The notes under the pieces are model-generated. The model did not search any database, was not told the origin of the DNA, and worked only from the letters and a program-made list of their open reading frames with translations. 64,000 nt of DNA from Candidatus Kaistella beijingensis (lineage in GTDB: Bacteria > Bacteroidota > Bacteroidia > Flavobacteriales > Weeksellaceae): NCBI RefSeq assembly GCF_020084865.1, contig NZ_CP071953.1, positions 124,001 to 188,000 on the forward strand, in the 5' to 3' direction. A program made the translations under genes and the position numbers. Below are positions 1 to 64,000 of this stretch, piece after piece (position 1 is the first letter of the stretch; every line of letters begins with the position of its first letter).

Positions 1-230
1 CTATTTATACTACCCACCAAGTTTTAAATGAAGCCGGAATTTTATTGGAATTGGAGGACGTTTCCAAGGAAGTTGAAATGGACGAACCCGTTGCAAATGA
101 AGGCGATTTGTCCACCCTTTCGATTTCCGAAATCAATAAGCTTCTGGAAGATGCGGTAAGGGAAGAAGATTTCGACGCAGCACTTGAACTTCAAAAGGAA
201 ATCAAGAGAAGAAATAAGAAAATAGAATAA
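1..230 (+). CDS. Bifunctional nuclease family protein, C-terminal part
   Basis: The reading frame is open from the window edge (first full codon at position 3) and ends at 230, so only about 75 C-terminal residues are seen. The tail holds a UVR-type segment (ISEINKLLEDAVREEDFDAA, then LELQKEIKRR), the short helical hairpin known from UvrB and UvrC. In Bacteroidota this tail typically follows a DUF151 bifunctional nuclease domain of about 200 residues; the few residues before it (YTTHQVLNEAGILLELEDV) fit the end of such a domain. The family assignment is inferred from the tail, because the nuclease domain lies outside the window. The gene ends 16 bases before the nucleoside permease. Confidence 0.6.
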   Translation, partial: IYTTHQVLNEAGILLELEDVSKEVEMDEPVANEGDLSTLSISEINKLLEDAVREEDFDAALELQKEIKRRNKKIE

Positions 231-246
231 ATTTTATCATTAAACT

Positions 247-1506
247 ATGAATTTAAAATTAAGATTAACCATCTTGTCGTTCCTGCAGTTTTTCGTTTGG
301 GGAGCTTGGCTCATCACCATTGGCGTGTATTGGTTTGGAACAAAACAGTGGGGTGGAGAAGAGTTCGGAAAAGTTTTTGCGACTTTGGGAATCGCGTCCA
401 TTATCATGCCCGCTTTGACCGGAATTATCGCCGACCGATGGATGAATGCTGAAAGACTGTACGGTATCTTACATATTCTCTATGGAATTACTCTGTTTTT
501 TCTTCCACAAATTACAAGTCCCGATTATTTCTTTTGGGTGATGCTGATCGCGATGTTGTTCTACATGCCGACAATTTCCCTTTCGAATTCAATCGCTTAT
601 TATGTTCTTAAAAATAATGGATACGATGTGGTAAAGGTTTTCCCACCGATTAGAGTTTGGGGAACCATCGGGTTTATTGCGGCGATGTGGATTACCAATC
701 TTACAGGAAATAAAGATTCTGGAAATCAATTTTACATCGCGGCAGTTTTTGCCATTATATTGGGAATCTACTCATTTACTTTACCAAAATGTCCACCGCA
801 AAACCTAATTCCGAAAAATGCAACTTTATCGGAAAAATTAGGGTTAAACGCCTTTTCTTTATTTAAAGACTATAAAATGGCGCTGTTCTTTTTCTTCTCG
901 ATGTTTTTGGGAGCGGCGTTACAATTAACGAATATGTACGGGGATACTTTCCTTTCCGACTTCGGTAAAATTCCTGAATATGCTGAAAGTTTTGTGGTGA
1001 AACGTTCCACTTTAATCATGTCGATTTCGCAGATTTCGGAGACGCTTTTCATCCTTGCGATTCCATTCTTTTTAAAGAAATATGGAATTAAAAACGTGAT
1101 GTTGATCTCCATGTTTGCGTGGGTTTTACGTTTCGGACTTTTCGCTTATGGAGTTCCTGTTGGATTTGGTTTGGGATTGATTATTCTTTCCTGTATCGTT
1201 TACGGAATGGCTTTCGATTTTTTCAATATTTCCGGTTCTCTTTTCGTGGAAACCACTACCGATTATAAAATTCGTTCTTCCGCTCAAGGTTTGTTCATGA
1301 TGATGACCAACGGTTTCGGAGCGGTGATGGGAAGTTTGGTCAGTGGTTGGTTGATTCAAAAGTATTTCACGCATCCAAATGGCGACAAAATGTGGCATGA
1401 AATATGGCTCGTTTTCGCGGGTTATGCTTTAGTGATTGCGATTTTATTTGCGATCATGTTCAAGCACAAACACAATCCGGAGGAAATTGGCGAGGTTAAG
1501 CATTAA
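247..1506 (+). CDS. Nucleoside permease, NupG-like MFS transporter
   Basis: A 419-residue inner membrane protein with about 12 hydrophobic segments, the usual length for the nucleoside:H+ symporter family. The N-terminus (LTILSFLQFFVWGAWLITIG), the ADRWMNAERL loop and the VRVWGTIGF-like stretch IRVWGTIGFIAAMW near residue 140 match that family. It probably imports nucleosides with protons. The start is 16 bases after the preceding gene, so the two may be co-transcribed. An intrinsic terminator follows at 1534-1565. Substrate range cannot be judged from sequence. Confidence 0.85.
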   Translation: MNLKLRLTILSFLQFFVWGAWLITIGVYWFGTKQWGGEEFGKVFATLGIASIIMPALTGIIADRWMNAERLYGILHILYGITLFFLPQITSPDYFFWVMLIAMLFYMPTISLSNSIAYYVLKNNGYDVVKVFPPIRVWGTIGFIAAMWITNLTGNKDSGNQFYIAAVFAIILGIYSFTLPKCPPQNLIPKNATLSEKLGLNAFSLFKDYKMALFFFFSMFLGAALQLTNMYGDTFLSDFGKIPEYAESFVVKRSTLIMSISQISETLFILAIPFFLKKYGIKNVMLISMFAWVLRFGLFAYGVPVGFGLGLIILSCIVYGMAFDFFNISGSLFVETTTDYKIRSSAQGLFMMMTNGFGAVMGSLVSGWLIQKYFTHPNGDKMWHEIWLVFAGYALVIAILFAIMFKHKHNPEEIGEVKH

Positions 1507-1533
1507 ATTTAATCATCTAAAAATCAGTACTTT

Positions 1534-1565
1534 AAATACACTTTCAAAAAAAGTGTATTTTTTTT
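1534..1565 (+). terminator. Intrinsic terminator after the nucleoside permease
   Basis: An 11-bp perfect stem (1534-1544 with 1550-1560, AAATACACTTT / AAAGTGTATTT) with a short A-rich loop is followed by a run of T. Confidence 0.85.
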
Positions 1566-1619
1566 AATCTTTCAGGCAACCATTTCAAAAATCCTGCGTC
1601 TTATTAATAGAAAGCAACC

Positions 1620-2171
1620 ATGCAAAACGATTTTCAACATATTTTTAATCGGGCAATAAAGCAAGACCGACTCGCTCAGAAAACCATCTACGAAATGTTT
1701 TCTGGAAAAATGCTCGCCGTTGCAAAATCGTATGTCAATAATTTCGATGATGCGGAAGATATTTTGGTGACGGCTTTTTTTAAGGCATTTACAAAAATTG
1801 AAGATTGTCGTGATTCGAAAAGCTTTCCGTTTTGGCTAAGAAAAATTGTGGTGAATGACTCCATCAATTTCATTAGAAAAAGCAAAAATCTACTTTACGT
1901 AGAGGGAGAAATTGAACATATTGGGGATGAAATTTCAGATGAAGAAATGGAGAATTTCCCAGATTTCGATTTAGAGAAAGTATTGTCGCAAATGCCTTTA
2001 GGTTACAAACTCGTGTTTAATCTTTATGTATTTGAAGACAAAAAGCACCAAGAAATAGCTGAAATCCTGAACATCAGTGAAGGAACCAGCAAAAGTCAGT
2101 TGAATAAGGCCAAAAAATGGCTCGTTGAATTTTTTAGAACTCAAGAAAATGAAAAATTCGTTAAAAAATAA
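1620..2171 (+). CDS. ECF-type RNA polymerase sigma factor
   Basis: 183 residues with the two-domain layout of extracytoplasmic function sigma factors. Region 2 includes AVAKSYVNNFDDAEDILVTA and FPFWLRKIVVNDSINFIRK. Region 4 near the C-terminus includes LPLGYKLVFNLYVFED-like sequence and the helix-turn-helix KHQEIAEILNISEGTSKSQL. It should direct RNA polymerase to a small set of promoters. The last 23 bases overlap the next gene, which encodes a one-helix membrane protein that could act as its anti-sigma factor. The trigger is unknown. Confidence 0.9.
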   Translation: MQNDFQHIFNRAIKQDRLAQKTIYEMFSGKMLAVAKSYVNNFDDAEDILVTAFFKAFTKIEDCRDSKSFPFWLRKIVVNDSINFIRKSKNLLYVEGEIEHIGDEISDEEMENFPDFDLEKVLSQMPLGYKLVFNLYVFEDKKHQEIAEILNISEGTSKSQLNKAKKWLVEFFRTQENEKFVKK

Positions 2172-2850
2172 ATTAAAAAACCAATACGAAAACCAATCGG
2201 AAATTCCTACTGAGAATCTTTGGGAAAGAATTGAATCGCAATTGGAAAATTCGGAAGAAAAGAAAGTGGTTGTCGCCAAGAAAATCAATTATTGGAAGTA
2301 TGCGGCGATCTTTTTAATGGTAGTTTCCTTAGGATTGGTGGTGAATTATTTTTTAAACCAAAAATCGGTAAATCTAGAATTTGTGAATACAGAGGAACCG
2401 AACTTAAAGCAAAATGAAAAATCAATTCCTATCGAAGAAATTGAGAATATTCAACCATTACAAATTAATAATTCACAGGAAATAGCGATCAATAAAACTT
2501 CGAATTCAACAGTTAATTCTTCAGATAAAACTGCTGTTAAAGTTAATGATGAAAAGACTTTAACTCAGAATAATCAAAAGTCAATTGTTGAAAATGTGAT
2601 TAAGCCGGAAAAAGAAGATTCACCGAAAGTCATCGTTCCAAATATTGAGAATAAACCAGTTTTGGCGCAACAACCAATTGTGAAACAAAAAACAAAATAT
2701 ATCACTGCAAACGAGCTCCTTTTCGGACGAGAAGTCGATAAATCCTACAAAGAACAACAGGAAAATAACGAAGGAAAAATGGGCGTGAATTTGAGAAAAC
2801 CCAAAGAAGTGAAAATTCTCGGAATCACTGTTTATTCTGACGAGCAATAA
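2149..2850 (+). CDS. Single-pass membrane protein, possible anti-sigma factor
   Basis: 233 residues from the ATG at 2149, which overlaps the sigma factor gene by 23 bases; an upstream TTG at 2125 is less likely. The cytoplasmic N-terminus carries ENLWERIESQLE, a motif I associate with Bacteroidota proteins encoded beside ECF sigma factors. One transmembrane helix follows (YWKYAAIFLMVVSLGLVVNYF, about residues 50-70). The rest is an Asn/Lys/Glu-rich low-complexity periplasmic region ending in a short conserved-looking segment (NLRKPKEVKILGITVYSDEQ). The anti-sigma role is inferred from position and topology; no canonical anti-sigma domain is visible. Confidence 0.65.
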   Translation: MKNSLKNKLKNQYENQSEIPTENLWERIESQLENSEEKKVVVAKKINYWKYAAIFLMVVSLGLVVNYFLNQKSVNLEFVNTEEPNLKQNEKSIPIEEIENIQPLQINNSQEIAINKTSNSTVNSSDKTAVKVNDEKTLTQNNQKSIVENVIKPEKEDSPKVIVPNIENKPVLAQQPIVKQKTKYITANELLFGREVDKSYKEQQENNEGKMGVNLRKPKEVKILGITVYSDEQ

Positions 2851-2900
2851 AATTCTGCTAGCAAAAATCCATATCAATTTTAACTCTAAAAATTATTAAA

Positions 2901-3992
2901 ATGAAAAATAAACTACTTTTTCTAAGTGTATTCTTGTGCCAAATTTCAGTCTTTTCGCAACAAGGAAAAATGGACGACGACATTAAAAAATATACTGCAA
3001 GAATCGACAGCATCGTAACTTCTGAAAAATTGAAGATGAACGACGAAATGAATTTGGTGGAAAAAAACTTCCAATCTGGAAATCTTTCCTCCGAAGAATT
3101 GAAAGCAAGAAAAATGACAATTGCAGAAAAATACGAAAAAATCATCAACGATAAAGTGGACGCCGAAAATGCGGAATTACAAAAAATAACAAAGGAAACT
3201 GCGGTGAATTCTGTTTTCAAAAAGAATTCTGATACCGTTAAAACAACCGTCGTTATTTCTAATAAACAAGGCGGAATGGTGCAGGTTTCAACAAAAAAGG
3301 AGAAAACGCCAAAAGATTATTTGAAGAGCGATTATCTCGCGGTAAGTTACGGTTTCATGAACCTTACCAAAGATGCGGGAAGTTTGAATCCATTTGAAAA
3401 CGATTCGAAAATGAGGATTGGAAATTCGCACAGTTTCGAAATTCAGGCGAGAAAGGAGAGACAGCTTGGGAGTTTTGAAAGTCCGTTCTTTATTCACTAC
3501 GGTTTGGCGTACAGAAGCGATACGTATATGCCGAAAAGACCTTTGGTTGTGGCGCAAAATAACGAGCAGATTTATTTCGAGGATTTTACTCAAGGAAGTT
3601 TGAAACGTTCAAAATTGCGAAATGTTTATTTGACTTTACCGGTTGATTTTCAGTGGGTTCTGAATCCGAAATATACAGATTATGAAGATCAAAAATATTT
3701 GGACGGAAAATCAAGACAATTCAGAATTGGAGCTGGAGTTTATGCGGGAGTGAATCTAAGAAATATCGTGAAAGTGAAATATTACGATCAAGACAATAAA
3801 TTCAGCAAGTACGATTACACGCTTGATCACGGAGTAAATACCTTTCTATTCGGAGCGAAGTTGAGTGTGAGTTACGGCGGAATCAATTTGTTCATCAAAA
3901 AAGACTTGACCCCGATTTTCAATGACCACGCTTTATTTCCCAACAAAAACGGAATCCAAATCGGCATAGATTTAATGAACCTAGATTTCTGA
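2901..3992 (+). CDS. Exported protein of unknown function, probable outer membrane barrel
   Basis: 363 residues with a signal peptide (MKNKLLFLSVFLCQISVFS). Residues 25-110 are charged and helical, probably a coiled coil. From about residue 145 the sequence alternates in the manner of beta strands (DYLAVSYGFMNL, FRIGAGVYAGVNL, FLFGAKLSVSYGGINLFIK) and ends in IQIGIDLMNLDF with a terminal Phe, as many outer membrane barrels do. It follows the sigma factor and its partner by 50 bases and probably belongs to the same operon, so it may be the envelope output or sensor of that system. I do not recognise the family. Confidence 0.6.
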   Translation: MKNKLLFLSVFLCQISVFSQQGKMDDDIKKYTARIDSIVTSEKLKMNDEMNLVEKNFQSGNLSSEELKARKMTIAEKYEKIINDKVDAENAELQKITKETAVNSVFKKNSDTVKTTVVISNKQGGMVQVSTKKEKTPKDYLKSDYLAVSYGFMNLTKDAGSLNPFENDSKMRIGNSHSFEIQARKERQLGSFESPFFIHYGLAYRSDTYMPKRPLVVAQNNEQIYFEDFTQGSLKRSKLRNVYLTLPVDFQWVLNPKYTDYEDQKYLDGKSRQFRIGAGVYAGVNLRNIVKVKYYDQDNKFSKYDYTLDHGVNTFLFGAKLSVSYGGINLFIKKDLTPIFNDHALFPNKNGIQIGIDLMNLDF

Positions 3993-4303
3993 TTATCATA
4001 GAATTAAATTTCAAGGAGCGTACTTTCAGTAAGTGCGCTTTTTTTTGTAATTTGGCGTGAGAAAAGTGAAGTGATTTCAACGTGGAAATGATTGAAAATA
4101 TTTAGGTTTAAACCATTAATAAAATCGAGGTTTTAAGGAAAGTATTTCAGAAAATATTAAGGATTGTTGGGTTGAAAATAATTTAACTTCAATTCAGATT
4201 TAACTAATCCTCAAAGAATTGGGGTGATAATTTTCTTAATCACTTCACAATCTTAATGGTGAAAAAATGTCAAATATCGAATTTCAAATTAAATAAAATC
4301 ATA
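3993..4303. other. 311-base intergenic region
   Basis: Apart from the terminator at 4018-4046 I see no gene, repeat or clear promoter here. The sequence is AT-rich and leads into the thiolase gene. Confidence 0.5.
4018..4046 (+). terminator. Intrinsic terminator of the sigma factor operon
   Basis: An 8-bp stem with one G-U pair (GCGTACTT 4018-4025 with AAGTGCGC 4031-4038), a 5-base loop and a run of eight T. Confidence 0.85.
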
Positions 4304-5482
4304 ATGAAAGAAGTATTCATCGTATCTGCAGCAAGAACACCAATGGGAAGTTTCATGGGAAGTTTGGCTTCGGTACCCGCAACGAAATTAGGTTCAACCG
4401 CAATTAAAGGTGCATTAGACAAAATCAGTCTCGACCCGAAATTGGTTCAGGAAGTGTATATGGGAAATGTTTTGCAGGCAGGAGAAGGTCAAGCTCCCGC
4501 TCGTCAAGCTGCGTTGGGAGCAGGTTTGTCCAACGAAACGCCCTCCACAACCATCAACAAAGTTTGTGCATCAGGAATGAAAGCCGTGATGATGGCTGCA
4601 CAAGCAATTAAAGCAGGTGATGCAGACGTGATCGTTGCAGGCGGAATGGAAAATATGTCTTCGGTTCCACATTATTTTAACGCAAGAAACGCCACAAAAC
4701 TCGGTGACGTAAAAATGCAGGACGGAATGGTTCTCGACGGATTGACCGATGTTTACAACAAAGTCCACATGGGAGTTTGTGCGGAAAAATGTGCGGCAGA
4801 ACACTATATTTCCAGAGAAGACCAGGACGATTTCGCCGTTGAATCTTACAAACGTTCCGCAAAAGCTTGGAGCGAAGGAAAATTTGCTGATGAGGTAGTT
4901 TCAGTGGAAATTCCACAAAGAAAAGGAGATCCTGTAATTTTTAGCGAAGACGAAGAATATAAATCCGTCAACTTTGACAGAATCGGAACTTTGCCGACAG
5001 TTTTCCAAAAAGAAAAGGGAACGGTTACCGCAGCAAATGCATCAACTTTGAACGACGGTGCTTCTGCTTTGGTTTTAATGTCGAAAGAAAAAATGGAAGA
5101 ACTGGGTTTGAAACCTTTAGCGAAAATCGTTTCCTACGCAGACGCCGCTCAAGCTCCGGAATGGTTCACAACAGCTCCCGCAAAAGCACTTCCAATCGCA
5201 TTGAAAAAAGCAAACCTGGAACTTTCAGACATCGATTTCTTTGAATTTAACGAAGCATTTTCAGTGGTTGGTTTGGCGAATAATAAGATTTTGGGATTAG
5301 ATTCAAATAAAGTAAACAAGAATGGCGGAGCGGTTTCTTTGGGACATCCACTTGGAAGTTCAGGTTCCAGAATCATCGTGACTTTAATCAACGTTCTAAA
5401 ACAAAACAACGGAAAGTACGGAGCTGCCGCAATCTGTAACGGTGGAGGTGGAGCTTCTGCAATCGTAATCGAGAACATGTAA
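4304..5482 (+). CDS. Acetyl-CoA C-acetyltransferase (thiolase)
   Basis: 392 residues from the ATG at 4304 (MKEVFIVSAARTPMGSF), the standard thiolase N-terminus; an upstream ATG at 4256 would add 16 unrelated residues. The family's three catalytic sites are present: the acyl-accepting Cys88 in NKVCASGM, the GHPLGSSG histidine near residue 348, and the CNGGGGAS cysteine near residue 379. It condenses two acetyl-CoA to acetoacetyl-CoA or runs in reverse. It could feed the mevalonate pathway, whose kinase lies 3 kb downstream, or act in fatty acid and ketone body use. It has its own terminator at 5506-5556. Confidence 0.92.
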   Translation: MKEVFIVSAARTPMGSFMGSLASVPATKLGSTAIKGALDKISLDPKLVQEVYMGNVLQAGEGQAPARQAALGAGLSNETPSTTINKVCASGMKAVMMAAQAIKAGDADVIVAGGMENMSSVPHYFNARNATKLGDVKMQDGMVLDGLTDVYNKVHMGVCAEKCAAEHYISREDQDDFAVESYKRSAKAWSEGKFADEVVSVEIPQRKGDPVIFSEDEEYKSVNFDRIGTLPTVFQKEKGTVTAANASTLNDGASALVLMSKEKMEELGLKPLAKIVSYADAAQAPEWFTTAPAKALPIALKKANLELSDIDFFEFNEAFSVVGLANNKILGLDSNKVNKNGGAVSLGHPLGSSGSRIIVTLINVLKQNNGKYGAAAICNGGGGASAIVIENM

Positions 5483-5505
5483 CGTTTGTAACTTCTAAAA
5501 TACAA

Positions 5506-5556
5506 CCATTAAGAATTATTAATGAATTTTTTCAGCAGATTCTTAATGGTTTTTTT
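5506..5556 (+). terminator. Intrinsic terminator after thiolase
   Basis: An 11-bp perfect stem (CCATTAAGAAT 5506-5516 with ATTCTTAATGG 5539-5549) and a loop of about 22 bases precede a run of seven T. Confidence 0.85.
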
Positions 5557-5582
5557 ATTTTTGTTTAATAATTATTATAAAA

Positions 5583-7073
5583 ATGCCTGAAAACGACATT
5601 CCGAAAACGCAGAATATAAAGAACAACCCCAAAATCATGAAAGCTTGGGCGCTTTACGATTGGGCAAACTCCGTATATTCATTGGTGATTACTTCAACCA
5701 TTTTCCCGATCTATTACGCAATTCTTACCACTGCATCGGAAAAAAAGGAATATGTTCAGGAAACCGGACAGTGGATCGATGTTCCTGTTCGCCATCTGAT
5801 TAAAATTTTTGGCAGAGAATATCAACCGGATGCAGTTTACGGCTACTCATTGACGATTTCTTTTTTGATTGTCGTGTTTTTGTCGCCGATTTTGTCTTCT
5901 TTGGCAGATACGATTGGTAATAAAAAATCTTTCCTTCAATTTTTCTGTTATCTGGGAGCGACTTCCTGTATGGGTTTGGCGATGTTTACGGGAATGAACA
6001 ACGTTTTCCTCGGACTGCTTTTCAGCATTACGGCGAGTGTCGGTTTTTGGGGAAGTTTGGTTTTCTACAACTCGTTTTTGCCCGATATTGCGACGCCCGA
6101 TAAACAGGATGCACTTTCCGCAAAAGGTTATGTTTACGGATATATCGGTTCGGTGATTTTGGTGATTATCTGTTTGGTTTTGATTCAGATTTTGGCCAAA
6201 GATGCTCAACAGGCGAAGATTTACACCCGAATTTCCTTCTTAATTACAGGAGCTTGGTGGTTTGGATTTTCGCAATACACTTTCAAACATTTACCTCAGT
6301 TTGGAAATGTGAAAGATCAGTTGCCGAAAGATTTGGTGCTTTTGAATTACAAAAATATTTTTAAAAGGCATGAGGAAAATGGCGGTTTCTGGGAAGTTTT
6401 GAAAGACAATATCGCTTTCTACATTGACATAACGAAACAGAGTTTCCGTGAATTATTCAAAGTGGGAAACAAATTATTCCGAGACAGAAACCTAAAATTT
6501 TTCCTTTCGAGTTTCTTTTTCTACAGCGTGGGAATGCAGACGATTTTCCTGATGGCGACACTTTTTGGAAAAAGCGAAATCAATATGGCGCAAGATAAAT
6601 TGATTATGACACTTCTCGTGATTCAGATTGTGGCGATTATTGGTGCGGTGATTTTCTCAAGATTATCTAGAAAAATAGGGAATAAAAACGTGATTTCCAT
6701 TGCGATTGTGTTGTGGATCGTGGCGTGTTTATCCGCGTATTATTTGAAAAGAGATAACCCGAATGTAGAATACCAATTCTACGGAATTGCCGGAATCATC
6801 GGTTTGGTGATGGGCGGTTTACAAGCGATGTCGCGTTCCACTTATTCCAAACTTCTGCCTGAAGACGGAATGGACAATACCACCTATTTCAGTTTCTACG
6901 ACGTGCTAGAAAAATTGGCGATTATTTTGGGAACCTTCATTTTTGCGACGATGATTGAGAAATATCACAATATGAGATATTCCGCATTATCGATGTCAAT
7001 TTTCTTTTTGATTGGATTAATTTTAATTCGGTTTGTGAAGGCGAAGATTTTGAGTGATAAAGAGGTGAGTTAG
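5583..7073 (+). CDS. MFS transporter, UMF1 / Atg22-like family
   Basis: 496 residues with about 12 membrane segments. The N-terminal signature MKAWALYDWANSVYSLVITS is typical of the UMF1 family, the bacterial relatives of the yeast vacuolar effluxer Atg22. Family members are thought to export amino acids or similar small molecules, but bacterial substrates are poorly known. Further family-like sequence appears in GLVMGGLQAMSRSTYSKLLP near residue 410. The gene stands between the thiolase terminator and a broken small gene only 6 bases downstream. Confidence 0.85.
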   Translation: MPENDIPKTQNIKNNPKIMKAWALYDWANSVYSLVITSTIFPIYYAILTTASEKKEYVQETGQWIDVPVRHLIKIFGREYQPDAVYGYSLTISFLIVVFLSPILSSLADTIGNKKSFLQFFCYLGATSCMGLAMFTGMNNVFLGLLFSITASVGFWGSLVFYNSFLPDIATPDKQDALSAKGYVYGYIGSVILVIICLVLIQILAKDAQQAKIYTRISFLITGAWWFGFSQYTFKHLPQFGNVKDQLPKDLVLLNYKNIFKRHEENGGFWEVLKDNIAFYIDITKQSFRELFKVGNKLFRDRNLKFFLSSFFFYSVGMQTIFLMATLFGKSEINMAQDKLIMTLLVIQIVAIIGAVIFSRLSRKIGNKNVISIAIVLWIVACLSAYYLKRDNPNVEYQFYGIAGIIGLVMGGLQAMSRSTYSKLLPEDGMDNTTYFSFYDVLEKLAIILGTFIFATMIEKYHNMRYSALSMSIFFLIGLILIRFVKAKILSDKEVS

Positions 7074-7079
7074 ATCTTT

Positions 7080-7446
7080 ATGAAAAAATTACAATATGGA
7101 ATTAAAGGTTTTTCCTTCATTCTGAAATTAATTTTAGATATATGCAGAGTTGATACGAAAATAGGTGATTTGTTTTCTGTTCCTATCAATGATCAGGAAA
7201 AAAGGCATTTTCAACTTGTGGCTTTTGACTCTACGCAACTAAATATGGATGTAATTCGTGCATTTAAAAAAATATATCCCATACAAGATCAACTAGACAT
7301 AAATGAAATAATTTCAGATGAAGATTAGAATTTGAACAGTTGAAAAAAGAAGCCTACGAATATTACGATTATATGGGGGTGAAGATGCTGAGTTTTTTAA
7401 TGATGAAGAAGCGAAGAATCAATTGGGAAAGCTTTGTTCAAATTAA
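7080..7446 (+). pseudogene. Small gene broken by two frameshifts
   Basis: The ATG at 7080 opens an 82-codon frame ending at 7328 with ...NEIISDED. A second frame continues directly (EFEQLKKEAYEYYDYMG), and after the five-G run at 7375-7379 a third frame continues (GEDAEFFNDEEAKNQL...) to a stop at 7446. Adding one base near 7326 and one in the G run would join all three into a 122-residue acidic protein. The N-terminal part (KIGDLFSVPINDQEKRHFQLVAFDSTQLN) resembles small Flavobacteria proteins of the Imm26 immunity type, from memory only. It is either a decayed gene or a site of two sequencing errors. Confidence 0.5.
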
Positions 7447-7462
7447 AAACCTTCGGTTTTTT
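7445..7462 (+). terminator. Small hairpin terminator
   Basis: A 7-bp stem AAAAACC / GGTTTTT with a TTC loop runs into further T. It lies directly over the stop codon of the broken small gene, which supports 7446 as the true end of that gene. Confidence 0.6.
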
Positions 7463-7590
7463 GACAAATCACCATTATTCCATACAAATGAACCAGTTAA
7501 TTATCTCATACATTCCTACAATTGTAACCATTGCAAAAATCAGCAACCATTATTTTGCACCAATTGCATCCATCTGCACCAAAAATATCG

Positions 7591-7598
7591 TATCTTTG
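7591..7598 (+). promoter_or_regulatory. TAnnTTTG promoter element of mevalonate kinase
   Basis: TATCTTTG matches the Bacteroidota -7 consensus and lies 28 bases before the kinase ATG. A TTG at 7564-7566 is rather far upstream for a -33 element. Confidence 0.6.
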
Positions 7599-7626
7599 CA
7601 CCAGTAAATCAAGGAATTAATAAACT

Positions 7627-8553
7627 ATGACCAATCCTTTATTCTACGCAAAAATCTTATTGTTCGGCGAATACGGCATTATCGAAGATTCGCAGGGACT
7701 TACTTTACCTTACAGTTTCTACACGGGAACGATGAAATTGTCCGATTTGGATTCCGAATTTGAGAAAAAATCGAACGTTTCACTTCAAAAATATTCCGAA
7801 TATTTGAAAAATTTGGAACTTCCGGAAAATTTTAAACTGAACATTTCAGCGTTTCAAAAAGACATTAAAAAAGGTTTATTTTTCGATTCCAATATTCCGC
7901 AAGGATATGGAGTGGGAAGTTCAGGAGCGTTGGTTGCAGCGATTTTTGAGAGGTATTCGGTGAATAAATTGGTTCCTGAAAACATTTCAAAAGACGATTT
8001 GAAAAACCTGAAAAAAGTTTTCGGCGAAATGGAATCCTATTTCCACGGAAAAAGTTCGGGAATTGATCCGCTGATTTGCTACATGAATCTTCCGATTTTA
8101 ATTGAAAATAAGGAGAATGTAGATAAAGTTTCCATTCCAGCAAGTCACGAAGGAAAAGGAGCGATTTTCCTCATCGATTCGGGAATGACGGGAGAAACGG
8201 GACCAATGGTTCAGATTTTCTTTGAAAAAATGAAGACGGAAGGTTTCAGAAAAACCTTAAAGGAAGAGTTTATCCGTTACAACAACGCTTGTATCGACGC
8301 TTTTTTGAAAAAAGAAATGAATCCACTTTTCAAAAACCTGAAAAATCTTTCAGTTTGGGCATACGAACATTTCAAACCCATGATTCCGCAAAATATTTAC
8401 AACGCCTGGAAAAAAGGTCTTGATACGAATGCTTATTACTTAAAACTCTGCGGAAGCGGCGGTGGAGGTTATATTTTGGGTTTCACTAAAGATTACAAAA
8501 AAGCAGAAAAAATGTTGGAAGGTTTCCATAAAGAAGTCATTTACAGATTCTAA
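7627..8553 (+). CDS. mvk: Mevalonate kinase (GHMP kinase family)
   Basis: 308 residues, with the N-terminal KILLFGEYGI, the ATP-binding GHMP motif PQGYGVGSSGALVAA (about residues 91-105), a central SSGIDPLICY segment with the catalytic aspartate, and the C-terminal glycine-rich motif CGSGGGGYILGF. It should phosphorylate mevalonate with ATP in the cytoplasm, an early step to isopentenyl diphosphate. A UbiA-type prenyltransferase gene follows 52 bases downstream, a pairing I know from other Flavobacteriia. Other GHMP kinases such as phosphomevalonate kinase are possible but less likely. Confidence 0.8.
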   Translation: MTNPLFYAKILLFGEYGIIEDSQGLTLPYSFYTGTMKLSDLDSEFEKKSNVSLQKYSEYLKNLELPENFKLNISAFQKDIKKGLFFDSNIPQGYGVGSSGALVAAIFERYSVNKLVPENISKDDLKNLKKVFGEMESYFHGKSSGIDPLICYMNLPILIENKENVDKVSIPASHEGKGAIFLIDSGMTGETGPMVQIFFEKMKTEGFRKTLKEEFIRYNNACIDAFLKKEMNPLFKNLKNLSVWAYEHFKPMIPQNIYNAWKKGLDTNAYYLKLCGSGGGGYILGFTKDYKKAEKMLEGFHKEVIYRF

Positions 8554-8605
8554 TTATTTAAGTCGGAAAATTTGAAATATTTTTACTTTTATTCGGCTTA
8601 AATTC

Positions 8606-9535
8606 ATGAAAAACCCTATCCTTTACAGAATATCGCAATTGATTGGCTTCCTTTTGGGAGCCAGGTTTTTCGTGACCGTTTTACTTACTTTTGCACTTTA
8701 TGTTTCTACTTTTTTTCTGTTCAATCAGGAAGAAAGTTTGAGGAATTTCGTGTTCGATTTCAAAGTCCACGGAATTATATTTTGTGCGGTTTTAAGTATT
8801 TTGGCAGGTGGAATTATCAATCAATTTTACGATCGGGAAAAAGACCAATTAACCAAACCGTTCCGAACTCGGTTACAGAGTTTTTTCAAGCAAAAATATT
8901 TTCTATACGCCTATTTATTGCTGAATTTATTTTCGCTCACGATTGCATTTTTAATTTCGCCAAGGGTTTTCTTTTTCTTTTTAATCTATCAATTTTTGAT
9001 GTGGTTTTACAGTCATAAATTGAGCAAGATTTTAATTATCAATAATTTAACTTTCGTCAGTTTGACTTTATACCCATTTTTCGGAATGTTGATGTATTAC
9101 CAAACCTTTTCGATGAAGGTTTTTCTGATGGCGGTTTTCATCTTTTTGATGCTTTTAATCATCGACATTATTAAAGACACTTTGACCAAAAATGCCGATA
9201 GAGTTTTCGGTTATCGCACGATTGCGAATGTTTTTCATAATTACACAACGAGGGGAATCATAGTCGTTCTCTTGATTTTCGCACAAATTTGTTCTATGCT
9301 GATTATTCATCAGAAAGGTTTGCACAGCATTATGAGTTATTATTTTGCGACAAGTATTTTCGTGCAGATACTTTCAGTTTATTTAGTACTCAACAAAACT
9401 AAATATTCAAAATTTGCGAACCTCAATGTTTTGCGAATTTGGCTTCTCATCGGGATCTTTGCGATGTTGGCCAATGGAATCCAGCAGAAATATGAATTAC
9501 GAAAAGCGAAATACGAATTTCGAAATACGAAATAG
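8606..9535 (+). CDS. UbiA-family prenyltransferase, GGGP geranylgeranyltransferase-like
   Basis: 309 residues with about eight membrane helices. The first prenyl diphosphate/Mg2+ motif is intact: N72, D76 and D80 in NQFYDREKD. The second aspartate-rich site is DIIKDTLTKNAD (D187, D191, D198). Flavobacterial proteins of this kind beside mevalonate kinase are usually annotated as geranylgeranylglycerol-phosphate geranylgeranyltransferase, which would attach an isoprenoid to a lipid; menaquinone or heme prenylation cannot be excluded. The last residues (RKAKYEFRNTK) are encoded by a repeated word (cgaaatacgaa), suggesting that the native C-terminus was extended or replaced. Confidence 0.75.
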   Translation: MKNPILYRISQLIGFLLGARFFVTVLLTFALYVSTFFLFNQEESLRNFVFDFKVHGIIFCAVLSILAGGIINQFYDREKDQLTKPFRTRLQSFFKQKYFLYAYLLLNLFSLTIAFLISPRVFFFFLIYQFLMWFYSHKLSKILIINNLTFVSLTLYPFFGMLMYYQTFSMKVFLMAVFIFLMLLIIDIIKDTLTKNADRVFGYRTIANVFHNYTTRGIIVVLLIFAQICSMLIIHQKGLHSIMSYYFATSIFVQILSVYLVLNKTKYSKFANLNVLRIWLLIGIFAMLANGIQQKYELRKAKYEFRNTK

Positions 9536-9640
9536 GATACCTATAATATTCTAAAAATTAAGGGAAAGATTTTTGCGGAATCATTTGCAGAATTTTGTGA
9601 CTTCCAGCATCCATCTTCCGGCATCCCGCCAAAAAAAACC

Positions 9641-9648
9641 TATCTTTG
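9641..9648 (+). promoter_or_regulatory. TAnnTTTG promoter element that fixes the start of the pseudouridine synthase
   Basis: TATCTTTG lies 18 bases before the ATG at 9666. Transcription should begin near 9654, so the upstream GTG/ATG-type starts in the same frame (for example 9573) would not be in the message. Confidence 0.65.
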
Positions 9649-9665
9649 CAAAAATTTTTCAGACG

Positions 9666-10769
9666 ATGAGCCGAGACAACGATAAACCAAGAAGACCGAG
9701 AATTTCTTCTTCACGAACTTCAAAACCTTCTGCAGGAAGAACAAAACCTGCTGCTTCACGTGCTCCAAAATCTGAAGGTTCAGCGGAAAAAAAATCTGCA
9801 AAACCTGCAAGAGAACCAAGATTGATGTCGCAGTCGGAAGCTAAATCTTACGAAAAAAATTTCGAGAAAACCTCAAGAAAACCTGCAGGAAAAAGAACGG
9901 GAAAATCTTTTGATACAAGAGATAAATACGAAAAAGGAGACAGCAAATTCGGTCCTAAAAAACCATTCAAGAAATCTTTTGACCGAAATGATGATGCGGA
10001 AAGAACTCGTTCTTTTGTGCAAAAAAGAAGGTTCGACAAGCTTTCAAAAGAGGTTCCGAAAGAAACAATCCGACTCAATAAATACATCGCCAATTCGGGA
10101 ATCTGTTCAAGAAGAGAAGCAGACGAATTAATCACGCAAGGATTGGTTCAAGTCAATGGAAAAGTGGTGACAGAAATGGGTTATCAAGTTCAGAAAACCG
10201 ACAAAGTCATCTTTGATGGACAGGGAATTACGCCCGAAAAACCTGTTTACGTTTTGCTCAACAAACCAAAAGGGTATATCTCAACTACCAAGGACGAAAA
10301 AGCCAGAAAAACCGTGATGGATTTGGTGGCAAATGCTTCACCTTACCGCGTTTTTCCAGTGGGAAGATTGGACCGTTCCACAACAGGAGTGATTCTTTTA
10401 ACCAACGACGGACATTTAACCAAAAAGTTGACGCACCCTTCATTCAATATGAAGAAAATTTACCACGTCACTCTGGACAGAAAACTCGATAGAGCAGACT
10501 TAAACACTATTGCGGACGGAATCCGTTTGGAAGAAGGCGTTGCAGAAGTGGACAGTATTTCATACATCGACGGCAAACCGAAAAACGAAATCGGCATCGA
10601 AATCCACATCGGTTGGAATAGAGTGGTGCGCAGAATTTTCCAGAAGTTGGGTTATGAAGTCGAAGCACTCGACAGGGTGATGTTTGCAGGATTAACCAAG
10701 AAAAATATCAAACGCGGACACTGGAGAATCCTTACAGAATTGGAAGTGAATAATTTGAAAATGCTTTAA
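9666..10769 (+). CDS. rluB: rRNA pseudouridine synthase, RsuA/RluB family, with a long basic N-terminal tail
   Basis: 367 residues. The first 130 or so are low-complexity and rich in Arg, Lys, Ser and Pro (many KPA/KSF repeats), probably disordered and RNA-binding. An S4 domain follows (IRLNKYIANSGICSRREADE), then the catalytic domain with the family aspartate in GRLDRSTTGVILLTNDG and the KKIYHVTLD segment. It should make a pseudouridine in 23S rRNA; RluB versus RluE/F specificity is inferred from general similarity. The start at 9666 is chosen from the promoter at 9641. A strong terminator follows. Confidence 0.85.
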   Translation: MSRDNDKPRRPRISSSRTSKPSAGRTKPAASRAPKSEGSAEKKSAKPAREPRLMSQSEAKSYEKNFEKTSRKPAGKRTGKSFDTRDKYEKGDSKFGPKKPFKKSFDRNDDAERTRSFVQKRRFDKLSKEVPKETIRLNKYIANSGICSRREADELITQGLVQVNGKVVTEMGYQVQKTDKVIFDGQGITPEKPVYVLLNKPKGYISTTKDEKARKTVMDLVANASPYRVFPVGRLDRSTTGVILLTNDGHLTKKLTHPSFNMKKIYHVTLDRKLDRADLNTIADGIRLEEGVAEVDSISYIDGKPKNEIGIEIHIGWNRVVRRIFQKLGYEVEALDRVMFAGLTKKNIKRGHWRILTELEVNNLKML

Positions 10770-10798
10770 AAAAAGTCTCTTTAAAATTGAAATAAATA

Positions 10799-10830
10799 AA
10801 AATTTCCCGCTTTTGATGGCGGGAAATTTT
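10799..10830 (+). terminator. Intrinsic terminator after the pseudouridine synthase gene
   Basis: A 12-bp perfect stem (AAAATTTCCCGC 10799-10810 with GCGGGAAATTTT 10819-10830) with an 8-base loop. The A/T flanks would let it work on both strands. Confidence 0.85.
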
Positions 10831-10926
10831 CGTTAAACACTAAAAAAACTAACTATGAATTGTTTCACTTTTTCGGTTGCTTATTTTACAAATTTGGAAA
10901 TTATTTTTAATCTGCAAATTTTATTG

Positions 10927-10958
10927 AAAAAAAAACTTCCCAAAATTTCGGGAAGTTT
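10927..10958 (-). terminator. Terminator of the six-gene minus-strand module
   Basis: Stem AAACTTCCC (10933-10941) with GGGAAGTTT (10950-10958); on the minus strand it is followed by a run of T (A run 10927-10935). It lies 22 bases beyond the last stop of the module. The same 26-base hairpin, with the loop inverted, is the isocitrate dehydrogenase terminator at 16841-16866. Confidence 0.85.
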
Positions 10959-10979
10959 AGCAACTCAAGTTAGATTTAC

Positions 10980-11477
10980 TTAATTGTATAAGCTTCCCTC
11001 AATTTTTGGTGCGAAAAATTGGAGTACTTCTAAAACAAAAATATTTACCAGTAAGCTTAAGGAAATCATTAATATACTAAACAATATAAAGTATCCAAAC
11101 TGATTAAAACCAAATCGTTCCGTAATTTTTTCTTTTTCATAAATAAATTTCAGTAATGTTTGGGATAAAAAGTAACACATCAACAAAGTAAATATTCCAG
11201 TTCCTAAATGCAAGCAAATTTGCTGAAATAAAGAGGTAGTTGTAGATTTATTTGTGGATATTAAGTCGATCACCATATCTAAATGAGAAAAAACTTCTTT
11301 TCCGATTATGCCAATCGATAAAATAATTCCAGCAAGAATTAAATTGTAACCATTCAAATCATCTTTTTGAATTGCTGTTTTTCGATATTTTGCGGTTATT
11401 GATTTCGTAACGAAAATACTGATGAAAAAATAAATCAGAATTGAAATTCCGATGATAAAAAGTTTGTTATTGTCCAT
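10980..11477 (-). CDS. Four-helix membrane protein, DUF350-like
   Basis: 165 residues with four predicted membrane helices: LFIIGISILIYFFISIFVT, NLILAGIILSIGIIG, LGTGIFTLLMCYFLSQTLL and YFILFSILMISLSLLVNIFV. The segment IQKDDLNGYNLILAGIILSIGI resembles the DUF350 pattern in which an acidic/Asn turn precedes a glycine-rich helix; E. coli YjfL is in that family, and the match here is by eye only. It is the last gene of the six-gene module and overlaps the transglutaminase-like gene by 11 bases, which implies coupled translation. Its function is unknown; it may be the transport or anchoring part of a membrane complex. Confidence 0.7.
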   Translation of the reverse strand: MDNNKLFIIGISILIYFFISIFVTKSITAKYRKTAIQKDDLNGYNLILAGIILSIGIIGKEVFSHLDMVIDLISTNKSTTTSLFQQICLHLGTGIFTLLMCYFLSQTLLKFIYEKEKITERFGFNQFGYFILFSILMISLSLLVNIFVLEVLQFFAPKIEGSLYN

Positions 11478-13266
11478 TGTTTTTTGATTTTAAAGTTACG
11501 TCCCAATAATTTTGATTTGAGATTTCAAGTGGTAGAATTCCTGCTTCCTGAAAACTGGTTGTCTCCCAAACGGTATAATTTTTTCCGAAATAATTAAATT
11601 TTATTGCGTTTGAATTTTTATAAACTGCAATTATTGAATGTTGATAAATCTGACTTGTGAGTAACAATACCTCATACCCATAATGATCCAAAATAGTATA
11701 AATAAGCAGTGTTCTCGTATCACAATCACCCTTCAAATTTGCTAAAAATTCAACAGGTGAATTAATTCCTAGAGCTTGGTTTGGATCGCAACTGGCGCTT
11801 GCACCTGCAAAATAATCTTTTATATATTTTTCGCTATAAAGGTTTGGGTCACAGGCATTATCCAATACTAATGCATAGGGAATATCCTGCACAAAACTTA
11901 CAATAACATCAGCGAACTGATCATTATTGAGTTTTTTGTCAGCTCTAATTCCGTCAAACAAGGTGTAGAGATTTTCGATTTTACTTCTATCATTTTCTTT
12001 TAAGGAATGAATAAAATAGGCGTAATTATCTTGTGGAAGCTGTCTCTTTAATTGATGTGCTTGCCGAATGTCATTAAGTTTCAAGCTGTATTTTCCTTCA
12101 TAAATATTTCCTTTATAGTCCTTCCATTTTCTAAAATGAGTAATGATGCTATCAGGTTTGTTTGGCTCTTTCTTGTTCTCTATTTTTTCGACAACCGATT
12201 TTTCAAGAGAATCGTCTTTTATTATTTTAACAGGTATTGGATTATTAGCTTCTGAAATGCCTCTAAAAACTCCAGAAAATAATCCAATTAATAACAGAAT
12301 TGCTAAAATTGGAAAAATATACTTAAAAATTCCCTGTAAAAATTTGATAATGAGCCAAATAATTAAAAACGGAACAATATACAATAAATAGGGCGCAAAA
12401 ATAATAAGCAAAATTATTCCTAAAATTAACCATAAAATTGTACCGCATCCATATGAAGATGAACTCTCGGTCACCGTTTTCGTCTTCCAATCTCCCCAAT
12501 ATTTATGTTTTTTTCCTTCATACCAATATTCTTCGCGAAAAAAATTTCCTGACCGCTCAATATTTCCTGTCTTTATGTCGGATTTTACGAGTTCTTCACA
12601 TTCCCAATTTCCCCAATAAGTCTTTGTCTTGCATTCGCACCAATATTCTTTTCGGATGCAGTTTTCTTTAATTTCTTGGTTTCCGGTTGGTTCTAATGTG
12701 GGTTTGCAAATGTCAGGTTCGGTAATGTAGATTTTTTTTTCTACTACAGCGTCAACCTCATCTTTCACATAACCAAAAATTTCACCTTCTATCACGCCAA
12801 AAGATTCATTGCCATCGGTTTGTTGTAGTTTTTGAGAAATTTTTCTTTGATCCGTGAATTGAGGATCATGGATATTGATCTGATACTGGTCTGAACCATT
12901 TTTTAAAGAGGTGGATAGTAATTCGGGAAGTTTATCCTTTGGAAAGAATTTGCTTTTTTCATAATTTGGCTCAAATTCCAATTTTTCCACATTCGTAATT
13001 TGAGACTCGTAAATTTCAAAACGAAAATATTTGGAGTGAGTGTCTTCATAATCGTAGAAACCTCTGTATTTTCCTTTTAAAATGCCAGAAATATGTGTTC
13101 TGCGCTCCTCCTTTCCCCAATATTGGATGAGGTAATATTTACCGCCATGATCTTCCATAATATCGGAAGTATGGATAATTTCAGCAGGTATTTCTTCTGC
13201 AGTCGACTTTTCTGCGGAAGTAAAACTTTTATTTTTCTTATTTTTAAAGAAGTTAAACAAAATCAA
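11467..13266 (-). CDS. Membrane-anchored transglutaminase-like protein
   Basis: 599 residues. Residues 1-200 are a soluble region with no family I recognise. Two copies of a Trp/Tyr-rich motif follow: RKEYWCECKTKTYWGNW (about 205-221) and REEYWYEGKKHKYWGDW (about 244-260). Two or three membrane helices span about 275-335. The C-terminal domain has the transglutaminase/cysteine-protease arrangement: Cys515 in LKGDCDTRTLL, His543 in YQHSIIAVY and an acidic partner at Glu568 in VWETTSF. Such folds cleave or cross-link peptides, or attach amines. The gene overlaps its neighbours by 4 and 11 bases, so its substrate is probably handled by the module's other proteins. Confidence 0.75.
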   Translation of the reverse strand: MILFNFFKNKKNKSFTSAEKSTAEEIPAEIIHTSDIMEDHGGKYYLIQYWGKEERRTHISGILKGKYRGFYDYEDTHSKYFRFEIYESQITNVEKLEFEPNYEKSKFFPKDKLPELLSTSLKNGSDQYQINIHDPQFTDQRKISQKLQQTDGNESFGVIEGEIFGYVKDEVDAVVEKKIYITEPDICKPTLEPTGNQEIKENCIRKEYWCECKTKTYWGNWECEELVKSDIKTGNIERSGNFFREEYWYEGKKHKYWGDWKTKTVTESSSSYGCGTILWLILGIILLIIFAPYLLYIVPFLIIWLIIKFLQGIFKYIFPILAILLLIGLFSGVFRGISEANNPIPVKIIKDDSLEKSVVEKIENKKEPNKPDSIITHFRKWKDYKGNIYEGKYSLKLNDIRQAHQLKRQLPQDNYAYFIHSLKENDRSKIENLYTLFDGIRADKKLNNDQFADVIVSFVQDIPYALVLDNACDPNLYSEKYIKDYFAGASASCDPNQALGINSPVEFLANLKGDCDTRTLLIYTILDHYGYEVLLLTSQIYQHSIIAVYKNSNAIKFNYFGKNYTVWETTSFQEAGILPLEISNQNYWDVTLKSKNNGQ

Positions 13267-14642
13267 TCGTCTTTATTGCCATATATAAATTCCAAGAATT
13301 GTTTTTCGGTTTTATATACAGTATTTCTTATTGTTTTTTGTGTTCGGAAAGGCGGATTCTTCCAGAACTGATATTTGTCGCGAAAAAGTTCAGAAATTTC
13401 TTCTTTTAATTCCAAACGAAGTTTTTCCGATTTTTCAACGTTATGAATTCTAATTCTTTCTAACTGAATTTCAAGATTTTGTTTCAGATCTGCATTTAAA
13501 GAAAGTAGTTTTTCGGTGAGAATTTTTTTGTAGGTTTCAAGGTGTTTTTCGTAGTTTTCCTGCACAAATTTCAATTCAATATTTTGTTTGGTCTTGAAAA
13601 ATTCTGTTGTTTTCCCAATTCTATACTTGATGTAAATTGGAAGCGAAAAAATCATGATGGATAAGAAGCTGATCAGCCAAGACACTGGATTTTCTGCTAA
13701 AATAGTCCGCATTGTAGTGACGTAAAAATTGCTTTTTTCAATCAGAGCATCCAATTTTTGAAAACGCTCGGTTTTTTCCTGTAATACTTCTGTCATGCTT
13801 TTTTTATAAATATCGAAGTCTGATTTCAGAAAATTGTCCGCGAAATGGATGGTTTCTATACTCTGCAAAAATTCGGAATCATCGCTTTTTTCTTTGTCCA
13901 AAAGATTTAGAATTTCATCGTAAATAAAATCAAATTTTTCCTGATTTTTTTTGCTGAACGGAAGAGACTTCAGTTTTAGCAAATTCCGTCTTAATTCTCC
14001 TCCATATTGCAATGTATTCACATCTGCATCTACTTTATTATCTATAAGCATAAAGGAATTTTTGAGCACAGCGGAATCACTTTTGGGAAGAAGCCGGCTT
14101 CTTTCTGCAAATTTTTCCTTGAATGTAAGTTCCTTCTTTACAAACAGTGAGTCTGCGCTTAAAGCTTCATTTAACTTGAATTCAATCTTATATTTCTCAA
14201 CCGTTCTTTCCGAGAATTGTTTCAGTAAAAGCACGTTCAAAGGTTGGGCAACAATTATTGCCAAGAAAATAATAAATGCTAATCTTAAAAAAAATGAAAT
14301 GTTGTAATCGAATTTTAAAGGTTCGATTTCACCAATGATTTTATTTTTCTTTTTTTTGGGTGTTGGTAAAAGTATCGGTGTAATCGTGTAAATTAAGAAA
14401 ACGTAAATCGTTGCAATCAGCAATCCCCAAAATACGCCAACCGGAGCCGAAAGAAAAATATTACCATCGAAAGAATTATATAGAAATGAAAATGAACTTA
14501 CAAAACAGAGCATAAAGATAACAAACACAAACACGCCGATTCCTACAAAAGCGGAGCTCGTTCGGCTTCTTTTGATAATTTGAAAATCTTCTCCAGAGAA
14601 TTTCAGAAAAAAATCGTGAAAACTACTGTTCTTTTGACTCAC
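13263..14642 (-). CDS. DUF4407-like membrane protein with long coiled coil (divergent copy)
   Basis: 459 residues. Its plan is that of the upstream DUF4407 protein: a short N-terminal FSGEDFQIIKR segment, two membrane helices (about 30-55 and 65-95), a third helix ending in IIVAQPLNVLL (about 120-145), a long charged coiled coil (about 145-310), a fourth helix (VSWLISFLSIMIFSLPIYI) and a second coiled coil to the C-terminus. It is more diverged and may be missed by domain searches. It overlaps the transglutaminase-like gene by 4 bases and follows the DUF4407 gene after 2 bases. The two copies may form a hetero-oligomer. Function unknown. Confidence 0.7.
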   Translation of the reverse strand: MSQKNSSFHDFFLKFSGEDFQIIKRSRTSSAFVGIGVFVFVIFMLCFVSSFSFLYNSFDGNIFLSAPVGVFWGLLIATIYVFLIYTITPILLPTPKKKKNKIIGEIEPLKFDYNISFFLRLAFIIFLAIIVAQPLNVLLLKQFSERTVEKYKIEFKLNEALSADSLFVKKELTFKEKFAERSRLLPKSDSAVLKNSFMLIDNKVDADVNTLQYGGELRRNLLKLKSLPFSKKNQEKFDFIYDEILNLLDKEKSDDSEFLQSIETIHFADNFLKSDFDIYKKSMTEVLQEKTERFQKLDALIEKSNFYVTTMRTILAENPVSWLISFLSIMIFSLPIYIKYRIGKTTEFFKTKQNIELKFVQENYEKHLETYKKILTEKLLSLNADLKQNLEIQLERIRIHNVEKSEKLRLELKEEISELFRDKYQFWKNPPFRTQKTIRNTVYKTEKQFLEFIYGNKDD

Positions 14643-14644
14643 AA

Positions 14645-15886
14645 TTAAACTTCTTTGATATACAATTCTGGGTTTTCGTCAATTTTTTCTTTTTCTCTTT
14701 CCTTGTATTTATCTACGGCGTATTGCGTGAGTTCTTTTTGGATTTCCGCAATTTTTACTTTTTCAAATTTTTGCTTGTCGGCTTCATGGTTTATGACAAG
14801 GTGTCTTTCCAAACCTTCCTTGTCCTTATAAAAATCATAGCGAACTTCTATTCCGTTTTCTGCAAGTTTCATTTCGTTTCGGTTTTCATACAAATAATCG
14901 TACGGAGATTTAATAAGCATCATTTTAAAGAAAATAGGAGTGAGCTCAATTGCCAAAAATAGGAGTGTTATAAATAATGTGATGGTTGTTCCAGCAACTT
15001 CGTGAGCTTTTTTGATCCGAATAAGGAGACCATCTAAACTTGCTCCTTTTCTTTTTGCATCATCAATATCCTGTTTATATTTATCTTCGAGTTCAGCTTT
15101 GTCTTTTTCCGCTTTTTTGAATTCTGAAGTGTTTTTTAGTTCTGCAATTTTTGCCTCGGTTTCTTTTTTTAGCCTTTCAAACTGCGTTGCTCTAGGTCCG
15201 TAATCCGCACCGTTTCCCGATTTTCCCGAAATTTCATTGGATAGATTTTCGGAATATTCTGTTTGAAGTTTTTGCAAAGCATCAATATCCATTTGTATTT
15301 TTCCAAGATTTTTTTCGGTTTGTGCAATTCCTTTTTTAAAATTTACTTCCGCAAGCGAAATTAGATTGGCTTTTTCTTTTTCCTGTTCTTTTTGGATTTC
15401 CAAATCAATTTCAGTTTTAAACATCCTTATTTCGACAGGTTTTGAAATCGAAATCGCAATGATACATCCCATAATAATTCTTGGGAGAGAACTCTTGAAT
15501 TCCTGCATAGTAATTGCTTCCGTTCCGTCGCCTTTTCCTGTGCTGGTTACAATAAACCGGTCGATATTGTAAATCATCAATCCCCAAAGTATTCCAAAAA
15601 CGACAGATAAAATTACTGTAGGATAATGAATTGGAATTTCAGTTGCATTCACAACCTGCATTTTATTCAGCACACTGTCAGTTTTCGGTGAAAAAATGGT
15701 GTAGAAAGCATAACCTCCTGAAAGTGAGGCCATAATTCCGGTTGCCAAAACAATTCCGCCCATACAGAAATACTTTACCTGGTCAGAATAAGTTGCTCTT
15801 TCAAGCAGAAAAGTATCTCCGCCTGCACATTCCCACATAAATTTCATAAGTTTCCCGGCTTTTGGAGTAGTGTAATTTTCCATCAT
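14645..15886 (-). CDS. DUF4407 domain membrane protein
   Basis: 413 residues matching the DUF4407 pattern: N-terminal CAGGDTFLLERATYSDQVKY, helices VLATGIMASLSGGYAFYTIF and VVFGILWGLMIYNIDRFIV with the family's IYNIDRF signature, a third helix with ISISKPVEIRMF, a long coiled coil (about 165-280) and a final helix (ITLFITLLFLAIELTPIFFKM) with a charged tail. DUF4407 proteins have no established role. The coiled coil between helices 3 and 4 probably forms a soluble stalk. The gene overlaps the upstream gene by 4 bases and sits 2 bases before the divergent copy. Confidence 0.85.
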   Translation of the reverse strand: MMENYTTPKAGKLMKFMWECAGGDTFLLERATYSDQVKYFCMGGIVLATGIMASLSGGYAFYTIFSPKTDSVLNKMQVVNATEIPIHYPTVILSVVFGILWGLMIYNIDRFIVTSTGKGDGTEAITMQEFKSSLPRIIMGCIIAISISKPVEIRMFKTEIDLEIQKEQEKEKANLISLAEVNFKKGIAQTEKNLGKIQMDIDALQKLQTEYSENLSNEISGKSGNGADYGPRATQFERLKKETEAKIAELKNTSEFKKAEKDKAELEDKYKQDIDDAKRKGASLDGLLIRIKKAHEVAGTTITLFITLLFLAIELTPIFFKMMLIKSPYDYLYENRNEMKLAENGIEVRYDFYKDKEGLERHLVINHEADKQKFEKVKIAEIQKELTQYAVDKYKEREKEKIDENPELYIKEV

Positions 15887-16431
15887 ATAAAATCGGTTTT
15901 GTTAAATTCTTTAGGATTAAATTTTATAGTTTTTAAGTTTAATTGTGGTTGTTTTTTATCAAAAAAAATGGGTTTAAATTCCATTTCAATTTTCGGAGTT
16001 TCCTGATTTTTTTTCATTTGTAGCTGAAGATTTTTAAAGCTATTTTTAAATTCGACGTTAAATTTTTCTGACGAAATTTCTTCTTCAACATTTACTTCGA
16101 AAGCTAAAGTTTTCTTTTCTTTAGATCCATGAATAATTAGGATAATTTCTTTGAGATTACTATTGATTATCTCAATAATTTCCGCATTTACTGATTTATG
16201 AATATTTACGACTTCATAATAAATCGCATTTTGAAAATTATAAGAAAGTGTGAAAATCGATTTGTCAAATACGTATTTGTTCGAAAAATAAAGATCAATT
16301 TCTTTTAGATTTTTATTCTTTTTAAAAACTAATTTCAATTTGCGCCACGAAATTATCACCCAAAATTTTAGTAATTCAAGAGACTTTCTCAAAAAATCAG
16401 TAAAAACAAAATATTTGAAAAAATAATTCAT
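15883..16431 (-). CDS. Hypothetical protein, second gene of the module
   Basis: 182 residues, very Lys/Ile/Phe-rich and encoded by notably AT-rich DNA. The N-terminus has a hydrophobic and basic stretch (FTDFLRKSLELLKFWVIISW) that may bind or enter the membrane; the rest reads as beta-rich soluble protein (SIFTLSYNFQNAIYYEVV, AEIIEIINSNLKEIILII). I recognise no family. It overlaps both neighbours by 4 bases (ATGA-type junctions), so it is an integral member of the six-gene operon. Confidence 0.6.
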   Translation of the reverse strand: MNYFFKYFVFTDFLRKSLELLKFWVIISWRKLKLVFKKNKNLKEIDLYFSNKYVFDKSIFTLSYNFQNAIYYEVVNIHKSVNAEIIEIINSNLKEIILIIHGSKEKKTLAFEVNVEEEISSEKFNVEFKNSFKNLQLQMKKNQETPKIEMEFKPIFFDKKQPQLNLKTIKFNPKEFNKTDFI

Positions 16432-16712
16432 TTGGTTAAAGTAGCTTTTGCTAAAAATACAGTACCAGCAATGAAATCAATTATTATCCAAGCTGTTTTT
16501 TGATGCAGATAAACAGGAAATAACGGATTAAAAAGTAAAAGCATAATTCCGAAAATGATGTTCCAGAAATCAATGCCGTTTTTTTGGTTTTTGAAAATGA
16601 AGATTATTGAAGATGTGGAAACTGCGAGCCGCAAAAATGTGTAGAAACCATAAGGCAACGAAAAAATTCCCATAAAACAAATAATCCCTGTAATTAATTG
16701 TATATTCTTCAA
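16428..16712 (-). CDS. Small integral membrane protein, first gene of the module
   Basis: 94 residues with three or four membrane helices: IQLITGIICFMGIFSL, FLRLAVSTSSIIFIF, IIFGIMLLLFNPLFPVYL and AWIIIDFIAGTVFLA. The pattern LPYGFYTFLRLAV followed by NPLFPVYL resembles small Bacteroidota proteins of the DUF6804 type, though I cannot confirm this. It opens the operon behind the promoter at 16733-16761. A structural or stabilising role in a membrane complex is a guess. Confidence 0.6.
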   Translation of the reverse strand: MKNIQLITGIICFMGIFSLPYGFYTFLRLAVSTSSIIFIFKNQKNGIDFWNIIFGIMLLLFNPLFPVYLHQKTAWIIIDFIAGTVFLAKATLTK

Positions 16713-16732
16713 CGGTTGATTCTGTTTTTTTT

Positions 16733-16761
16733 CAAAATTAAAAATTTTCTTAAAAAAACAA
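16733..16761 (-). promoter_or_regulatory. Promoter of the six-gene module
   Basis: Read on the minus strand, TTG (16761-16759), 18 bases and TAATTTTG (16740-16733) match the Bacteroidota -33/-7 promoter layout. Transcription should start near 16726, about 14 bases before the first ATG. Confidence 0.6.
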
Positions 16762-16836
16762 CAATAATTCTTAAAATTTTCTTAACAATTAATTATGTAA
16801 TAAATATAATTGTTTTTTTAGGCTTTGAGATTTCAT

Positions 16837-16866
16837 AAAAAAACTTCCCGAAATTTTGGGAAGTTT
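16837..16866 (-). terminator. Terminator of isocitrate dehydrogenase
   Basis: Stem AAACTTCCC (16841-16849) with GGGAAGTTT (16858-16866), followed on the minus strand by a run of T (A run 16837-16843). It nearly duplicates the hairpin at 10933-10958. Confidence 0.85.
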
Positions 16867-16896
16867 AATCTTGAATATAGAATTTGGAATCTTGAT

Positions 16897-19122
<2,226 letters not shown>

Positions 19123-19147
19123 TTATTTATTCAATTTTTAAGGAATA

Positions 19148-19155
19148 CAAATTTA
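19148..19155 (-). promoter_or_regulatory. TAnnTTTG element upstream of icd
   Basis: On the minus strand TAAATTTG, 35 bases before the icd ATG. No clear -33 partner is seen. Confidence 0.45.
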
Positions 19156-19203
19156 AGGATTTTTTGTGAAGTTATGGGAGCTTCAGAATATTTGATTTTG
19201 AAA

Positions 19204-20055
19204 TTATTCTTGCGGAATTCTATCCGGCCAAATATTCGGTAACTCGCCACTGAAACCCATTTCAGGAAGCTCATTCATTGTTTTCATTTCGTCAGAATTT
19301 AATTCAAAATCGAAAATGGAAATATTGTCGAGAATTCTTTCCTCTGTTGTCGATTTAGGAATGGGAACTACGCCATGTTGAACAATCCACCGCAATGAAA
19401 TTTGTGAAACCGATTTTCCATGATTTTCTGCAATTTTTTTTAGCGCTTCATTTTCAAAAACCTTTCCTCTTGCTAATGGAGACCATGCTTCCACTACAAT
19501 TCCGTGTTTTTGACAAAATTCGGTGACTTCCGGTTGCCAGTATCCGGGATGAAATTCGATTTGGTTGATAGCAGGTTTTACTTTTGCGGTTTTCATTAAA
19601 GCTTCCACATGTTCAACCCAAAAATTGCTTACACCGATGGATTTTATTTTGCCTTCTTTTTGCAAATCTTCCATTGCACGCCAAGTTTCAGCATTTATTT
19701 CCTGCCAATTTTCAAAATTTTTCGCATTTGCAGGCCAATGAATCAGGTATAAATCCACATCATCCAAATTCAATTTTTGTAAAGAATCTTCGAATGCTTT
19801 TTTCGTGTTTTCGTAACCCAAATTTTCCCGCCAAACTTTCGTCGTTACAAAAATTTCTTCACGTGGAATTCCGCTTTCTTTGATGGCTTTTCCAACGGCG
19901 ACTTCGTTTTCGTATTTTGCGGCACCGTCGATTAATCGATAGCCGTTTCGTAGAGCGGTTTTTACGGCTTCAATTCCTTCTTCTTCAGTTGCTTTATAGG
20001 TACCGAAACCAATTGCGGGGATTTGGTTTCCGTCGTTCAGTTTTAAATATTTCAT
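19204..20055 (-). CDS. Aldo/keto reductase
   Basis: 283 residues with the full AKR tetrad: Asp43 and Tyr48 in LIDGAAKYENE, Lys73 in TTKVW and His106 in LIHWP. The IGVSNF and NQIEFHPGYWQ segments and the C-terminal NADPH-binding IPKST motif are also present. It should reduce aldehydes or ketones with NADPH, and resembles the 2,5-diketo-gluconate reductase group. Its natural substrate cannot be told. A good promoter lies upstream at 20131-20161. Confidence 0.9.
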   Translation of the reverse strand: MKYLKLNDGNQIPAIGFGTYKATEEEGIEAVKTALRNGYRLIDGAAKYENEVAVGKAIKESGIPREEIFVTTKVWRENLGYENTKKAFEDSLQKLNLDDVDLYLIHWPANAKNFENWQEINAETWRAMEDLQKEGKIKSIGVSNFWVEHVEALMKTAKVKPAINQIEFHPGYWQPEVTEFCQKHGIVVEAWSPLARGKVFENEALKKIAENHGKSVSQISLRWIVQHGVVPIPKSTTEERILDNISIFDFELNSDEMKTMNELPEMGFSGELPNIWPDRIPQE

Positions 20056-20130
20056 AAATTGTTTTTATTGAATTCGGTGTTTTTTGCTGCAATAATTCTG
20101 CCTTAAAATCATCTCCATCATTCATCTTGT

Positions 20131-20161
20131 CAAAGATAAAATTTGATAGAAAAAATTGCAA
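20131..20161 (-). promoter_or_regulatory. Promoter of the aldo/keto reductase
   Basis: On the minus strand TTG (20161-20159), 20 bases and TATCTTTG (20138-20131). Predicted leader of about 70 bases. Confidence 0.6.
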
Positions 20162-20233
20162 TTATTTAGGCTCTTCTGCAAACTTTAAGACTAATTTAAC
20201 CTTTCATTAATTTACTTTGCGGATCATATTCCG

Positions 20234-20241
20234 TATTTTTG
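20234..20241 (+). promoter_or_regulatory. TAnnTTTG element upstream of thiol peroxidase
   Basis: TATTTTTG lies 22 bases before the ATG. An alternative TTTG lies only 14 bases upstream, so the -33 site is unclear. Confidence 0.5.
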
Positions 20242-20263
20242 AGGGAATTAAAAATTAAACATT

Positions 20264-20761
20264 ATGGCAAATATTACATTAAAAGGAAATGAAATTCACA
20301 CGATCGGAAACCTTCCCGAAGTTGGTTTATCGTTAAAGGATTTGGCTTTAGTAAATGATAAATTGGAGGTGAAAACTTTGGAAGATTACAACGGAAAAAG
20401 AAAAATCTTCAACATTTTTCCAAGTATTGACACTGGAATTTGCGCCGCTTCTGCAAGAAAATTTAATGAAGAAGCGGGGAATTTAGAAAACACTGTGGTG
20501 ATTAATGTTTCTAAAGATTTGCCGTTTGCTTTGGGCAGGTTTTGCGCGGCTGAAGGTTTGGACCATGTAGAAACTTTATCCGATTTCCGAGGAACTTTTG
20601 GAGATGACTACGGAGTAACAATTGTGGACGGACCAATGAAAGGTTTGCTATCAAGAGCGGTAATTGTGACGGATGAAAATAATAACGTTGTTTATACAGA
20701 ACAAGTTCCGGAAATCGTTCAGGAACCAAATTATGAAAACGCTTTGAATGCTTTGAAGTAG
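20264..20761 (+). CDS. tpx: Thiol peroxidase (atypical 2-Cys peroxiredoxin)
   Basis: 165 residues, the usual Tpx length. The peroxidatic Cys60 is in SIDTGICAASARKF and the resolving Cys94 in ALGRFCAAEGL, at the same spacing as E. coli Tpx (61 and 95). It reduces hydrogen peroxide and alkyl hydroperoxides using thioredoxin. The catalytic Thr of the family (T57 in DTGIC) is present. A long imperfect hairpin repeat (20787-20872) follows and may stop transcription. Confidence 0.95.
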   Translation: MANITLKGNEIHTIGNLPEVGLSLKDLALVNDKLEVKTLEDYNGKRKIFNIFPSIDTGICAASARKFNEEAGNLENTVVINVSKDLPFALGRFCAAEGLDHVETLSDFRGTFGDDYGVTIVDGPMKGLLSRAVIVTDENNNVVYTEQVPEIVQEPNYENALNALK

Positions 20762-20786
20762 TTTGTTTATTAGAAAAATATGGTTT

Positions 20787-20872
20787 GTCATTCTGAACGA
20801 AATGAGGAACGAATGAAGTGAAGAATCTCAATCAAGAGATTCTTCATTTCGCTTCGCTTCATTCAGAATGAC
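20787..20872. repeat. 86-base imperfect palindrome, REP-like
   Basis: The arms start GTCATTCTGAA and end TTCAGAATGAC and meet around AATCTCAATCAAGAGATT. The two arms pair over most of their length with small bulges (GAACGAAATGAGGAACGAATG against the shorter right arm). Palindromes with GTCATTCTGAAC ends are common between genes in Bacteroidota. It separates tpx from the DUF763 gene. Confidence 0.75.
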
Positions 20873-20923
20873 AGTGCTTGTTTTTTCAGTTATTAATGTA
20901 ATTCAAAATCTCAAACTTCAAAA

Positions 20924-22144
20924 ATGCTTCGCTCCGGTTCCGCAGATTTACCGCTTCATTATGGCTACGTTCCACAGTGGCTTTACGAACGTATGTCGAA
21001 ACTTGGACTTGCAATTTTTGAAGTTTTATTGAGCGATTACGGAAAAGACGAAGTTATTCGCAGAATGAGCGATCCGTTTTGGTTTCAAAGTTTGGGCGCA
21101 GTGATGGGAATGGATTGGCATTCTTCGGGAGTTACGACTTCTGTAATGGGCGCTTTGAAAAGAGCCGTAAATCCACATTCAAAATCTTTGGGAATTTACA
21201 TTGCAGGCGGAAAAGGAAAATTTTCAAAGGAAACCCCAAACGAATTACTAAAAATTGCAGATTTAACCGGACTCAACGGAACTGAATTGGTGAAAGCAAG
21301 CAAACTTTCCGCAAAGGTTGACAATACAGCAATTCACGATGGCTATCAGCTCTACACCCATAATTTTATTTTGAGCGATGAAGGCAGTTGGAGCGTCGTT
21401 CAACAGGGAATGAACCCAAAAGACAAAACTGCGCGTCGCTATCATTGGCATTCCGAAAATTTAAAATCTTTTGTTGATGAACCTCACACCGGAATTTGTG
21501 GAAAAAATCAAGGAATTATTTTAGACTTAACCGCAAAATCTGCTGAAGAAAATCGAAATGGGATTTTAGAAATTTCGCACAAAGCTCCGGAAAAAATTAT
21601 GAAGGAAGTTTCATTAATTTTACCATCACATCACGATGTTCAAGCTTCTGACGTTAATTTGAAAAGATTGGGCGCAATGTTGGCAATGACGCGGGAAATG
21701 CAGCCCGAAACTTTTGAAGATTTATTGATGTTAAAAGGAGTTGGTCCACGAACAATGCAAAGTTTGGCTTTGGTTTCGGAAGTGATTCACGGAGCACCTT
21801 CAAGATTTCAGGACCCTGCACGTTTTTCCTTTGCGCACGGTGGAAAAGATGGTCATCCGTTTCCGGTTCCCACAAAAATTTACGATGAAACTTTGGAAAT
21901 TCTACGTTCAGGAATTGAAAAATCTAAACTTGGAAATTCCGATAAACTGCAGGCAATTCAAAAACTTCATGAAATTAATTTGAAATTAGAAGAAAATTTT
22001 ACACCTAATTTTGATATTCAGGAAGTGATTGAAGATGAACGAAAAAATTCTTGGCGATTTGGTGGAAAAACAGTTTTCGGAGATTCGAAACCACCCGAAA
22101 AAGAGCGCCTGAATAATGGTGGAATTCAACTTTCACTGTTTTAA
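20924..22144 (+). CDS. DUF763 protein
   Basis: 406 residues. The N-terminus (RSGSADLPLHYGYVPQWLYE) and the central TTSVMGALKRAVNPHSKSLG and YQLYTHNFILSDEGSW segments are typical of DUF763, a family best known from archaea and some bacteria. Near residue 270 a helix-hairpin-helix-like stretch (LLMLKGVGPRTMQSLALVSE) suggests nucleic acid binding, and RFSFAHGGKDGHPFPVP follows. The biochemical function is not established. It stands alone between a palindromic repeat and the SRPBCC genes. Confidence 0.85.
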   Translation: MLRSGSADLPLHYGYVPQWLYERMSKLGLAIFEVLLSDYGKDEVIRRMSDPFWFQSLGAVMGMDWHSSGVTTSVMGALKRAVNPHSKSLGIYIAGGKGKFSKETPNELLKIADLTGLNGTELVKASKLSAKVDNTAIHDGYQLYTHNFILSDEGSWSVVQQGMNPKDKTARRYHWHSENLKSFVDEPHTGICGKNQGIILDLTAKSAEENRNGILEISHKAPEKIMKEVSLILPSHHDVQASDVNLKRLGAMLAMTREMQPETFEDLLMLKGVGPRTMQSLALVSEVIHGAPSRFQDPARFSFAHGGKDGHPFPVPTKIYDETLEILRSGIEKSKLGNSDKLQAIQKLHEINLKLEENFTPNFDIQEVIEDERKNSWRFGGKTVFGDSKPPEKERLNNGGIQLSLF

Positions 22145-22299
22145 AAAAGAGTTCTAAAAAGTTTAAAAACTAATTTAGACATATAATAATCCATGACAAA
22201 CATAAAATAATTCACATGATCTTCTTTTATGGTTTAAGTTTTATTCTTTAAATTTAAAAGATTAATTAATATCAAAACAAACCTTACAAGTTAAAAAAT

Positions 22300-22740
22300 T
22301 TGTTAAGTTTCCTAAACAACCAAAATAAGGAACCAATAAAAATAGACATCACGATCTTAAAACCAATTGAAAAAGTTTGGAACTACTTCAGCGATCCCGA
22401 ACACATCGTGAAATGGAACTTTGCGCACGAATCTTGGGAATGCCCGAAAGCGGAAAACGATTTAAGAGTCGGTGGAAAACTCAAAACGAGAATGCAGGCA
22501 AAAGACGGCAGTTTCGGGTTTGATTTCGAGGGAATTTATGACGAGATAATTCCTTACAAACTTATAAAATACCATTTGGAAGACGGCAGAAAAGTGGAAA
22601 TTCAGTTTGAAAAAATGGATGAGAATACGACAAAGGTTATTGAAACTTTCGATCCTGAAATGCAAAACTCCCGAGAAATGCAGCGCGAAGGTTGGTACGC
22701 TATTTTGAATAATTTCCACAAGTACACTGAAAACCACTAA
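22300..22740 (+). CDS. SRPBCC (AHSA1-like) protein with uncertain start codon
   Basis: 146 residues if begun at TTG 22300. It is about half identical to the next gene, sharing ITILKPxxKxWxYF, HIVKWNF, GREMQR/NSREMQR and WYAIL segments. The alignment puts its natural start at AAG (22330-22332), where the neighbour has ATG before GAx CCA ATA. There is no in-frame ATG upstream back to the stop at 22267, so the gene has either lost its ATG and uses TTG, or is silent. The SRPBCC fold binds hydrophobic ligands; no ligand is known here. Confidence 0.6.
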   Translation: MLSFLNNQNKEPIKIDITILKPIEKVWNYFSDPEHIVKWNFAHESWECPKAENDLRVGGKLKTRMQAKDGSFGFDFEGIYDEIIPYKLIKYHLEDGRKVEIQFEKMDENTTKVIETFDPEMQNSREMQREGWYAILNNFHKYTENH

Positions 22741-22801
22741 CTTATATTTCACTGATTTTCACGTCTGAAAATAATTTCCTATTTTTAGAAAAAATAAGAT
22801 T

Positions 22802-23215
22802 ATGGAGCCAATAACAATCAAAGTAACGATTCTAAAGCCTTTGCTCAAAACTTGGGACTATTTTAATAATCCAAGACATATTGTGAAGTGGAATTTTCCG
22901 ACCACCAATTGGCATTGTCCGAAAGCGGACAACGATTTTCGTGAAGGTGGCAGATTCGATTACCGCTTAGAATATAAAGATAAAAGTTTTGGCTACAATT
23001 TTTCGGGTTATATTGATGAAATTAAGGTTCACGAATACATCAAAAGTCACTTGAACGACGGTAGAAAAGTGGAAGTTTTTTTCAATAAAATTGATGACAA
23101 CACTACCGAAATTGTTCAGGTTTTTGAACCCGAAGTTCAGAACGGAAGAGAAATGCAGCGCGTTGGTTGGTATGCGATTTTAGACCGATTTCATAAATAT
23201 GTGGAAAAACATTAA
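22802..23215 (+). CDS. SRPBCC (AHSA1-like) protein
   Basis: 137 residues covering one SRPBCC/START-like domain (ITIKVTILKPLLKTWDYFNN to WYAILDRFHKYVEKH). It is a tandem paralogue of the preceding gene and keeps a normal ATG. Family members are small ligand-binding or cyclase-like cytoplasmic proteins, often annotated as activators of Hsp90 ATPase homologues without evidence. It lies 13 bases before a DUF1801 gene and probably shares its transcript. Confidence 0.8.
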   Translation: MEPITIKVTILKPLLKTWDYFNNPRHIVKWNFPTTNWHCPKADNDFREGGRFDYRLEYKDKSFGYNFSGYIDEIKVHEYIKSHLNDGRKVEVFFNKIDDNTTEIVQVFEPEVQNGREMQRVGWYAILDRFHKYVEKH

Positions 23216-23228
23216 GATCACATTTTAA

Positions 23229-23585
23229 GTGAGTGAAGTTTCAAAATATATCCATCAATTTCCTGAAGAAGTTCAGGAAATTTTAAATAAAATCCGAAAC
23301 ATTATTTTGGACGAAGTTCCCAATGCAGAAGAACGAATCTCTTATGCAATGCCTGCATTCTTTTTAAACAAAAAACCTTTGGTTTATTTCGCAGGCTATA
23401 AAAATCACATCGGTTTTTACGCCACACCGAACGGACATGAAGAATTTGCACAAGAATTTTCTAACTATAAACAGGGAAAAGGTTCGGTTCAGTTTGCATT
23501 AAATGAAGAGATTCCCTATGATTTGATACTTAAAGTCGTAAAATTCCGCAAAAAAAGTCTTATAAAAAAAATTGATAAATATTGA
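23229..23585 (+). CDS. DUF1801 (YdhG-like) protein
   Basis: 118 residues. IHQFPEEVQEILNKIRNIIL, ISYAMPAFFLNKKPLVYFAGY and HIGFYATPNG are typical of DUF1801, which includes the iron chaperone frataxin-like YdhG group. GTG at 23229 must be the start, because a TAA stop directly precedes it in frame and no usable ATG follows. The gene lies 13 bases after an SRPBCC gene. Its role is not established. Confidence 0.8.
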   Translation: MSEVSKYIHQFPEEVQEILNKIRNIILDEVPNAEERISYAMPAFFLNKKPLVYFAGYKNHIGFYATPNGHEEFAQEFSNYKQGKGSVQFALNEEIPYDLILKVVKFRKKSLIKKIDKY

Positions 23586-23662
23586 ACTTATTGAACCGTG
23601 TTGAACAATATTGAACAGCTTCAAACCTATCAAACAAACTCAAACAACTTCAAACAAAATTT
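23586..23662 (+). repeat. Word-repeat spacer (TTGAAC / TCAAAC)
   Basis: A spacer made of repeats of two short words, GTTGAACAATATTGAAC followed by four or five CAAAC(A/T)NC units, directly in front of the VOC protein gene. The reverse complement of a similar CAAAC array lies at 51040-51080. Confidence 0.55.
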
Positions 23663-24529
23663 ATGAATAACGATATTTTCCCTTGCCTTTGGTTTAATAA
23701 CGATGGCAAACATGCCGCCGATTTTTATGTAGAAACTTTCGGCGGAAAAATTACGGTGGATACACCGATGGTAATTAATCTCGACCTTTTTGGGCAGCGT
23801 TTCATGTTGTTGAACGGAGGTCCCGCTTTTGAAAAAAATGCTACGATTTCTTTCATGATCCTTTGCGAAACCGAAGAAGAAGTCGAAAAATATTGGAAAT
23901 CACTTGCTGAAGGGGGAATTGTATTGATGGAGCTCGGCGAATATCCGTGGAGTAAAAAATACGGTTGGGTTCGAGACAGGTTTGGTGTGACTTGGCAGGT
24001 TTATTTGGGTGAAAAACAGGGCGAACAAAAAATTATTCCTACGCTGATGTTTATTCATCATAACAACGGAAAGGCGATGGAAGCGATGGAGTTTTACACC
24101 AACATTTTCCCAAATTCTAAAATTGGAAGTGTCTTAACTTACGGAGTTGGAGTTGGAAATGAAACCCATGAAGTTCCTGAAAATGTGCAACATGCGCATT
24201 TTGTTATTGACAATTATAATTTTTTCTGCATGGATAATTCCTACGACCACCAATTTGATTTTTCGGAAGGAATATCAATTGTTGTGATGACCGATAATCA
24301 AGAGGAAACCGACCATTTATGGAACTCGCTGACTTCTGATGGCGGAGAAGAAAGTCAATGCGGTTGGTTGAAAGACAAATATGGCGTAAGTTGGCAAATC
24401 ACTCCTAAAAGATTGTTGGAACTGATGAACAGTTTCGATGGAACCGACCGTTCTCAAAAAGTTTTTCAGGCAATGATGACGATGAAGAAAATTGTGATCG
24501 CCGATTTGGAGAAAGCCTATAATTCTTAA
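23663..24529 (+). CDS. Two-domain VOC (PhnB-like) protein
   Basis: 288 residues formed of two related glyoxalase/VOC domains of the PhnB or 3-demethylubiquinone methyltransferase-like type. The first starts FPCLWFNNDGKHAADFYVETF and ends YGWVRDRFGVTWQVYL. The second starts IPTLMFIHHNNGKAMEAMEFY and ends CGWLKDKYGVSWQITP. A single peptide with two domains can fold as one functional unit. Such proteins bind metal or small ligands, and none has a clear role in this type of cluster. Confidence 0.85.
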   Translation: MNNDIFPCLWFNNDGKHAADFYVETFGGKITVDTPMVINLDLFGQRFMLLNGGPAFEKNATISFMILCETEEEVEKYWKSLAEGGIVLMELGEYPWSKKYGWVRDRFGVTWQVYLGEKQGEQKIIPTLMFIHHNNGKAMEAMEFYTNIFPNSKIGSVLTYGVGVGNETHEVPENVQHAHFVIDNYNFFCMDNSYDHQFDFSEGISIVVMTDNQEETDHLWNSLTSDGGEESQCGWLKDKYGVSWQITPKRLLELMNSFDGTDRSQKVFQAMMTMKKIVIADLEKAYNS

Positions 24530-24572
24530 TTTCACGCAAGTAATTTTTTAATTTCTTAATCTCTTAATTTTC

Positions 24573-24983
24573 ATGAAACAATTAGAATTTCAAACAGAAA
24601 TCAACGCAACTCCCGAAAAAGTTTGGGAAACTTTGGTCGGTGACGAACAATACACAAAATGGACGAAGGGAAACCGTTTCGAGGGAAATTGGGAAGAAGG
24701 AAGCGTGATGAAGTTTTTCGACCCCAAAAATAACGGAATGTTCAGCGAAGTAGTAACAAACAAACCCAAAGAAGAACTAAAATTGAAACATCTTGGTTGG
24801 ATTTATGATGGTGTTTTGGATGCACAGGATTTTGGCGGTTCAGATGTTGCGTATATTTTAGAACCAATCGAAACTGGAACTTTTTTAAAATCCAAAGTCA
24901 ATTCCATGGATGAATTTGTGGATTTTTACAACAATTATTTCCCGAACATATTTCAGAAAATAAAAGAAATTTCAGAAGAGTAG
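24573..24983 (+). CDS. SRPBCC (AHSA1-like) protein
   Basis: 136 residues with the common start of this family (EFQTEINATPEKVWETLVGD) and the segments YTKWTKGNRFEGNWEEGSVM and GSDVAYILEPIETGT. It is only distantly related to the SRPBCC pair at 22300-23215. It is separated from the VOC gene by a short TTAATTTCTTAATCTCTTAA word-repeat spacer and followed by a strong bidirectional terminator. Confidence 0.8.
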   Translation: MKQLEFQTEINATPEKVWETLVGDEQYTKWTKGNRFEGNWEEGSVMKFFDPKNNGMFSEVVTNKPKEELKLKHLGWIYDGVLDAQDFGGSDVAYILEPIETGTFLKSKVNSMDEFVDFYNNYFPNIFQKIKEISEE

Positions 24984-25012
24984 GAAGTCATTTTATTGCA
25001 GGTTTTTTTGAA

Positions 25013-25051
25013 TTTTTTTTCGACGGCGGCGAAGCCGCCGCCGAAAAAAAA
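25013..25051. terminator. GC-rich bidirectional terminator
   Basis: The arms TTTTTTTTCG and CGGCGGC pair with GCCGCCG and CGAAAAAAAA around a GAA loop, giving T runs on both strands. Confidence 0.85.
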
Positions 25052-25167
25052 CATTTCAGAAAGACAAAACTATGTTCAATTAATTCCAAAAATTTCCAGC
25101 TCAACTTCGCTCTGCAAAAATTGTAAATTCTTTAAAGTAAAATTAAATTTCGCTCGTCATACGAAAT

Positions 25168-25743
25168 ATGGAGCTGGAATTAACTTATATGTCGCAAACC
25201 GAAAGAGACAACATTATTGGCGAAACCGTGAAGAATTACGGCGGAAAACTGCTGTCTTTTATCCGACCGAAAGTTCGAAATACAGAGGATGCGGAAGACA
25301 TTTTGCAGGAGGTTTGGTATCAGTTCAGCAACCTGACCAACATTGGCGAGATTGTGAATATCGGCGGTTGGCTTTATCGGGTTTCAAACAATAAAATTAT
25401 CGATAAATACCGAAAAAAGACGACGGATAATCTGGAGGATTTCGTGTATGAAGACGAGGACGGAAGTTTTGCGGTGAAAGATATTTTGTTGTTGGATGAT
25501 TCTGAAAATCCTGAACTTTTGGCGTTTCGGGAGGAAGTTTGGAAGGAGCTTTTCGCAGCCTTGGAAGAATTGCCGGAAAATCAGCGTTTGGTTTTCGTGG
25601 AGAATGAAATCGAAGGAAAGAAACTGCAGGAAATTGCCGACGAACAGGGAGAAAATATCAAGACCATTATCAGCAGAAAAAATTATGCGGTAAAGCATCT
25701 GCGAAAAAGAATGGCGATTTTGTATAAAGATTTGAAAGGATAA
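25168..25743 (+). CDS. ECF-type RNA polymerase sigma factor
   Basis: 191 residues from ATG 25168; the ATG at 25189 (MSQTERDNIIG) is an equally good start. Region 2 includes NTEDAEDILQEVWYQF and IGGWLYRVSNNKIIDKYRKK. Region 4 includes LEELPENQRLVFVENEIEGK and KLQEIADEQGENIKTIISRK. It precedes a small membrane protein gene by 4 bases; that partner may regulate it or be its output. The signal it responds to is unknown. Confidence 0.9.
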   Translation: MELELTYMSQTERDNIIGETVKNYGGKLLSFIRPKVRNTEDAEDILQEVWYQFSNLTNIGEIVNIGGWLYRVSNNKIIDKYRKKTTDNLEDFVYEDEDGSFAVKDILLLDDSENPELLAFREEVWKELFAALEELPENQRLVFVENEIEGKKLQEIADEQGENIKTIISRKNYAVKHLRKRMAILYKDLKG

Positions 25744-25747
25744 GAAA

Positions 25748-26092
25748 ATGAATAATAAATTTAAAGGTAGAATCGGGCTTTTGATCGTGGGCGGAATTGC
25801 GATGTTTTTTGTGGTAACGGGAATTGTGATGTGGCTTTGGAATTTGCTTTTGCCTGATATTATCGGCGTGAAAGTCATCACATTTTGGCAGGCGATGGGA
25901 ATTTTAGTGTTAAGTAAAATTCTTTTCGGCGGATTTGGCGGAAAAGGAGGAAAACATTGGGGAAGAAAAAATTGCGACCGATTTTCTGATGAGAAGATGA
26001 GTGGAATGTCGGACGAGGAAAAAGAGCGACTGAAAGAAATGTGGAAAAAGCGTTGCGAACACGGCGGATTTTTCAGGAAAAATCAATATTGA
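25748..26092 (+). CDS. Small two-helix membrane protein paired with the sigma factor
   Basis: 114 residues with two membrane helices (IGLLIVGGIAMFFVVTGIVM and ITFWQAMGILVLSKILF), then a Gly/Lys-rich linker and a charged Met-rich tail (DEKMSGMSDEEKERLKEMWK). The tail's helical MxxMW..RC pattern recalls Spy-like metal or stress sensors, but it is too short to assign. It follows the sigma factor after 4 bases and ends at a UUCG-loop terminator. I do not recognise the family. Confidence 0.7.
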   Translation: MNNKFKGRIGLLIVGGIAMFFVVTGIVMWLWNLLLPDIIGVKVITFWQAMGILVLSKILFGGFGGKGGKHWGRKNCDRFSDEKMSGMSDEEKERLKEMWKKRCEHGGFFRKNQY

Positions 26093-26097
26093 ATTTT

Positions 26098-26124
26098 AAA
26101 ACGGACTTCGGTTCGTTTTTTTTT
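26098..26124 (+). terminator. UUCG-loop intrinsic terminator
   Basis: A 9-bp stem (AAAACGGAC with GTTCGTTTT, one G-U pair), a TTCG tetraloop and a T run. Confidence 0.9.
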
Positions 26125-26355
26125 GTTTTTAATGGGATTTGATTGAGGTTTTCTTGAATAATTAATAAGTTATTGCAGATTGCGCAGATTTTAACAGTAC
26201 TATTTCTGCGTAATCTGCGTAGAAGAAAGTTTCAAAATTGTTTTTGAGCTCCGTAGGATTGAAAAGTTTGTAGAAAAAGTTTAGTTCGTCATTAGAGCGC
26301 TCCGTAGAAACACAACGTTAATTTTCCAAATAATATTTTCATAGTTTTTCAACCA

Positions 26356-26470
26356 TTTTTAAAGTAAAACAAAAATCTACCCGTCTTTAATAGAAAAAGA
26401 ATTGAGATTTGGTTTGATCAAAATCTTTTAAAAATGTTTTAAAGTAAAACACAAATCCAATCGTCTTTAT
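26356..26470 (+). repeat. Two direct repeats upstream of a small protein gene
   Basis: TTTTAAAGTAAAACA followed by AAAT and CGTCTTTA occurs at 26356-26391 and again at 26436-26470, 80 bases apart. AAAGTAAAACG appears a third time near 26528, just before the ATG at 26558. They could be regulator sites or a repeat remnant. Confidence 0.5.
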
Positions 26471-26557
26471 CAAAAACATCCTAATTAACTCCCTCTCCTT
26501 TGTAGAGAATCGGGGTGAGGAAAACAAAAGTAAAACGTAAAATTTAAAATTTAGAAA

Positions 26558-26827
26558 ATGAAAAATTCAGGTTTAAAAGGTGCTTTAGGAGCATTAGCAG
26601 TAGTAGGAGTTGCTTTCGCAGCAAAAAAAATGGGCGAAAGAAGAAAATTTATGAAAGGTATTTTTGAGGAATACGACATCAAAGAGAGAACTCCTTTCGG
26701 ATTCGCTGACAAAATCAGAGAGCTTGATGATGACAAATATGCTGAATTGAAGAACAAATTCAAAACACAGTTCTCTTCAAAATGCTGCCACAAATCTGCG
26801 TGCAAAGCTGAAAAGGCAGAAGCATAA
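26558..26827 (+). CDS. Small hypothetical protein with Cys/Lys tail
   Basis: 89 residues. The N-terminus has one hydrophobic Ala/Gly-rich helix (ALGALAVVGVAFAAKK), followed by a charged middle (KFMKGIFEEYDIKERTPFGF) and a C-terminal tail with three cysteines (SSKCCHKSACKAEKAEA) that could bind metal. I recognise no family. The gene has its own terminator and sits behind repeated TTTTAAAGTAAAAC sequences. Confidence 0.65.
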   Translation: MKNSGLKGALGALAVVGVAFAAKKMGERRKFMKGIFEEYDIKERTPFGFADKIRELDDDKYAELKNKFKTQFSSKCCHKSACKAEKAEA

Positions 26828-26858
26828 AAATTCCAATTAACTAATCAATTTTTTGAGG

Positions 26859-26886
26859 CGGAAAGAATCACTTCTTTCCGTTTTTT
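26859..26886 (+). terminator. Intrinsic terminator
   Basis: A 9-bp perfect stem CGGAAAGAA / TTCTTTCCG with a TCAC loop, followed by six T. Confidence 0.9.
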
Positions 26887-26905
26887 CGTTAAAATCTAAA
26901 ATCCA

Positions 26906-26913
26906 TATTTTTG
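26906..26913 (+). promoter_or_regulatory. TAnnTTTG element of the J-domain gene
   Basis: TATTTTTG lies 46 bases before the ATG at 26959. The leader contains three tandem CCCGCAT units (26929-26951). An upstream GTG-type start at 26911 would overlap the promoter and is rejected. Confidence 0.55.
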
Positions 26914-26958
26914 CAGTGCGAAACACGAATCCCGCATCCCGCATCCCGCATCTGTAAT

Positions 26959-27609
26959 ATGAAGAACTACTATTATTTTCTTGGCGTTGGAGAAAATGCT
27001 TCCGAAGAAGACATCAAAAAAGCCTACCGAAAATTATCCTTAAAATATCATCCCGACAAAAATCCCGACGACGATTTCTTCGAAGCCCGTTTTCGCGAAA
27101 TTCAGGAAGCGTATGAAATGTTGAGTGATGATGAAAAACGGAGAATTTATGACGAAAATTTAGCGCATCAACAAAGAAGTTATCGCCCAAATCTGCCGCC
27201 ATCAATCCGAACATTTTCTGCCAATAAAATTCGTGTTAAACAAGGCGAAGAAGTCATCATCAACTGGCATACGAATAATGCAGATGTAGTAAAAATTTTA
27301 CCTTTTGGTTTAGAGAAAGGTTACGGCGAAAGAACTTTCAGAATTAAAGAATTTAAAGATGGAAAATTTCAGATATTGCTTCACGCAACGAATACATTGT
27401 TACACAAAACAGTTGTTCAAGGAATAACTATTACGCAAATTTTTGAAACAGAAAGAGAACAGCTGAAAAGTGAAGCTGAAGATTTCTTTAAACCTCAAAA
27501 ATCTACCCGTACAAATCCAGGCAGGCAACCAAAAGCAGTGAAGATCGTTTTGGCGGTTTTGTTTCTGATAATCGCTATTTTGCTTTTAGTAAAAACTTTT
27601 GCGCGTTAA
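26959..27609 (+). CDS. Membrane-anchored J-domain protein
   Basis: 216 residues. The N-terminal J domain is complete ([23 protein letters not shown] at 31-33, then [20 protein letters not shown]) and should stimulate DnaK ATPase. The middle region (about 80-160) looks beta-rich and has no zinc-finger or Gly/Phe region, so this is not DnaJ itself. A C-terminal hydrophobic helix ([20 protein letters not shown]) probably anchors it in the inner membrane with the J domain in the cytoplasm. The client is unknown. Confidence 0.85.
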
Positions 27610-27658
27610 GGGAGTTTTTCCAAAAAAACACACCCACTCACCAACACACCCACTCAAA

Positions 27659-27811
27659 TCACGCCATCTTCAGTCTTCCCGGACATTTTTTGCAACGTTT
27701 TCCTTTCTTGAATTTCTTGCAGCATTTCTTTTTTCCACAATAGATTTCTTCGGTATTTCCATAAAAAGGCTGCAGCGGTGCAATTTTGAAAGGTATGATT
27801 GGTAAATTCAT
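27659..27811 (-). CDS. Small Cys/Lys-rich protein, probably leaderless
   Basis: 50 residues beginning MNLPIIPFKIAPLQPFYGN and ending with a Lys-rich region holding five cysteines (YCGKKKCCKK, KRCKKCPGRL), like a compact metal-binding or nucleic-acid-binding peptide. I recall near-identical small proteins in Chryseobacterium, so I take it as real. The promoter box TATATTTG lies only 4 bases upstream of this ATG, which supports this start over the ATG at 27844 and predicts a message with almost no leader. Function unknown. Confidence 0.6.
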   Translation of the reverse strand: MNLPIIPFKIAPLQPFYGNTEEIYCGKKKCCKKFKKGKRCKKCPGRLKMA

Positions 27812-27815
27812 CGGG

Positions 27816-27845
27816 CAAATATAATGTAATTTAGAATAATTCAAA
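27816..27845 (-). promoter_or_regulatory. Promoter of the small Cys-rich gene
   Basis: On the minus strand TTTG (27845-27842), 18 bases and TATATTTG (27823-27816). This is a full match to the Bacteroidota promoter layout, with the start point expected at or next to the ATG at 27811. Confidence 0.7.
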
Positions 27846-28045
27846 ATAACTAAAATAAGTTTTACGTCAAAATCAGAACTTTAAATGCGGAGGTTTATGA
27901 TTTTAAATCGATTTAAAGAGTAACGATGATTCTCTGCTCATTGCCGATAGGTGAAAGCTGATTGGGAAAGCGGAAAAATTGGCAAATTGCCCAATAATTT
28001 GTATTTTTACGAACCTTAATTCTAAAATAAATCTTCTAAAAATAT

Positions 28046-30904
28046 ATGAACACAACTAAGTTTGTAAACCGCCACATTTCCATGAACGAAGCCGATAAAA
28101 AGGCAATGTTAAAGAAAGTGGGCGTTTCTGGTATTGACGAATTAATTTCACAAACCATTCCCGATTCCATCCGTTTGGAAAAAGAACTGAACATTTCGGA
28201 AGCACTTTCAGAGCATGAAATGTTGGCTCATTCCAAAGAACTTGCAGAAAAAAATTTACTTTTCGACAACTATATTGGATTTGGCTATCACAACACTATT
28301 TTGCCAAGTGCAATTCAGAGAAATATTTTAGAAAATCCTTCTTGGTATACCGCTTATACACCATATCAAGCGGAAATTGCACAGGGAAGATTGGAAGCGT
28401 TGCTGAATTTTCAAACCGTTGTTGTCGATTTAACAGGACTTCCTTTAGCGAATGCTTCTTTGTTGGATGAATCCACCGCTGCTTCTGAAGCTATGCACAT
28501 GTTTTTTGAGAGCAGAACCAAAGAACAGAAAAAAAATGGGGCGATTAAATTTTTTGTTTCAGACTTGGTTTTTCCTCAAACCATTGCCGTTTTAAAGACC
28601 AAAGCGGAAGGTTTAGGAATCGACATCATCGTTGGTAACCACAAAAATCATCAGTTCAATGAGTCTTATTTCGGAGTTCTTCTACAATATCCGGGAAAGA
28701 ACGGAATTGTTTTAGACTATACCGAAAACATCAAATATTACAAAGAATTTAATTTGCAGGTTGTAGTTGCTTGTGACCCAATGGCTTTAGTGAAACTGAA
28801 ATCTCCAGCGGAAATGGGTGCAGACTGTGCAGTGGGAACTACCCAAAGATTTGGAATTCCGATGGGTTATGGCGGTCCTCACGCAGCATTTTTTGCGTGT
28901 AAAGAAGATTATAAACGCGATATTCCGGGAAGAATTATCGGCGTTTCACAAGATGCCTACGGAAAACGTGCTTTGAGAATGGCGCTTCAAACTCGTGAAC
29001 AGCATATCAAGAGAGAAAAAGCGACTTCAAATATTTGTACCGCGCAAGTGCTTTTGGCGGTAATGGCCGGAATGTACGCTGTTTATCATGGTCCAAAAGG
29101 TTTGAACTTTATTGCCGACCAAATTCACTTTAAAGCAAACGGACTGAATGAAGGGTTGAAAATGTTGGGTTACGACGTTGTGGAAGAACCTATTTTCGAC
29201 ACCGTGAAATTCAGGATTCATGAAGATGAGAAAAATGCTTTGATGAGAACCATGCGTGATCAGAAAATCAACCTTAATTATTTCTCTGAAGGAATTGTGA
29301 GCATTGCCGTAAATGAGGCTTCAACTGAGGAAAAATTGCAGCGACTTTTTGACGCTTTGGCGAATTTCAAAGACAAGCAAGGTTTCAAACTTTTGTTCAA
29401 AGAAGAAATCCAAATTCCAAAAGAATTATTGAGAACCGATGAAATCTTAAAAGATGAAGTTTTCAACAAATACCATACGGAAACCGAATTGATGCGTTAT
29501 ATAAAACGTTTAGAGAGAAAAGATTTGTCGTTGACGCATTCCATGATTTCGCTCGGTTCTTGTACGATGAAACTGAATGCAGCGACTCAAATGCTGCCAC
29601 TTTCTTGGGCAGAATGGGGAAGTGTTCATCCTTTTGTTCCGACTGAACAAGCAGGAGGTTATCAATATTTAATTAAAGAATTAGAAAAAGATTTAGCCGA
29701 AATCACCGGTTTTGCAGGAACTTCTTTACAACCAAATTCCGGTGCTCAAGGAGAATACGCAGGTTTGATGGTGATTCGCGAATATCATAAATCAAGAGGA
29801 GAATCTCACAGAAACATCGTCTTAATTCCGCAATCTGCACACGGAACCAATCCTGCTTCAGCGGTGATTGCCGGAATGAAAGTGGTTGTTGTAAAAAATC
29901 TTGAAAACGGCGAAATCGATTTTGAAGATTTAAAGAAAAAAGCTGAAGAACACAGCGAAAACCTTTCTGCTGCGATGATTACGTATCCTTCAACCTACGG
30001 ATTTTTTGATGATAATATTAAGGAAATCACAAAATTAATTCACGAACACGGCGGACAAGTTTACATGGACGGTGCGAATATGAACGCTCAAGTTGGCTAC
30101 ACTTCGCCGGGAAATATTGGTGCAGATGTTTGTCACCTGAATCTCCACAAAACATTCGCAATTCCTCACGGTGGAGGCGGTCCTGGAGTTGGACCAATTT
30201 GTGTGGCGGAACATTTGGTGAAATTCTTACCATCAAACCCGAATATTAAGATTGGCTCACATGAAGCGATAGACGCAATTTCTGGTGCTCCTTACGGTTC
30301 AAGTTTGGTTTTAAATATTTCCTACGCCTACATCAAAATGCTCGGAACCGACGGTTTGAAAAAAGCTACAGAACACGCTATTCTAAACGCAAACTATTTG
30401 AAAGAAATTCTAGCGGAACATTTCCCAATTCTATATGCCAATTCAAAAGGTAGGGTTGCCCATGAATGTATCGTGGATTTCCGTCAGTTTAAATCACTCG
30501 GAATTGAAGTTGCAGATGTCGCAAAACGTTTGATGGATTATGGTTTCCATGCTCCAACGGTGAGTTTCCCGGTTGCAGGAACTTTGATGATTGAACCAAC
30601 CGAATCGGAAAGCAAAGCAGAAATCGACCGTTTCGCGGAAGCATTAATTTCTATCAAAAAAGAAATAGAAGAAATTGCAGAAGGAACTGCAGATGCTGCA
30701 AACAACGTCTTGAAAAATGCTCCACACACCGAACAATTGGTGATTTCCGATTCTTGGGATAAACCATATTCCCGTGAAAAAGCGGCGTATCCTTTAGATT
30801 GGGTTCGTGAACATAAATTCTTCGCATCCGTTTCCCGTGTTGACGAAGCGTATGGCGATAGAAATTTGGTTTGTACGTGCGCACCGATTGAGGAGTATAT
30901 GTAA
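28046..30904 (+). CDS. gcvP: Glycine dehydrogenase (decarboxylating), P-protein
   Basis: 952 residues, the full single-chain P-protein. The PLP-binding Lys702 is in [17 protein letters not shown]. Other family segments are [20 protein letters not shown] and [19 protein letters not shown] in the N-terminal half and [15 protein letters not shown] in the C-terminal half. With the T, H and L proteins, which are encoded elsewhere, it cleaves glycine and supplies one-carbon units. It is monocistronic here and has a terminator at 30951-30976. Confidence 0.97.
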
Positions 30905-30950
30905 GTATTATTTGTAAAAGCACGCCAAAAAGGCGTGTTCAATATATAGG

Positions 30951-30976
30951 AATCCCGAAAATATTTCGGGATTTTC
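30951..30976 (+). terminator. Intrinsic terminator after gcvP
   Basis: A 10-bp stem AATCCCGAAA / TTTCGGGATT with a 3-base loop and a short T run. A separate small hairpin (CACGCC/GGCGTG, 30921-30937) precedes it. Confidence 0.8.
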
Positions 30977-31021
30977 TCTTTAATGTTATAATTTTGTTAT
31001 AACTTTGATAAAAATTTTGAG

Positions 31022-31273
31022 ATGACGACAAGAATCAGAAAAATCGGAAATTCTTCAGGAATCATTATTAGCAAACGAATGTTGGAAGAATTAAATATCG
31101 AACCAAAAGATGAGTTAGAGTTGACGGTGAAAGATGGAAAAATCCTAATTCAAAAAATTGACGAGCCAAGAAAAGATTGGAAAGAAAAGCTTCTAAAAGC
31201 CGGTTCTATGCAAGAAAAAGGAGATTTAATGGAGTTTCCCAACGATTTTGATACCGAAGAATGGACATGGTAA
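31022..31273 (+). CDS. mazE: MazE-type antitoxin (AbrB fold)
   Basis: 83 residues. The N-terminal half is a SpoVT/AbrB-like DNA-binding swapped hairpin (RIRKIGNSSGIIISKRML, LNIEPKDELELTVKDGKILI). The acidic C-terminus (MEFPNDFDTEEWTW) should wrap and neutralise the toxin. The stop overlaps the toxin gene start by 13 bases, as in typical toxin-antitoxin operons. The pair probably represses its own promoter. Confidence 0.9.
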   Translation: MTTRIRKIGNSSGIIISKRMLEELNIEPKDELELTVKDGKILIQKIDEPRKDWKEKLLKAGSMQEKGDLMEFPNDFDTEEWTW

Positions 31274-31587
31274 AACGTTTTGAAATTTATTTTATTGAAT
31301 TCGACCCAACCAAAGGAAGCGAAATCAATAAGACTCGTCCTGCAGTAGTTATTTCTCCTGATGAAATGAACGAAGCACTGAACACGGTAATTGTTGCGCC
31401 ATTAACTTCTACTTTAAAGAATTATCCTTCTCGAGTAAATTGTGTGGTGAAAAGTAAAAAAGGTCAAATCGCTTTAGACCAAATTCGGACGATTGATAAA
31501 ATCAGAATTAAGAATAAATTATCTGTTTTGAAGGAGAAAGAACAGGAAGAAGTTTTCGGAATTTTAAATGAAATGTTTAGAAAATAG
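31261..31587 (+). CDS. mazF: MazF/PemK-type endoribonuclease toxin
   Basis: 108 residues from ATG 31261 (the ATG at 31267 is also possible). It has the family core: FEIYFIEFDPTKGSEINKTR, PAVVISPDEMN, TVIVAPLTST and GQIALDQIRTIDKIRI, including the Arg and Thr/Ser active-site regions. It should cut single-stranded mRNA at a short sequence, blocked by MazE. The overlap with the antitoxin gene suggests coupled translation. Confidence 0.92.
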   Translation: MDMVKRFEIYFIEFDPTKGSEINKTRPAVVISPDEMNEALNTVIVAPLTSTLKNYPSRVNCVVKSKKGQIALDQIRTIDKIRIKNKLSVLKEKEQEEVFGILNEMFRK

Positions 31588-31592
31588 AATTT

Positions 31593-32091
31593 TCAGTCTT
31601 TTTTTATAAGATTGATTATTTTTAGAAACTTTTTATTAATTATTTTAGTAAATAAAATAGTTAGTGGAATCGATAAAATAACGCTGATCATTGCAGTAAG
31701 AGAGAAAACGGAAAACAGTTCAATAAATTTAGGACTAATACCAAAAATTTCAATAAAGTAGAAATATTGATGAAATATCCGGTCAATTATGTAAAATAGG
31801 AGAGTAGAATTTAAAATGTATATAAATTGAAAATTAAAATCTAAAACTTCAAGTTTTTCATTATCAATGTTTCTTGTGCTCAAATTATTTTCTTTGATCT
31901 TTCCAAGAATGTATTCTCCTGTATTTAAAGCAATTAAGAAATAAAATGGTATACTTAATATTATAGCCCAAAAAAAAAGAATATATTCGAATATTGTTTG
32001 TGGTTGATTTAAGAATAGACCTTTTTTAAAAATTATTTCTAATACAACAATTCCGGGTAAAAATGTATTTATGAGGAAAAAAATTTCTCAC
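31593..32091 (-). pseudogene. Integral membrane protein with a frameshift near its start
   Basis: The frame is open from 32087 down to the stop at 31593 with three or four membrane helices (TFLPGIVVLEIIF, FWAIILSIPFYFLIAL, YILNSTLLFYIIDRIF, TAMISVILSIPLTILFTK), but lacks a usable start. Just upstream a GTG (32091) followed by AGA AAT leads into the A run 32077-32083 in another frame. Removing one base of the run gives MRNFFLINTFLPG... and a 165-residue protein. It is a short break at a homopolymer, either real or a read error. I recognise no family. A shorter TTG start at 31883 would omit half the protein. Confidence 0.5.
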
Positions 32092-32177
32092 TTATACTTT
32101 TGTAAGTTTCGTTATTGAAGTTTATCACATAAATATTTTTATAAAAATAACATATATCTTAAGACAAATTGTAGTTT

Positions 32178-33533
32178 ATGAATCTTAATACAATTTTCAC
32201 CAACCAACGCACCGGAAATCATCCCGCAACTTCCGCTTCAAGAACTGATTTTCAAAGGGATTTTGACCGAATTATTTTCTCTGCCGCTTTCAGAAGATTG
32301 CAAAATAAGACGCAGGTTTTTCCGCTTCCGGGAAGTGTTTTTGTGCATAACCGTTTGACGCATTCTTTGGAAGTTTCCTCTGTGGGACGAAGTTTGGGAA
32401 GCGCAATCGGAGAATTTATCGTTGATCAATTTGAAAATGATTTGAGTGATAATTCAAAAAACTTCTATCTCCACAATCTTCACAACGTTATTGCGGCGGC
32501 TTGTCTTTGTCACGATGTGGGAAATCCCGCTTTCGGACATTCAGGTGAAGATGCGATTGCGAGTTATTTTGAGAAAAATGAAAAGGATTTAAAGCAAAAA
32601 TTCACCGAAAAAGAATGGGCGGATTTGGTTAATTTTGAAGGAAATGCAAATGCAATAAGGGTTTTAACGCATCAGCAAAACGGAAAAGATGAAGGCGGAA
32701 CACAACTCACTTTTTCAACTTTGGCAAGTATTGCAAAATATCCCTGCGAAGCGGTTGCGAAGAAAAAAGGAATGATCCACCGAAAGAAGTTTGGATTTTT
32801 TCAAAACGAAAAAAACACTTTTTTAGAAATTGCAAAGTCGGTTAATTTGATTCAGGAATGTGAAGAACCGACGATTTTTAGAAGACATCCTTTCGTGTGG
32901 CTCGTTGAAGCAGCCGACGATATTTGCTACAACATTATCGACATGGAAGATGCGCACCGACTGGGAATTGTTTCGACTTCTGATTGTGAAAATTTGTTTC
33001 TCGAACTCATTAAATCGGAAAATCAAAACACAAAAAGGGTAGAAGATAAATTGGCGATTTTAACCAATTCCAATGAACGTATTTCTTATTTAAGGGCAAA
33101 AGTCATCAATGCTTTAATCAATAAATCCATTGAAATTTATAAAAACAATTTCTCTAAAATTTTGGAAGGAAACTTAGATAAAGCGTTACTCGATATTTAC
33201 AAATCGGAAAACAGATCTTTGCAGGAAATCGAAAGTTTTTCCATTGAAAAAATTTACGGACATAAAGCTGTAATAGAGATAGAAAATGCAGGATACAACG
33301 TCATGTACGAATTGCTGAATCATTTTATTCCGCCAATATTAAAAGAAAAAGCGGAGAGAAAATCTTACGACAAAATGGCTTTAAAATTATTACCAAAACA
33401 GTTTTTTTATGAAGATGGAAATGATTATCAGAAGGTTTTGGGCGTGATTGATTTCGTTTCTGGGATGACCGATAATTTTGCGACCGACCTTTACCGAAAA
33501 ATTAAGGGAATTGATATTGGAATGACGATGTAA
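32178..33533 (+). CDS. dgt: Deoxyguanosinetriphosphate triphosphohydrolase
   Basis: 451 residues of the HD superfamily. N-terminal sequence (SRTDFQRDFDRIIFSAAFRR, LQNKTQVFPL) and the metal-binding histidines and aspartate (His62 in HNRLTHSLE; His112-Asp113 in CLCHDVGNPAFGHSGE; a later Asp in VEAADDICYNIIDMEDA) match bacterial dGTPases. It hydrolyses dGTP or other dNTPs to the nucleoside and triphosphate, which adjusts dNTP pools and can limit phage replication. It lies close to the MazEF pair, though nothing shows a functional link. Confidence 0.92.
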   Translation: MNLNTIFTNQRTGNHPATSASRTDFQRDFDRIIFSAAFRRLQNKTQVFPLPGSVFVHNRLTHSLEVSSVGRSLGSAIGEFIVDQFENDLSDNSKNFYLHNLHNVIAAACLCHDVGNPAFGHSGEDAIASYFEKNEKDLKQKFTEKEWADLVNFEGNANAIRVLTHQQNGKDEGGTQLTFSTLASIAKYPCEAVAKKKGMIHRKKFGFFQNEKNTFLEIAKSVNLIQECEEPTIFRRHPFVWLVEAADDICYNIIDMEDAHRLGIVSTSDCENLFLELIKSENQNTKRVEDKLAILTNSNERISYLRAKVINALINKSIEIYKNNFSKILEGNLDKALLDIYKSENRSLQEIESFSIEKIYGHKAVIEIENAGYNVMYELLNHFIPPILKEKAERKSYDKMALKLLPKQFFYEDGNDYQKVLGVIDFVSGMTDNFATDLYRKIKGIDIGMTM

Positions 33534-33597
33534 ATTCATGAATTTTTCATATCTTTCTAAAGTTTAATATTAAAAATTACCTATAAAAATTTGAGTT

Positions 33598-34497
33598 ATG
33601 ACATACATGGGAGTAATTGTCTTTTTAGGACTTATCGTATTATTTGCATCGTTTTTCACGGTGAAACAAGCTACAGCAGCAATTGTGGAACGTTTGGGGA
33701 AATTTCATTCCGTTCGTCACGCGGGATTGCATTTGAAAATTCCCTTTATTGACCAAGTTGCAAAACGGATGAACTTGAGAATCCAGCAATTGGATGTGAT
33801 GATTGATACCAAAACTTTGGACAACGTGTTCCTTAAAATGAAGGTTTCAGTTCAGTATCAAGTGATTAAAGAACAGGTTGCAGATGCTTTCTATAAATTG
33901 GAAAGTCCTGATAATCAGATTACTTCCTATGTTTTCGACGTTGTTCGTGCAGAAGTTCCAAAGATGAAGTTGGATGACGTTTTCGTGAGAAAAGACGATA
34001 TTGCGATTGCTGTAAAAGGCGAGCTTCAGGAAGCCATGCAAAGTTACGGCTACGACATTATTAAAGCTTTGGTGACCGACATCGATCCAGATGAACAGGT
34101 AAAACATGCGATGAACAGAATTAACGCTGCAGAACGTGAAAGAACTGCCGCTGAATATGAATCTGAAGCTCAAAAAATTAGAATTGTCGCCGTTGCAAAA
34201 GCGGAAGCTGAATCTAAAAAACTTCAGGGTCAAGGTATTGCAGACCAAAGAAGGGAAATTGCAAAAGGTCTGGAAGAATCCGTAAAAATGTTGAACGCTG
34301 CAAACATCAATGCACAGGAAGCTTCTGCGTTAATCGTGGTTACTCAGCATTATGACACGCTTCAGTCGATTGGCGCGAATAACAGAAGTAATTTGGTTTT
34401 ACTTCCAAACTCGCCAAATTCTGCAAGTACAATGTTGAACGATTTGATGGTTTCGATGGCGGCAACACAAAAAATGGATGACCTGGCTAAAAAATAA
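33598..34497 (+). CDS. SPFH/Band 7 domain protein (QmcA/stomatin-like)
   Basis: 299 residues. One N-terminal membrane helix (MGVIVFLGLIVLFASFF) is followed by the SPFH domain (VKQATAAIVERLGKFHSVRH, LDVMIDTKTLDNVFLKMKVS, VFDVVRAEVPKMKLDDVFVR) and an Ala/Glu-rich coiled coil (INAAERERTAAEYESEAQKI). It probably assembles into large ring or cage structures at the inner membrane, as HflK/C and QmcA do. No NfeD partner gene is adjacent, which is a difference from many loci. Confidence 0.9.
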   Translation: MTYMGVIVFLGLIVLFASFFTVKQATAAIVERLGKFHSVRHAGLHLKIPFIDQVAKRMNLRIQQLDVMIDTKTLDNVFLKMKVSVQYQVIKEQVADAFYKLESPDNQITSYVFDVVRAEVPKMKLDDVFVRKDDIAIAVKGELQEAMQSYGYDIIKALVTDIDPDEQVKHAMNRINAAERERTAAEYESEAQKIRIVAVAKAEAESKKLQGQGIADQRREIAKGLEESVKMLNAANINAQEASALIVVTQHYDTLQSIGANNRSNLVLLPNSPNSASTMLNDLMVSMAATQKMDDLAKK

Positions 34498-34520
34498 ATC
34501 GCTAAAGAATTGATACTAAC

Positions 34521-34544
34521 TGTCCTGCAATTTTTTGCAGGACA
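34521..34544. terminator. Hairpin between convergent genes
   Basis: A perfect 10-bp stem TGTCCTGCAA / TTGCAGGACA with a TTTT loop lies between the SPFH gene and the convergent DUF962 gene. It lacks a strong T run outside the stem. Confidence 0.6.
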
Positions 34545-34564
34545 CTTAGTTTTCAGGCATTTCG

Positions 34565-34873
34565 TTATGACTTAAATTTTAACTTTCTGGTGAGAAGTTC
34601 GAAGAACATTTTGAAATCTGAAATCAAACTCCATAAAGGATATTTGAATGTTGCCGGTTTATTTTTCTCGTAAACCGCGTGTGAAAACCAAGCAAAACCG
34701 TATCCGAAAATGGGGATGTACCAAAGAAATCTTTCTTTTCCCGACCAAATTACATAAACAATGACCACGAAAATCAAGAATGTTCCAATAAAGTGGAAAA
34801 TTCTCGTCATTGGTTTGCTGTGCTCACTCAAATAGAACTGGTAAAATTCCCTGAAAGTTTTGATGCGTTCCAT
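34565..34873 (-). CDS. DUF962 / Mpo1-like membrane protein
   Basis: 102 residues. The segments FYQFYLSEHSKPMTRIFHFIG and GFAWFSHAVYEKNKPATFKYP carry the conserved histidines (H18, H27, H65) of this family. Yeast Mpo1 is an iron-dependent dioxygenase acting on 2-hydroxy fatty acids; bacterial members are usually annotated only as DUF962. About three membrane helices are visible. It starts one base after the amino acid permease stop, so the two are co-transcribed. Confidence 0.85.
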   Translation of the reverse strand: MERIKTFREFYQFYLSEHSKPMTRIFHFIGTFLIFVVIVYVIWSGKERFLWYIPIFGYGFAWFSHAVYEKNKPATFKYPLWSLISDFKMFFELLTRKLKFKS

Positions 34874-34874
34874 T

Positions 34875-36563
34875 TTAATTCAAATCTCCGTTGAGTTCCT
34901 GGTTTAATTTACTGTTTTTGTAGCCGTAAGAAAAATAGATGATCATACCGATCCCAAACCAAAGAATGAACCAAAACCAGTTATTGTGGCTCATTCCCGT
35001 TAAAAGATATAGACAAGAACTCAAACCAATCAACGGAATTAGAGATAGATTTCTCACGAAAGCTAAAACGCACAAAACCAAATTGATGATGATAAAGAAG
35101 AAGATCGAGATTCTAAATTCGCCCTCATTGGGATCGTGCCAATCCATGAGGTTATGGAAAAATTCAGGTTGCCAAAAATAGAAGAAAGTCAAACCTCCTA
35201 AAAACAAAACCGGAAAAATAATCTTCGCATTGATGTACGGCAAATGAAATCTTCCTTTCAGTTTTTGTTTTGATGGAAGCAGCAAAACGCCGCCACAAAC
35301 TAAAACGAAAGCGAAAATCGTCCCGATACTCGTGAAGTCTAAAATAAAGGATTTATCGGTAAACAAAATCGGAACTCCCACTACAAAACCTGTAACAATG
35401 GTTGCGAAACCTGGAGTTTTATGCTTCTGATGAATCTCCATGAATTTTTTTGGCATTAAACCGTCGCGACTCATGGCGTACCAAATTCTCGGCTGTCCCA
35501 TTTGGAAAACCAAAAGAACGGTAGTAATCGCGATAATGGCACCCAATGAAACCACGAATTCCATCCAAGCAACATTGGCATTAGTTTTATCAAAAATAAA
35601 CGAAAGTGGATCTCCAACTCCGTCGAATTTTCGGTAATCCACCATTCCTGTTAAAACCAAAGTAAGGACAATATAGATCGCGGTACACAAAACAAGAGAA
35701 ATAATCATTCCTCGTGGTAGATTTTTCTGTGGATTCTTTGTTTCTTCAGATAAAACACTCAATGCATCAAAACCGATGTAGGCGAAGAAAACTCCAGAAA
35801 CGGCACTCATAACTCCCGAAAAACCATTCGGCATAAATGAACTTTCACCCGTAATTTTACTCACCGGAAACCAATTATCCGTATTGATGTAGGCAACTCC
35901 AACTGCGATAACCAAAAGAATGATGAACAATTTTAATAATACAAAAAGATTGTTGAAATTTTTTGATTCTCTCACTCCGACGTAACACAACCAAGTGATT
36001 AAACCGTTAATGACTAAAGCCGGCACATCTAAAATTACTTTTAAATTTCCTATAATTGGTGCGGTTTTCCAAGCGTTGATAAGTTCTTGATTGGTGGAAT
36101 GTCCTAAAAAGGCCTTTTTTGCTTCCGTATAGCTGCAAGTTAAATAATCTGGAATATGAATTCCGATTCGGCCCATAAAACTGGTGAAATAATCGCTCCA
36201 AGAAAAGGCAACATAAATATTCCCGAAAGAATATTCCATGATTAAAGCCCAACCAATAATCCAGGCAATCAATTCCCCGAAACTGGCATAAGCATAGGTA
36301 TAAGCAGAACCAGCGGTTGGAATTCTACTCGCAAATTCCGCGTAACAAAGCGCAGTGAATCCACATGCAAAACCACAAATCACGTATAAAACGATCACCC
36401 CTGGTCCGCCGCGGAAAACGGCTTCACCCAAACTGCTGAAACTTCCCGCACCGATAATGGCGGCAATTCCGAAGAATACAATATCCCAAACTCCTAAAAC
36501 CCGAAGCAAACCCGATGAATGGTCGCTTTCGCTGTAATGTTTTCTTCTGAAAAGCTGGTTCAT
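34875..36563 (-). CDS. APC-family amino acid permease (cationic amino acid transporter-like)
   Basis: 562 residues from the ATG at 36563 (MNQLFRRKHYSESDHSSGLL), with about 14 membrane helices. VLGVWDIVFFGIAAIIGAGSFS and GPGVIVLYVICGFACGFTAL match the APC superfamily, and GFDALSVLSEETKNPQKNLP is the typical segment of the CAT group. It should import amino acids by proton exchange. The upstream ATG at 36581 overlaps the promoter and is rejected. It shares an intergenic region with the divergent T9SS cargo gene. Confidence 0.88.
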   Translation of the reverse strand: MNQLFRRKHYSESDHSSGLLRVLGVWDIVFFGIAAIIGAGSFSSLGEAVFRGGPGVIVLYVICGFACGFTALCYAEFASRIPTAGSAYTYAYASFGELIAWIIGWALIMEYSFGNIYVAFSWSDYFTSFMGRIGIHIPDYLTCSYTEAKKAFLGHSTNQELINAWKTAPIIGNLKVILDVPALVINGLITWLCYVGVRESKNFNNLFVLLKLFIILLVIAVGVAYINTDNWFPVSKITGESSFMPNGFSGVMSAVSGVFFAYIGFDALSVLSEETKNPQKNLPRGMIISLVLCTAIYIVLTLVLTGMVDYRKFDGVGDPLSFIFDKTNANVAWMEFVVSLGAIIAITTVLLVFQMGQPRIWYAMSRDGLMPKKFMEIHQKHKTPGFATIVTGFVVGVPILFTDKSFILDFTSIGTIFAFVLVCGGVLLLPSKQKLKGRFHLPYINAKIIFPVLFLGGLTFFYFWQPEFFHNLMDWHDPNEGEFRISIFFFIIINLVLCVLAFVRNLSLIPLIGLSSCLYLLTGMSHNNWFWFILWFGIGMIIYFSYGYKNSKLNQELNGDLN

Positions 36564-36578
36564 AAAAATTAATTTACA

Positions 36579-36586
36579 CAAATGTA
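36579..36586 (-). promoter_or_regulatory. TAnnTTTG element of the amino acid permease
   Basis: TACATTTG on the minus strand, 15 bases before the ATG at 36563. No clear -33 partner. Confidence 0.5.
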
Positions 36587-36643
36587 AAAGAAAATTTGGG
36601 AAAATTATTTTTTTTAGGTTTCAAATACTAAAAGTGGCAGAAT

Positions 36644-36672
36644 TTTGGTTTTTAAATAATAATGTATTTTTG
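36644..36672 (+). promoter_or_regulatory. Promoter of the T9SS cargo gene
   Basis: TTTG (36644-36647), 17 bases and TATTTTTG (36665-36672) match the Bacteroidota layout. Transcription should begin near 36678, so the ATG at 36662 cannot be used and the start is 36686 or 36689. Confidence 0.7.
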
Positions 36673-36685
36673 GCAAAAATTGAAG

Positions 36686-39600
36686 ATGATGCGGAAGCTT
36701 TCTGTTGTTTTTTTTATCTGTTTTCTAGTTTTGGGTTTTGCTCAAAGTGTATCTTTATACAACCCGGCAAATAATGTTCCTTATCCTTCTGAACAATATT
36801 TCTGTAGCGGAGAGCAATTTAATTTAAAGGTTGATGCAGTTGCAACTTCAACAGGGGATTATGCAATTACCAAAGATTTCGCCTCAAGTTTTCCGCTTGG
36901 AGCCGGTTCTACTGAAATTACTTTCCCAGCAACCGGTTCTAATAAATTCAGTGATTCTTTTCCAATTGGATTCAGTTTTAGTTTTTACGGTAAAACCTAC
37001 TCAAGAGTTGTGGCAGGAAGCAACGGAAGACTTGTTTTCACCAATGATCCTCAACTGGAAAGTTTAAAAGATCTAAATACCTACACCGATCGAACTTTTA
37101 GCGGAATTGCAGGCTATAATACCTTGTCGGTTTTGGCATCAACCGACTATAATAAGGTCTTTAAAAATAATCCAAATCAGGAACTCAATTTAGCGCAGAT
37201 ATTTTTTGGTTACACGGATTTGGTGCCGAAATCGGTGAATTCGGGCGTTACCTATCTTTACAAAAATGTTTCTGTTGGAGGTGTAAATGCGCTTTTAGTA
37301 TCATTTCAGAATATGATCAGAACCAATGGAACGGGTTCGATTTCTTCCACCTCTTACGAAAGTTACATTTTATTATTACAGGATGGAAGAATCATCATCA
37401 ATGTTAATAATAAAAGCGAGAACAGTTACCGTGCAATTTTAGGAATTCAAAATGATGATGCCACAAAATTTAAAGTTCCTACACACAGTTCTGCCGGATC
37501 GGATTACAATAACGGATTCTGGAAGAGTGAAGGTGTAGCCTGGATTTTTACACCCAATCAAAATCTTACGCCGAGATTCAAATGGTATCAAAACGCAACT
37601 TTATTGGGGGAATCGTCCAACACTTTAAGCAATTTTTCGCCAAGCGATAACGATATTCTGAAAGTTGAGGTAAATTATCTTGATAGTTCCGGTAATCAGG
37701 TTGGATCAACAGTTACCGATTCTGTAACGTTTAAAATGCTTTCAAAGCCACCAGTTACGCTTACGCAACCAAGCTGTTCCACTGCGGTTTTAACAACCCC
37801 ATCAATTCCTGGAATCCAATATGAATGGTTTCAATCTGGAAATACTACCGTTTTATCCACCATCAATACATTAACAGCTTCTGCAAACGGAAATTATTTT
37901 GTCAGAATAAAATCACCCAATTCAAGTTGTTTTGTAGATTCAGATCCTGTTCCAGTTTCTGTAGGTGGAAATTTCCCCAATTTTAACAATGCACCAAAAT
38001 ACATTTGCAAAACCGATGGTGCTACAACAACTTCCGTAAATTTGTATGATTATTACCCTGCAAATCCCGCAAATTATACGGTAACATTTCAAGAAAACGG
38101 AGTAAATGTTCCCGATCCGACAAATTTTCCCATCAACGCTAATACAACAAGAACGGTGGGAATTATTGCCAATAGCGTCACAACTTCTTCCTGTAGTTTC
38201 AATACGACTTTCGATATTGTTTTTGCCTCTTTACCACCAAATAATTCTGAATTAATCGCGAATAAATTATGTTTTGGTGCCGATAATTATATATTAAACG
38301 ATTTCCAAAATCAGTTTTTTTCAGGTAAAAATTATCAATATTCTTATTCGTTGGATGGTGGAAGTACTTTTCAGAACTTAACTTCGGTAAATCCACAAAC
38401 GAATAATCCGATTTTGGTGAAAATTAAACATCCTGATTTCAGTTGTGAAACTGTTGTTAAATTAAAGTTCGATTTTCATCCCAAAATTTTAATAAATCCG
38501 ATAACGCCATTTCCCGCACATTGTTATTCGTCTACGGAATATTTTGATTTGAATTTTACAAAAGCCGAACTGGAATATGCTCCGAATATCAAGGCAACTT
38601 TCTTTAAAGATGCTGCATTTTCAGATCAGATAACGAATTTAAACTACAGAGGAAGTGGAACAGTTTATATCAAAATTGAAAATACCGACACGGGCTGTTT
38701 CGTTTCAACAACAATAAATTTAACAATTTACCCAAAACCCGCATTAATTAAATCATCACCTGAAATAAAATTTCCAAAAGCATGTGGTACAACAATTTAT
38801 GATTTAACATCTCAAGTTTCAGATTATATAGGCGTTTGGACTGGATATTCTGAAATTAGGTATTTCGACGGAAACGGAAATCAATTGACGAATACTGCGC
38901 AATGGCAGAATTACAACTCGCAAATTTCGGGTGCAAATCCTTACATGATTTTGGTTTACAACCAAACAAATAATTTGGAATGTTCAGATAAAATCAACTT
39001 CGATTTGAAATTATTGTTGAAACCTGCCGCTACAATTTCACAAATCTTAATTTGCAGCGAGCTCTCTTATTCTCTTCAAAATTTTAAGGATAAAGTGATT
39101 GCCAATTCTTCCAACTACACTTTTACTGATCTTTCAGGAAATCCGCTTCCTGCGAATTTTGACCTTTCTGTTTTGCCTTTAACGGTGAACTTTTTAATGA
39201 AAGATAATGGTAATGGATGTTTGTCCGATCCACAATCGGTGCGTTTTATTCAAGGTGGAGCATCGGTTTTATTGAGTACCGAAACTAATTATTCTTTATG
39301 CGATGATGATTTTGATGGGAAAACTTCTTTCAATCTTGATTCTAAAAAATCAGATTTTACCACCGATCCTACTGCGATTTTTGAATATTTTAAAGATGCC
39401 GGTCTTACCCAAACTATCACTTCGACTTATAGTAATGAAGTCGCCTTTAATCAAACGGTTTATGCAAGAATTACTTTGCCTGGATTCTGCCCCGTGGTTG
39501 TTAAGATTCATCTGATTGTGAATACGCCATCTAAATCTTCAACGATTTTGCCTAAATATTTTATCTGTTACGGCGAAACTTTAACAATTGACGCAGGAAC

Positions 39601-40219
39601 TGAAAATGTGAAGTGGGAGTGGAGCACAGGAGAAAATTCGCAAAGCATTCAAATTACCAAAGCTGGAAATTATTCAGTGAAATTAACCAATGCAAATGGC
39701 TGTTTTTACACCCACGATTTTATTGTTTCTGATGAAAATCAACCGAAAATTGAGGTCATCAATCAAACCAATGATTCAATAGAAGTCATTGCAAATGGAG
39801 GCGAAAAACCTTATCAATACTGGTTTAATGGACTTTCGCAAAGTTCAAATATATTGCTGAATCCTACAGCTTCCTCTTACGTCATTCAAGTGGAATCTGC
39901 GACAGGTTGTTTCGGCGAACCGAAAACAATTTATTTTATTAAAATCAACAATGCCTTCACTCCAAATTCCGACGGAATCAATGATTATTGGACCATCGAA
40001 AATCTGGATAAAATGGATAATATTTCCTTAATGATCACCGACCGTTACGGAAATAAAGTTTTTGAATCTCAGAACAAAAACAGTCTGGTTTGGGATGGAA
40101 GTCATCACGGTAGAAGTTTGCCAACTTCAACGTATTGGTATTCCGTGACTTGGTTTGATCCTGTAACCCAGAAAAACGAGCAGCGTCAAGGTTGGATTTT
40201 ACTGAAAAACAGAAATTAG
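36686..40219 (+). CDS. Large secreted protein with T9SS type B sorting domain
   Basis: About 1177 residues. Signal peptide MMRKLSVVFFICFLVLGFAQ is followed by a long beta-rich region with paired cysteines and several Ig/PKD-like modules (for example VTLTQPSCSTAVLTTPSIPG and ICYGETLTIDAGTENVKWEW). The C-terminus (NAFTPNSDGINDYWTIENLD, then a RYGNKVFES stretch and TYWYSVTWFDP) is the gliding-motility-associated type B signal that sends proteins through the type IX secretion system. It is probably a surface or adhesin-like protein; its ligand is unknown. The start is fixed by the promoter at 36644. Confidence 0.9.
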   Translation: MMRKLSVVFFICFLVLGFAQSVSLYNPANNVPYPSEQYFCSGEQFNLKVDAVATSTGDYAITKDFASSFPLGAGSTEITFPATGSNKFSDSFPIGFSFSFYGKTYSRVVAGSNGRLVFTNDPQLESLKDLNTYTDRTFSGIAGYNTLSVLASTDYNKVFKNNPNQELNLAQIFFGYTDLVPKSVNSGVTYLYKNVSVGGVNALLVSFQNMIRTNGTGSISSTSYESYILLLQDGRIIINVNNKSENSYRAILGIQNDDATKFKVPTHSSAGSDYNNGFWKSEGVAWIFTPNQNLTPRFKWYQNATLLGESSNTLSNFSPSDNDILKVEVNYLDSSGNQVGSTVTDSVTFKMLSKPPVTLTQPSCSTAVLTTPSIPGIQYEWFQSGNTTVLSTINTLTASANGNYFVRIKSPNSSCFVDSDPVPVSVGGNFPNFNNAPKYICKTDGATTTSVNLYDYYPANPANYTVTFQENGVNVPDPTNFPINANTTRTVGIIANSVTTSSCSFNTTFDIVFASLPPNNSELIANKLCFGADNYILNDFQNQFFSGKNYQYSYSLDGGSTFQNLTSVNPQTNNPILVKIKHPDFSCETVVKLKFDFHPKILINPITPFPAHCYSSTEYFDLNFTKAELEYAPNIKATFFKDAAFSDQITNLNYRGSGTVYIKIENTDTGCFVSTTINLTIYPKPALIKSSPEIKFPKACGTTIYDLTSQVSDYIGVWTGYSEIRYFDGNGNQLTNTAQWQNYNSQISGANPYMILVYNQTNNLECSDKINFDLKLLLKPAATISQILICSELSYSLQNFKDKVIANSSNYTFTDLSGNPLPANFDLSVLPLTVNFLMKDNGNGCLSDPQSVRFIQGGASVLLSTETNYSLCDDDFDGKTSFNLDSKKSDFTTDPTAIFEYFKDAGLTQTITSTYSNEVAFNQTVYARITLPGFCPVVVKIHLIVNTPSKSSTILPKYFICYGETLTIDAGTENVKWEWSTGENSQSIQITKAGNYSVKLTNANGCFYTHDFIVSDENQPKIEVINQTNDSIEVIANGGEKPYQYWFNGLSQSSNILLNPTASSYVIQVESATGCFGEPKTIYFIKINNAFTPNSDGINDYWTIENLDKMDNISLMITDRYGNKVFESQNKNSLVWDGSHHGRSLPTSTYWYSVTWFDPVTQKNEQRQGWILLKNRN

Positions 40220-40523
40220 GTTCGAGTGACGAGTTACGACATGCTGGATTCTAGTTTTTAATCGGCGGCGAAATTCCGCTTCTTTTTAGGGATGTCTGAA
40301 TCAAAGATTCAGACGCAGTGGTTAATTTTGCAGTTTTTACCTTGGACCAATTACCACGCTGTACCAATTTCCACCAAAAACACCACTTATCCACATTTCC
40401 ACAATGTGCAAATAAACTTGTATAAACAATAAGTTTTCAATATTTTCGTTGATTAATTGTGGAAAATATTGGAAGCGTAGTTTTCGCTTCAAGCGCTAAC
40501 AACGCTCATCAAACCAAGATTAC
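40220..40523. other. 304-base intergenic region with hairpin
   Basis: It contains a perfect 9-bp hairpin GTCTGAATC-AAA-GATTCAGAC (40294-40314), possibly the terminator of the T9SS gene although a T run is lacking, and a CCAC-rich stretch (40345-40405). No gene is seen. Confidence 0.55.
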
Positions 40524-43484
40524 ATGAATTCAAAAAAAATCATTATTGCCGCCGCGATTTTCTATTACGGAATTTCCGATGCGCAGCAATCCCAATTCTT
40601 CGCCGACCGTGAAAATTACCGCTTCAACCTCGCTGAAAACCTTTACAACAGCAAGATTTTTAACGCCTCCCAATTTGAGTATGCACGTCAATATTTCTAT
40701 AATTCTTCGCTTACCAACTCCAAGAAAGAAGCGGCGCAGTTTTTCGATAATGTGATTGGCGTAATTCTCCGGAAAAATCATGCGGAGCAAGGCTTGGAAG
40801 CGTTTATCAAGGAATATCCAAACTCCGCTTATTTTGCACAGGCAAATCTTCCGTTGGCTGACTATTACTTGACGCAAAAGGATTTTGAAAAGGCGTTGGA
40901 AACTTTGAAAAACGTCAATCAATACCAACTTTCAAAAGAGGAAAACACGCAGTATATCACCAAACTCGGTTATGCGAAGTTCATGACGGGAGATTCTAAA
41001 GGTGCGGTGGAAGCGTTGGAAGAAGCCTACAAAAATGCAGAGGGAAACGATAAAGGCGATATTGCATACATGTTGGGACATCTGTATTATGCTGACAAAC
41101 AGAACGATAAAGCTTTTTCTTTTTTCGACCAAATCAAGGATCATGAAAAATTTGCACGGTTGGTAAAACCGTATTACGTACAAATGTATTTCAACGACAA
41201 AGATTACGATCGGGCAATTACGGAAGGAAATTCTTTGTTAAATGAGTCATTATCAAAGGAATACAGCGCAGAAGTGCACAAGATCATCGGTGAAAGTTAT
41301 TTCATGAAAGGAGATTATAACTCTGCGTATCCCCATTTGAAAATTTATTTGGAAAGCAAGCAAACTCCGTCTGAAAGCGATTTGTACGAGATGGGTTTTG
41401 TTTCTGCTCAGCTGAAAAAATATGATGAAGCGGTTTCTTATTATAACCAATTGATTAACAGTAATTCATCGACTTCTCAAAACGCTTATTATCAATTAGG
41501 AAACGCTTATTTGGCGGTTGGAAAAAAGCAGGAAGCACTTTCTGCGTTTCGTTCGGCTTATCAAATGAGTTATGATGTTAAAGTTCAGCAACTTGCTCAT
41601 TTACAGTATGCTAAATTAAGTTACGATATCGGAAATCCTTTTGAATCGGCTTCCAATGTGATTCAAAGTTATATTTCAAAATACCCGAAAAGTTCGGAGG
41701 TTACGGAAATGCGTTCGCTTTTGATGAAGTCTTATCTTTACTCAGGTGATTACAAAGGAACTTTGGCTGCCATCGACAAAATGCCGAATTCTACTCCAGA
41801 AACCAATAAAATCGACCAGGAAGTTTCCTATTTATTGGGAACAGAGGAATTTAACAAAGGAAATTTCGACCAAGCGGAAAAGTTTTTCTTAAGAAGCCTG
41901 GAATTCAACATTAACAAAGAATTCAACACGAGAGCAACGTATTGGTTGGCTCAAACCTATTATCAAAAAGGAAATTATCCTTCTGCAATTGTTCGTTATG
42001 AAAAAATTGCCAACGAAAATTTTCCTGAAAAACAACAGCTGAATTACGATTTAGGTTATGCTTACTTTAAATCTAAAAAATTCGATAAGGCGAAAGAGTA
42101 TTTCAGAAAATATCTAGAAAATCCAAAAACTGAATTTAAAAATGATGCGGAATTACGGTTGGCAGACACGTATTACGCCAATAACGAATTGAACGAAGCC
42201 ATCGCCATTTACGACAAAACGGAAAATGCGGATGATTACACTTTGTTCCAAAAAGCAATGGCTTTAGGTTTTAAAGGGGATACTGAAGCGAAAATTTCTA
42301 ATTTGAAGAAACTGATTTCGCAATACAAAAATTCAGAGTATGTGGACGATGCACAGTATGAAATCGGAACAGCGTATGCAGCGAATGACGATTTTAATAA
42401 TTCAAACGAATATTTTTCGCAAGTTATCAGAACGAGTTCCGACAGAGATTTGGTAGCCAATTCGCAGATTTACCGCGCTCAAAATTATATTGATTTAAAC
42501 CAAAATGAAAAAGCACTTTCTGAATTAAAATCACTTGGAAATCAGTATAAAAATACGGCGTTTGCAAGTAAAATCGTTCAGGCTTCACGTCCGATTTTCA
42601 TGAAAAATGGCGATGTTTCAGGTTATCAGAATTTTGCACAAAGTTTAGGAGTGAGGATTGACGCTTCGGAAATTGACGAAATCAATTTGTCATCCGCGAA
42701 AAATTATTACGCACAGAAAAATTACAAAGCTGCAATTCCGCTTTACGAAAAATATTTAACGCAAAATCCAACAGGAGACGGACTTTACCAAGCCCAATAC
42801 GAATTGGGAGAAAGTTATTTCCAAACTCAAAATTCAACCAAAGCGTTGTTGATTTTACAGGAAGTCGCCAATGTTCAGAACGATTATCAGGAAGACGCGC
42901 AAACTCGGATCGCACAGATTTATTTAAGTCAAAACAATTATTCCGAGGCGAAGAAGTATTTGGAATCGCTTTCAAACTCGGCTAATGTGAATGTGAAGAA
43001 CTTTGCGAACCTTGAGATGATGAAGATTTATGCAGAAGAAAAGAATTTTTCTCAAGCAGAAAAGTTTGCGGATTTGGTGATGAGAAATCCAAAAAATTCT
43101 GCAGCAGTCATTGAACAGGCAAAAGTAATTAAAGCACGAAGCTTGATGAATAGCGGAAAAGACAACGAAGCAAAATCTGCGTATGCGACATTAGAAAAGT
43201 CTGCAAATACCGAAGTTGCCGCCGAATCCCTGTATGCAAAAGCGTTTTATCAAAACAAGGCAAAAGCATTTAAAACATCCAACGAAACGATTTTCAGATT
43301 GGCAAATAATTATGCTTCCGAAGAATATTGGGGAGCGAAAGCGTTGGTTTTGATGGCGAAAAATTACATCGGTTTGAAAGACAGTTATCAAGCGAGTTAT
43401 ACCGTTGACCAAATCATTGCGAATTACCAAGATTTCCCTGAAATTGTGGCGGAAGCGAAAGAAGTGAAAAAGCAAATAAAATGA
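40524..43484 (+). CDS. Exported TPR-repeat protein
   Basis: 986 residues. A signal peptide (MNSKKIIIAAAIFYYGISDA) is followed by tetratricopeptide repeats over nearly the whole length, clear examples being AYYQLGNAYLAVGKKQEALS, ATYWLAQTYYQKGNYPSAIV and YQAQYELGESYFQTQNSTKA. It is probably periplasmic or lipid-free at the outer membrane inner face and acts as a scaffold. An outer membrane barrel gene follows downstream in the same direction after a 124-base tandem repeat. I remember the same gene order in other Flavobacteriia, which suggests the two proteins work together. Confidence 0.85.
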   Translation: MNSKKIIIAAAIFYYGISDAQQSQFFADRENYRFNLAENLYNSKIFNASQFEYARQYFYNSSLTNSKKEAAQFFDNVIGVILRKNHAEQGLEAFIKEYPNSAYFAQANLPLADYYLTQKDFEKALETLKNVNQYQLSKEENTQYITKLGYAKFMTGDSKGAVEALEEAYKNAEGNDKGDIAYMLGHLYYADKQNDKAFSFFDQIKDHEKFARLVKPYYVQMYFNDKDYDRAITEGNSLLNESLSKEYSAEVHKIIGESYFMKGDYNSAYPHLKIYLESKQTPSESDLYEMGFVSAQLKKYDEAVSYYNQLINSNSSTSQNAYYQLGNAYLAVGKKQEALSAFRSAYQMSYDVKVQQLAHLQYAKLSYDIGNPFESASNVIQSYISKYPKSSEVTEMRSLLMKSYLYSGDYKGTLAAIDKMPNSTPETNKIDQEVSYLLGTEEFNKGNFDQAEKFFLRSLEFNINKEFNTRATYWLAQTYYQKGNYPSAIVRYEKIANENFPEKQQLNYDLGYAYFKSKKFDKAKEYFRKYLENPKTEFKNDAELRLADTYYANNELNEAIAIYDKTENADDYTLFQKAMALGFKGDTEAKISNLKKLISQYKNSEYVDDAQYEIGTAYAANDDFNNSNEYFSQVIRTSSDRDLVANSQIYRAQNYIDLNQNEKALSELKSLGNQYKNTAFASKIVQASRPIFMKNGDVSGYQNFAQSLGVRIDASEIDEINLSSAKNYYAQKNYKAAIPLYEKYLTQNPTGDGLYQAQYELGESYFQTQNSTKALLILQEVANVQNDYQEDAQTRIAQIYLSQNNYSEAKKYLESLSNSANVNVKNFANLEMMKIYAEEKNFSQAEKFADLVMRNPKNSAAVIEQAKVIKARSLMNSGKDNEAKSAYATLEKSANTEVAAESLYAKAFYQNKAKAFKTSNETIFRLANNYASEEYWGAKALVLMAKNYIGLKDSYQASYTVDQIIANYQDFPEIVAEAKEVKKQIK

Positions 43485-43840
43485 TGATTGTGGGTGCAAA
43501 TTGGTGCAGGTTGCAATTGGCGCAAATGGATATGATTATTTGTAGGGACAAATCGCGAAACATAACGAAGTTGTTCGAGGAAGTTAATTGTCCAAAATCC
43601 GAAGGATTTTTAAGCCACGAAGTGGCGAAATAAAACAGCAAAGGTTGAAGCCCTTTGTATTTTGAAATAAAGATAGAAAAGTGAGGCCACGAAGTTGTTC
43701 GACGAAGTCAATTGGCCAAAATCCGAAGGATTTTATAAGCCACGAAGTGGCGAAATAAAACAGTAAAGGGTGAAGCCCTTTGTATTTTGAAATAAAGATA
43801 GAAAAGTGAAGCCACGAAGTGGCGAAATCAATAAAAGAAT
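43485..43840. repeat. Tandem repeat with 124-base period between TPR and barrel genes
   Basis: Two near-identical units begin CGAAGTTGTTCG at 43566 and 43690; each contains AATCCGAAGGATTTT, GCCACGAAGTGGCGAAATAA and AAAGG(G/T)TGAAGCCCTTTG. A third unit is partial (to about 43830). Each unit is full of small palindromes. The inverted family member lies at 51490-51585. Minus-strand open frames inside are by-products of the repeat. No gene is supported in this 356-base spacer. Confidence 0.85.
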
Positions 43841-45631
43841 ATGACGAACCCAATTCAAAAAATATTTTTACTCGGATTAATGGTATCTTCAACTGCCGTT
43901 TTCTCTCAAATCAAGGAAGAAAAACTCATCCTCGACAGAAAGCGCGAACCCGAAGTAAAAAAAATCGAGAAAAAGAAAACTTCCATCGAAACCATTAAAA
44001 ATTATCCTCCGCAAACCAAGAAAATTGAAGATTCATTAAATCTGAAATACAATATTACGGATGTTCCCGCTGCTTCGGATTTCAAAACTTCCACAATTCA
44101 GGGTGAGGATATTTCGCCGAAATTTGATGCGAATTATCAGAACAATTATTTTCAGTTGGGAATGGGTAATTACGGAAAAATCCTCGCCGATGGAAATATG
44201 TCTACCAAACTAGAAAACAACATGGAAGTTGGTGGTGACGTTCATTTCCTTTCGACGTCGGGTTTAAAGAAAGATTATGACTGGAGTTCCAAGCAAAGTT
44301 CAGCCAATTTGGGGGCATTTCTAAATTCGTATGGAGAAAGGGGAAAGTTTGGAATCAATGCAGATTACGGACTTAAAGATTACAATTATTACGGAATTTA
44401 CGCCTTTGATGGAATCCAGGGAATTAATATTCCATCGGATATTGACCTGAAACAAAAAGTAAATCAATTTAAAGTCAATGGATATTACGATTTTTATTCG
44501 AATGAAATTTTGAATGATGTTCGTGTGAAATCTTCATTTTTGAGCGACCATTTTAATGCAAAAGAGGTTCAGGCTGACATTTTATTGAACCTTTCAAAAC
44601 ATGGTGTTGAAATTCCAAAATTTGATGATGTACGTTTGAATGGAGATTTGGGAATCAATTTAGAAACCTTGAAATCAGATTTTAAAATTCTAAATGAAAA
44701 TTCTTCGTCATTCTTTAATGCAACATTGTCGCCGAAAGTGACTTTCTTTAAAGGAAATTCGTATTTGATGGTTGGTTCGGATTTTTCGTTTTTAAATGGA
44801 AGAAATTCAAATACAGTTTTGCCTGAAGAATTGAAAAACAATAAAACGTATTGGTTTCCAAAAGCGGAACTACAATTTGCAGCAACCGATGAATTCAAGT
44901 TTTATGCAGGAATTGATGGCGGTTTGAAAATGAATTCCTATTCCAATCTTTTGGAACAAAATCCATATCTCGCTTCTGACCAATGGTTGAAACCAACCGA
45001 AACAAAATATCACGGTTATTTTGGATTAAGAGGAGATATTGATCAAAATATCAAATATGATTTCAGCGCAGGATTTTCGAAAGTGAACGATATCATGTTT
45101 TTTAAGGCGAATAATCTTTTCGACAACAGTTCTACCAATAAAAATGCTTATAACTTCGCAAACACATTTTCAGCAATCTACGATAATGGAACGGTGAGCG
45201 AAGTTAAGGGAAGTGTACAGTATTTTCCGTTGGCTAATTTGGTTTTGGATGGAGAACTTCATTTCGCGAAATACAAACTCGACAATCAGGAAAACATCTA
45301 CAACAAACCTTTAATCAAAGCAAGTTTGGGCGCAAAATACGCGATGCTCGACAAAAAGTTGAATCTGGGTGCGAAAGTATTTTTTGAATCGGATAAGACA
45401 ACCAATTCTTACTCTGTTGTTTCTACTTTACCGATGTTTTCAATGCAAGAAAACACCAATGACAAAGTGGGCGGTTTTGCAGATTTAAATCTTTCCGCGG
45501 AGTACAAGGTTCACAAAAATTTCAGTATTTTTGCACACGGAAATAATTTGCTGAACGCCAAGTATCAAACTTTCAAGGGTTACAAAGTTTTGGGAGCGCA
45601 GGTTTTGGGAGGAGTGAAGATTTCATTTTAA
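43841..45631 (+). CDS. Outer membrane beta-barrel protein, TonB-receptor-like without plug
   Basis: 596 residues with signal peptide (KIFLLGLMVSSTAVFSQ). Residues 20-75 are strongly charged (KREPEVKKIEKKKTSIET). From about residue 90 many beta strands follow (QLGMGNYGKILADGNMSTKL, YHGYFGLRGDIDQNIKYDFS), and the end is FAHGNNLLNAKYQTFKGYK then VLGGVKISF with a terminal Phe, as in TonB-dependent receptors. The N-terminal plug domain is absent, so it is a plug-less relative or a structural barrel. Its partner is probably the TPR protein upstream. Confidence 0.75.
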   Translation: MTNPIQKIFLLGLMVSSTAVFSQIKEEKLILDRKREPEVKKIEKKKTSIETIKNYPPQTKKIEDSLNLKYNITDVPAASDFKTSTIQGEDISPKFDANYQNNYFQLGMGNYGKILADGNMSTKLENNMEVGGDVHFLSTSGLKKDYDWSSKQSSANLGAFLNSYGERGKFGINADYGLKDYNYYGIYAFDGIQGINIPSDIDLKQKVNQFKVNGYYDFYSNEILNDVRVKSSFLSDHFNAKEVQADILLNLSKHGVEIPKFDDVRLNGDLGINLETLKSDFKILNENSSSFFNATLSPKVTFFKGNSYLMVGSDFSFLNGRNSNTVLPEELKNNKTYWFPKAELQFAATDEFKFYAGIDGGLKMNSYSNLLEQNPYLASDQWLKPTETKYHGYFGLRGDIDQNIKYDFSAGFSKVNDIMFFKANNLFDNSSTNKNAYNFANTFSAIYDNGTVSEVKGSVQYFPLANLVLDGELHFAKYKLDNQENIYNKPLIKASLGAKYAMLDKKLNLGAKVFFESDKTTNSYSVVSTLPMFSMQENTNDKVGGFADLNLSAEYKVHKNFSIFAHGNNLLNAKYQTFKGYKVLGAQVLGGVKISF

Positions 45632-45728
45632 GTGAATTAATTACATTGTGAACTTTCTGCGAAGTGAATTTCTTTGAGTGAATTTTAAAAATTGACCATT
45701 CACTTGCGAAGCAAAATTCACCATTGTC

Positions 45729-45800
45729 GGCTGCATAGTTCAATGGATAGAATATCGGATTTCGGCTCCGAGGATGAGGGTTCGAATCCTTCTGCGGCTA
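45729..45800 (+). tRNA. tRNA-Arg (anticodon TCG)
   Basis: 72 bases fold as a cloverleaf: a 7-bp acceptor stem (GGCTGCA with TGCGGCT, two G-U pairs), a D stem GTTC/GAAT, an anticodon stem TCGGA/TCCGA with loop TTTCGGC (anticodon TCG at 45762-45764) and a T arm GAGGG-TTCGAAT-CCTTC. The CCA end is not encoded. It reads CGA and related arginine codons. A bidirectional terminator follows. Confidence 0.95.
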
Positions 45801-45802
45801 CA

Positions 45803-45838
45803 AAAAAATCCGTCTGAATTTTTTCAGACGGATTTTTT
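45803..45838. terminator. Bidirectional terminator between tRNA-Arg and the aldolase gene
   Basis: A stem of about 15 bp (AAAATCCGTCTGAA with TTCAGACGGATTTT) around TTTT. A and T flanks give T runs on both strands. Confidence 0.9.
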
Positions 45839-45854
45839 ATTTTTAATATTTAAA

Positions 45855-46508
45855 TTATCCCATTTTCTTCGCATCTGCCACAAATTGCGCCAAACCTTTA
45901 TCAGTTAAAGGATGGTTCAATAAATTTAGAATTGAAGCTAAAGGCGAAGTCACCACATCTGCACCCACTTTTGCACAGTTTACAATATGCAAAGGTGAAC
46001 GGATGGAAGCGGCAAGAATTTCAGTATCAAACATATAGTTATCAAAAATCACACGGATTTCCTCGATTAAATTCATTCCGTCAACAGAAATATCATCCAA
46101 TCTTCCCAAAAATGGAGAAACGTAATTGGCGCCCGCTTTTGCAGCCAATAAAGCTTGTCCTGCAGAGAAAATCAAAGTACAGTTGGTCTTAATTCCTTTA
46201 TCTGAAAAGTATTTCAACGCTTTTACTCCGTCCTTAATCATTGGGATTTTCACCACAATATTTGGATGAATTGCTGCTAGTTCTTCGCCTTCCTTAATCA
46301 TTTCGTCGTAAGTGGTGCTTAAAACTTCGGCAGAAATATCGCCGTCAACAATGTCGCAAATGGCTTTGTAATGGTTTTTAATGGCTTCTGCACCGCTGAT
46401 TCCTTCTTTTGCCAGTAATGACGGATTGGTTGTAACACCGTCCAAAATTCCCAAATCCTGCGCTTCTTTAATTTGCTCCAGATTGGCTGTGTCGATAAAA
46501 AATTTCAT
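45855..46508 (-). CDS. fsa: Transaldolase family protein, fructose-6-phosphate aldolase-like
   Basis: 217 residues, the length of the short transaldolase/FSA group. [20 protein letters not shown] and [13 protein letters not shown] form the N-terminal motifs; the Schiff-base Lys87 is in [27 protein letters not shown] and [17 protein letters not shown] follow. The short group contains both fructose-6-phosphate aldolases and true transaldolases; sequence alone does not settle which. A promoter-like box (46525-46532) lies 17 bases upstream. Confidence 0.85.
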
Positions 46509-46524
46509 TCCTTTTTATTTTTTG

Positions 46525-46532
46525 CAAAGGTA
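46525..46532 (-). promoter_or_regulatory. TAnnTTTG element of the aldolase gene
   Basis: TACCTTTG on the minus strand, giving a leader of about 10 bases. Confidence 0.5.
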
Positions 46533-46582
46533 AGATTTTAAGATTCAAGATGAAAGGAAAAACATTTTTTAAAGCTGAAAAA

Positions 46583-46606
46583 AAACCTCACGTTTCCGCA
46601 AGGTTT
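46583..46606 (-). terminator. Hairpin downstream of acetyl-CoA synthetase
   Basis: AAACCT pairs with AGGTTT around CACGTTTCCGCA, followed on the minus strand by a T run. It lies 80 bases beyond the acs stop. Confidence 0.55.
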
Positions 46607-46685
46607 AATTTCAAATCTCAAACTTCAAATGCAATGCATTCACGAACTATGAAAATAATTATAAAACTCGTGAGTAAATCTCAAA

Positions 46686-48593
46686 TCAGATCTTCTCATT
46701 CTTAATCTCCTCCACAATTTCAGGGTTTAGTAGAGTAGATGTATCCCCGAAATTAGAGAAATCACCCTCCGCAATTTTCCTCAAAATCCTACGCATAATT
46801 TTTCCGGAACGCGTTTTCGGAAGCGCAGAAACAAACTGAATTTTATCCAGTTTTGCGATTGGACCAATTGTGTCGGCAATGATTTGGTTGATTTCTTTGC
46901 GAAGATTGTCGCGGTCTCTTGTTTGCCCGTCCTCTTTCAAAATCACAAAACCGTACAACGCACTTCCTTTAATATCGTGAGGATAACCAACAATGGCAGA
47001 TTCCGCAACAGCAGGGTGTAAATTGATGCTGTCTTCAATTGGCGCAGTTCCCAAATTGTGTCCGGAGACGATAATCACGTCATCAACACGGCCTGTAATT
47101 CTGTAATAGCCGGTTTCATCGCGCAAAGCACCGTCGCCCGTGAAATATTTTCCCGGAAATGCAGAAAAATAGGTTTCTTTATATCTTTGATGGTCGCCCC
47201 AAATCGTTCTTGCAATTCCCGGCCACGGAAAACGGATGCATAAATTTCCATCGACCTGATTTCCTGTAATTTCGTTGCGTTTTTCATCCATCAAAACCGG
47301 CTGAATTCCCGGAAGTGGAAGTGTGGCGTATGTTGGTTTTGTAGGCGTCACAAAAGGAATTGGCGAAATCATAATTCCTCCGGTTTCTGTTTGCCACCAA
47401 GTATCAACAATCGGGCATTTTTTCTTTCCAACGTGGTCGTTGTACCAATGCCACGCTTCATCGTTTATCGGTTCACCAACGGAACCAATCACTCTCAGAC
47501 TGGATAAATCGTGTTTTTCTACCCATTCATAACTTTCCTTCGCCAAAGAACGAATTGCTGTTGGAGCCGTGTAAAATTGCGTTACTTTATGTTTTTCAAT
47601 TACCGCCCAAAAACGGTCTGGTTCAGGATACGTCGGAACTCCCTCGAAAATCACTGTTGTAGCACCATTCACCAATGGTCCGTACAAAATATAGGAGTGT
47701 CCCGTAATCCAACCAATGTCTGCGGTACACCAATAAATATCGTTTTCGCGGTAATTAAACACATTTTTAAAAGTGTAAGCCGTATAAACCATATATCCGG
47801 CGCAAGTGTGCAACATTCCTTTCGGTTTTCCTGTAGACCCCGATGTATAAAGGATAAATAGCGGGTCTTCCGCATCCATAATTTTCGTTACAAAATCACT
47901 CGAAGCCTTGGGATAATAATCATCCAGCCAAAAATCTCTGCCTTCCTTCATATTCACTTCGCCGCCCGTTCTTTTCACCACCAAAACTCTTTCCACACTT
48001 GGACATTTTTCAACGGCTTTATCAATAATTCCTTTCAAATCAATCGCTTTGTTTCCGCGGTAACTTCCATCAGAACAGATGATTAACTTCGCCTCACAAT
48101 CATTCACACGCGACGCAACCGCACTATCCGAAAATCCTGCAAAAATCACGGAATGAACCGCTCCCATTCTCGCACAAGCCAACATCGTAACTGCCAATTC
48201 CGGTATCATCGGCAAATAAATACACACTCGGTCACCTTTTTGGATGCCCATTTCTGTGAGGACATTCGCCATTTTACAAACGCGTTCGTGCAAATCGCGA
48301 TAAGTGATGTGCTGCGCTTCTTCATTCGGGTCATTCGGTTCCCAAATAATTGCGGTTTTATCGCCTCGCAAAGATAAATGTCTGTCCAAAGCGTTTTTCG
48401 TAATGTTCAGTTTGGCGTTTTTAAACCACTTAATTTTGGCTTCCTCCATATCAAAATCCACCACTTTTGTCCAGCGTTGATACCACACAAAACCTTCATC
48501 TGCAATCTTATCCCAGAATTTTTTAGGATTTTTAATAGACTTCTTATACTGCTTGAAATAATCAGGCAAATCGTCGATATACAAGTTCTTCAT
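46686..48593 (-). CDS. acs: Acetyl-CoA synthetase
   Basis: 635 residues. It has the acetyl-CoA synthetase features: the phosphate loop YTSGSTGKPKGM, DTWWQTETGG, the adenylation motif YYRITGRVDDVI and the lysine near the C-terminus in PKTRSGKIMRR that is acetylated in other bacteria. It converts acetate, ATP and CoA to acetyl-CoA and lets cells grow on low acetate. It is the last gene of the acid-utilisation set on this strand. The long upstream spacer contains ATTCACTC word repeats. Confidence 0.95.
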   Translation of the reverse strand: MKNLYIDDLPDYFKQYKKSIKNPKKFWDKIADEGFVWYQRWTKVVDFDMEEAKIKWFKNAKLNITKNALDRHLSLRGDKTAIIWEPNDPNEEAQHITYRDLHERVCKMANVLTEMGIQKGDRVCIYLPMIPELAVTMLACARMGAVHSVIFAGFSDSAVASRVNDCEAKLIICSDGSYRGNKAIDLKGIIDKAVEKCPSVERVLVVKRTGGEVNMKEGRDFWLDDYYPKASSDFVTKIMDAEDPLFILYTSGSTGKPKGMLHTCAGYMVYTAYTFKNVFNYRENDIYWCTADIGWITGHSYILYGPLVNGATTVIFEGVPTYPEPDRFWAVIEKHKVTQFYTAPTAIRSLAKESYEWVEKHDLSSLRVIGSVGEPINDEAWHWYNDHVGKKKCPIVDTWWQTETGGIMISPIPFVTPTKPTYATLPLPGIQPVLMDEKRNEITGNQVDGNLCIRFPWPGIARTIWGDHQRYKETYFSAFPGKYFTGDGALRDETGYYRITGRVDDVIIVSGHNLGTAPIEDSINLHPAVAESAIVGYPHDIKGSALYGFVILKEDGQTRDRDNLRKEINQIIADTIGPIAKLDKIQFVSALPKTRSGKIMRRILRKIAEGDFSNFGDTSTLLNPEIVEEIKNEKI

Positions 48594-49140
48594 AATATAT
48601 TTTTTAGTTATTTTTTCTAGTTTCTAGTTTCAAGTTCAACTCAGTTATTCACTCATTTACTCATTCACTCATTCACTCATTCACAATTCAGTATTCCTCT
48701 CTCAAAGTCTCCAACGCTCCAACTTTTTTTTAGGAGCCGGGAATCTGCTTTCCGCTCATACTCCTCACTCCAACGCTTTTGCCATCGCTTGTTGCGGGGT
48801 AACCGCTGCAAGCAGGGCTATGAATGCAGTCCGTCATTACGAGGGTTGAAGCAAAGCGAAATGACGAATCAATCTGCTGAAATTTTTTTCAATTTTATTA
48901 ATGCATTATCTTTTCATATACCTTCAGGGTTTTAAAAACCTTGTAGGTTTCTTGAATCACATTTAAATTCTGTTTTTTACATAGCGCTCCTACGGAGCGC
49001 CCCATTATAGCCCATTAATCTTTCTACACGTATATTATTCCTACGGAATAAGTTACAAAACTTTAAAAATATTAGTCAACATCAAAGCAATCTTGAAGGT
49101 GTACAAAATTCCATCTTCCATCTTCCCGCTTCCATCAAAA
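48594..49140. other. 547-base repeat-rich intergenic region
   Basis: It holds five imperfect ACTCATTC-type tandem units (about 48645-48690), a sequence with GTCATTACGAGGGTTGAAGC and CGAAATGACGAATC (48833-48868) like dispersed palindromes, and two palindromes around CTCCTACGGAG (GCGCTCC-TAC-GGAGCGC 48984-49000; TATTCC-TAC-GGAATA 49036-49050). No gene or clear promoter is seen. Confidence 0.7.
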
Positions 49141-51027
49141 TCAGAAAGAATATGTTTTAATCTTCTCCTGAATTTCTCCAACAATCGCCTCGTCATCAAT
49201 GGTGGAAGGAATTTGGAAATCCTTTCCGTCCAATATCGTTCTAATCAGTTTTCTTAAAATTTTTCCCGAGCGTGTTTTTGGAAGTCGGTTCACAATCATC
49301 ACATTTTTCAGACAGGCAACCGCTCCGATTTTATCTCTAACCAAGGTCACAACTTCCTTCTCAATTACCTTTTCCTCTTTTGTTACTCCCGCTTTTGTCA
49401 CGGCAACTGCAAAAGGAATTTGTCCTTTCAATTGGTCTTCAATGCCGACAACTGCACATTCTGCAATGTCTTTACACGAAGATACCACTTCCTCCATTTC
49501 TGAAGTTGAAAGTCGGTGTCCTGCAACATTGATCACATCGTCAACACGTCCTGTTACGAAAACATAGCCGTCTTCATCCTTAATCGCACCGTCTCCCGAA
49601 AAATAATAACCCGGAAACTGCGACAAATAACTGCTTTGAAATCTTGGCCAATCATTCCACAATCCCAACATCGCACCCGGAGCAAGCGGAAGTTTTATCA
49701 CCAAATAGCCTTCGTGATGCGCATCGAGTTCATATCCGTTTTCATCAAAAATTTTGATATCATAACCCGGAATTGGTTTTCCTGCAGATGCTCTTTTTAT
49801 TTTGTATTCGTCTAAGCCAGTCAATAATCCCAACATCGGTGAACCACTTTCTGTTTGCCACCAATGATCGACTGCGGGAATTCCAACGTGTTCATCAAAC
49901 CAGTCTAAAGTTGCAACATCACATCTTTCACCTGCCAAAAACTGAATTCTGTAATTTGACAAATCATATTTTTTAATCAATTCTCCATTTGGATCTTCTT
50001 TTTTAATCGCTCTCATTGCAGTTGGAGCCGTGAACATCGCATTTACTTTATGCTCAGAAATCACGCGCCAAAAAGTTCCTGCATCGGGCGTCATAATTGG
50101 TTTTCCTTCAAAAACGATGGTCGTGTTTCTGTTAATCAGAGGTCCGTAAACCATATAGGAATGTCCGACTGCCCAACCAAAATCAGAAGCCGCCCAAAAT
50201 CTTTCGCCTTCTTGCATTCCGTAATGGTATTTCATGGAAAATTTTAGTGCAGTTGCGTGTCCACCGGTGTCACGCGCAACGCCTTTTGGTTTTCCTGTAG
50301 TTCCCGATGTGTAAAGCAGATAGAGTGGATGTGTCGCTTCAACTTCCACATAATCTGCAGGTTCGGATTGTGAAACTAACTCATGATAATCAATCGTTCC
50401 CGGAAAATATTCGTGTTTATTGTCGATGAGTTGTCGGTTATAAACGATGATATTTGGAACGTGGTCGGTAGCCAATTCAATCGCTTTTTCTACCAATGGT
50501 AAATACGGAATTCTTTTTTGAATTTCTACACCTGCAGTTGCAGTGATGAGGACTTTCGGTTTGCAGTCGTCGATTCTTACCACCAATTCATTCGGCGCAA
50601 AACCTCCAAAAACCACATTATGAATCACTCCAATTCTCGCGCAAGCCAACATTGTAAAGAAAGTTTGCGGAATCATCGGCATATAAACAACGGCAGTATC
50701 GCCTTTTTCCAAACCAAGCGATTTTAAACCTCCTGCCAATTTTGAAACTTCTTCTTTCAGTTGGTTGAAAGTGTATTCCTGTTTTACTCCGGTAACCGGC
50801 GAGTCGTAAATTACGGCAACTTGTTCTCCGAAACCGTCCTCAATATGTTTGTCGATGCAGAGGTACGACATATTGAGTTTTCCGTCCGCAAACCATAGCG
50901 GATAACCGTTTTCGTCTTCAGAAAGAATGGTTTTAGGAAATTCAAACCATTTGATGTTTTTGGCTTGTTCAGCCCAAAATTGTTCCTTGTTTTCGATGCT
51001 TTCCTGAAACATTTGTTGCGCTTTCAT
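49141..51027 (-). CDS. Acyl-CoA synthetase, propionyl-CoA synthetase-like
   Basis: 628 residues of the acetyl/propionyl-CoA synthetase group with YTSGTTGKPKGVARD, DHWWQTESGSPM, the VFVTGRVDDVINVAGHRLST segment and the terminal LPKTRSGKILRK lysine. The N-terminus (FWAEQAKNIKWFEFPKTIL) and LAGERCD segment are of the propionate-CoA ligase (PrpE) kind. It probably activates propionate, or acetate at a different affinity. It sits between acs and a receiver protein gene, in a region of acid transport and sensing genes. Confidence 0.85.
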   Translation of the reverse strand: MKAQQMFQESIENKEQFWAEQAKNIKWFEFPKTILSEDENGYPLWFADGKLNMSYLCIDKHIEDGFGEQVAVIYDSPVTGVKQEYTFNQLKEEVSKLAGGLKSLGLEKGDTAVVYMPMIPQTFFTMLACARIGVIHNVVFGGFAPNELVVRIDDCKPKVLITATAGVEIQKRIPYLPLVEKAIELATDHVPNIIVYNRQLIDNKHEYFPGTIDYHELVSQSEPADYVEVEATHPLYLLYTSGTTGKPKGVARDTGGHATALKFSMKYHYGMQEGERFWAASDFGWAVGHSYMVYGPLINRNTTIVFEGKPIMTPDAGTFWRVISEHKVNAMFTAPTAMRAIKKEDPNGELIKKYDLSNYRIQFLAGERCDVATLDWFDEHVGIPAVDHWWQTESGSPMLGLLTGLDEYKIKRASAGKPIPGYDIKIFDENGYELDAHHEGYLVIKLPLAPGAMLGLWNDWPRFQSSYLSQFPGYYFSGDGAIKDEDGYVFVTGRVDDVINVAGHRLSTSEMEEVVSSCKDIAECAVVGIEDQLKGQIPFAVAVTKAGVTKEEKVIEKEVVTLVRDKIGAVACLKNVMIVNRLPKTRSGKILRKLIRTILDGKDFQIPSTIDDEAIVGEIQEKIKTYSF

Positions 51028-51106
51028 AATATTTCTCTTTGTTTGATTTTGTTTAAATTTGTTTGATGTAGTTTGAAGTTTTCTTCGGACTTCGGACTCC
51101 AGTCTT

Positions 51107-51469
51107 CTAACTTAAGAGTTCCTCCACTTTCTCCGTCAGTTTTTTTATGGAATAAGGTTTTGTTACATACGCATCGGCGCCTAATTCCAAGCCTTTTTTG
51201 ATGTCGGATTCTCCTGTTTTTGCGGATAGGAAAATGACTTTTATGTTTTTATAATTTTCATTTTTCTTGATTTCGGAAAGGGTAGTGTAACCATCCACAT
51301 TCGGCATCATGATGTCGAGCAAAATGACGTCGGGGATTTCGGTTTTTAAAATTTCTAAAACTTCCGAACCGTCTCTTGCAATGAAAACCTCGTAAGCTGC
51401 CTTTCTGAAAGCATATTCGAGCGTCATTACAATTTTGTGTTCGTCGTCTGCTATTAAAATCTTCCTCAT
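51107..51469 (-). CDS. Single-domain response regulator
   Basis: 120 residues, a bare receiver domain with no output domain. The phosphorylation site is Asp52 in ILLDIMMPNVDG, with acidic residues DDE at 8-10, Ser82 in FLSAKTG and Lys104 in YVTKPYS. It should take phosphate from the histidine kinase encoded 75 bases upstream. In Gammaproteobacteria the partner of the CrbS kinase is CrbR, which carries a LuxR-type DNA-binding domain; none is seen here, so the output must run through protein contacts or another regulator. Confidence 0.92.
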   Translation of the reverse strand: MRKILIADDEHKIVMTLEYAFRKAAYEVFIARDGSEVLEILKTEIPDVILLDIMMPNVDGYTTLSEIKKNENYKNIKVIFLSAKTGESDIKKGLELGADAYVTKPYSIKKLTEKVEELLS

Positions 51470-51489
51470 GATTTCTTTCTATTAATTTA

Positions 51490-51585
51490 TTTTATTTCGC
51501 CCTTTCAGGGCTTATTTCACATTCCTATTTTATTTCAAAGGGCTTCACCCTTTGCTGTTGATTTCGCCACTTCGTGGCTTGATAA
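51490..51585 (-). repeat. Dispersed repeat overlapping the 3' end of the histidine kinase gene
   Basis: On the minus strand the sequence reads AAGCCACGAAGTGGCGAAAT then CAACAGCAAAGGGTGAAGCC and CTTTGAAATAAA. This is the same family as the repeat at 43566-43830 in opposite orientation. It supplies the last residues and stop of the kinase gene (51545-51580). Confidence 0.85.
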
Positions 51586-54265
51586 TATCTTCTTCCAACT
51601 GCAACTTTGCATTTTTAGACTTCAAAATAATCTCGAATGTTACCCCAATCTCCTTGTTTTTTGCCAAAATCTTTCCGCCGTGTGCATTGATGATGTTTTT
51701 GCAAATGGCGAGTCCAAGTCCGCTACCAATAGGTTTTCTTAGATTTTGGTTTTTAGATTGGTAGAATTTATCAAAAACGTATTCCAAATCTTCTTCAGGT
51801 ATGGATTTTCCGGTGTTGAAAATGGAGATTTTCAGTTCGCCGTCTTTTTCTTGGAATTTGGTTTGAATCATTCCTTGCTCGTTCGTGAATTTTAGGGCGT
51901 TTCCGAGGATGTTTTGGAACACTTGAATCATTTTATTTTCATCAAATTCAAATAGTTCATTTTGAAGTAAATTAACTTCGGAGTGATGAAGATGCTTTTG
52001 TTCAAACAGGTTCTGAAGCGGTTTGTACGCTTTGTGATAGGTGGTGATTATGTTATTTTTGTCAATATTGAGGACAACAGAACCTGCTTCCAACTTGTCA
52101 AGGTAGAGAATATCGTTGATGATTTCAGCCAATCGGTCGCTTTCGGAAATGATGTTTTCCAGAAAATCTTTTTTAATTTCTTGTGGCATTTCATCGTCGT
52201 CCAAAAGAATTTCACTTGTAGCGCGAATCGCAGTTATTGGGGTGCGAAGTTCGTGAGCAACGCTGTCGAGAAATTCGTCTTTTTGTTGGTCTTTAATGAC
52301 TAAATTCTCGTTGGCGTTTTGAAGGTCTTCGGAAAGTTTTCGTAATTGATGCGATTGTTCGGTCAATTGTTTGTTGATGGAAATATTTTCCTTGCTTTCT
52401 TCCAAAATTTTCAACACTTCGGGAAGCGAAATTTTATCTTCTTTGGTTACGCCTTCAATCAAAATTTTTGCGGAGGCAGTTCCAATTCTTCCACTCAATA
52501 AATTTTCGGAAAACTTGATGAAACGGGCATCTGCAATGTCATTCTTTTCAGTAATGTTGTATTTTAAATTAAAAATTTTCAGCGCCTGTTTTGTTTTTTG
52601 CTCGCCTAAAAAACGGTTCAAAATCTTTTGAATATCAGAAACATTGGCGGTTCCTCTCCATATATAGGCGTTTTCGTGATTTCTGATGTAATCGTCGATA
52701 TCGGCATAAATTTCGGCGTAATTTCTTTCGCGATAAGTTCCTATTGTGTTGACAGAAACCAGTGTAAAAATCGAAAAATTAACCAAAATACTCCAGAAAA
52801 AAGTATTGGTAATCGGCGACAGATAAGGAATTCTGAAAAAACTTAAAAAACTGTCCTGATAGAACGCCATTTCTTTAATATCAGCAAAATAATTAGGCAA
52901 AATCAGGTTGAAATAGCAAATCAAAACTCCTGCAATAATGCCCGAAAGTGCACCTGCATACGTTCCGCGACGCCAAAAAATCGCACCAAAAAACGACGGT
53001 GCCAATTGAGAAACCAACACGAACGAAACCAAACCAATGGAAAATAGGGAAGAGGAATTCATTAAATATTTATAAAACATAAATGCCATCATAATCATCA
53101 GTAAAATACTGACTTTCCTAATGTTGACGATAGTTTTGGTATTGATGGTGTCGGATTTTATCTTAAAATTCTCCAACCAACCGTAAGGAATAATCAAGTT
53201 GTTGGAAAGCATTACCGAAAGTGCAATACTCGACAAAATTATCATTGAAATGGCTGAACTGATGCCGCCCAAAAACACCAAAATCGAGATAAAATAATTT
53301 CCAAATTTTTGCGGAATAAGTATGGAAAACATTTCAGGATTTACCACTTCGTTTTGAAACAGAACTTTTCCGCCCCAAGCAACTGGGAAGACAAAAAAGT
53401 TGAAAACCAGCATATACAAAGGGAATAACCAAATGGCGGTGCGAATGTGTTTTTCTTTTCGGTTTTCTACAATTGCGGTGTGAAATTGTCTAGGCAACAC
53501 AAAAATTGCAGACATTGAAAGCAGCAAAAGAAGAAACCAATTGTAGCCTGTTTCGAGATTTTTAAAGGTATTTTTTTCAACAAAATCAGGAAGTTTTGAG
53601 GCCTGACTGTAAATATCTCCAAAACCGTTGAACACGCCATAAACAACATAAATTCCGAGAATAGAAAAGAATAAAATTTTCAAAAAACTTTCCACGGCAA
53701 CAGCGGAAATGATTCCCAAACGTTTTTCGGATGCGTCAACATAACGCGTTCCGTAATACGAAGAAAAAAGTGCAATGATGATGACGACGTAAGTTGCGGT
53801 ATCCAGAAAAATATTTTCTGTTGTGGGTGTTTGGGTAATTTGATGAAAAGTATCGGAAATCGCCTTAATCTGAAGTCCGATGTAGGGAATAATCGCGAGA
53901 ATACACACCAAAGCAACCAACGCTCCCAAAGAACGCCCGTTTCCATACCGTAACGAGATGAAATCGGCAATACTTGCAATTTTATTGACGCGGGCAATTC
54001 TCACAATTTTGGTATTAATGTAAATCCACGCAGGAATGATGATGACAGGTCCAATGTAAACCGCCATATATTCTAATCCTGAATTGGCGGCAACTCCGAT
54101 GCTTCCGTAATACGTCCACGCAGTGCAATAGACCGCGAGCGAAAGAGCGTAGATGTAAGGATTATTGGTCCAAAAATTACTCCTCTTCTTCTCTGCCCAG
54201 AAAGCAATGAAGAACAAAAGCCCCAAATAGAGGATAATCAGCCCAAATAATACCGAACTACTCAT
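51545..54265 (-). CDS. Hybrid sodium:solute symporter-histidine kinase, CrbS/CbrA type
   Basis: 906 residues. Residues 1-510 are an SSS-family transport-like domain of about 13 helices (FWAEKKRSNFWTNNPYIYAL, YCTAWTYYGSIGVAANSG). A STAC-type linker spans about 515-625 (FSENLLSGRIGTASAKILIE). The kinase part has His671 in HELRTPITAIRATSEIL, an N box near 787-795 and G box GSGLGLAICK near 847. The kinase probably senses a carboxylate or its transport and drives acetate genes. Its last residues (KPRSGEINSKG) and stop are encoded by a dispersed repeat. It overlaps the small upstream gene by 8 bases. Confidence 0.92.
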   Translation of the reverse strand: MSSSVLFGLIILYLGLLFFIAFWAEKKRSNFWTNNPYIYALSLAVYCTAWTYYGSIGVAANSGLEYMAVYIGPVIIIPAWIYINTKIVRIARVNKIASIADFISLRYGNGRSLGALVALVCILAIIPYIGLQIKAISDTFHQITQTPTTENIFLDTATYVVIIIALFSSYYGTRYVDASEKRLGIISAVAVESFLKILFFSILGIYVVYGVFNGFGDIYSQASKLPDFVEKNTFKNLETGYNWFLLLLLSMSAIFVLPRQFHTAIVENRKEKHIRTAIWLFPLYMLVFNFFVFPVAWGGKVLFQNEVVNPEMFSILIPQKFGNYFISILVFLGGISSAISMIILSSIALSVMLSNNLIIPYGWLENFKIKSDTINTKTIVNIRKVSILLMIMMAFMFYKYLMNSSSLFSIGLVSFVLVSQLAPSFFGAIFWRRGTYAGALSGIIAGVLICYFNLILPNYFADIKEMAFYQDSFLSFFRIPYLSPITNTFFWSILVNFSIFTLVSVNTIGTYRERNYAEIYADIDDYIRNHENAYIWRGTANVSDIQKILNRFLGEQKTKQALKIFNLKYNITEKNDIADARFIKFSENLLSGRIGTASAKILIEGVTKEDKISLPEVLKILEESKENISINKQLTEQSHQLRKLSEDLQNANENLVIKDQQKDEFLDSVAHELRTPITAIRATSEILLDDDEMPQEIKKDFLENIISESDRLAEIINDILYLDKLEAGSVVLNIDKNNIITTYHKAYKPLQNLFEQKHLHHSEVNLLQNELFEFDENKMIQVFQNILGNALKFTNEQGMIQTKFQEKDGELKISIFNTGKSIPEEDLEYVFDKFYQSKNQNLRKPIGSGLGLAICKNIINAHGGKILAKNKEIGVTFEIILKSKNAKLQLEEDIIKPRSGEINSKG

Positions 54266-54452
54266 CGAATTTTTTAAAAATCAAAAGGGAAAAAATACTC
54301 GAAGCCAACCAAATCGCAAAAATATAAACATAAATAAGTGGCAGTCCGAAAGTTTCCTTTGCATTATTAAACAAAAGCAAAACCGGTGCATTGAACATTA
54401 TGAATAATGCTATACTCAATACCACCAGTTTTTGCTTGTGTCTCTTTTTCAT
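54258..54452 (-). CDS. Small two-helix membrane protein before the histidine kinase
   Basis: 64 residues with two membrane helices (LVVLSIALFIMFNAPVLLLF and LIYVYIFAIWLASSIFSLLI) and a short Lys-rich start. It overlaps the kinase gene by 8 bases, which implies coupled translation and a physical partnership with the SSS domain. Small proteins before SSS-type genes are known in several phyla (for example DUF485 and DUF4212 partners), but I cannot place this one in a family. Confidence 0.75.
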   Translation of the reverse strand: MKKRHKQKLVVLSIALFIMFNAPVLLLFNNAKETFGLPLIYVYIFAIWLASSIFSLLIFKKFDE

Positions 54453-54553
54453 AAGTGATGAATGATAATTGATAAATGATTTATCAATTTTTACATGATT
54501 TTAAAATGATGATTGACAATGTTTTGCATCATTTATCAACCATCATCTATGAT

Positions 54554-54781
54554 TTATTTTTTGTCAGCAGAATATTCTCCTGTTAAAGAATACCAACCGA
54601 AAACCGCTAATCCACCGACAATTATCGGCATCAGAATCGTGAGAATGATCCAGCCGAAAACGTGGTCTTCCTGTTTGTCGGACATCACTTTTGGAATTCC
54701 AAAATCGGTGAATCCGAAGTAAGCAACCACGACTGCTAAAAGTAACCAAACAATTCCTAATATTTTTTTTATTGAATCCAT
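54554..54781 (-). CDS. Small two-helix membrane protein after the MFS transporter
   Basis: 75 residues with two membrane helices (ILGIVWLLLAVVVAYFGFTD and WIILTILMPIIVGGLAVFGW). It resembles small Bacteroidota proteins found beside MFS carboxylate transporters (DUF6814-like from memory). It follows the MHS transporter gene by 112 bases and precedes a spacer of TGATAAAT-type word repeats. It may stabilise the transporter. Function unknown. Confidence 0.7.
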   Translation of the reverse strand: MDSIKKILGIVWLLLAVVVAYFGFTDFGIPKVMSDKQEDHVFGWIILTILMPIIVGGLAVFGWYSLTGEYSADKK

Positions 54782-54893
54782 TTTTTTGTTTTTTAAAGTT
54801 AATAAATTTTTTTGGCTTAGATGCGGGAATCGGGCGGATGGAAGTTAATTTCGCACTGCTATTTTTTCCATCTTACAGCGCCTTTCTTCCAAT

Positions 54894-56491
54894 CTAAACT
54901 ACATCTTCGTCGAGATTACTGTTTTTGGTTTTCAAATAAATAGTTCCGATCACCAAACAAACTCCCGCAACCACAATCGGATACCAAAGTCCTTGCAAGA
55001 ACCATTCTGCGTGACCAGAAGATTTTGCAGATGTTACCAAATAAGTAGCAACTGCAGGTAGCAATCCACCGAATACCCCGTTACCAATATGATAAGGAAG
55101 AGACATGGAAGTGTAGCGAATTCTCACAGGGAACATCTCCACCAAGAATGCCGCAATGGGACCATAAACCATCGTCACAAAAACGACTTGAATAAATACC
55201 ATTAAAATCAAAAGCCAGCGAGTATCTGCATTCACGGTAATTGCTTCTTTTACGACAGGTGTTTGAGGTTTTCCGTCTATCATAATGGGCCCACTTGCTG
55301 ACCAATGAACGATGCTGTCTTTCTTCATTGAAAATCCGTCGGTAAAAACTTTTTCAGTATGGAAAGTGATGATGCTGTCTGTCGCAATTTTTTCGTGAAC
55401 TTTCGCCGTTCTTTTTTCTGTTAATCCATCTTTAGTAACTTCTTTTCCTTGAATTTCTACCGAATGATACATGGTTTTATAAATCGGCCGATATGCTATG
55501 ATTGCGAGTAACATTCCAATCATCATAATTGGTTTTCTACCAACTTTATCAGAAAGCCAACCGAATAAAACGAATAGCGGCGTTCCTAAAAATAATGCAA
55601 GTGCCATCATGGAATCTACTTGTGCAGACTCGATGTTCATTACTTTTTGCATGAAACTCATGGCGTAGAATTGTCCGGTGTACCAAACTACACCTTGTCC
55701 CATCACTGCTCCGAAAAGTGCGAGTAACACGAATTTGAAATTGAATTTATTCCCGAAACTTTCCTTTAAAGGATTAGTTGAAGTTTTTCCTTCTTTTTTG
55801 GCTTTTGCGAAAAGCGGAGATTCCTTCATATTTCTTCTGATGACATAAGATACTCCCACCATCAAAATGGAAATCCAAAAAGGAATTCTCCAACCCCAAT
55901 TGTCGAATTCTTCAGCAGTTAGGGAAGTTTTCGTAACTAAAATTACAATGAGCGAAATGAAAAGTCCTGCAGTCGCCGTGGTTTGAATCCAAGAAGTCCA
56001 ATATCCGCGACGGTGAGGTTGAGAATACTCTGCCACATAAGTTGCAGCGCCTCCGTATTCTCCACCGAGAGCCAAACCTTGAAGCAATCTTAAAATCAAA
56101 ACCAAAACAGGTGCAACAAATCCGATGGTTTCATAACTTGGAACGCAACCGATTAGGAATGTGGAGAATCCCATAATTAAAAGCGTTACCAGGAAGGTAT
56201 ATTTTCTACCGATAATATCCCCTAATCTTCCAAAAAACAATGCTCCGAAAGGTCTTACCACAAATCCCGCTGCGAAAGTTGCGAGTGTGGAAAGAAACGC
56301 CGCTGTCGGATTATCAGCAGGGAAAAATTTAGTTGCGAGAACCACCGCCAAACTTCCGAAGATGTAGAAATCATACCATTCAATCAGTGTTCAAGAGATG
56401 AAGCCATGATCACGCCCCAAATCGTTCTGTTTTTTTGCTTCTCTTCAACATAAGCGTCGTGCTCCTGTTGACTGTTAAACTTTTTAGCCAT
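54894..56491 (-). pseudogene. MHS-family MFS transporter, interrupted by a one-base deletion
   Basis: The natural start is ATG 56491 (MAKKFNSQQEHDAYVEEKQK, NRTIWGVIMASSL). At about 56392 one base is missing: the text now reads SSLEH and a stop, whereas restoring one G gives SSLGTLIEWYDFYIFGSLAV, the standard metabolite:H+ symporter N-terminus. The remaining frame (485 residues) runs to 54894 with GRLGDIIGRKYTFLVTLLIM and LQGLALGGEYGGAATYVAEY. The repaired protein would be 532 residues with 12 helices and a large loop near residues 290-380. As it stands the first helix is lost. The substrate is probably a carboxylate. Confidence 0.8.
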
Positions 56492-56581
56492 AATATTTTA
56501 GTTTTGTTTAAATTAAATTTAAGATTGAAAGATGGGAGCGGGAAGTGGGAAGACTTCCATCCTCCAGCTTCAGGAATCCCT

Positions 56582-57904
56582 CTAAAAGGAGTACATCACT
56601 CGCACCATTCCACGGAAATTCCCCACATCTTTGATGTTGTTTTCAGCTTTTCCATTGGCGTTTAAGTCGCCCCATTTTGCAGCGGTATATTCCAGTTCAG
56701 GTGAAATGCTGAATTTATTTTGTTTGAAATCTACTCTCGCAGAAGCTCTCCAAACATTATCTAAAATTCTCGTTCCGGAAACGCCTCTCATGTACAGATT
56801 TTTGAAACCAGAATCCACGCCTTCATTTTTCGTATATCCAAAGAAAACTCCAGGAGCGATTTTCGGATTAGCACTTGCCAAATCAACCCAGAAAGCCGAA
56901 GTTTTGGATGGTTTGTAGGATTCCTGACCGTTTGGTTCTGTATATCCTGCAAAACCTCCAAGCATTACCAAATGATGAAGATTCCCGCCAGAAATCCCAT
57001 AAAGTTTGGCAATGATTTTTTCGTTGGAATATTTAAAGTAAGCCAGGAAATTGGCAGAATTTACTTTTTCGTCTGAAGCCAAATTGTTGGATTCGATTAC
57101 AGGTTTCAATGATTGATATTCAGCAGCAATTCCTGCTACGATATTTTTATTTTTGTACTGAAATTGACCGTGGAAAGTAGGCATTGCAGAATTGAAAGTC
57201 GCACTGTTTGCCGAAGCACCTGTCGCGTTTGCAGTTTGAAACTCCCTGTCTTTATAAGCAACTGCGATAAAAGAAAGTTCGTTCGCTAATTTTTGTGAAA
57301 CCCTGATTTGTCCTGCCCAACCAAAAGGATTGAACAAAATTCCCGTGTTGAAATTGGCAACTCCAGGAAAAACCTCAGGTATAAAAGACGGATACCAAGT
57401 TTGTCCGAAAGTAACTGCCGTTTTTCCCCAATCCAAAGTTGCAGTTGCGTGACGAAGTCTTAAAAGTCCTGTACTTCCGCTTCCTGCCGAACTTTTGTTC
57501 AGTTCCGTATTTCCGAAAAAATCGGCTTCAATTTTTCCAGAAGCTTTTGCGCCCCAAACATCGGGACCTTTGAAATTGATTCCAACACGCGAAGTTATTG
57601 CCAAAAAGTTGCTTGCAGAAGCAGCGTTGATGTCTTTTCCATTGGCATCTAATTTTTCATCAAGCGGATACAGGTTTAAATTGTATTCTCTAGAATATGC
57701 TGATTGTCTGCTATCAAAGTTATATTCAGTTCGAACCCAGCCGTAAATTGATGCGTCCCATTCTTTTGTCTTTTTCTGTTCGGCTTCCAGTTTTTCAATT
57801 CTTTTCAGAAGATCTGCATTAGAAATAGAATCCTGCTGCGCAAAACTTAGGTTGAAAAGAAAAAGTGAAGAACTGATTCCTAATAAAATTCCAAATTTCT
57901 TCAT
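56582..57904 (-). CDS. Porin-like outer membrane protein with N-terminal coiled coil
   Basis: 440 residues. Signal peptide (FGILLGISSSLFLFNLSFAQ), then a short coiled coil (NADLLKRIEKLEAEQKKTKE, about residues 28-47) and a beta-barrel beginning DASIYGWVRTEYNFDSRQSA and ending FRGMVRVMYSF with terminal Phe. This plan, a trimerising coiled coil plus barrel, is that of DcaP-type porins. It probably lets small acids cross the outer membrane, feeding the transporter encoded next in the same direction. Confidence 0.8.
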   Translation of the reverse strand: MKKFGILLGISSSLFLFNLSFAQQDSISNADLLKRIEKLEAEQKKTKEWDASIYGWVRTEYNFDSRQSAYSREYNLNLYPLDEKLDANGKDINAASASNFLAITSRVGINFKGPDVWGAKASGKIEADFFGNTELNKSSAGSGSTGLLRLRHATATLDWGKTAVTFGQTWYPSFIPEVFPGVANFNTGILFNPFGWAGQIRVSQKLANELSFIAVAYKDREFQTANATGASANSATFNSAMPTFHGQFQYKNKNIVAGIAAEYQSLKPVIESNNLASDEKVNSANFLAYFKYSNEKIIAKLYGISGGNLHHLVMLGGFAGYTEPNGQESYKPSKTSAFWVDLASANPKIAPGVFFGYTKNEGVDSGFKNLYMRGVSGTRILDNVWRASARVDFKQNKFSISPELEYTAAKWGDLNANGKAENNIKDVGNFRGMVRVMYSF

Positions 57905-58153
57905 AGTTTGATAATTTTTAGTTCATTTTTTTACCGAAACGAAATTGAAAATAAAAATCTACTTGAAGAAATTTAATATATATTTGTGTTAATAATATAG
58001 AAGTTTGAAATATGTAGTCTGAAGACCGAAGAATTTTTGTGAAAAAAACAGGATTTTACTTTAAATCGAAGATGTTCATACCTAAATCAAACCTTTAATT
58101 CAATCGCTCAATCTGTAGCTTCCATCTTCCATCTTCGGACTTCCGACTCCCAA

Positions 58154-58570
58154 CTACTTCTTAAACCTTTCCCATTTAATCATCATGTATTTATCGCCAA
58201 ATTCAGTGATGATCAAACCTGAACCTTTAATGTTTTCCTCATTCTGCATGAATTCAATCAGCTCGTTTTGTTTAAAAACTTTGTAGGTAGTGTGAAATTC
58301 TGAATGCGGTGGTCTTTTGATGTTATACTTCTTTATCCATGAAGAAATGGTGACGTGGGAAACCCCGATGATCCGTTCTATTTCGCGAAAACTTAAACCT
58401 TCCAAATAGAGTTGAAGCGCTTTCGTGACAAAGTAGTCATCAATTTGCTTTCCTAATTTTTTCACCGTAAAATAATAATTGCAATCTTTACAAAGAAACC
58501 TTTGCCTTTCGTTGATGATCCCACTTTTTACAATGTTTTTCTGTTGACATTTTGGACAAGAATTAGGCAT
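58154..58570 (-). CDS. InsA-like zinc-ribbon and helix-turn-helix protein
   Basis: 138 residues. The zinc ribbon has Cys5, Cys8, Cys27 and Cys30 (CPKC and CKDC) as in the InsA part of IS1-type transposases. The helix-turn-helix follows (YLEGLSFREIERIIGVSHVT, ISSWIKKYNIKRPP). There is no InsB catalytic DDE domain after it and no terminal inverted repeats nearby, so it is probably a domesticated DNA-binding protein. It has a TATCTTTG promoter box at 58588-58595 and heads a run of same-strand genes, so it may regulate the porin and acid genes. Confidence 0.75.
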   Translation of the reverse strand: MPNSCPKCQQKNIVKSGIINERQRFLCKDCNYYFTVKKLGKQIDDYFVTKALQLYLEGLSFREIERIIGVSHVTISSWIKKYNIKRPPHSEFHTTYKVFKQNELIEFMQNEENIKGSGLIITEFGDKYMMIKWERFKK

Positions 58571-58587
58571 AACTATACTTTTTTAGC

Positions 58588-58595
58588 AAAGATAT
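58588..58595 (-). promoter_or_regulatory. TAnnTTTG element of the InsA-like gene
   Basis: TATCTTTG on the minus strand, 17 bases before the ATG at 58570. Confidence 0.55.
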
Positions 58596-58644
58596 ATTAA
58601 TTTAGCACAAATTTACTGTTAGAAATTAAAATTGTTCAAAATAT

Positions 58645-58674
58645 TTTGAAATTAAACTTATTTTTCTACCTTTG
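58645..58674 (+). promoter_or_regulatory. Promoter of the pyr operon
   Basis: TTTG (58645-58648), 18 bases and TACCTTTG (58667-58674). This fits the Bacteroidota promoter layout; the start point is expected at 58680 or so, at or just before the ATG of the leader ORF. Confidence 0.75.
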
Positions 58675-58680
58675 CAATCA

Positions 58681-58785
58681 ATGAAAATCAATCCTATTTT
58701 CTTTGATACTTTTGGAAGCGGATACGCCGACAATTATGATATTTATTATGAAACGAAGTCTTTTGGGCTTCGTTTTTTTTTGTAA
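58681..58785 (+). CDS. Leader peptide ORF of the pyr operon
   Basis: A 34-codon ORF ([20 protein letters not shown], then [14 protein letters not shown]) starts 6 bases after the TACCTTTG box, so its mRNA would be nearly leaderless. Its last third runs through the intrinsic terminator at 58751-58781 and its stop is just after the T run. The T-rich stretch 58695-58714 could be a pause site. In E. coli pyrBI, coupled translation of such a leader and UTP-sensitive pausing decide whether transcription passes the terminator. The analogy is inferred from layout, and translation of the ORF is not proven. Confidence 0.6.
58751..58781 (+). terminator. Attenuator-like terminator inside the pyr leader
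   Basis: A 10-bp stem (AAACGAAGTC with GGCTTCGTTT, one G-U pair) and a 5-base loop are followed by ten T. It lies 30 bases before the pyrB ATG and after the operon promoter, so read-through must be regulated. Confidence 0.85.
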
Positions 58786-58810
58786 TTTTAGGAGATTAAA
58801 TTCATCAGTT

Positions 58811-59701
58811 ATGATCAAATTATCCCGCATCAGCAAAGAAGAAATCGAGAAAATCCTCGACATGGCGCTCGATTTCGCTAATGGTAAAGTTTGTAAGGCA
58901 AAATCAGATATTTTTGTTTCCAACCTTTTTTTTGAAGACAGCACAAGAACGAGAGTTAGTTTTGAAGTTGCCGAAAGGAAGCTTGGACTTCACGTCATCC
59001 CGTTTGATGCACAAACAAGTTCGGTTAATAAAGGTGAAACATTATATGATACGATTAAGACAATAGAATCTATTGGAATTGATTTAGCTGTAATCCGCCA
59101 CAAAAAAGACCGGTATTATGACGAACTGATCGATGCGGATTTAGCACTAATCAACGCAGGAGACGGAATCGGACATCATCCAAGTCAGAGTTTGCTTGAT
59201 TTGATGACCATTAAGCAAGAGTTTGGAAAATTTGAGGGACTTACTGTCGGAATTATCGGCGACGTAAAACACAGTCGTGTTGCGAATTCTGATGCAGATG
59301 CTTTGAGAAGATTAGGCGCAAAAGTTTTCTTTTCAGGGCCTGAAGATTGGTTCGGACAGGGTGAAATGATGAACGGGACTTTCAGAAACTTTGACGATTT
59401 GATTCCTGAAGTAGATGTTTTAATGCTTTTGAGAATTCAGCATGAAAGACATCGTAATGAAATGCAAATTAGTGATTATCTAAACAAATACGGTTTAACG
59501 AAAGAACGTGAGCAACGAATGAAAAACGGCTCGATCATCATGCATCCCGCTCCAATAAACAGAGGAGTGGAAATTGACAGCGATTTGGTAGAATGCGGCC
59601 GCTCAAGAATTTTCAAACAAATGGAAAACGGAGTTTATGCGAGAATGGCGATTTTGAAGGATGCGCTTGAGAAAAAAGGCTTCGAGTTCGAGGAAAGGTA
59701 A
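58811..59701 (+). CDS. pyrB: Aspartate carbamoyltransferase catalytic subunit
   Basis: 296 residues from the ATG at 58811 ([20 protein letters not shown]). The carbamoyl phosphate loop is [13 protein letters not shown] (Ser44-Arg47 region); [14 protein letters not shown], the [14 protein letters not shown] stretch, [26 protein letters not shown] and [11 protein letters not shown] all match the family. It makes carbamoyl aspartate from carbamoyl phosphate and aspartate, the first committed step of UMP synthesis. No pyrI regulatory subunit is seen downstream; carA follows instead. Confidence 0.95.
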
Positions 59702-59713
59702 ATTATTAAAATT

Positions 59714-59736
59714 TGGGCGTTTTGCCCATTTTTTTT
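59714..59736 (+). terminator. Weak terminator-like hairpin between pyrB and carA
   Basis: TGGGC/GCCCA with a GTTTT loop followed by eight T. It may reduce or set read-through from pyrB into carA. Confidence 0.6.
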
Positions 59737-59788
59737 GAGTAAAAATAAATCTACGGAGCTCGGTCATCCGACTTCCGACTTTAAAAAA

Positions 59789-60865
59789 ATGAAAAAGAAG
59801 TTAATATTAGAAACAGGCGAAGTTTTTCACGGTGAAGGTTTCGGAGCGAATTGGGAAACAGTAGGCGAAGTGGTTTTCAACACGGGAATGACGGGTTATC
59901 AAGAGCTGATTTCAGACCCATCATATTGCGGACAGATTGTTTGCATGACTTATCCGCTGATTGGAAATTACGGAGTCAACCGTGATGATTTTGAAAGCAT
60001 TGAACCTGCAATAAAAGGTTTGATTGTGAGAGAGTTGTGTGATTTTCCATCTAACTTTAGAAGTCAGATGACGATTGATGAACTTTTTAAAAAGAAAAAT
60101 CTTTCAGGAATTCAGGGAATTGATACCCGAAAACTCACGAGAATTCTCAGAAACAGAGGAGTTGTAAAGGGCAAAATCGTAGATGAAAATTCAAATGATG
60201 AGGAAGTTATCCGTCAAATAAAAACTTTTGAAATTCACACCAATCAGGTAGAGTCGGTTTCCACAAAAACGGCGTATGCTGCTCCGGGAAGAGGTTTCAA
60301 GGTAGTCTTGGTCGATTTTGGTTCCAAATTGGGAATTATTCGCGAACTTTCTCAAAGGGATTGTGACATTACCGTTGTCTCTCAAGACGTAACCGCCGAC
60401 GAAATTCTGATGATGAATCCAGATGGTGTGATGCTTTCCAACGGTCCCGGAAATCCAGAAGACGTAAAAGGAGCACAGGAAATGATTAATGGAATTCTTG
60501 GAAAAGTTCCCATTTTTGGGATTTGTCTTGGTCATCAGTTGATTGGTTTAGCGTGTGGCGCAAAAACTTTTAAATTGAAGTTCGGTCATCGTGGTGGAAA
60601 TCATCCGGTTTTAGACATCGCGAAAAATCGAGTGGAAATTACCGCGCAAAATCATGGTTATGCCATCGATTCCGAAAGTTTGAAAAACACAGATTTGGAA
60701 GAAACCCATATCGCTTTAAACGATAAAACAAACGAAGGTTTTAAGCATAAAATTCATCCTTGTTTCTCGGTTCAGTACCATCCGGAAGCAAGTCCGGGAC
60801 CGGAAGACGCGAATTATTTGTTTGATGAGTTTATTGAATTGATGGAAGAATTTAAACGAAAATAG
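59789..60865 (+). CDS. carA: Carbamoyl phosphate synthetase small subunit
   Basis: 358 residues from the ATG at 59789 (MKKKLILETGEVFHGEGFGA); upstream TTG/ATG-type starts fall in a word-repeat spacer and are rejected. The glutaminase domain has the triad Cys246 (GICLGHQ), His331 and Glu333 (YHPEASPG). The N-terminal domain includes EVVFNTGMTGYQELISDPSY and IVRELCDFPSNFRS. It releases ammonia from glutamine and passes it to CarB through a tunnel. Confidence 0.96.
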   Translation: MKKKLILETGEVFHGEGFGANWETVGEVVFNTGMTGYQELISDPSYCGQIVCMTYPLIGNYGVNRDDFESIEPAIKGLIVRELCDFPSNFRSQMTIDELFKKKNLSGIQGIDTRKLTRILRNRGVVKGKIVDENSNDEEVIRQIKTFEIHTNQVESVSTKTAYAAPGRGFKVVLVDFGSKLGIIRELSQRDCDITVVSQDVTADEILMMNPDGVMLSNGPGNPEDVKGAQEMINGILGKVPIFGICLGHQLIGLACGAKTFKLKFGHRGGNHPVLDIAKNRVEITAQNHGYAIDSESLKNTDLEETHIALNDKTNEGFKHKIHPCFSVQYHPEASPGPEDANYLFDEFIELMEEFKRK

Positions 60866-60957
60866 AAATTCAGAAATAAAAAGAGATGACTGAAATTTGG
60901 CATCCAATATCTAATATCAAGTATAGAGATTGCTTTGCAAACTCAAAATGAAATAAA

Positions 60958-63900
60958 ATGAAAAGAACAGACATAAAAACAATCCTCGTCATCGGATCGG
61001 GTCCCATCATTATCGGACAAGCTGCGGAATTCGATTATGCAGGAACTCAGGCGTGTTTGGCGCTTAAAGAAGAAGGTTACAAAGTAATTCTCATCAACTC
61101 GAATCCTGCCACAATCATGACCGATGTGGAAATTGCCGACAAAGTTTATATAGAACCGATTTCCCTTCCGTTTGTGAGCCACATTATCCGAAAAGAGCGT
61201 CCCGATGCACTTTTGCCGACTCTTGGTGGACAAACCGGCTTGAACATGGCGGTAGAATTGGAGAAATCAGGAATTTTGGCAGAATGCAAAGTCGAGGTTT
61301 TGGGAACTAAACTTTCGGCCATCAACAAAGCCGAAGACAGAGACCTTTTCCGTGAATTGATGAGGGAATTAAACGAACCCGTTCCAGAAAGTGATATCGT
61401 TCACACCGTGGAAGAAGCGATTAATTTTGCCAATAAAATCGGTTATCCAGTCATCGTTCGTCCCGCTTTTACAATGGGCGGAACAGGCGGTGGAATTGCA
61501 GATAACGAAACCCAACTTCAAGAAATAACAGATTTGGGATTAAAATATTCTCCTGTTACACAGTGTTTGATTGAGAAATCCATCGCAGGTTTCAAGGAAA
61601 TTGAATACGAAGTGATGCGCGACAAAAATGATAATGCGATTGTCGTGTGTAATATGGAAAACATCGATCCAGTTGGAGTTCACACCGGAGATTCAATTGT
61701 AGTTGCACCTTCGCAAACGCTTTCCGACCGAGAATATCAATTGTTGAGAAATGCTTCCTTAAAAATTATTCGTGTACTTGGAATTGAAGGCGGTTGCAAC
61801 GTTCAGTTGGCTTTAGATCCGCACTCTTTTGATTATTATATCATCGAAGTAAATCCAAGAGTTTCGCGTTCATCGGCTTTGGCGAGTAAAGCGACCGGTT
61901 ATCCGATTGCGAAAATTGCAGCAAAAATTGCGGTGGGTTTGACTTTGGATGAAATCATGAATCCCGTTACAGGAAAGACTTACGCATGTTTCGAGCCGGC
62001 TTTGGATTATGTGGTGACGAAATTCCCGAGATTTCCTTTCGATAAATTTGAAACCGCCGACAGACGACTTTCCACCCAAATGAAAGCAACGGGTGAAGTG
62101 ATGGCAATCGGCAGAAATTTTGAGGAATCTTTACAAAAAGCCATCCGTTCTTTGGAAACCGGATTGAGACATATTGGTTTAAAATCTAAACAGGCAGAAG
62201 CGTTAACCGACGAGGAAATTGAACGCAGAATTCGAGTTTGTGATGACGAAAGATTATTCATTATCGGAGACGCTTTACGACGAGGTTACGATTGGGAAAA
62301 AATAGTGGAGTGGAGCAAAATTGATAAATTCTTTATTTGGAAAATCAAGAAATTGATTGATTTCGAGAAGGTGATCGCAGAAAAGAAATTCGATGTAGAA
62401 ATTTTGATGAAAGCCAAAAAACTCGGATTCTCAGATTTAAGTATTGCCATTTTATGGAATTCAACCCAAAGGGAAATCTTCGAGTTCCGTAAAAACAGCG
62501 GAATCATGCCGGTTTACAAAATGGTCGATACTTGCGCCGCCGAATTTGAAAGCGAAACCCCTTATTTCTACGGAACTTACGAAGAGGAAAATGAAAGCAT
62601 CGTTTCCGACAAAGAAAAAATCATCGTTCTTGGTTCGGGTCCGATTCGTATCGGACAAGGTGTGGAGTTCGATTATGCCACGGTTCACTCAGTTTGGGCG
62701 ATTAAACAAATGGGTTACGAAGCGATTATCATCAACAATAATCCTGAAACGGTTTCCACCGATTTTTCGATTTCCGATAAATTATATTTCGAACCTTTGA
62801 CGGAAGAAGATGTAATGAACATTATCGAATTGGAAAAGCCAAAAGGCGTCGTGGTACAGTTTGGCGGACAAACCGCAATAAATTTAGCGGATAAATTGGC
62901 AAGTCATGGCATACAGATTTTAGGAACTTCTCTGGAAGATTTGGACCGAGCTGAAAACCGAAATAAATTTGAAGCGGCACTTCAGGAATTGGGAATTCCA
63001 CAACCTTTGGGAAAAACTTGTTTCACGAAAGAAGAAGCGTTGAAAATCGCGCAGGAAATAGGTTTCCCTGTTTTGGTTCGTCCGAGTTATGTTTTGGGAG
63101 GTAGAGCGATGGAGATTGTTTACGACGAAAAAGAACTCAATCATTACATGGAAAATGCGGTGAAAGAAAGTTCGGAACACCCGATTTTGATCGACCGATA
63201 TTTAACCGGAAAAGAAGTGGAAGTGGATGCGATTTCCGACGGAGAAACCGTGATTATTCCTGGAATTATGGAACATATCGAAAGAGCGGGAGTTCACTCC
63301 GGAGATTCCATCGCGGTTTATCCACCACAAAATATTACGCCGAAACAGATTGAAACTTTGGTGGATTATACGCAAAGATTAGCAAAAGGTCTGAACATCA
63401 TCGGTTTAATGAATATTCAATACGTTCTTTATGAAGGCGATGTTTACGTGATAGAAGTGAATCCGCGTTCTTCCAGAACGGTTCCTTTCCTTTCAAAAAT
63501 TACCGATGTTCCGATGGCGAATTTGGCAACGAAAGCGATTCTCGGACAAAAATTGAAAGATTTAGGATATCAAAACGGATTGGTTCCTGAAAAAGAGGGA
63601 ATTTACGTGAAAGTTCCGGTTTTCTCTTTCTCCAAATTAACGAGAGTGGATGTTTCACTCGGTCCTGAAATGAAATCGACGGGCGAAGTAATGGGGAAAG
63701 ATTCAACATTGGAAAAAGCACTTTATAAAGGAATGATTGGAGCAGGAAGAAAAGTTCCGCTTCATGGCGCAATTCTTTTTACAGTCGCCGATAAACACAA
63801 AGAAGAAGCATGTGAATTGGCGCGAAGATTTCAGGAAATCGGTTTCCGAATCTGGGCGACAGAAGGAACTGCAAAATATTTTGAGGAACACGGCGTAAAA

Positions 63901-64000
63901 ACCAAAATCGGATACAAAATCGAGGAAAATCCTGAAATCAACCTGATCGATTTAATTCAGAAAGGAAAAGTTCAATACATTGTCAACACCATGACCAAAG
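60958..64000 (+). CDS. carB: Carbamoyl phosphate synthetase large subunit, incomplete at window end
   Basis: The frame opens at ATG 60958 ([20 protein letters not shown]) and stays open to the window edge, giving about 1014 residues of roughly 1070. The two homologous halves are present: the first synthetase half with [20 protein letters not shown] and [19 protein letters not shown], the second with [19 protein letters not shown] and [19 protein letters not shown]. The MGS-like allosteric domain begins near residue 940 ([20 protein letters not shown]). It makes carbamoyl phosphate from bicarbonate, ammonia and ATP. A spacer of 92 bases separates it from carA. Confidence 0.97.

Follow-up and report, generated by a model that had tools for sequence, protein, structure and literature searches.

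In the LapD-LapG system, a periplasmic transglutaminase-like protease is gated by an inner-membrane receptor, according to the sections of that report used here (PMC4359373). HvyA, another envelope transglutaminase-like enzyme, requires its catalytic residues for function (PMC4241560, sections used here). In the PSP network, YjfL/DUF350 membrane proteins are encoded in operons with beta-strand-rich proteins (PMC11237479, sections used here). We compared these systems with a six-gene locus of Candidatus Kaistella beijingensis that encodes two DUF4407 proteins, a membrane protein with a transglutaminase-fold domain and a DUF350-like protein. In the literature searched, DUF4407 appeared only as a table entry, DUF6804 was not mentioned, and no description of this gene set was found.

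The window analyzed here is a stretch of 64,000 nt of this organism (GCF_020084865.1, NZ_CP071953.1, positions 124,001-188,000 of the forward strand). The initial annotation had read six minus-strand genes in it, A to F (Table 1), as one unit with one promoter and one terminator. The ORF listing confirmed every coordinate and an operon-like arrangement, with overlaps of 4 bases (A/B, B/C and D/E) and 11 bases (E/F) and a single gap of 2 bases between C and D. A promoter-like site was found before A and a terminator-like hairpin after F. The promoter motif, which we take to be the Bacteroidota consensus, is weak evidence, with 22 matches on the two strands of the window where mononucleotide shuffles average 9.15. 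Near-identical palindromes lie at the two ends of the module, and the 2.8-Mb genome holds two exact matches to their pattern and one with three mismatches. In many congeners, the isocitrate-dehydrogenase-like gene ends in similar hairpins, so both a copied terminator and a common terminator type are possible.

Table 1. Features of the six-gene module and its flanks (window positions).
Feature	Position	Strand	Description
Gene A	16428-16712	-	DUF6804 small membrane protein, 94 aa; start TTG, uncertain
Gene B	15883-16431	-	182 aa; no family; starts basic and amphipathic, beta-rich thereafter
Gene C	14645-15886	-	DUF4407, 413 aa
Gene D	13263-14642	-	divergent second DUF4407 protein, 459 aa
Gene E	11467-13266	-	membrane protein, C-terminal transglutaminase-fold domain, 599 aa; start TTG, uncertain
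Gene F	10980-11477	-	DUF350-like membrane protein, 165 aa
Promoter-like site	16764 or 16761 to 16733	-	TTG, 18 or 21 bases, TAATTTTG; ~20 bases upstream of A
Terminator-like hairpin	10933-10958	-	26-base palindrome, 3' of F
Terminator-like palindrome	16841-16866	-	near-identical 26 bases, 3' of isocitrate-dehydrogenase-like gene, on the module's other side
Flanking ORF	9573-10769	+	presumably pseudouridine-synthase-like
Flanking ORF	16897-19113	-	presumably isocitrate-dehydrogenase-like

In Pfam, A belonged to DUF6804 (PF20619; 78.7 bits, curated cut-off 27) and C matched DUF4407 (PF14362) across its length (198.7 bits, curated cut-off 31.3). D also exceeded the DUF4407 cut-off (48.6 bits) but matched only profile positions 7-103 of 297; it is a divergent relative of C (profile-profile probability 99.6%). 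Both proteins had been annotated as DUF4407-like, and this assignment stands, for D by a partial match. F scored 24.2 bits (E = 3.9e-5) against DUF350 (PF03994), just below the curated cut-off of 26, and we therefore call it DUF350-like. Its family is continuous with DUF350, with 15 of 31 members matching at E <= 0.1 (best 2.2e-13), and the relative at locus L139 scored 74.1 bits. Five of the six proteins had been credited with membrane helices, consistent with B lacking a clear one by eye. B and E found no convincing Pfam family, and none of the six proteins exceeded the cut-off of an NCBIfam model. Against PF01841, the transglutaminase-like superfamily (cut-off 23), the window's E was unmatched and its best relative, also from L139, fell below the cut-off (21.1 bits, E = 3.9e-4); no Pfam, NCBIfam or PADLOC model puts a name on E.

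The structure model of E consists of a beta-rich N-terminal region, a helical membrane segment (residues 274-336) and a C-terminal domain (residues 367-597) whose predicted fold resembles those of transglutaminases and LapG-type cysteine hydrolases (VIA-align). C515, H543 and E568, annotated as an intact Cys-His-Glu set, are all present, and the triad was invariant in all 57 rows of one alignment of E relatives. In a separate alignment of 34 relatives, the single exception was P0056, with Gly in place of the triad Glu. With a Cys-His-Asp/Glu triad inside a predicted transglutaminase fold, E qualifies, as modeled, as a putative member of the transglutaminase superfamily. The E relative of Halpernia frigidisoli (L017 9001-10774; G041:C2) is split over two frames of 258 and 316 aa and is probably broken; those of L031 and L033 also appear interrupted.

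LapG-type proteins gave the best VIA-align rows for E. As far as the sections of the LapD-LapG report used here go, the module would share with that system a transglutaminase-like fold, a Cys-His-acid triad and control from the inner membrane. E nevertheless falls outside the LapG/BTLCP enzymes, which are soluble, exported and carry Cys-His-Asp, whereas E has Glu as the third residue and is fused to membrane helices. The partners differ as well, being DUF4407 and DUF350-like proteins, and no LapD-type receptor was seen in the operon. HvyA resembles E in that E is also predicted to be an envelope-side transglutaminase-like enzyme; in the sections used here, HvyA is soluble and exported, has a Cys-His-Asp triad and comes without DUF4407 or DUF350 partners. 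By analogy, LapD-LapG offers the nearest worked-out logic for the module.

Relatives of the module were collected by a protein search with E, which returned 96 proteins; 34 were aligned, and the alignment led to 45 genome loci, in which ORFs were called and clustered. A DUF350-like gene lay beside the E relative, within 100 bases, in all 45 loci, and in 36 of them two DUF4407 genes preceded E in the same order. The module loci span eight Bacteroidota families (Flavobacteriaceae, Weeksellaceae, Crocinitomicaceae, Sphingobacteriaceae, Chitinophagaceae, Saprospiraceae, Leadbetterellaceae and Hymenobacteraceae). The initial annotation had raised the question of a system; the order of two DUF4407 genes, transglutaminase-fold gene and DUF350-like gene is kept in distant genomes, well beyond close relatives, which is more than chance, and the set is a system. 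Three loci had one DUF4407 gene (L027, L030 and L045) and L048 had none; all four begin at a contig end. L056-L060 had no DUF4407 genes and a short E relative paired only with a DUF350-like gene. Clustering placed B or its Pedobacter-type counterpart in 31 of the 45 loci, and the DUF6804 family occurred in 13, upstream or downstream.

Ten further stretches carried an E relative, two of which duplicate loci already counted (L052 lies in genome G027, and the sequences of G041 and L017 are the same). Profiles identified a DUF350-like gene in nine of the ten; in the tenth (L138), a 162-aa neighbor gave a weak profile match (62.7%). In G234, G387 and G479, the DUF350 gene precedes that of the E relative, and the two remain neighbors. 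An eleventh stretch, with a weak E-profile match (G115), held no E relative. The module of G136 encodes a membrane protein with an OmpA domain (77 bits; L137 5276-6577) between D and E. We read the E-F pair as the oldest and most constant unit, which the DUF4407 pair and B joined in the main clade, with J domains, two-component genes and nucleases as local additions. A constant core with local additions fits a membrane-controlled enzyme whose inputs and outputs change.

C shows the strongest conservation in the module (mean column identity 59%, 29 rows). Its model, of moderate confidence (pLDDT 72.5), has four long helices predicted to be membrane helices (33-65, 88-115, 134-155 and 287-323) and a coiled coil (157-283), and structure comparison gave no telling fold match. 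DUF4407 matched in 144 of 392 sampled Bacteroidota genomes (118 over the cut-off), compared to 8 of 392 for the E profile, a lower bound that reflects a first stage scoring three candidates per genome and that includes the unconfirmed G115. The module is thus a rare, specialized use of a widespread family. Stand-alone DUF4407 genes belong to the same Pfam family as C but have varying neighbors, are usually single copies and adjoin no transglutaminase-fold gene (31 loci). The window's genome has such a gene as its third DUF4407 gene (G000:C1:2424646-2425527, L013), adjoining, by eye, a ruvC-like ORF. A DUF4407-like stretch is also present in 15 megaphage records (Prevotella phages Lak-A1 to Lak-C1; e.g., MK250019.1 485076-485693), ~30% identical to C across half its length.

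The six-gene set is real and is an accessory system. An E relative was present in 6 of 100 relatives' genomes and 4 of 36 congeners, the own genome included in both counts, whereas the isocitrate-dehydrogenase-like flanking gene was present in all 36. We compared the insertion site in 29 other loci. In two congeners (L089 and L090), the two flanking genes are adjacent, ~140 and 85 bases apart with one hairpin, as at an empty site, in line with the annotation of the module as an accessory insert between housekeeping genes. In seven loci (L068, L071, L075, L076, L079, L080 and L083), 0.3 to 1.4 kb of different sequence separates these genes. The pseudouridine-synthase-like gene was within 1.5 kb in 9 of the 29 loci and unseen in 20. 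In the tree, the window's E grouped with Halpernia/G041 and UBA1937 (100/100) and the other three congener sequences fell in another clade (100/100), the two clades being joined weakly (87/61). The four congener sequences represent two lineages that are deeply separated. The module looks like an optional envelope-surveillance or defense device, not a housekeeping one.

Sequence features suggest that the transglutaminase domain of E probably faces the envelope. Cys472 and Cys493 were present in 54 of 57 alignment rows, and the remaining three rows lacked both cysteines and the loop; this joint absence is disulfide-like behavior and counts for the envelope side. In L095 and L096, a basic N-terminus precedes a single helix, which argues for the same side. 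The N-terminal part is likely cytoplasmic, as it carries a fused J domain in G347 and in 8 of the 45 loci, and an independent DnaJ gene adjoins the module in L055. Against the envelope side, AlphaFold gives E two helices (274-307 and 309-336), an even number, and the stretch past the last helix is likewise basic.

We tentatively favor, as possible rather than probable, an inner-membrane complex in which the DUF4407 and DUF350 proteins govern a transglutaminase-fold hydrolase that faces the envelope, in analogy to the control of LapG by LapD. E would expose a cysteine hydrolase (or transamidase) of this fold to the envelope and keep its beta-rich domain, preceded in some relatives by the J domain, in the cytoplasm. 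F would be its obligate membrane partner, and C and D may act as sensor and transmitter, with the coiled coil between membrane helices 3 and 4. An envelope disturbance would cause the complex to free the hydrolase, which would then act on an envelope substrate, much as LapD gates the periplasmic protease LapG. The role would be that of an accessory surveillance or repair/defense device.

Genes near the module bear on a somewhat unlikely alternative, defense against phage or foreign DNA, in which a membrane complex would detect a breached envelope and infection would be halted by the cysteine enzyme together with nuclease partners. The patchy, accessory distribution and the empty sites in two congeners fit this explanation. 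So do the nuclease genes, assigned by Pfam on cluster representatives: HSDR_N-class (PD-(D/E)XK-like) genes were near the module in 15 of 45 loci, SNase genes in 8, secreted-type Exo_endo_phos genes in 7 and any of the three in 22. HSDR_N-class genes in 13 loci and SNase genes in 8 lay within three same-strand genes of the core. Across 22 chosen genomes of the 45, HSDR_N was seen in the locus in 14 and SNase in 7, compared to 0.27 and 0.06 by random placement, an excess of which only the size is to be trusted, since the choice favors HSDR_N carriers (14 of the 15 loci) and carriers are clustered by clade; the fair rate is 15 of 45. Some neighbors also matched PADLOC models, including Type I specificity, AbiEii and CARF_2OG, in a scan of 135 of 345 neighbors (25 of 103 families listed) run without a control set.

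Other observations speak against defense. None of the six module proteins matched the known anti-phage systems of PADLOC 2.0.0 at E <= 1, and E and C had no plasmid match. The window's own genome, G014, G017 and G027 had no such nuclease gene close to the module (in G027, the nearest HSDR_N match is ~8 kb away, inside a 1010-aa frame), and neither nuclease genes nor a two-component pair were near it in the window's genome and three same-genus carriers. As for the toxin-related role also raised in the initial annotation, no toxin-like partner appeared among the parts examined. We consider it unlikely that the module is an undescribed Bacteroidota immune or surveillance system. In it, a DUF4407/DUF350 guard in the inner membrane would sense an envelope breach (e.g., when phage DNA enters) and activate an envelope-side cysteine enzyme of the transglutaminase fold, and many lineages would have gained nuclease and two-component partners. 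As a separate observation, two Flavobacterium loci (L021 12614-14803 and L025 12607-14796, same cluster) encode, downstream of the module, a protein that has, in L021, GIY-YIG nuclease, Schlafen-type helicase and S24 peptidase domains.

Quite unlikely, in our estimate, is a stress module of the DUF350 network that would adjust the membrane as PspA and polyamine DUF350 operons do, its enzyme attaching or removing amines. In the sections used here, which give the closest setting for DUF350, DUF350 (YjfL) proteins belong to operons of the PspA-CesT/Tir and polyamine types, alongside an intracellular protein rich in beta strands (PMC11237479), and the joint presence of HK and RR genes in 13 of 45 loci, together with the J domains, would suit such a role. 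Against this reading, the N-terminal part of E is unrelated to DUF4178 (hhalign 0.9%, six-row alignment), and no polyamine gene was noticed in the parts examined. The 25 Pfam families listed (135 of 345 neighbors) included no PspA/CesT or polyamine enzyme gene. Elsewhere, the window's genome encodes a separate 488-aa DUF4178 protein next to a DUF350 match (G000:C1:2280067-2281813; L134, L136); this match has one internal stop and the pair resembles the DUF350 operons reported alongside PSP genes. A cell-wall enzyme, whose transglutaminase-fold domain would cut or edit peptidoglycan peptides while coiled coils hold it near the wall, is improbable.

With the conserved order described here, DUF4407 gains its first conserved enzymatic partner set and DUF350-like proteins gain a fixed enzyme partner, which makes both families testable. 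Should the enzyme indeed face the envelope, the membrane-controlled hydrolase that we favor would represent a new way of controlling a transglutaminase-fold hydrolase from the inner membrane.
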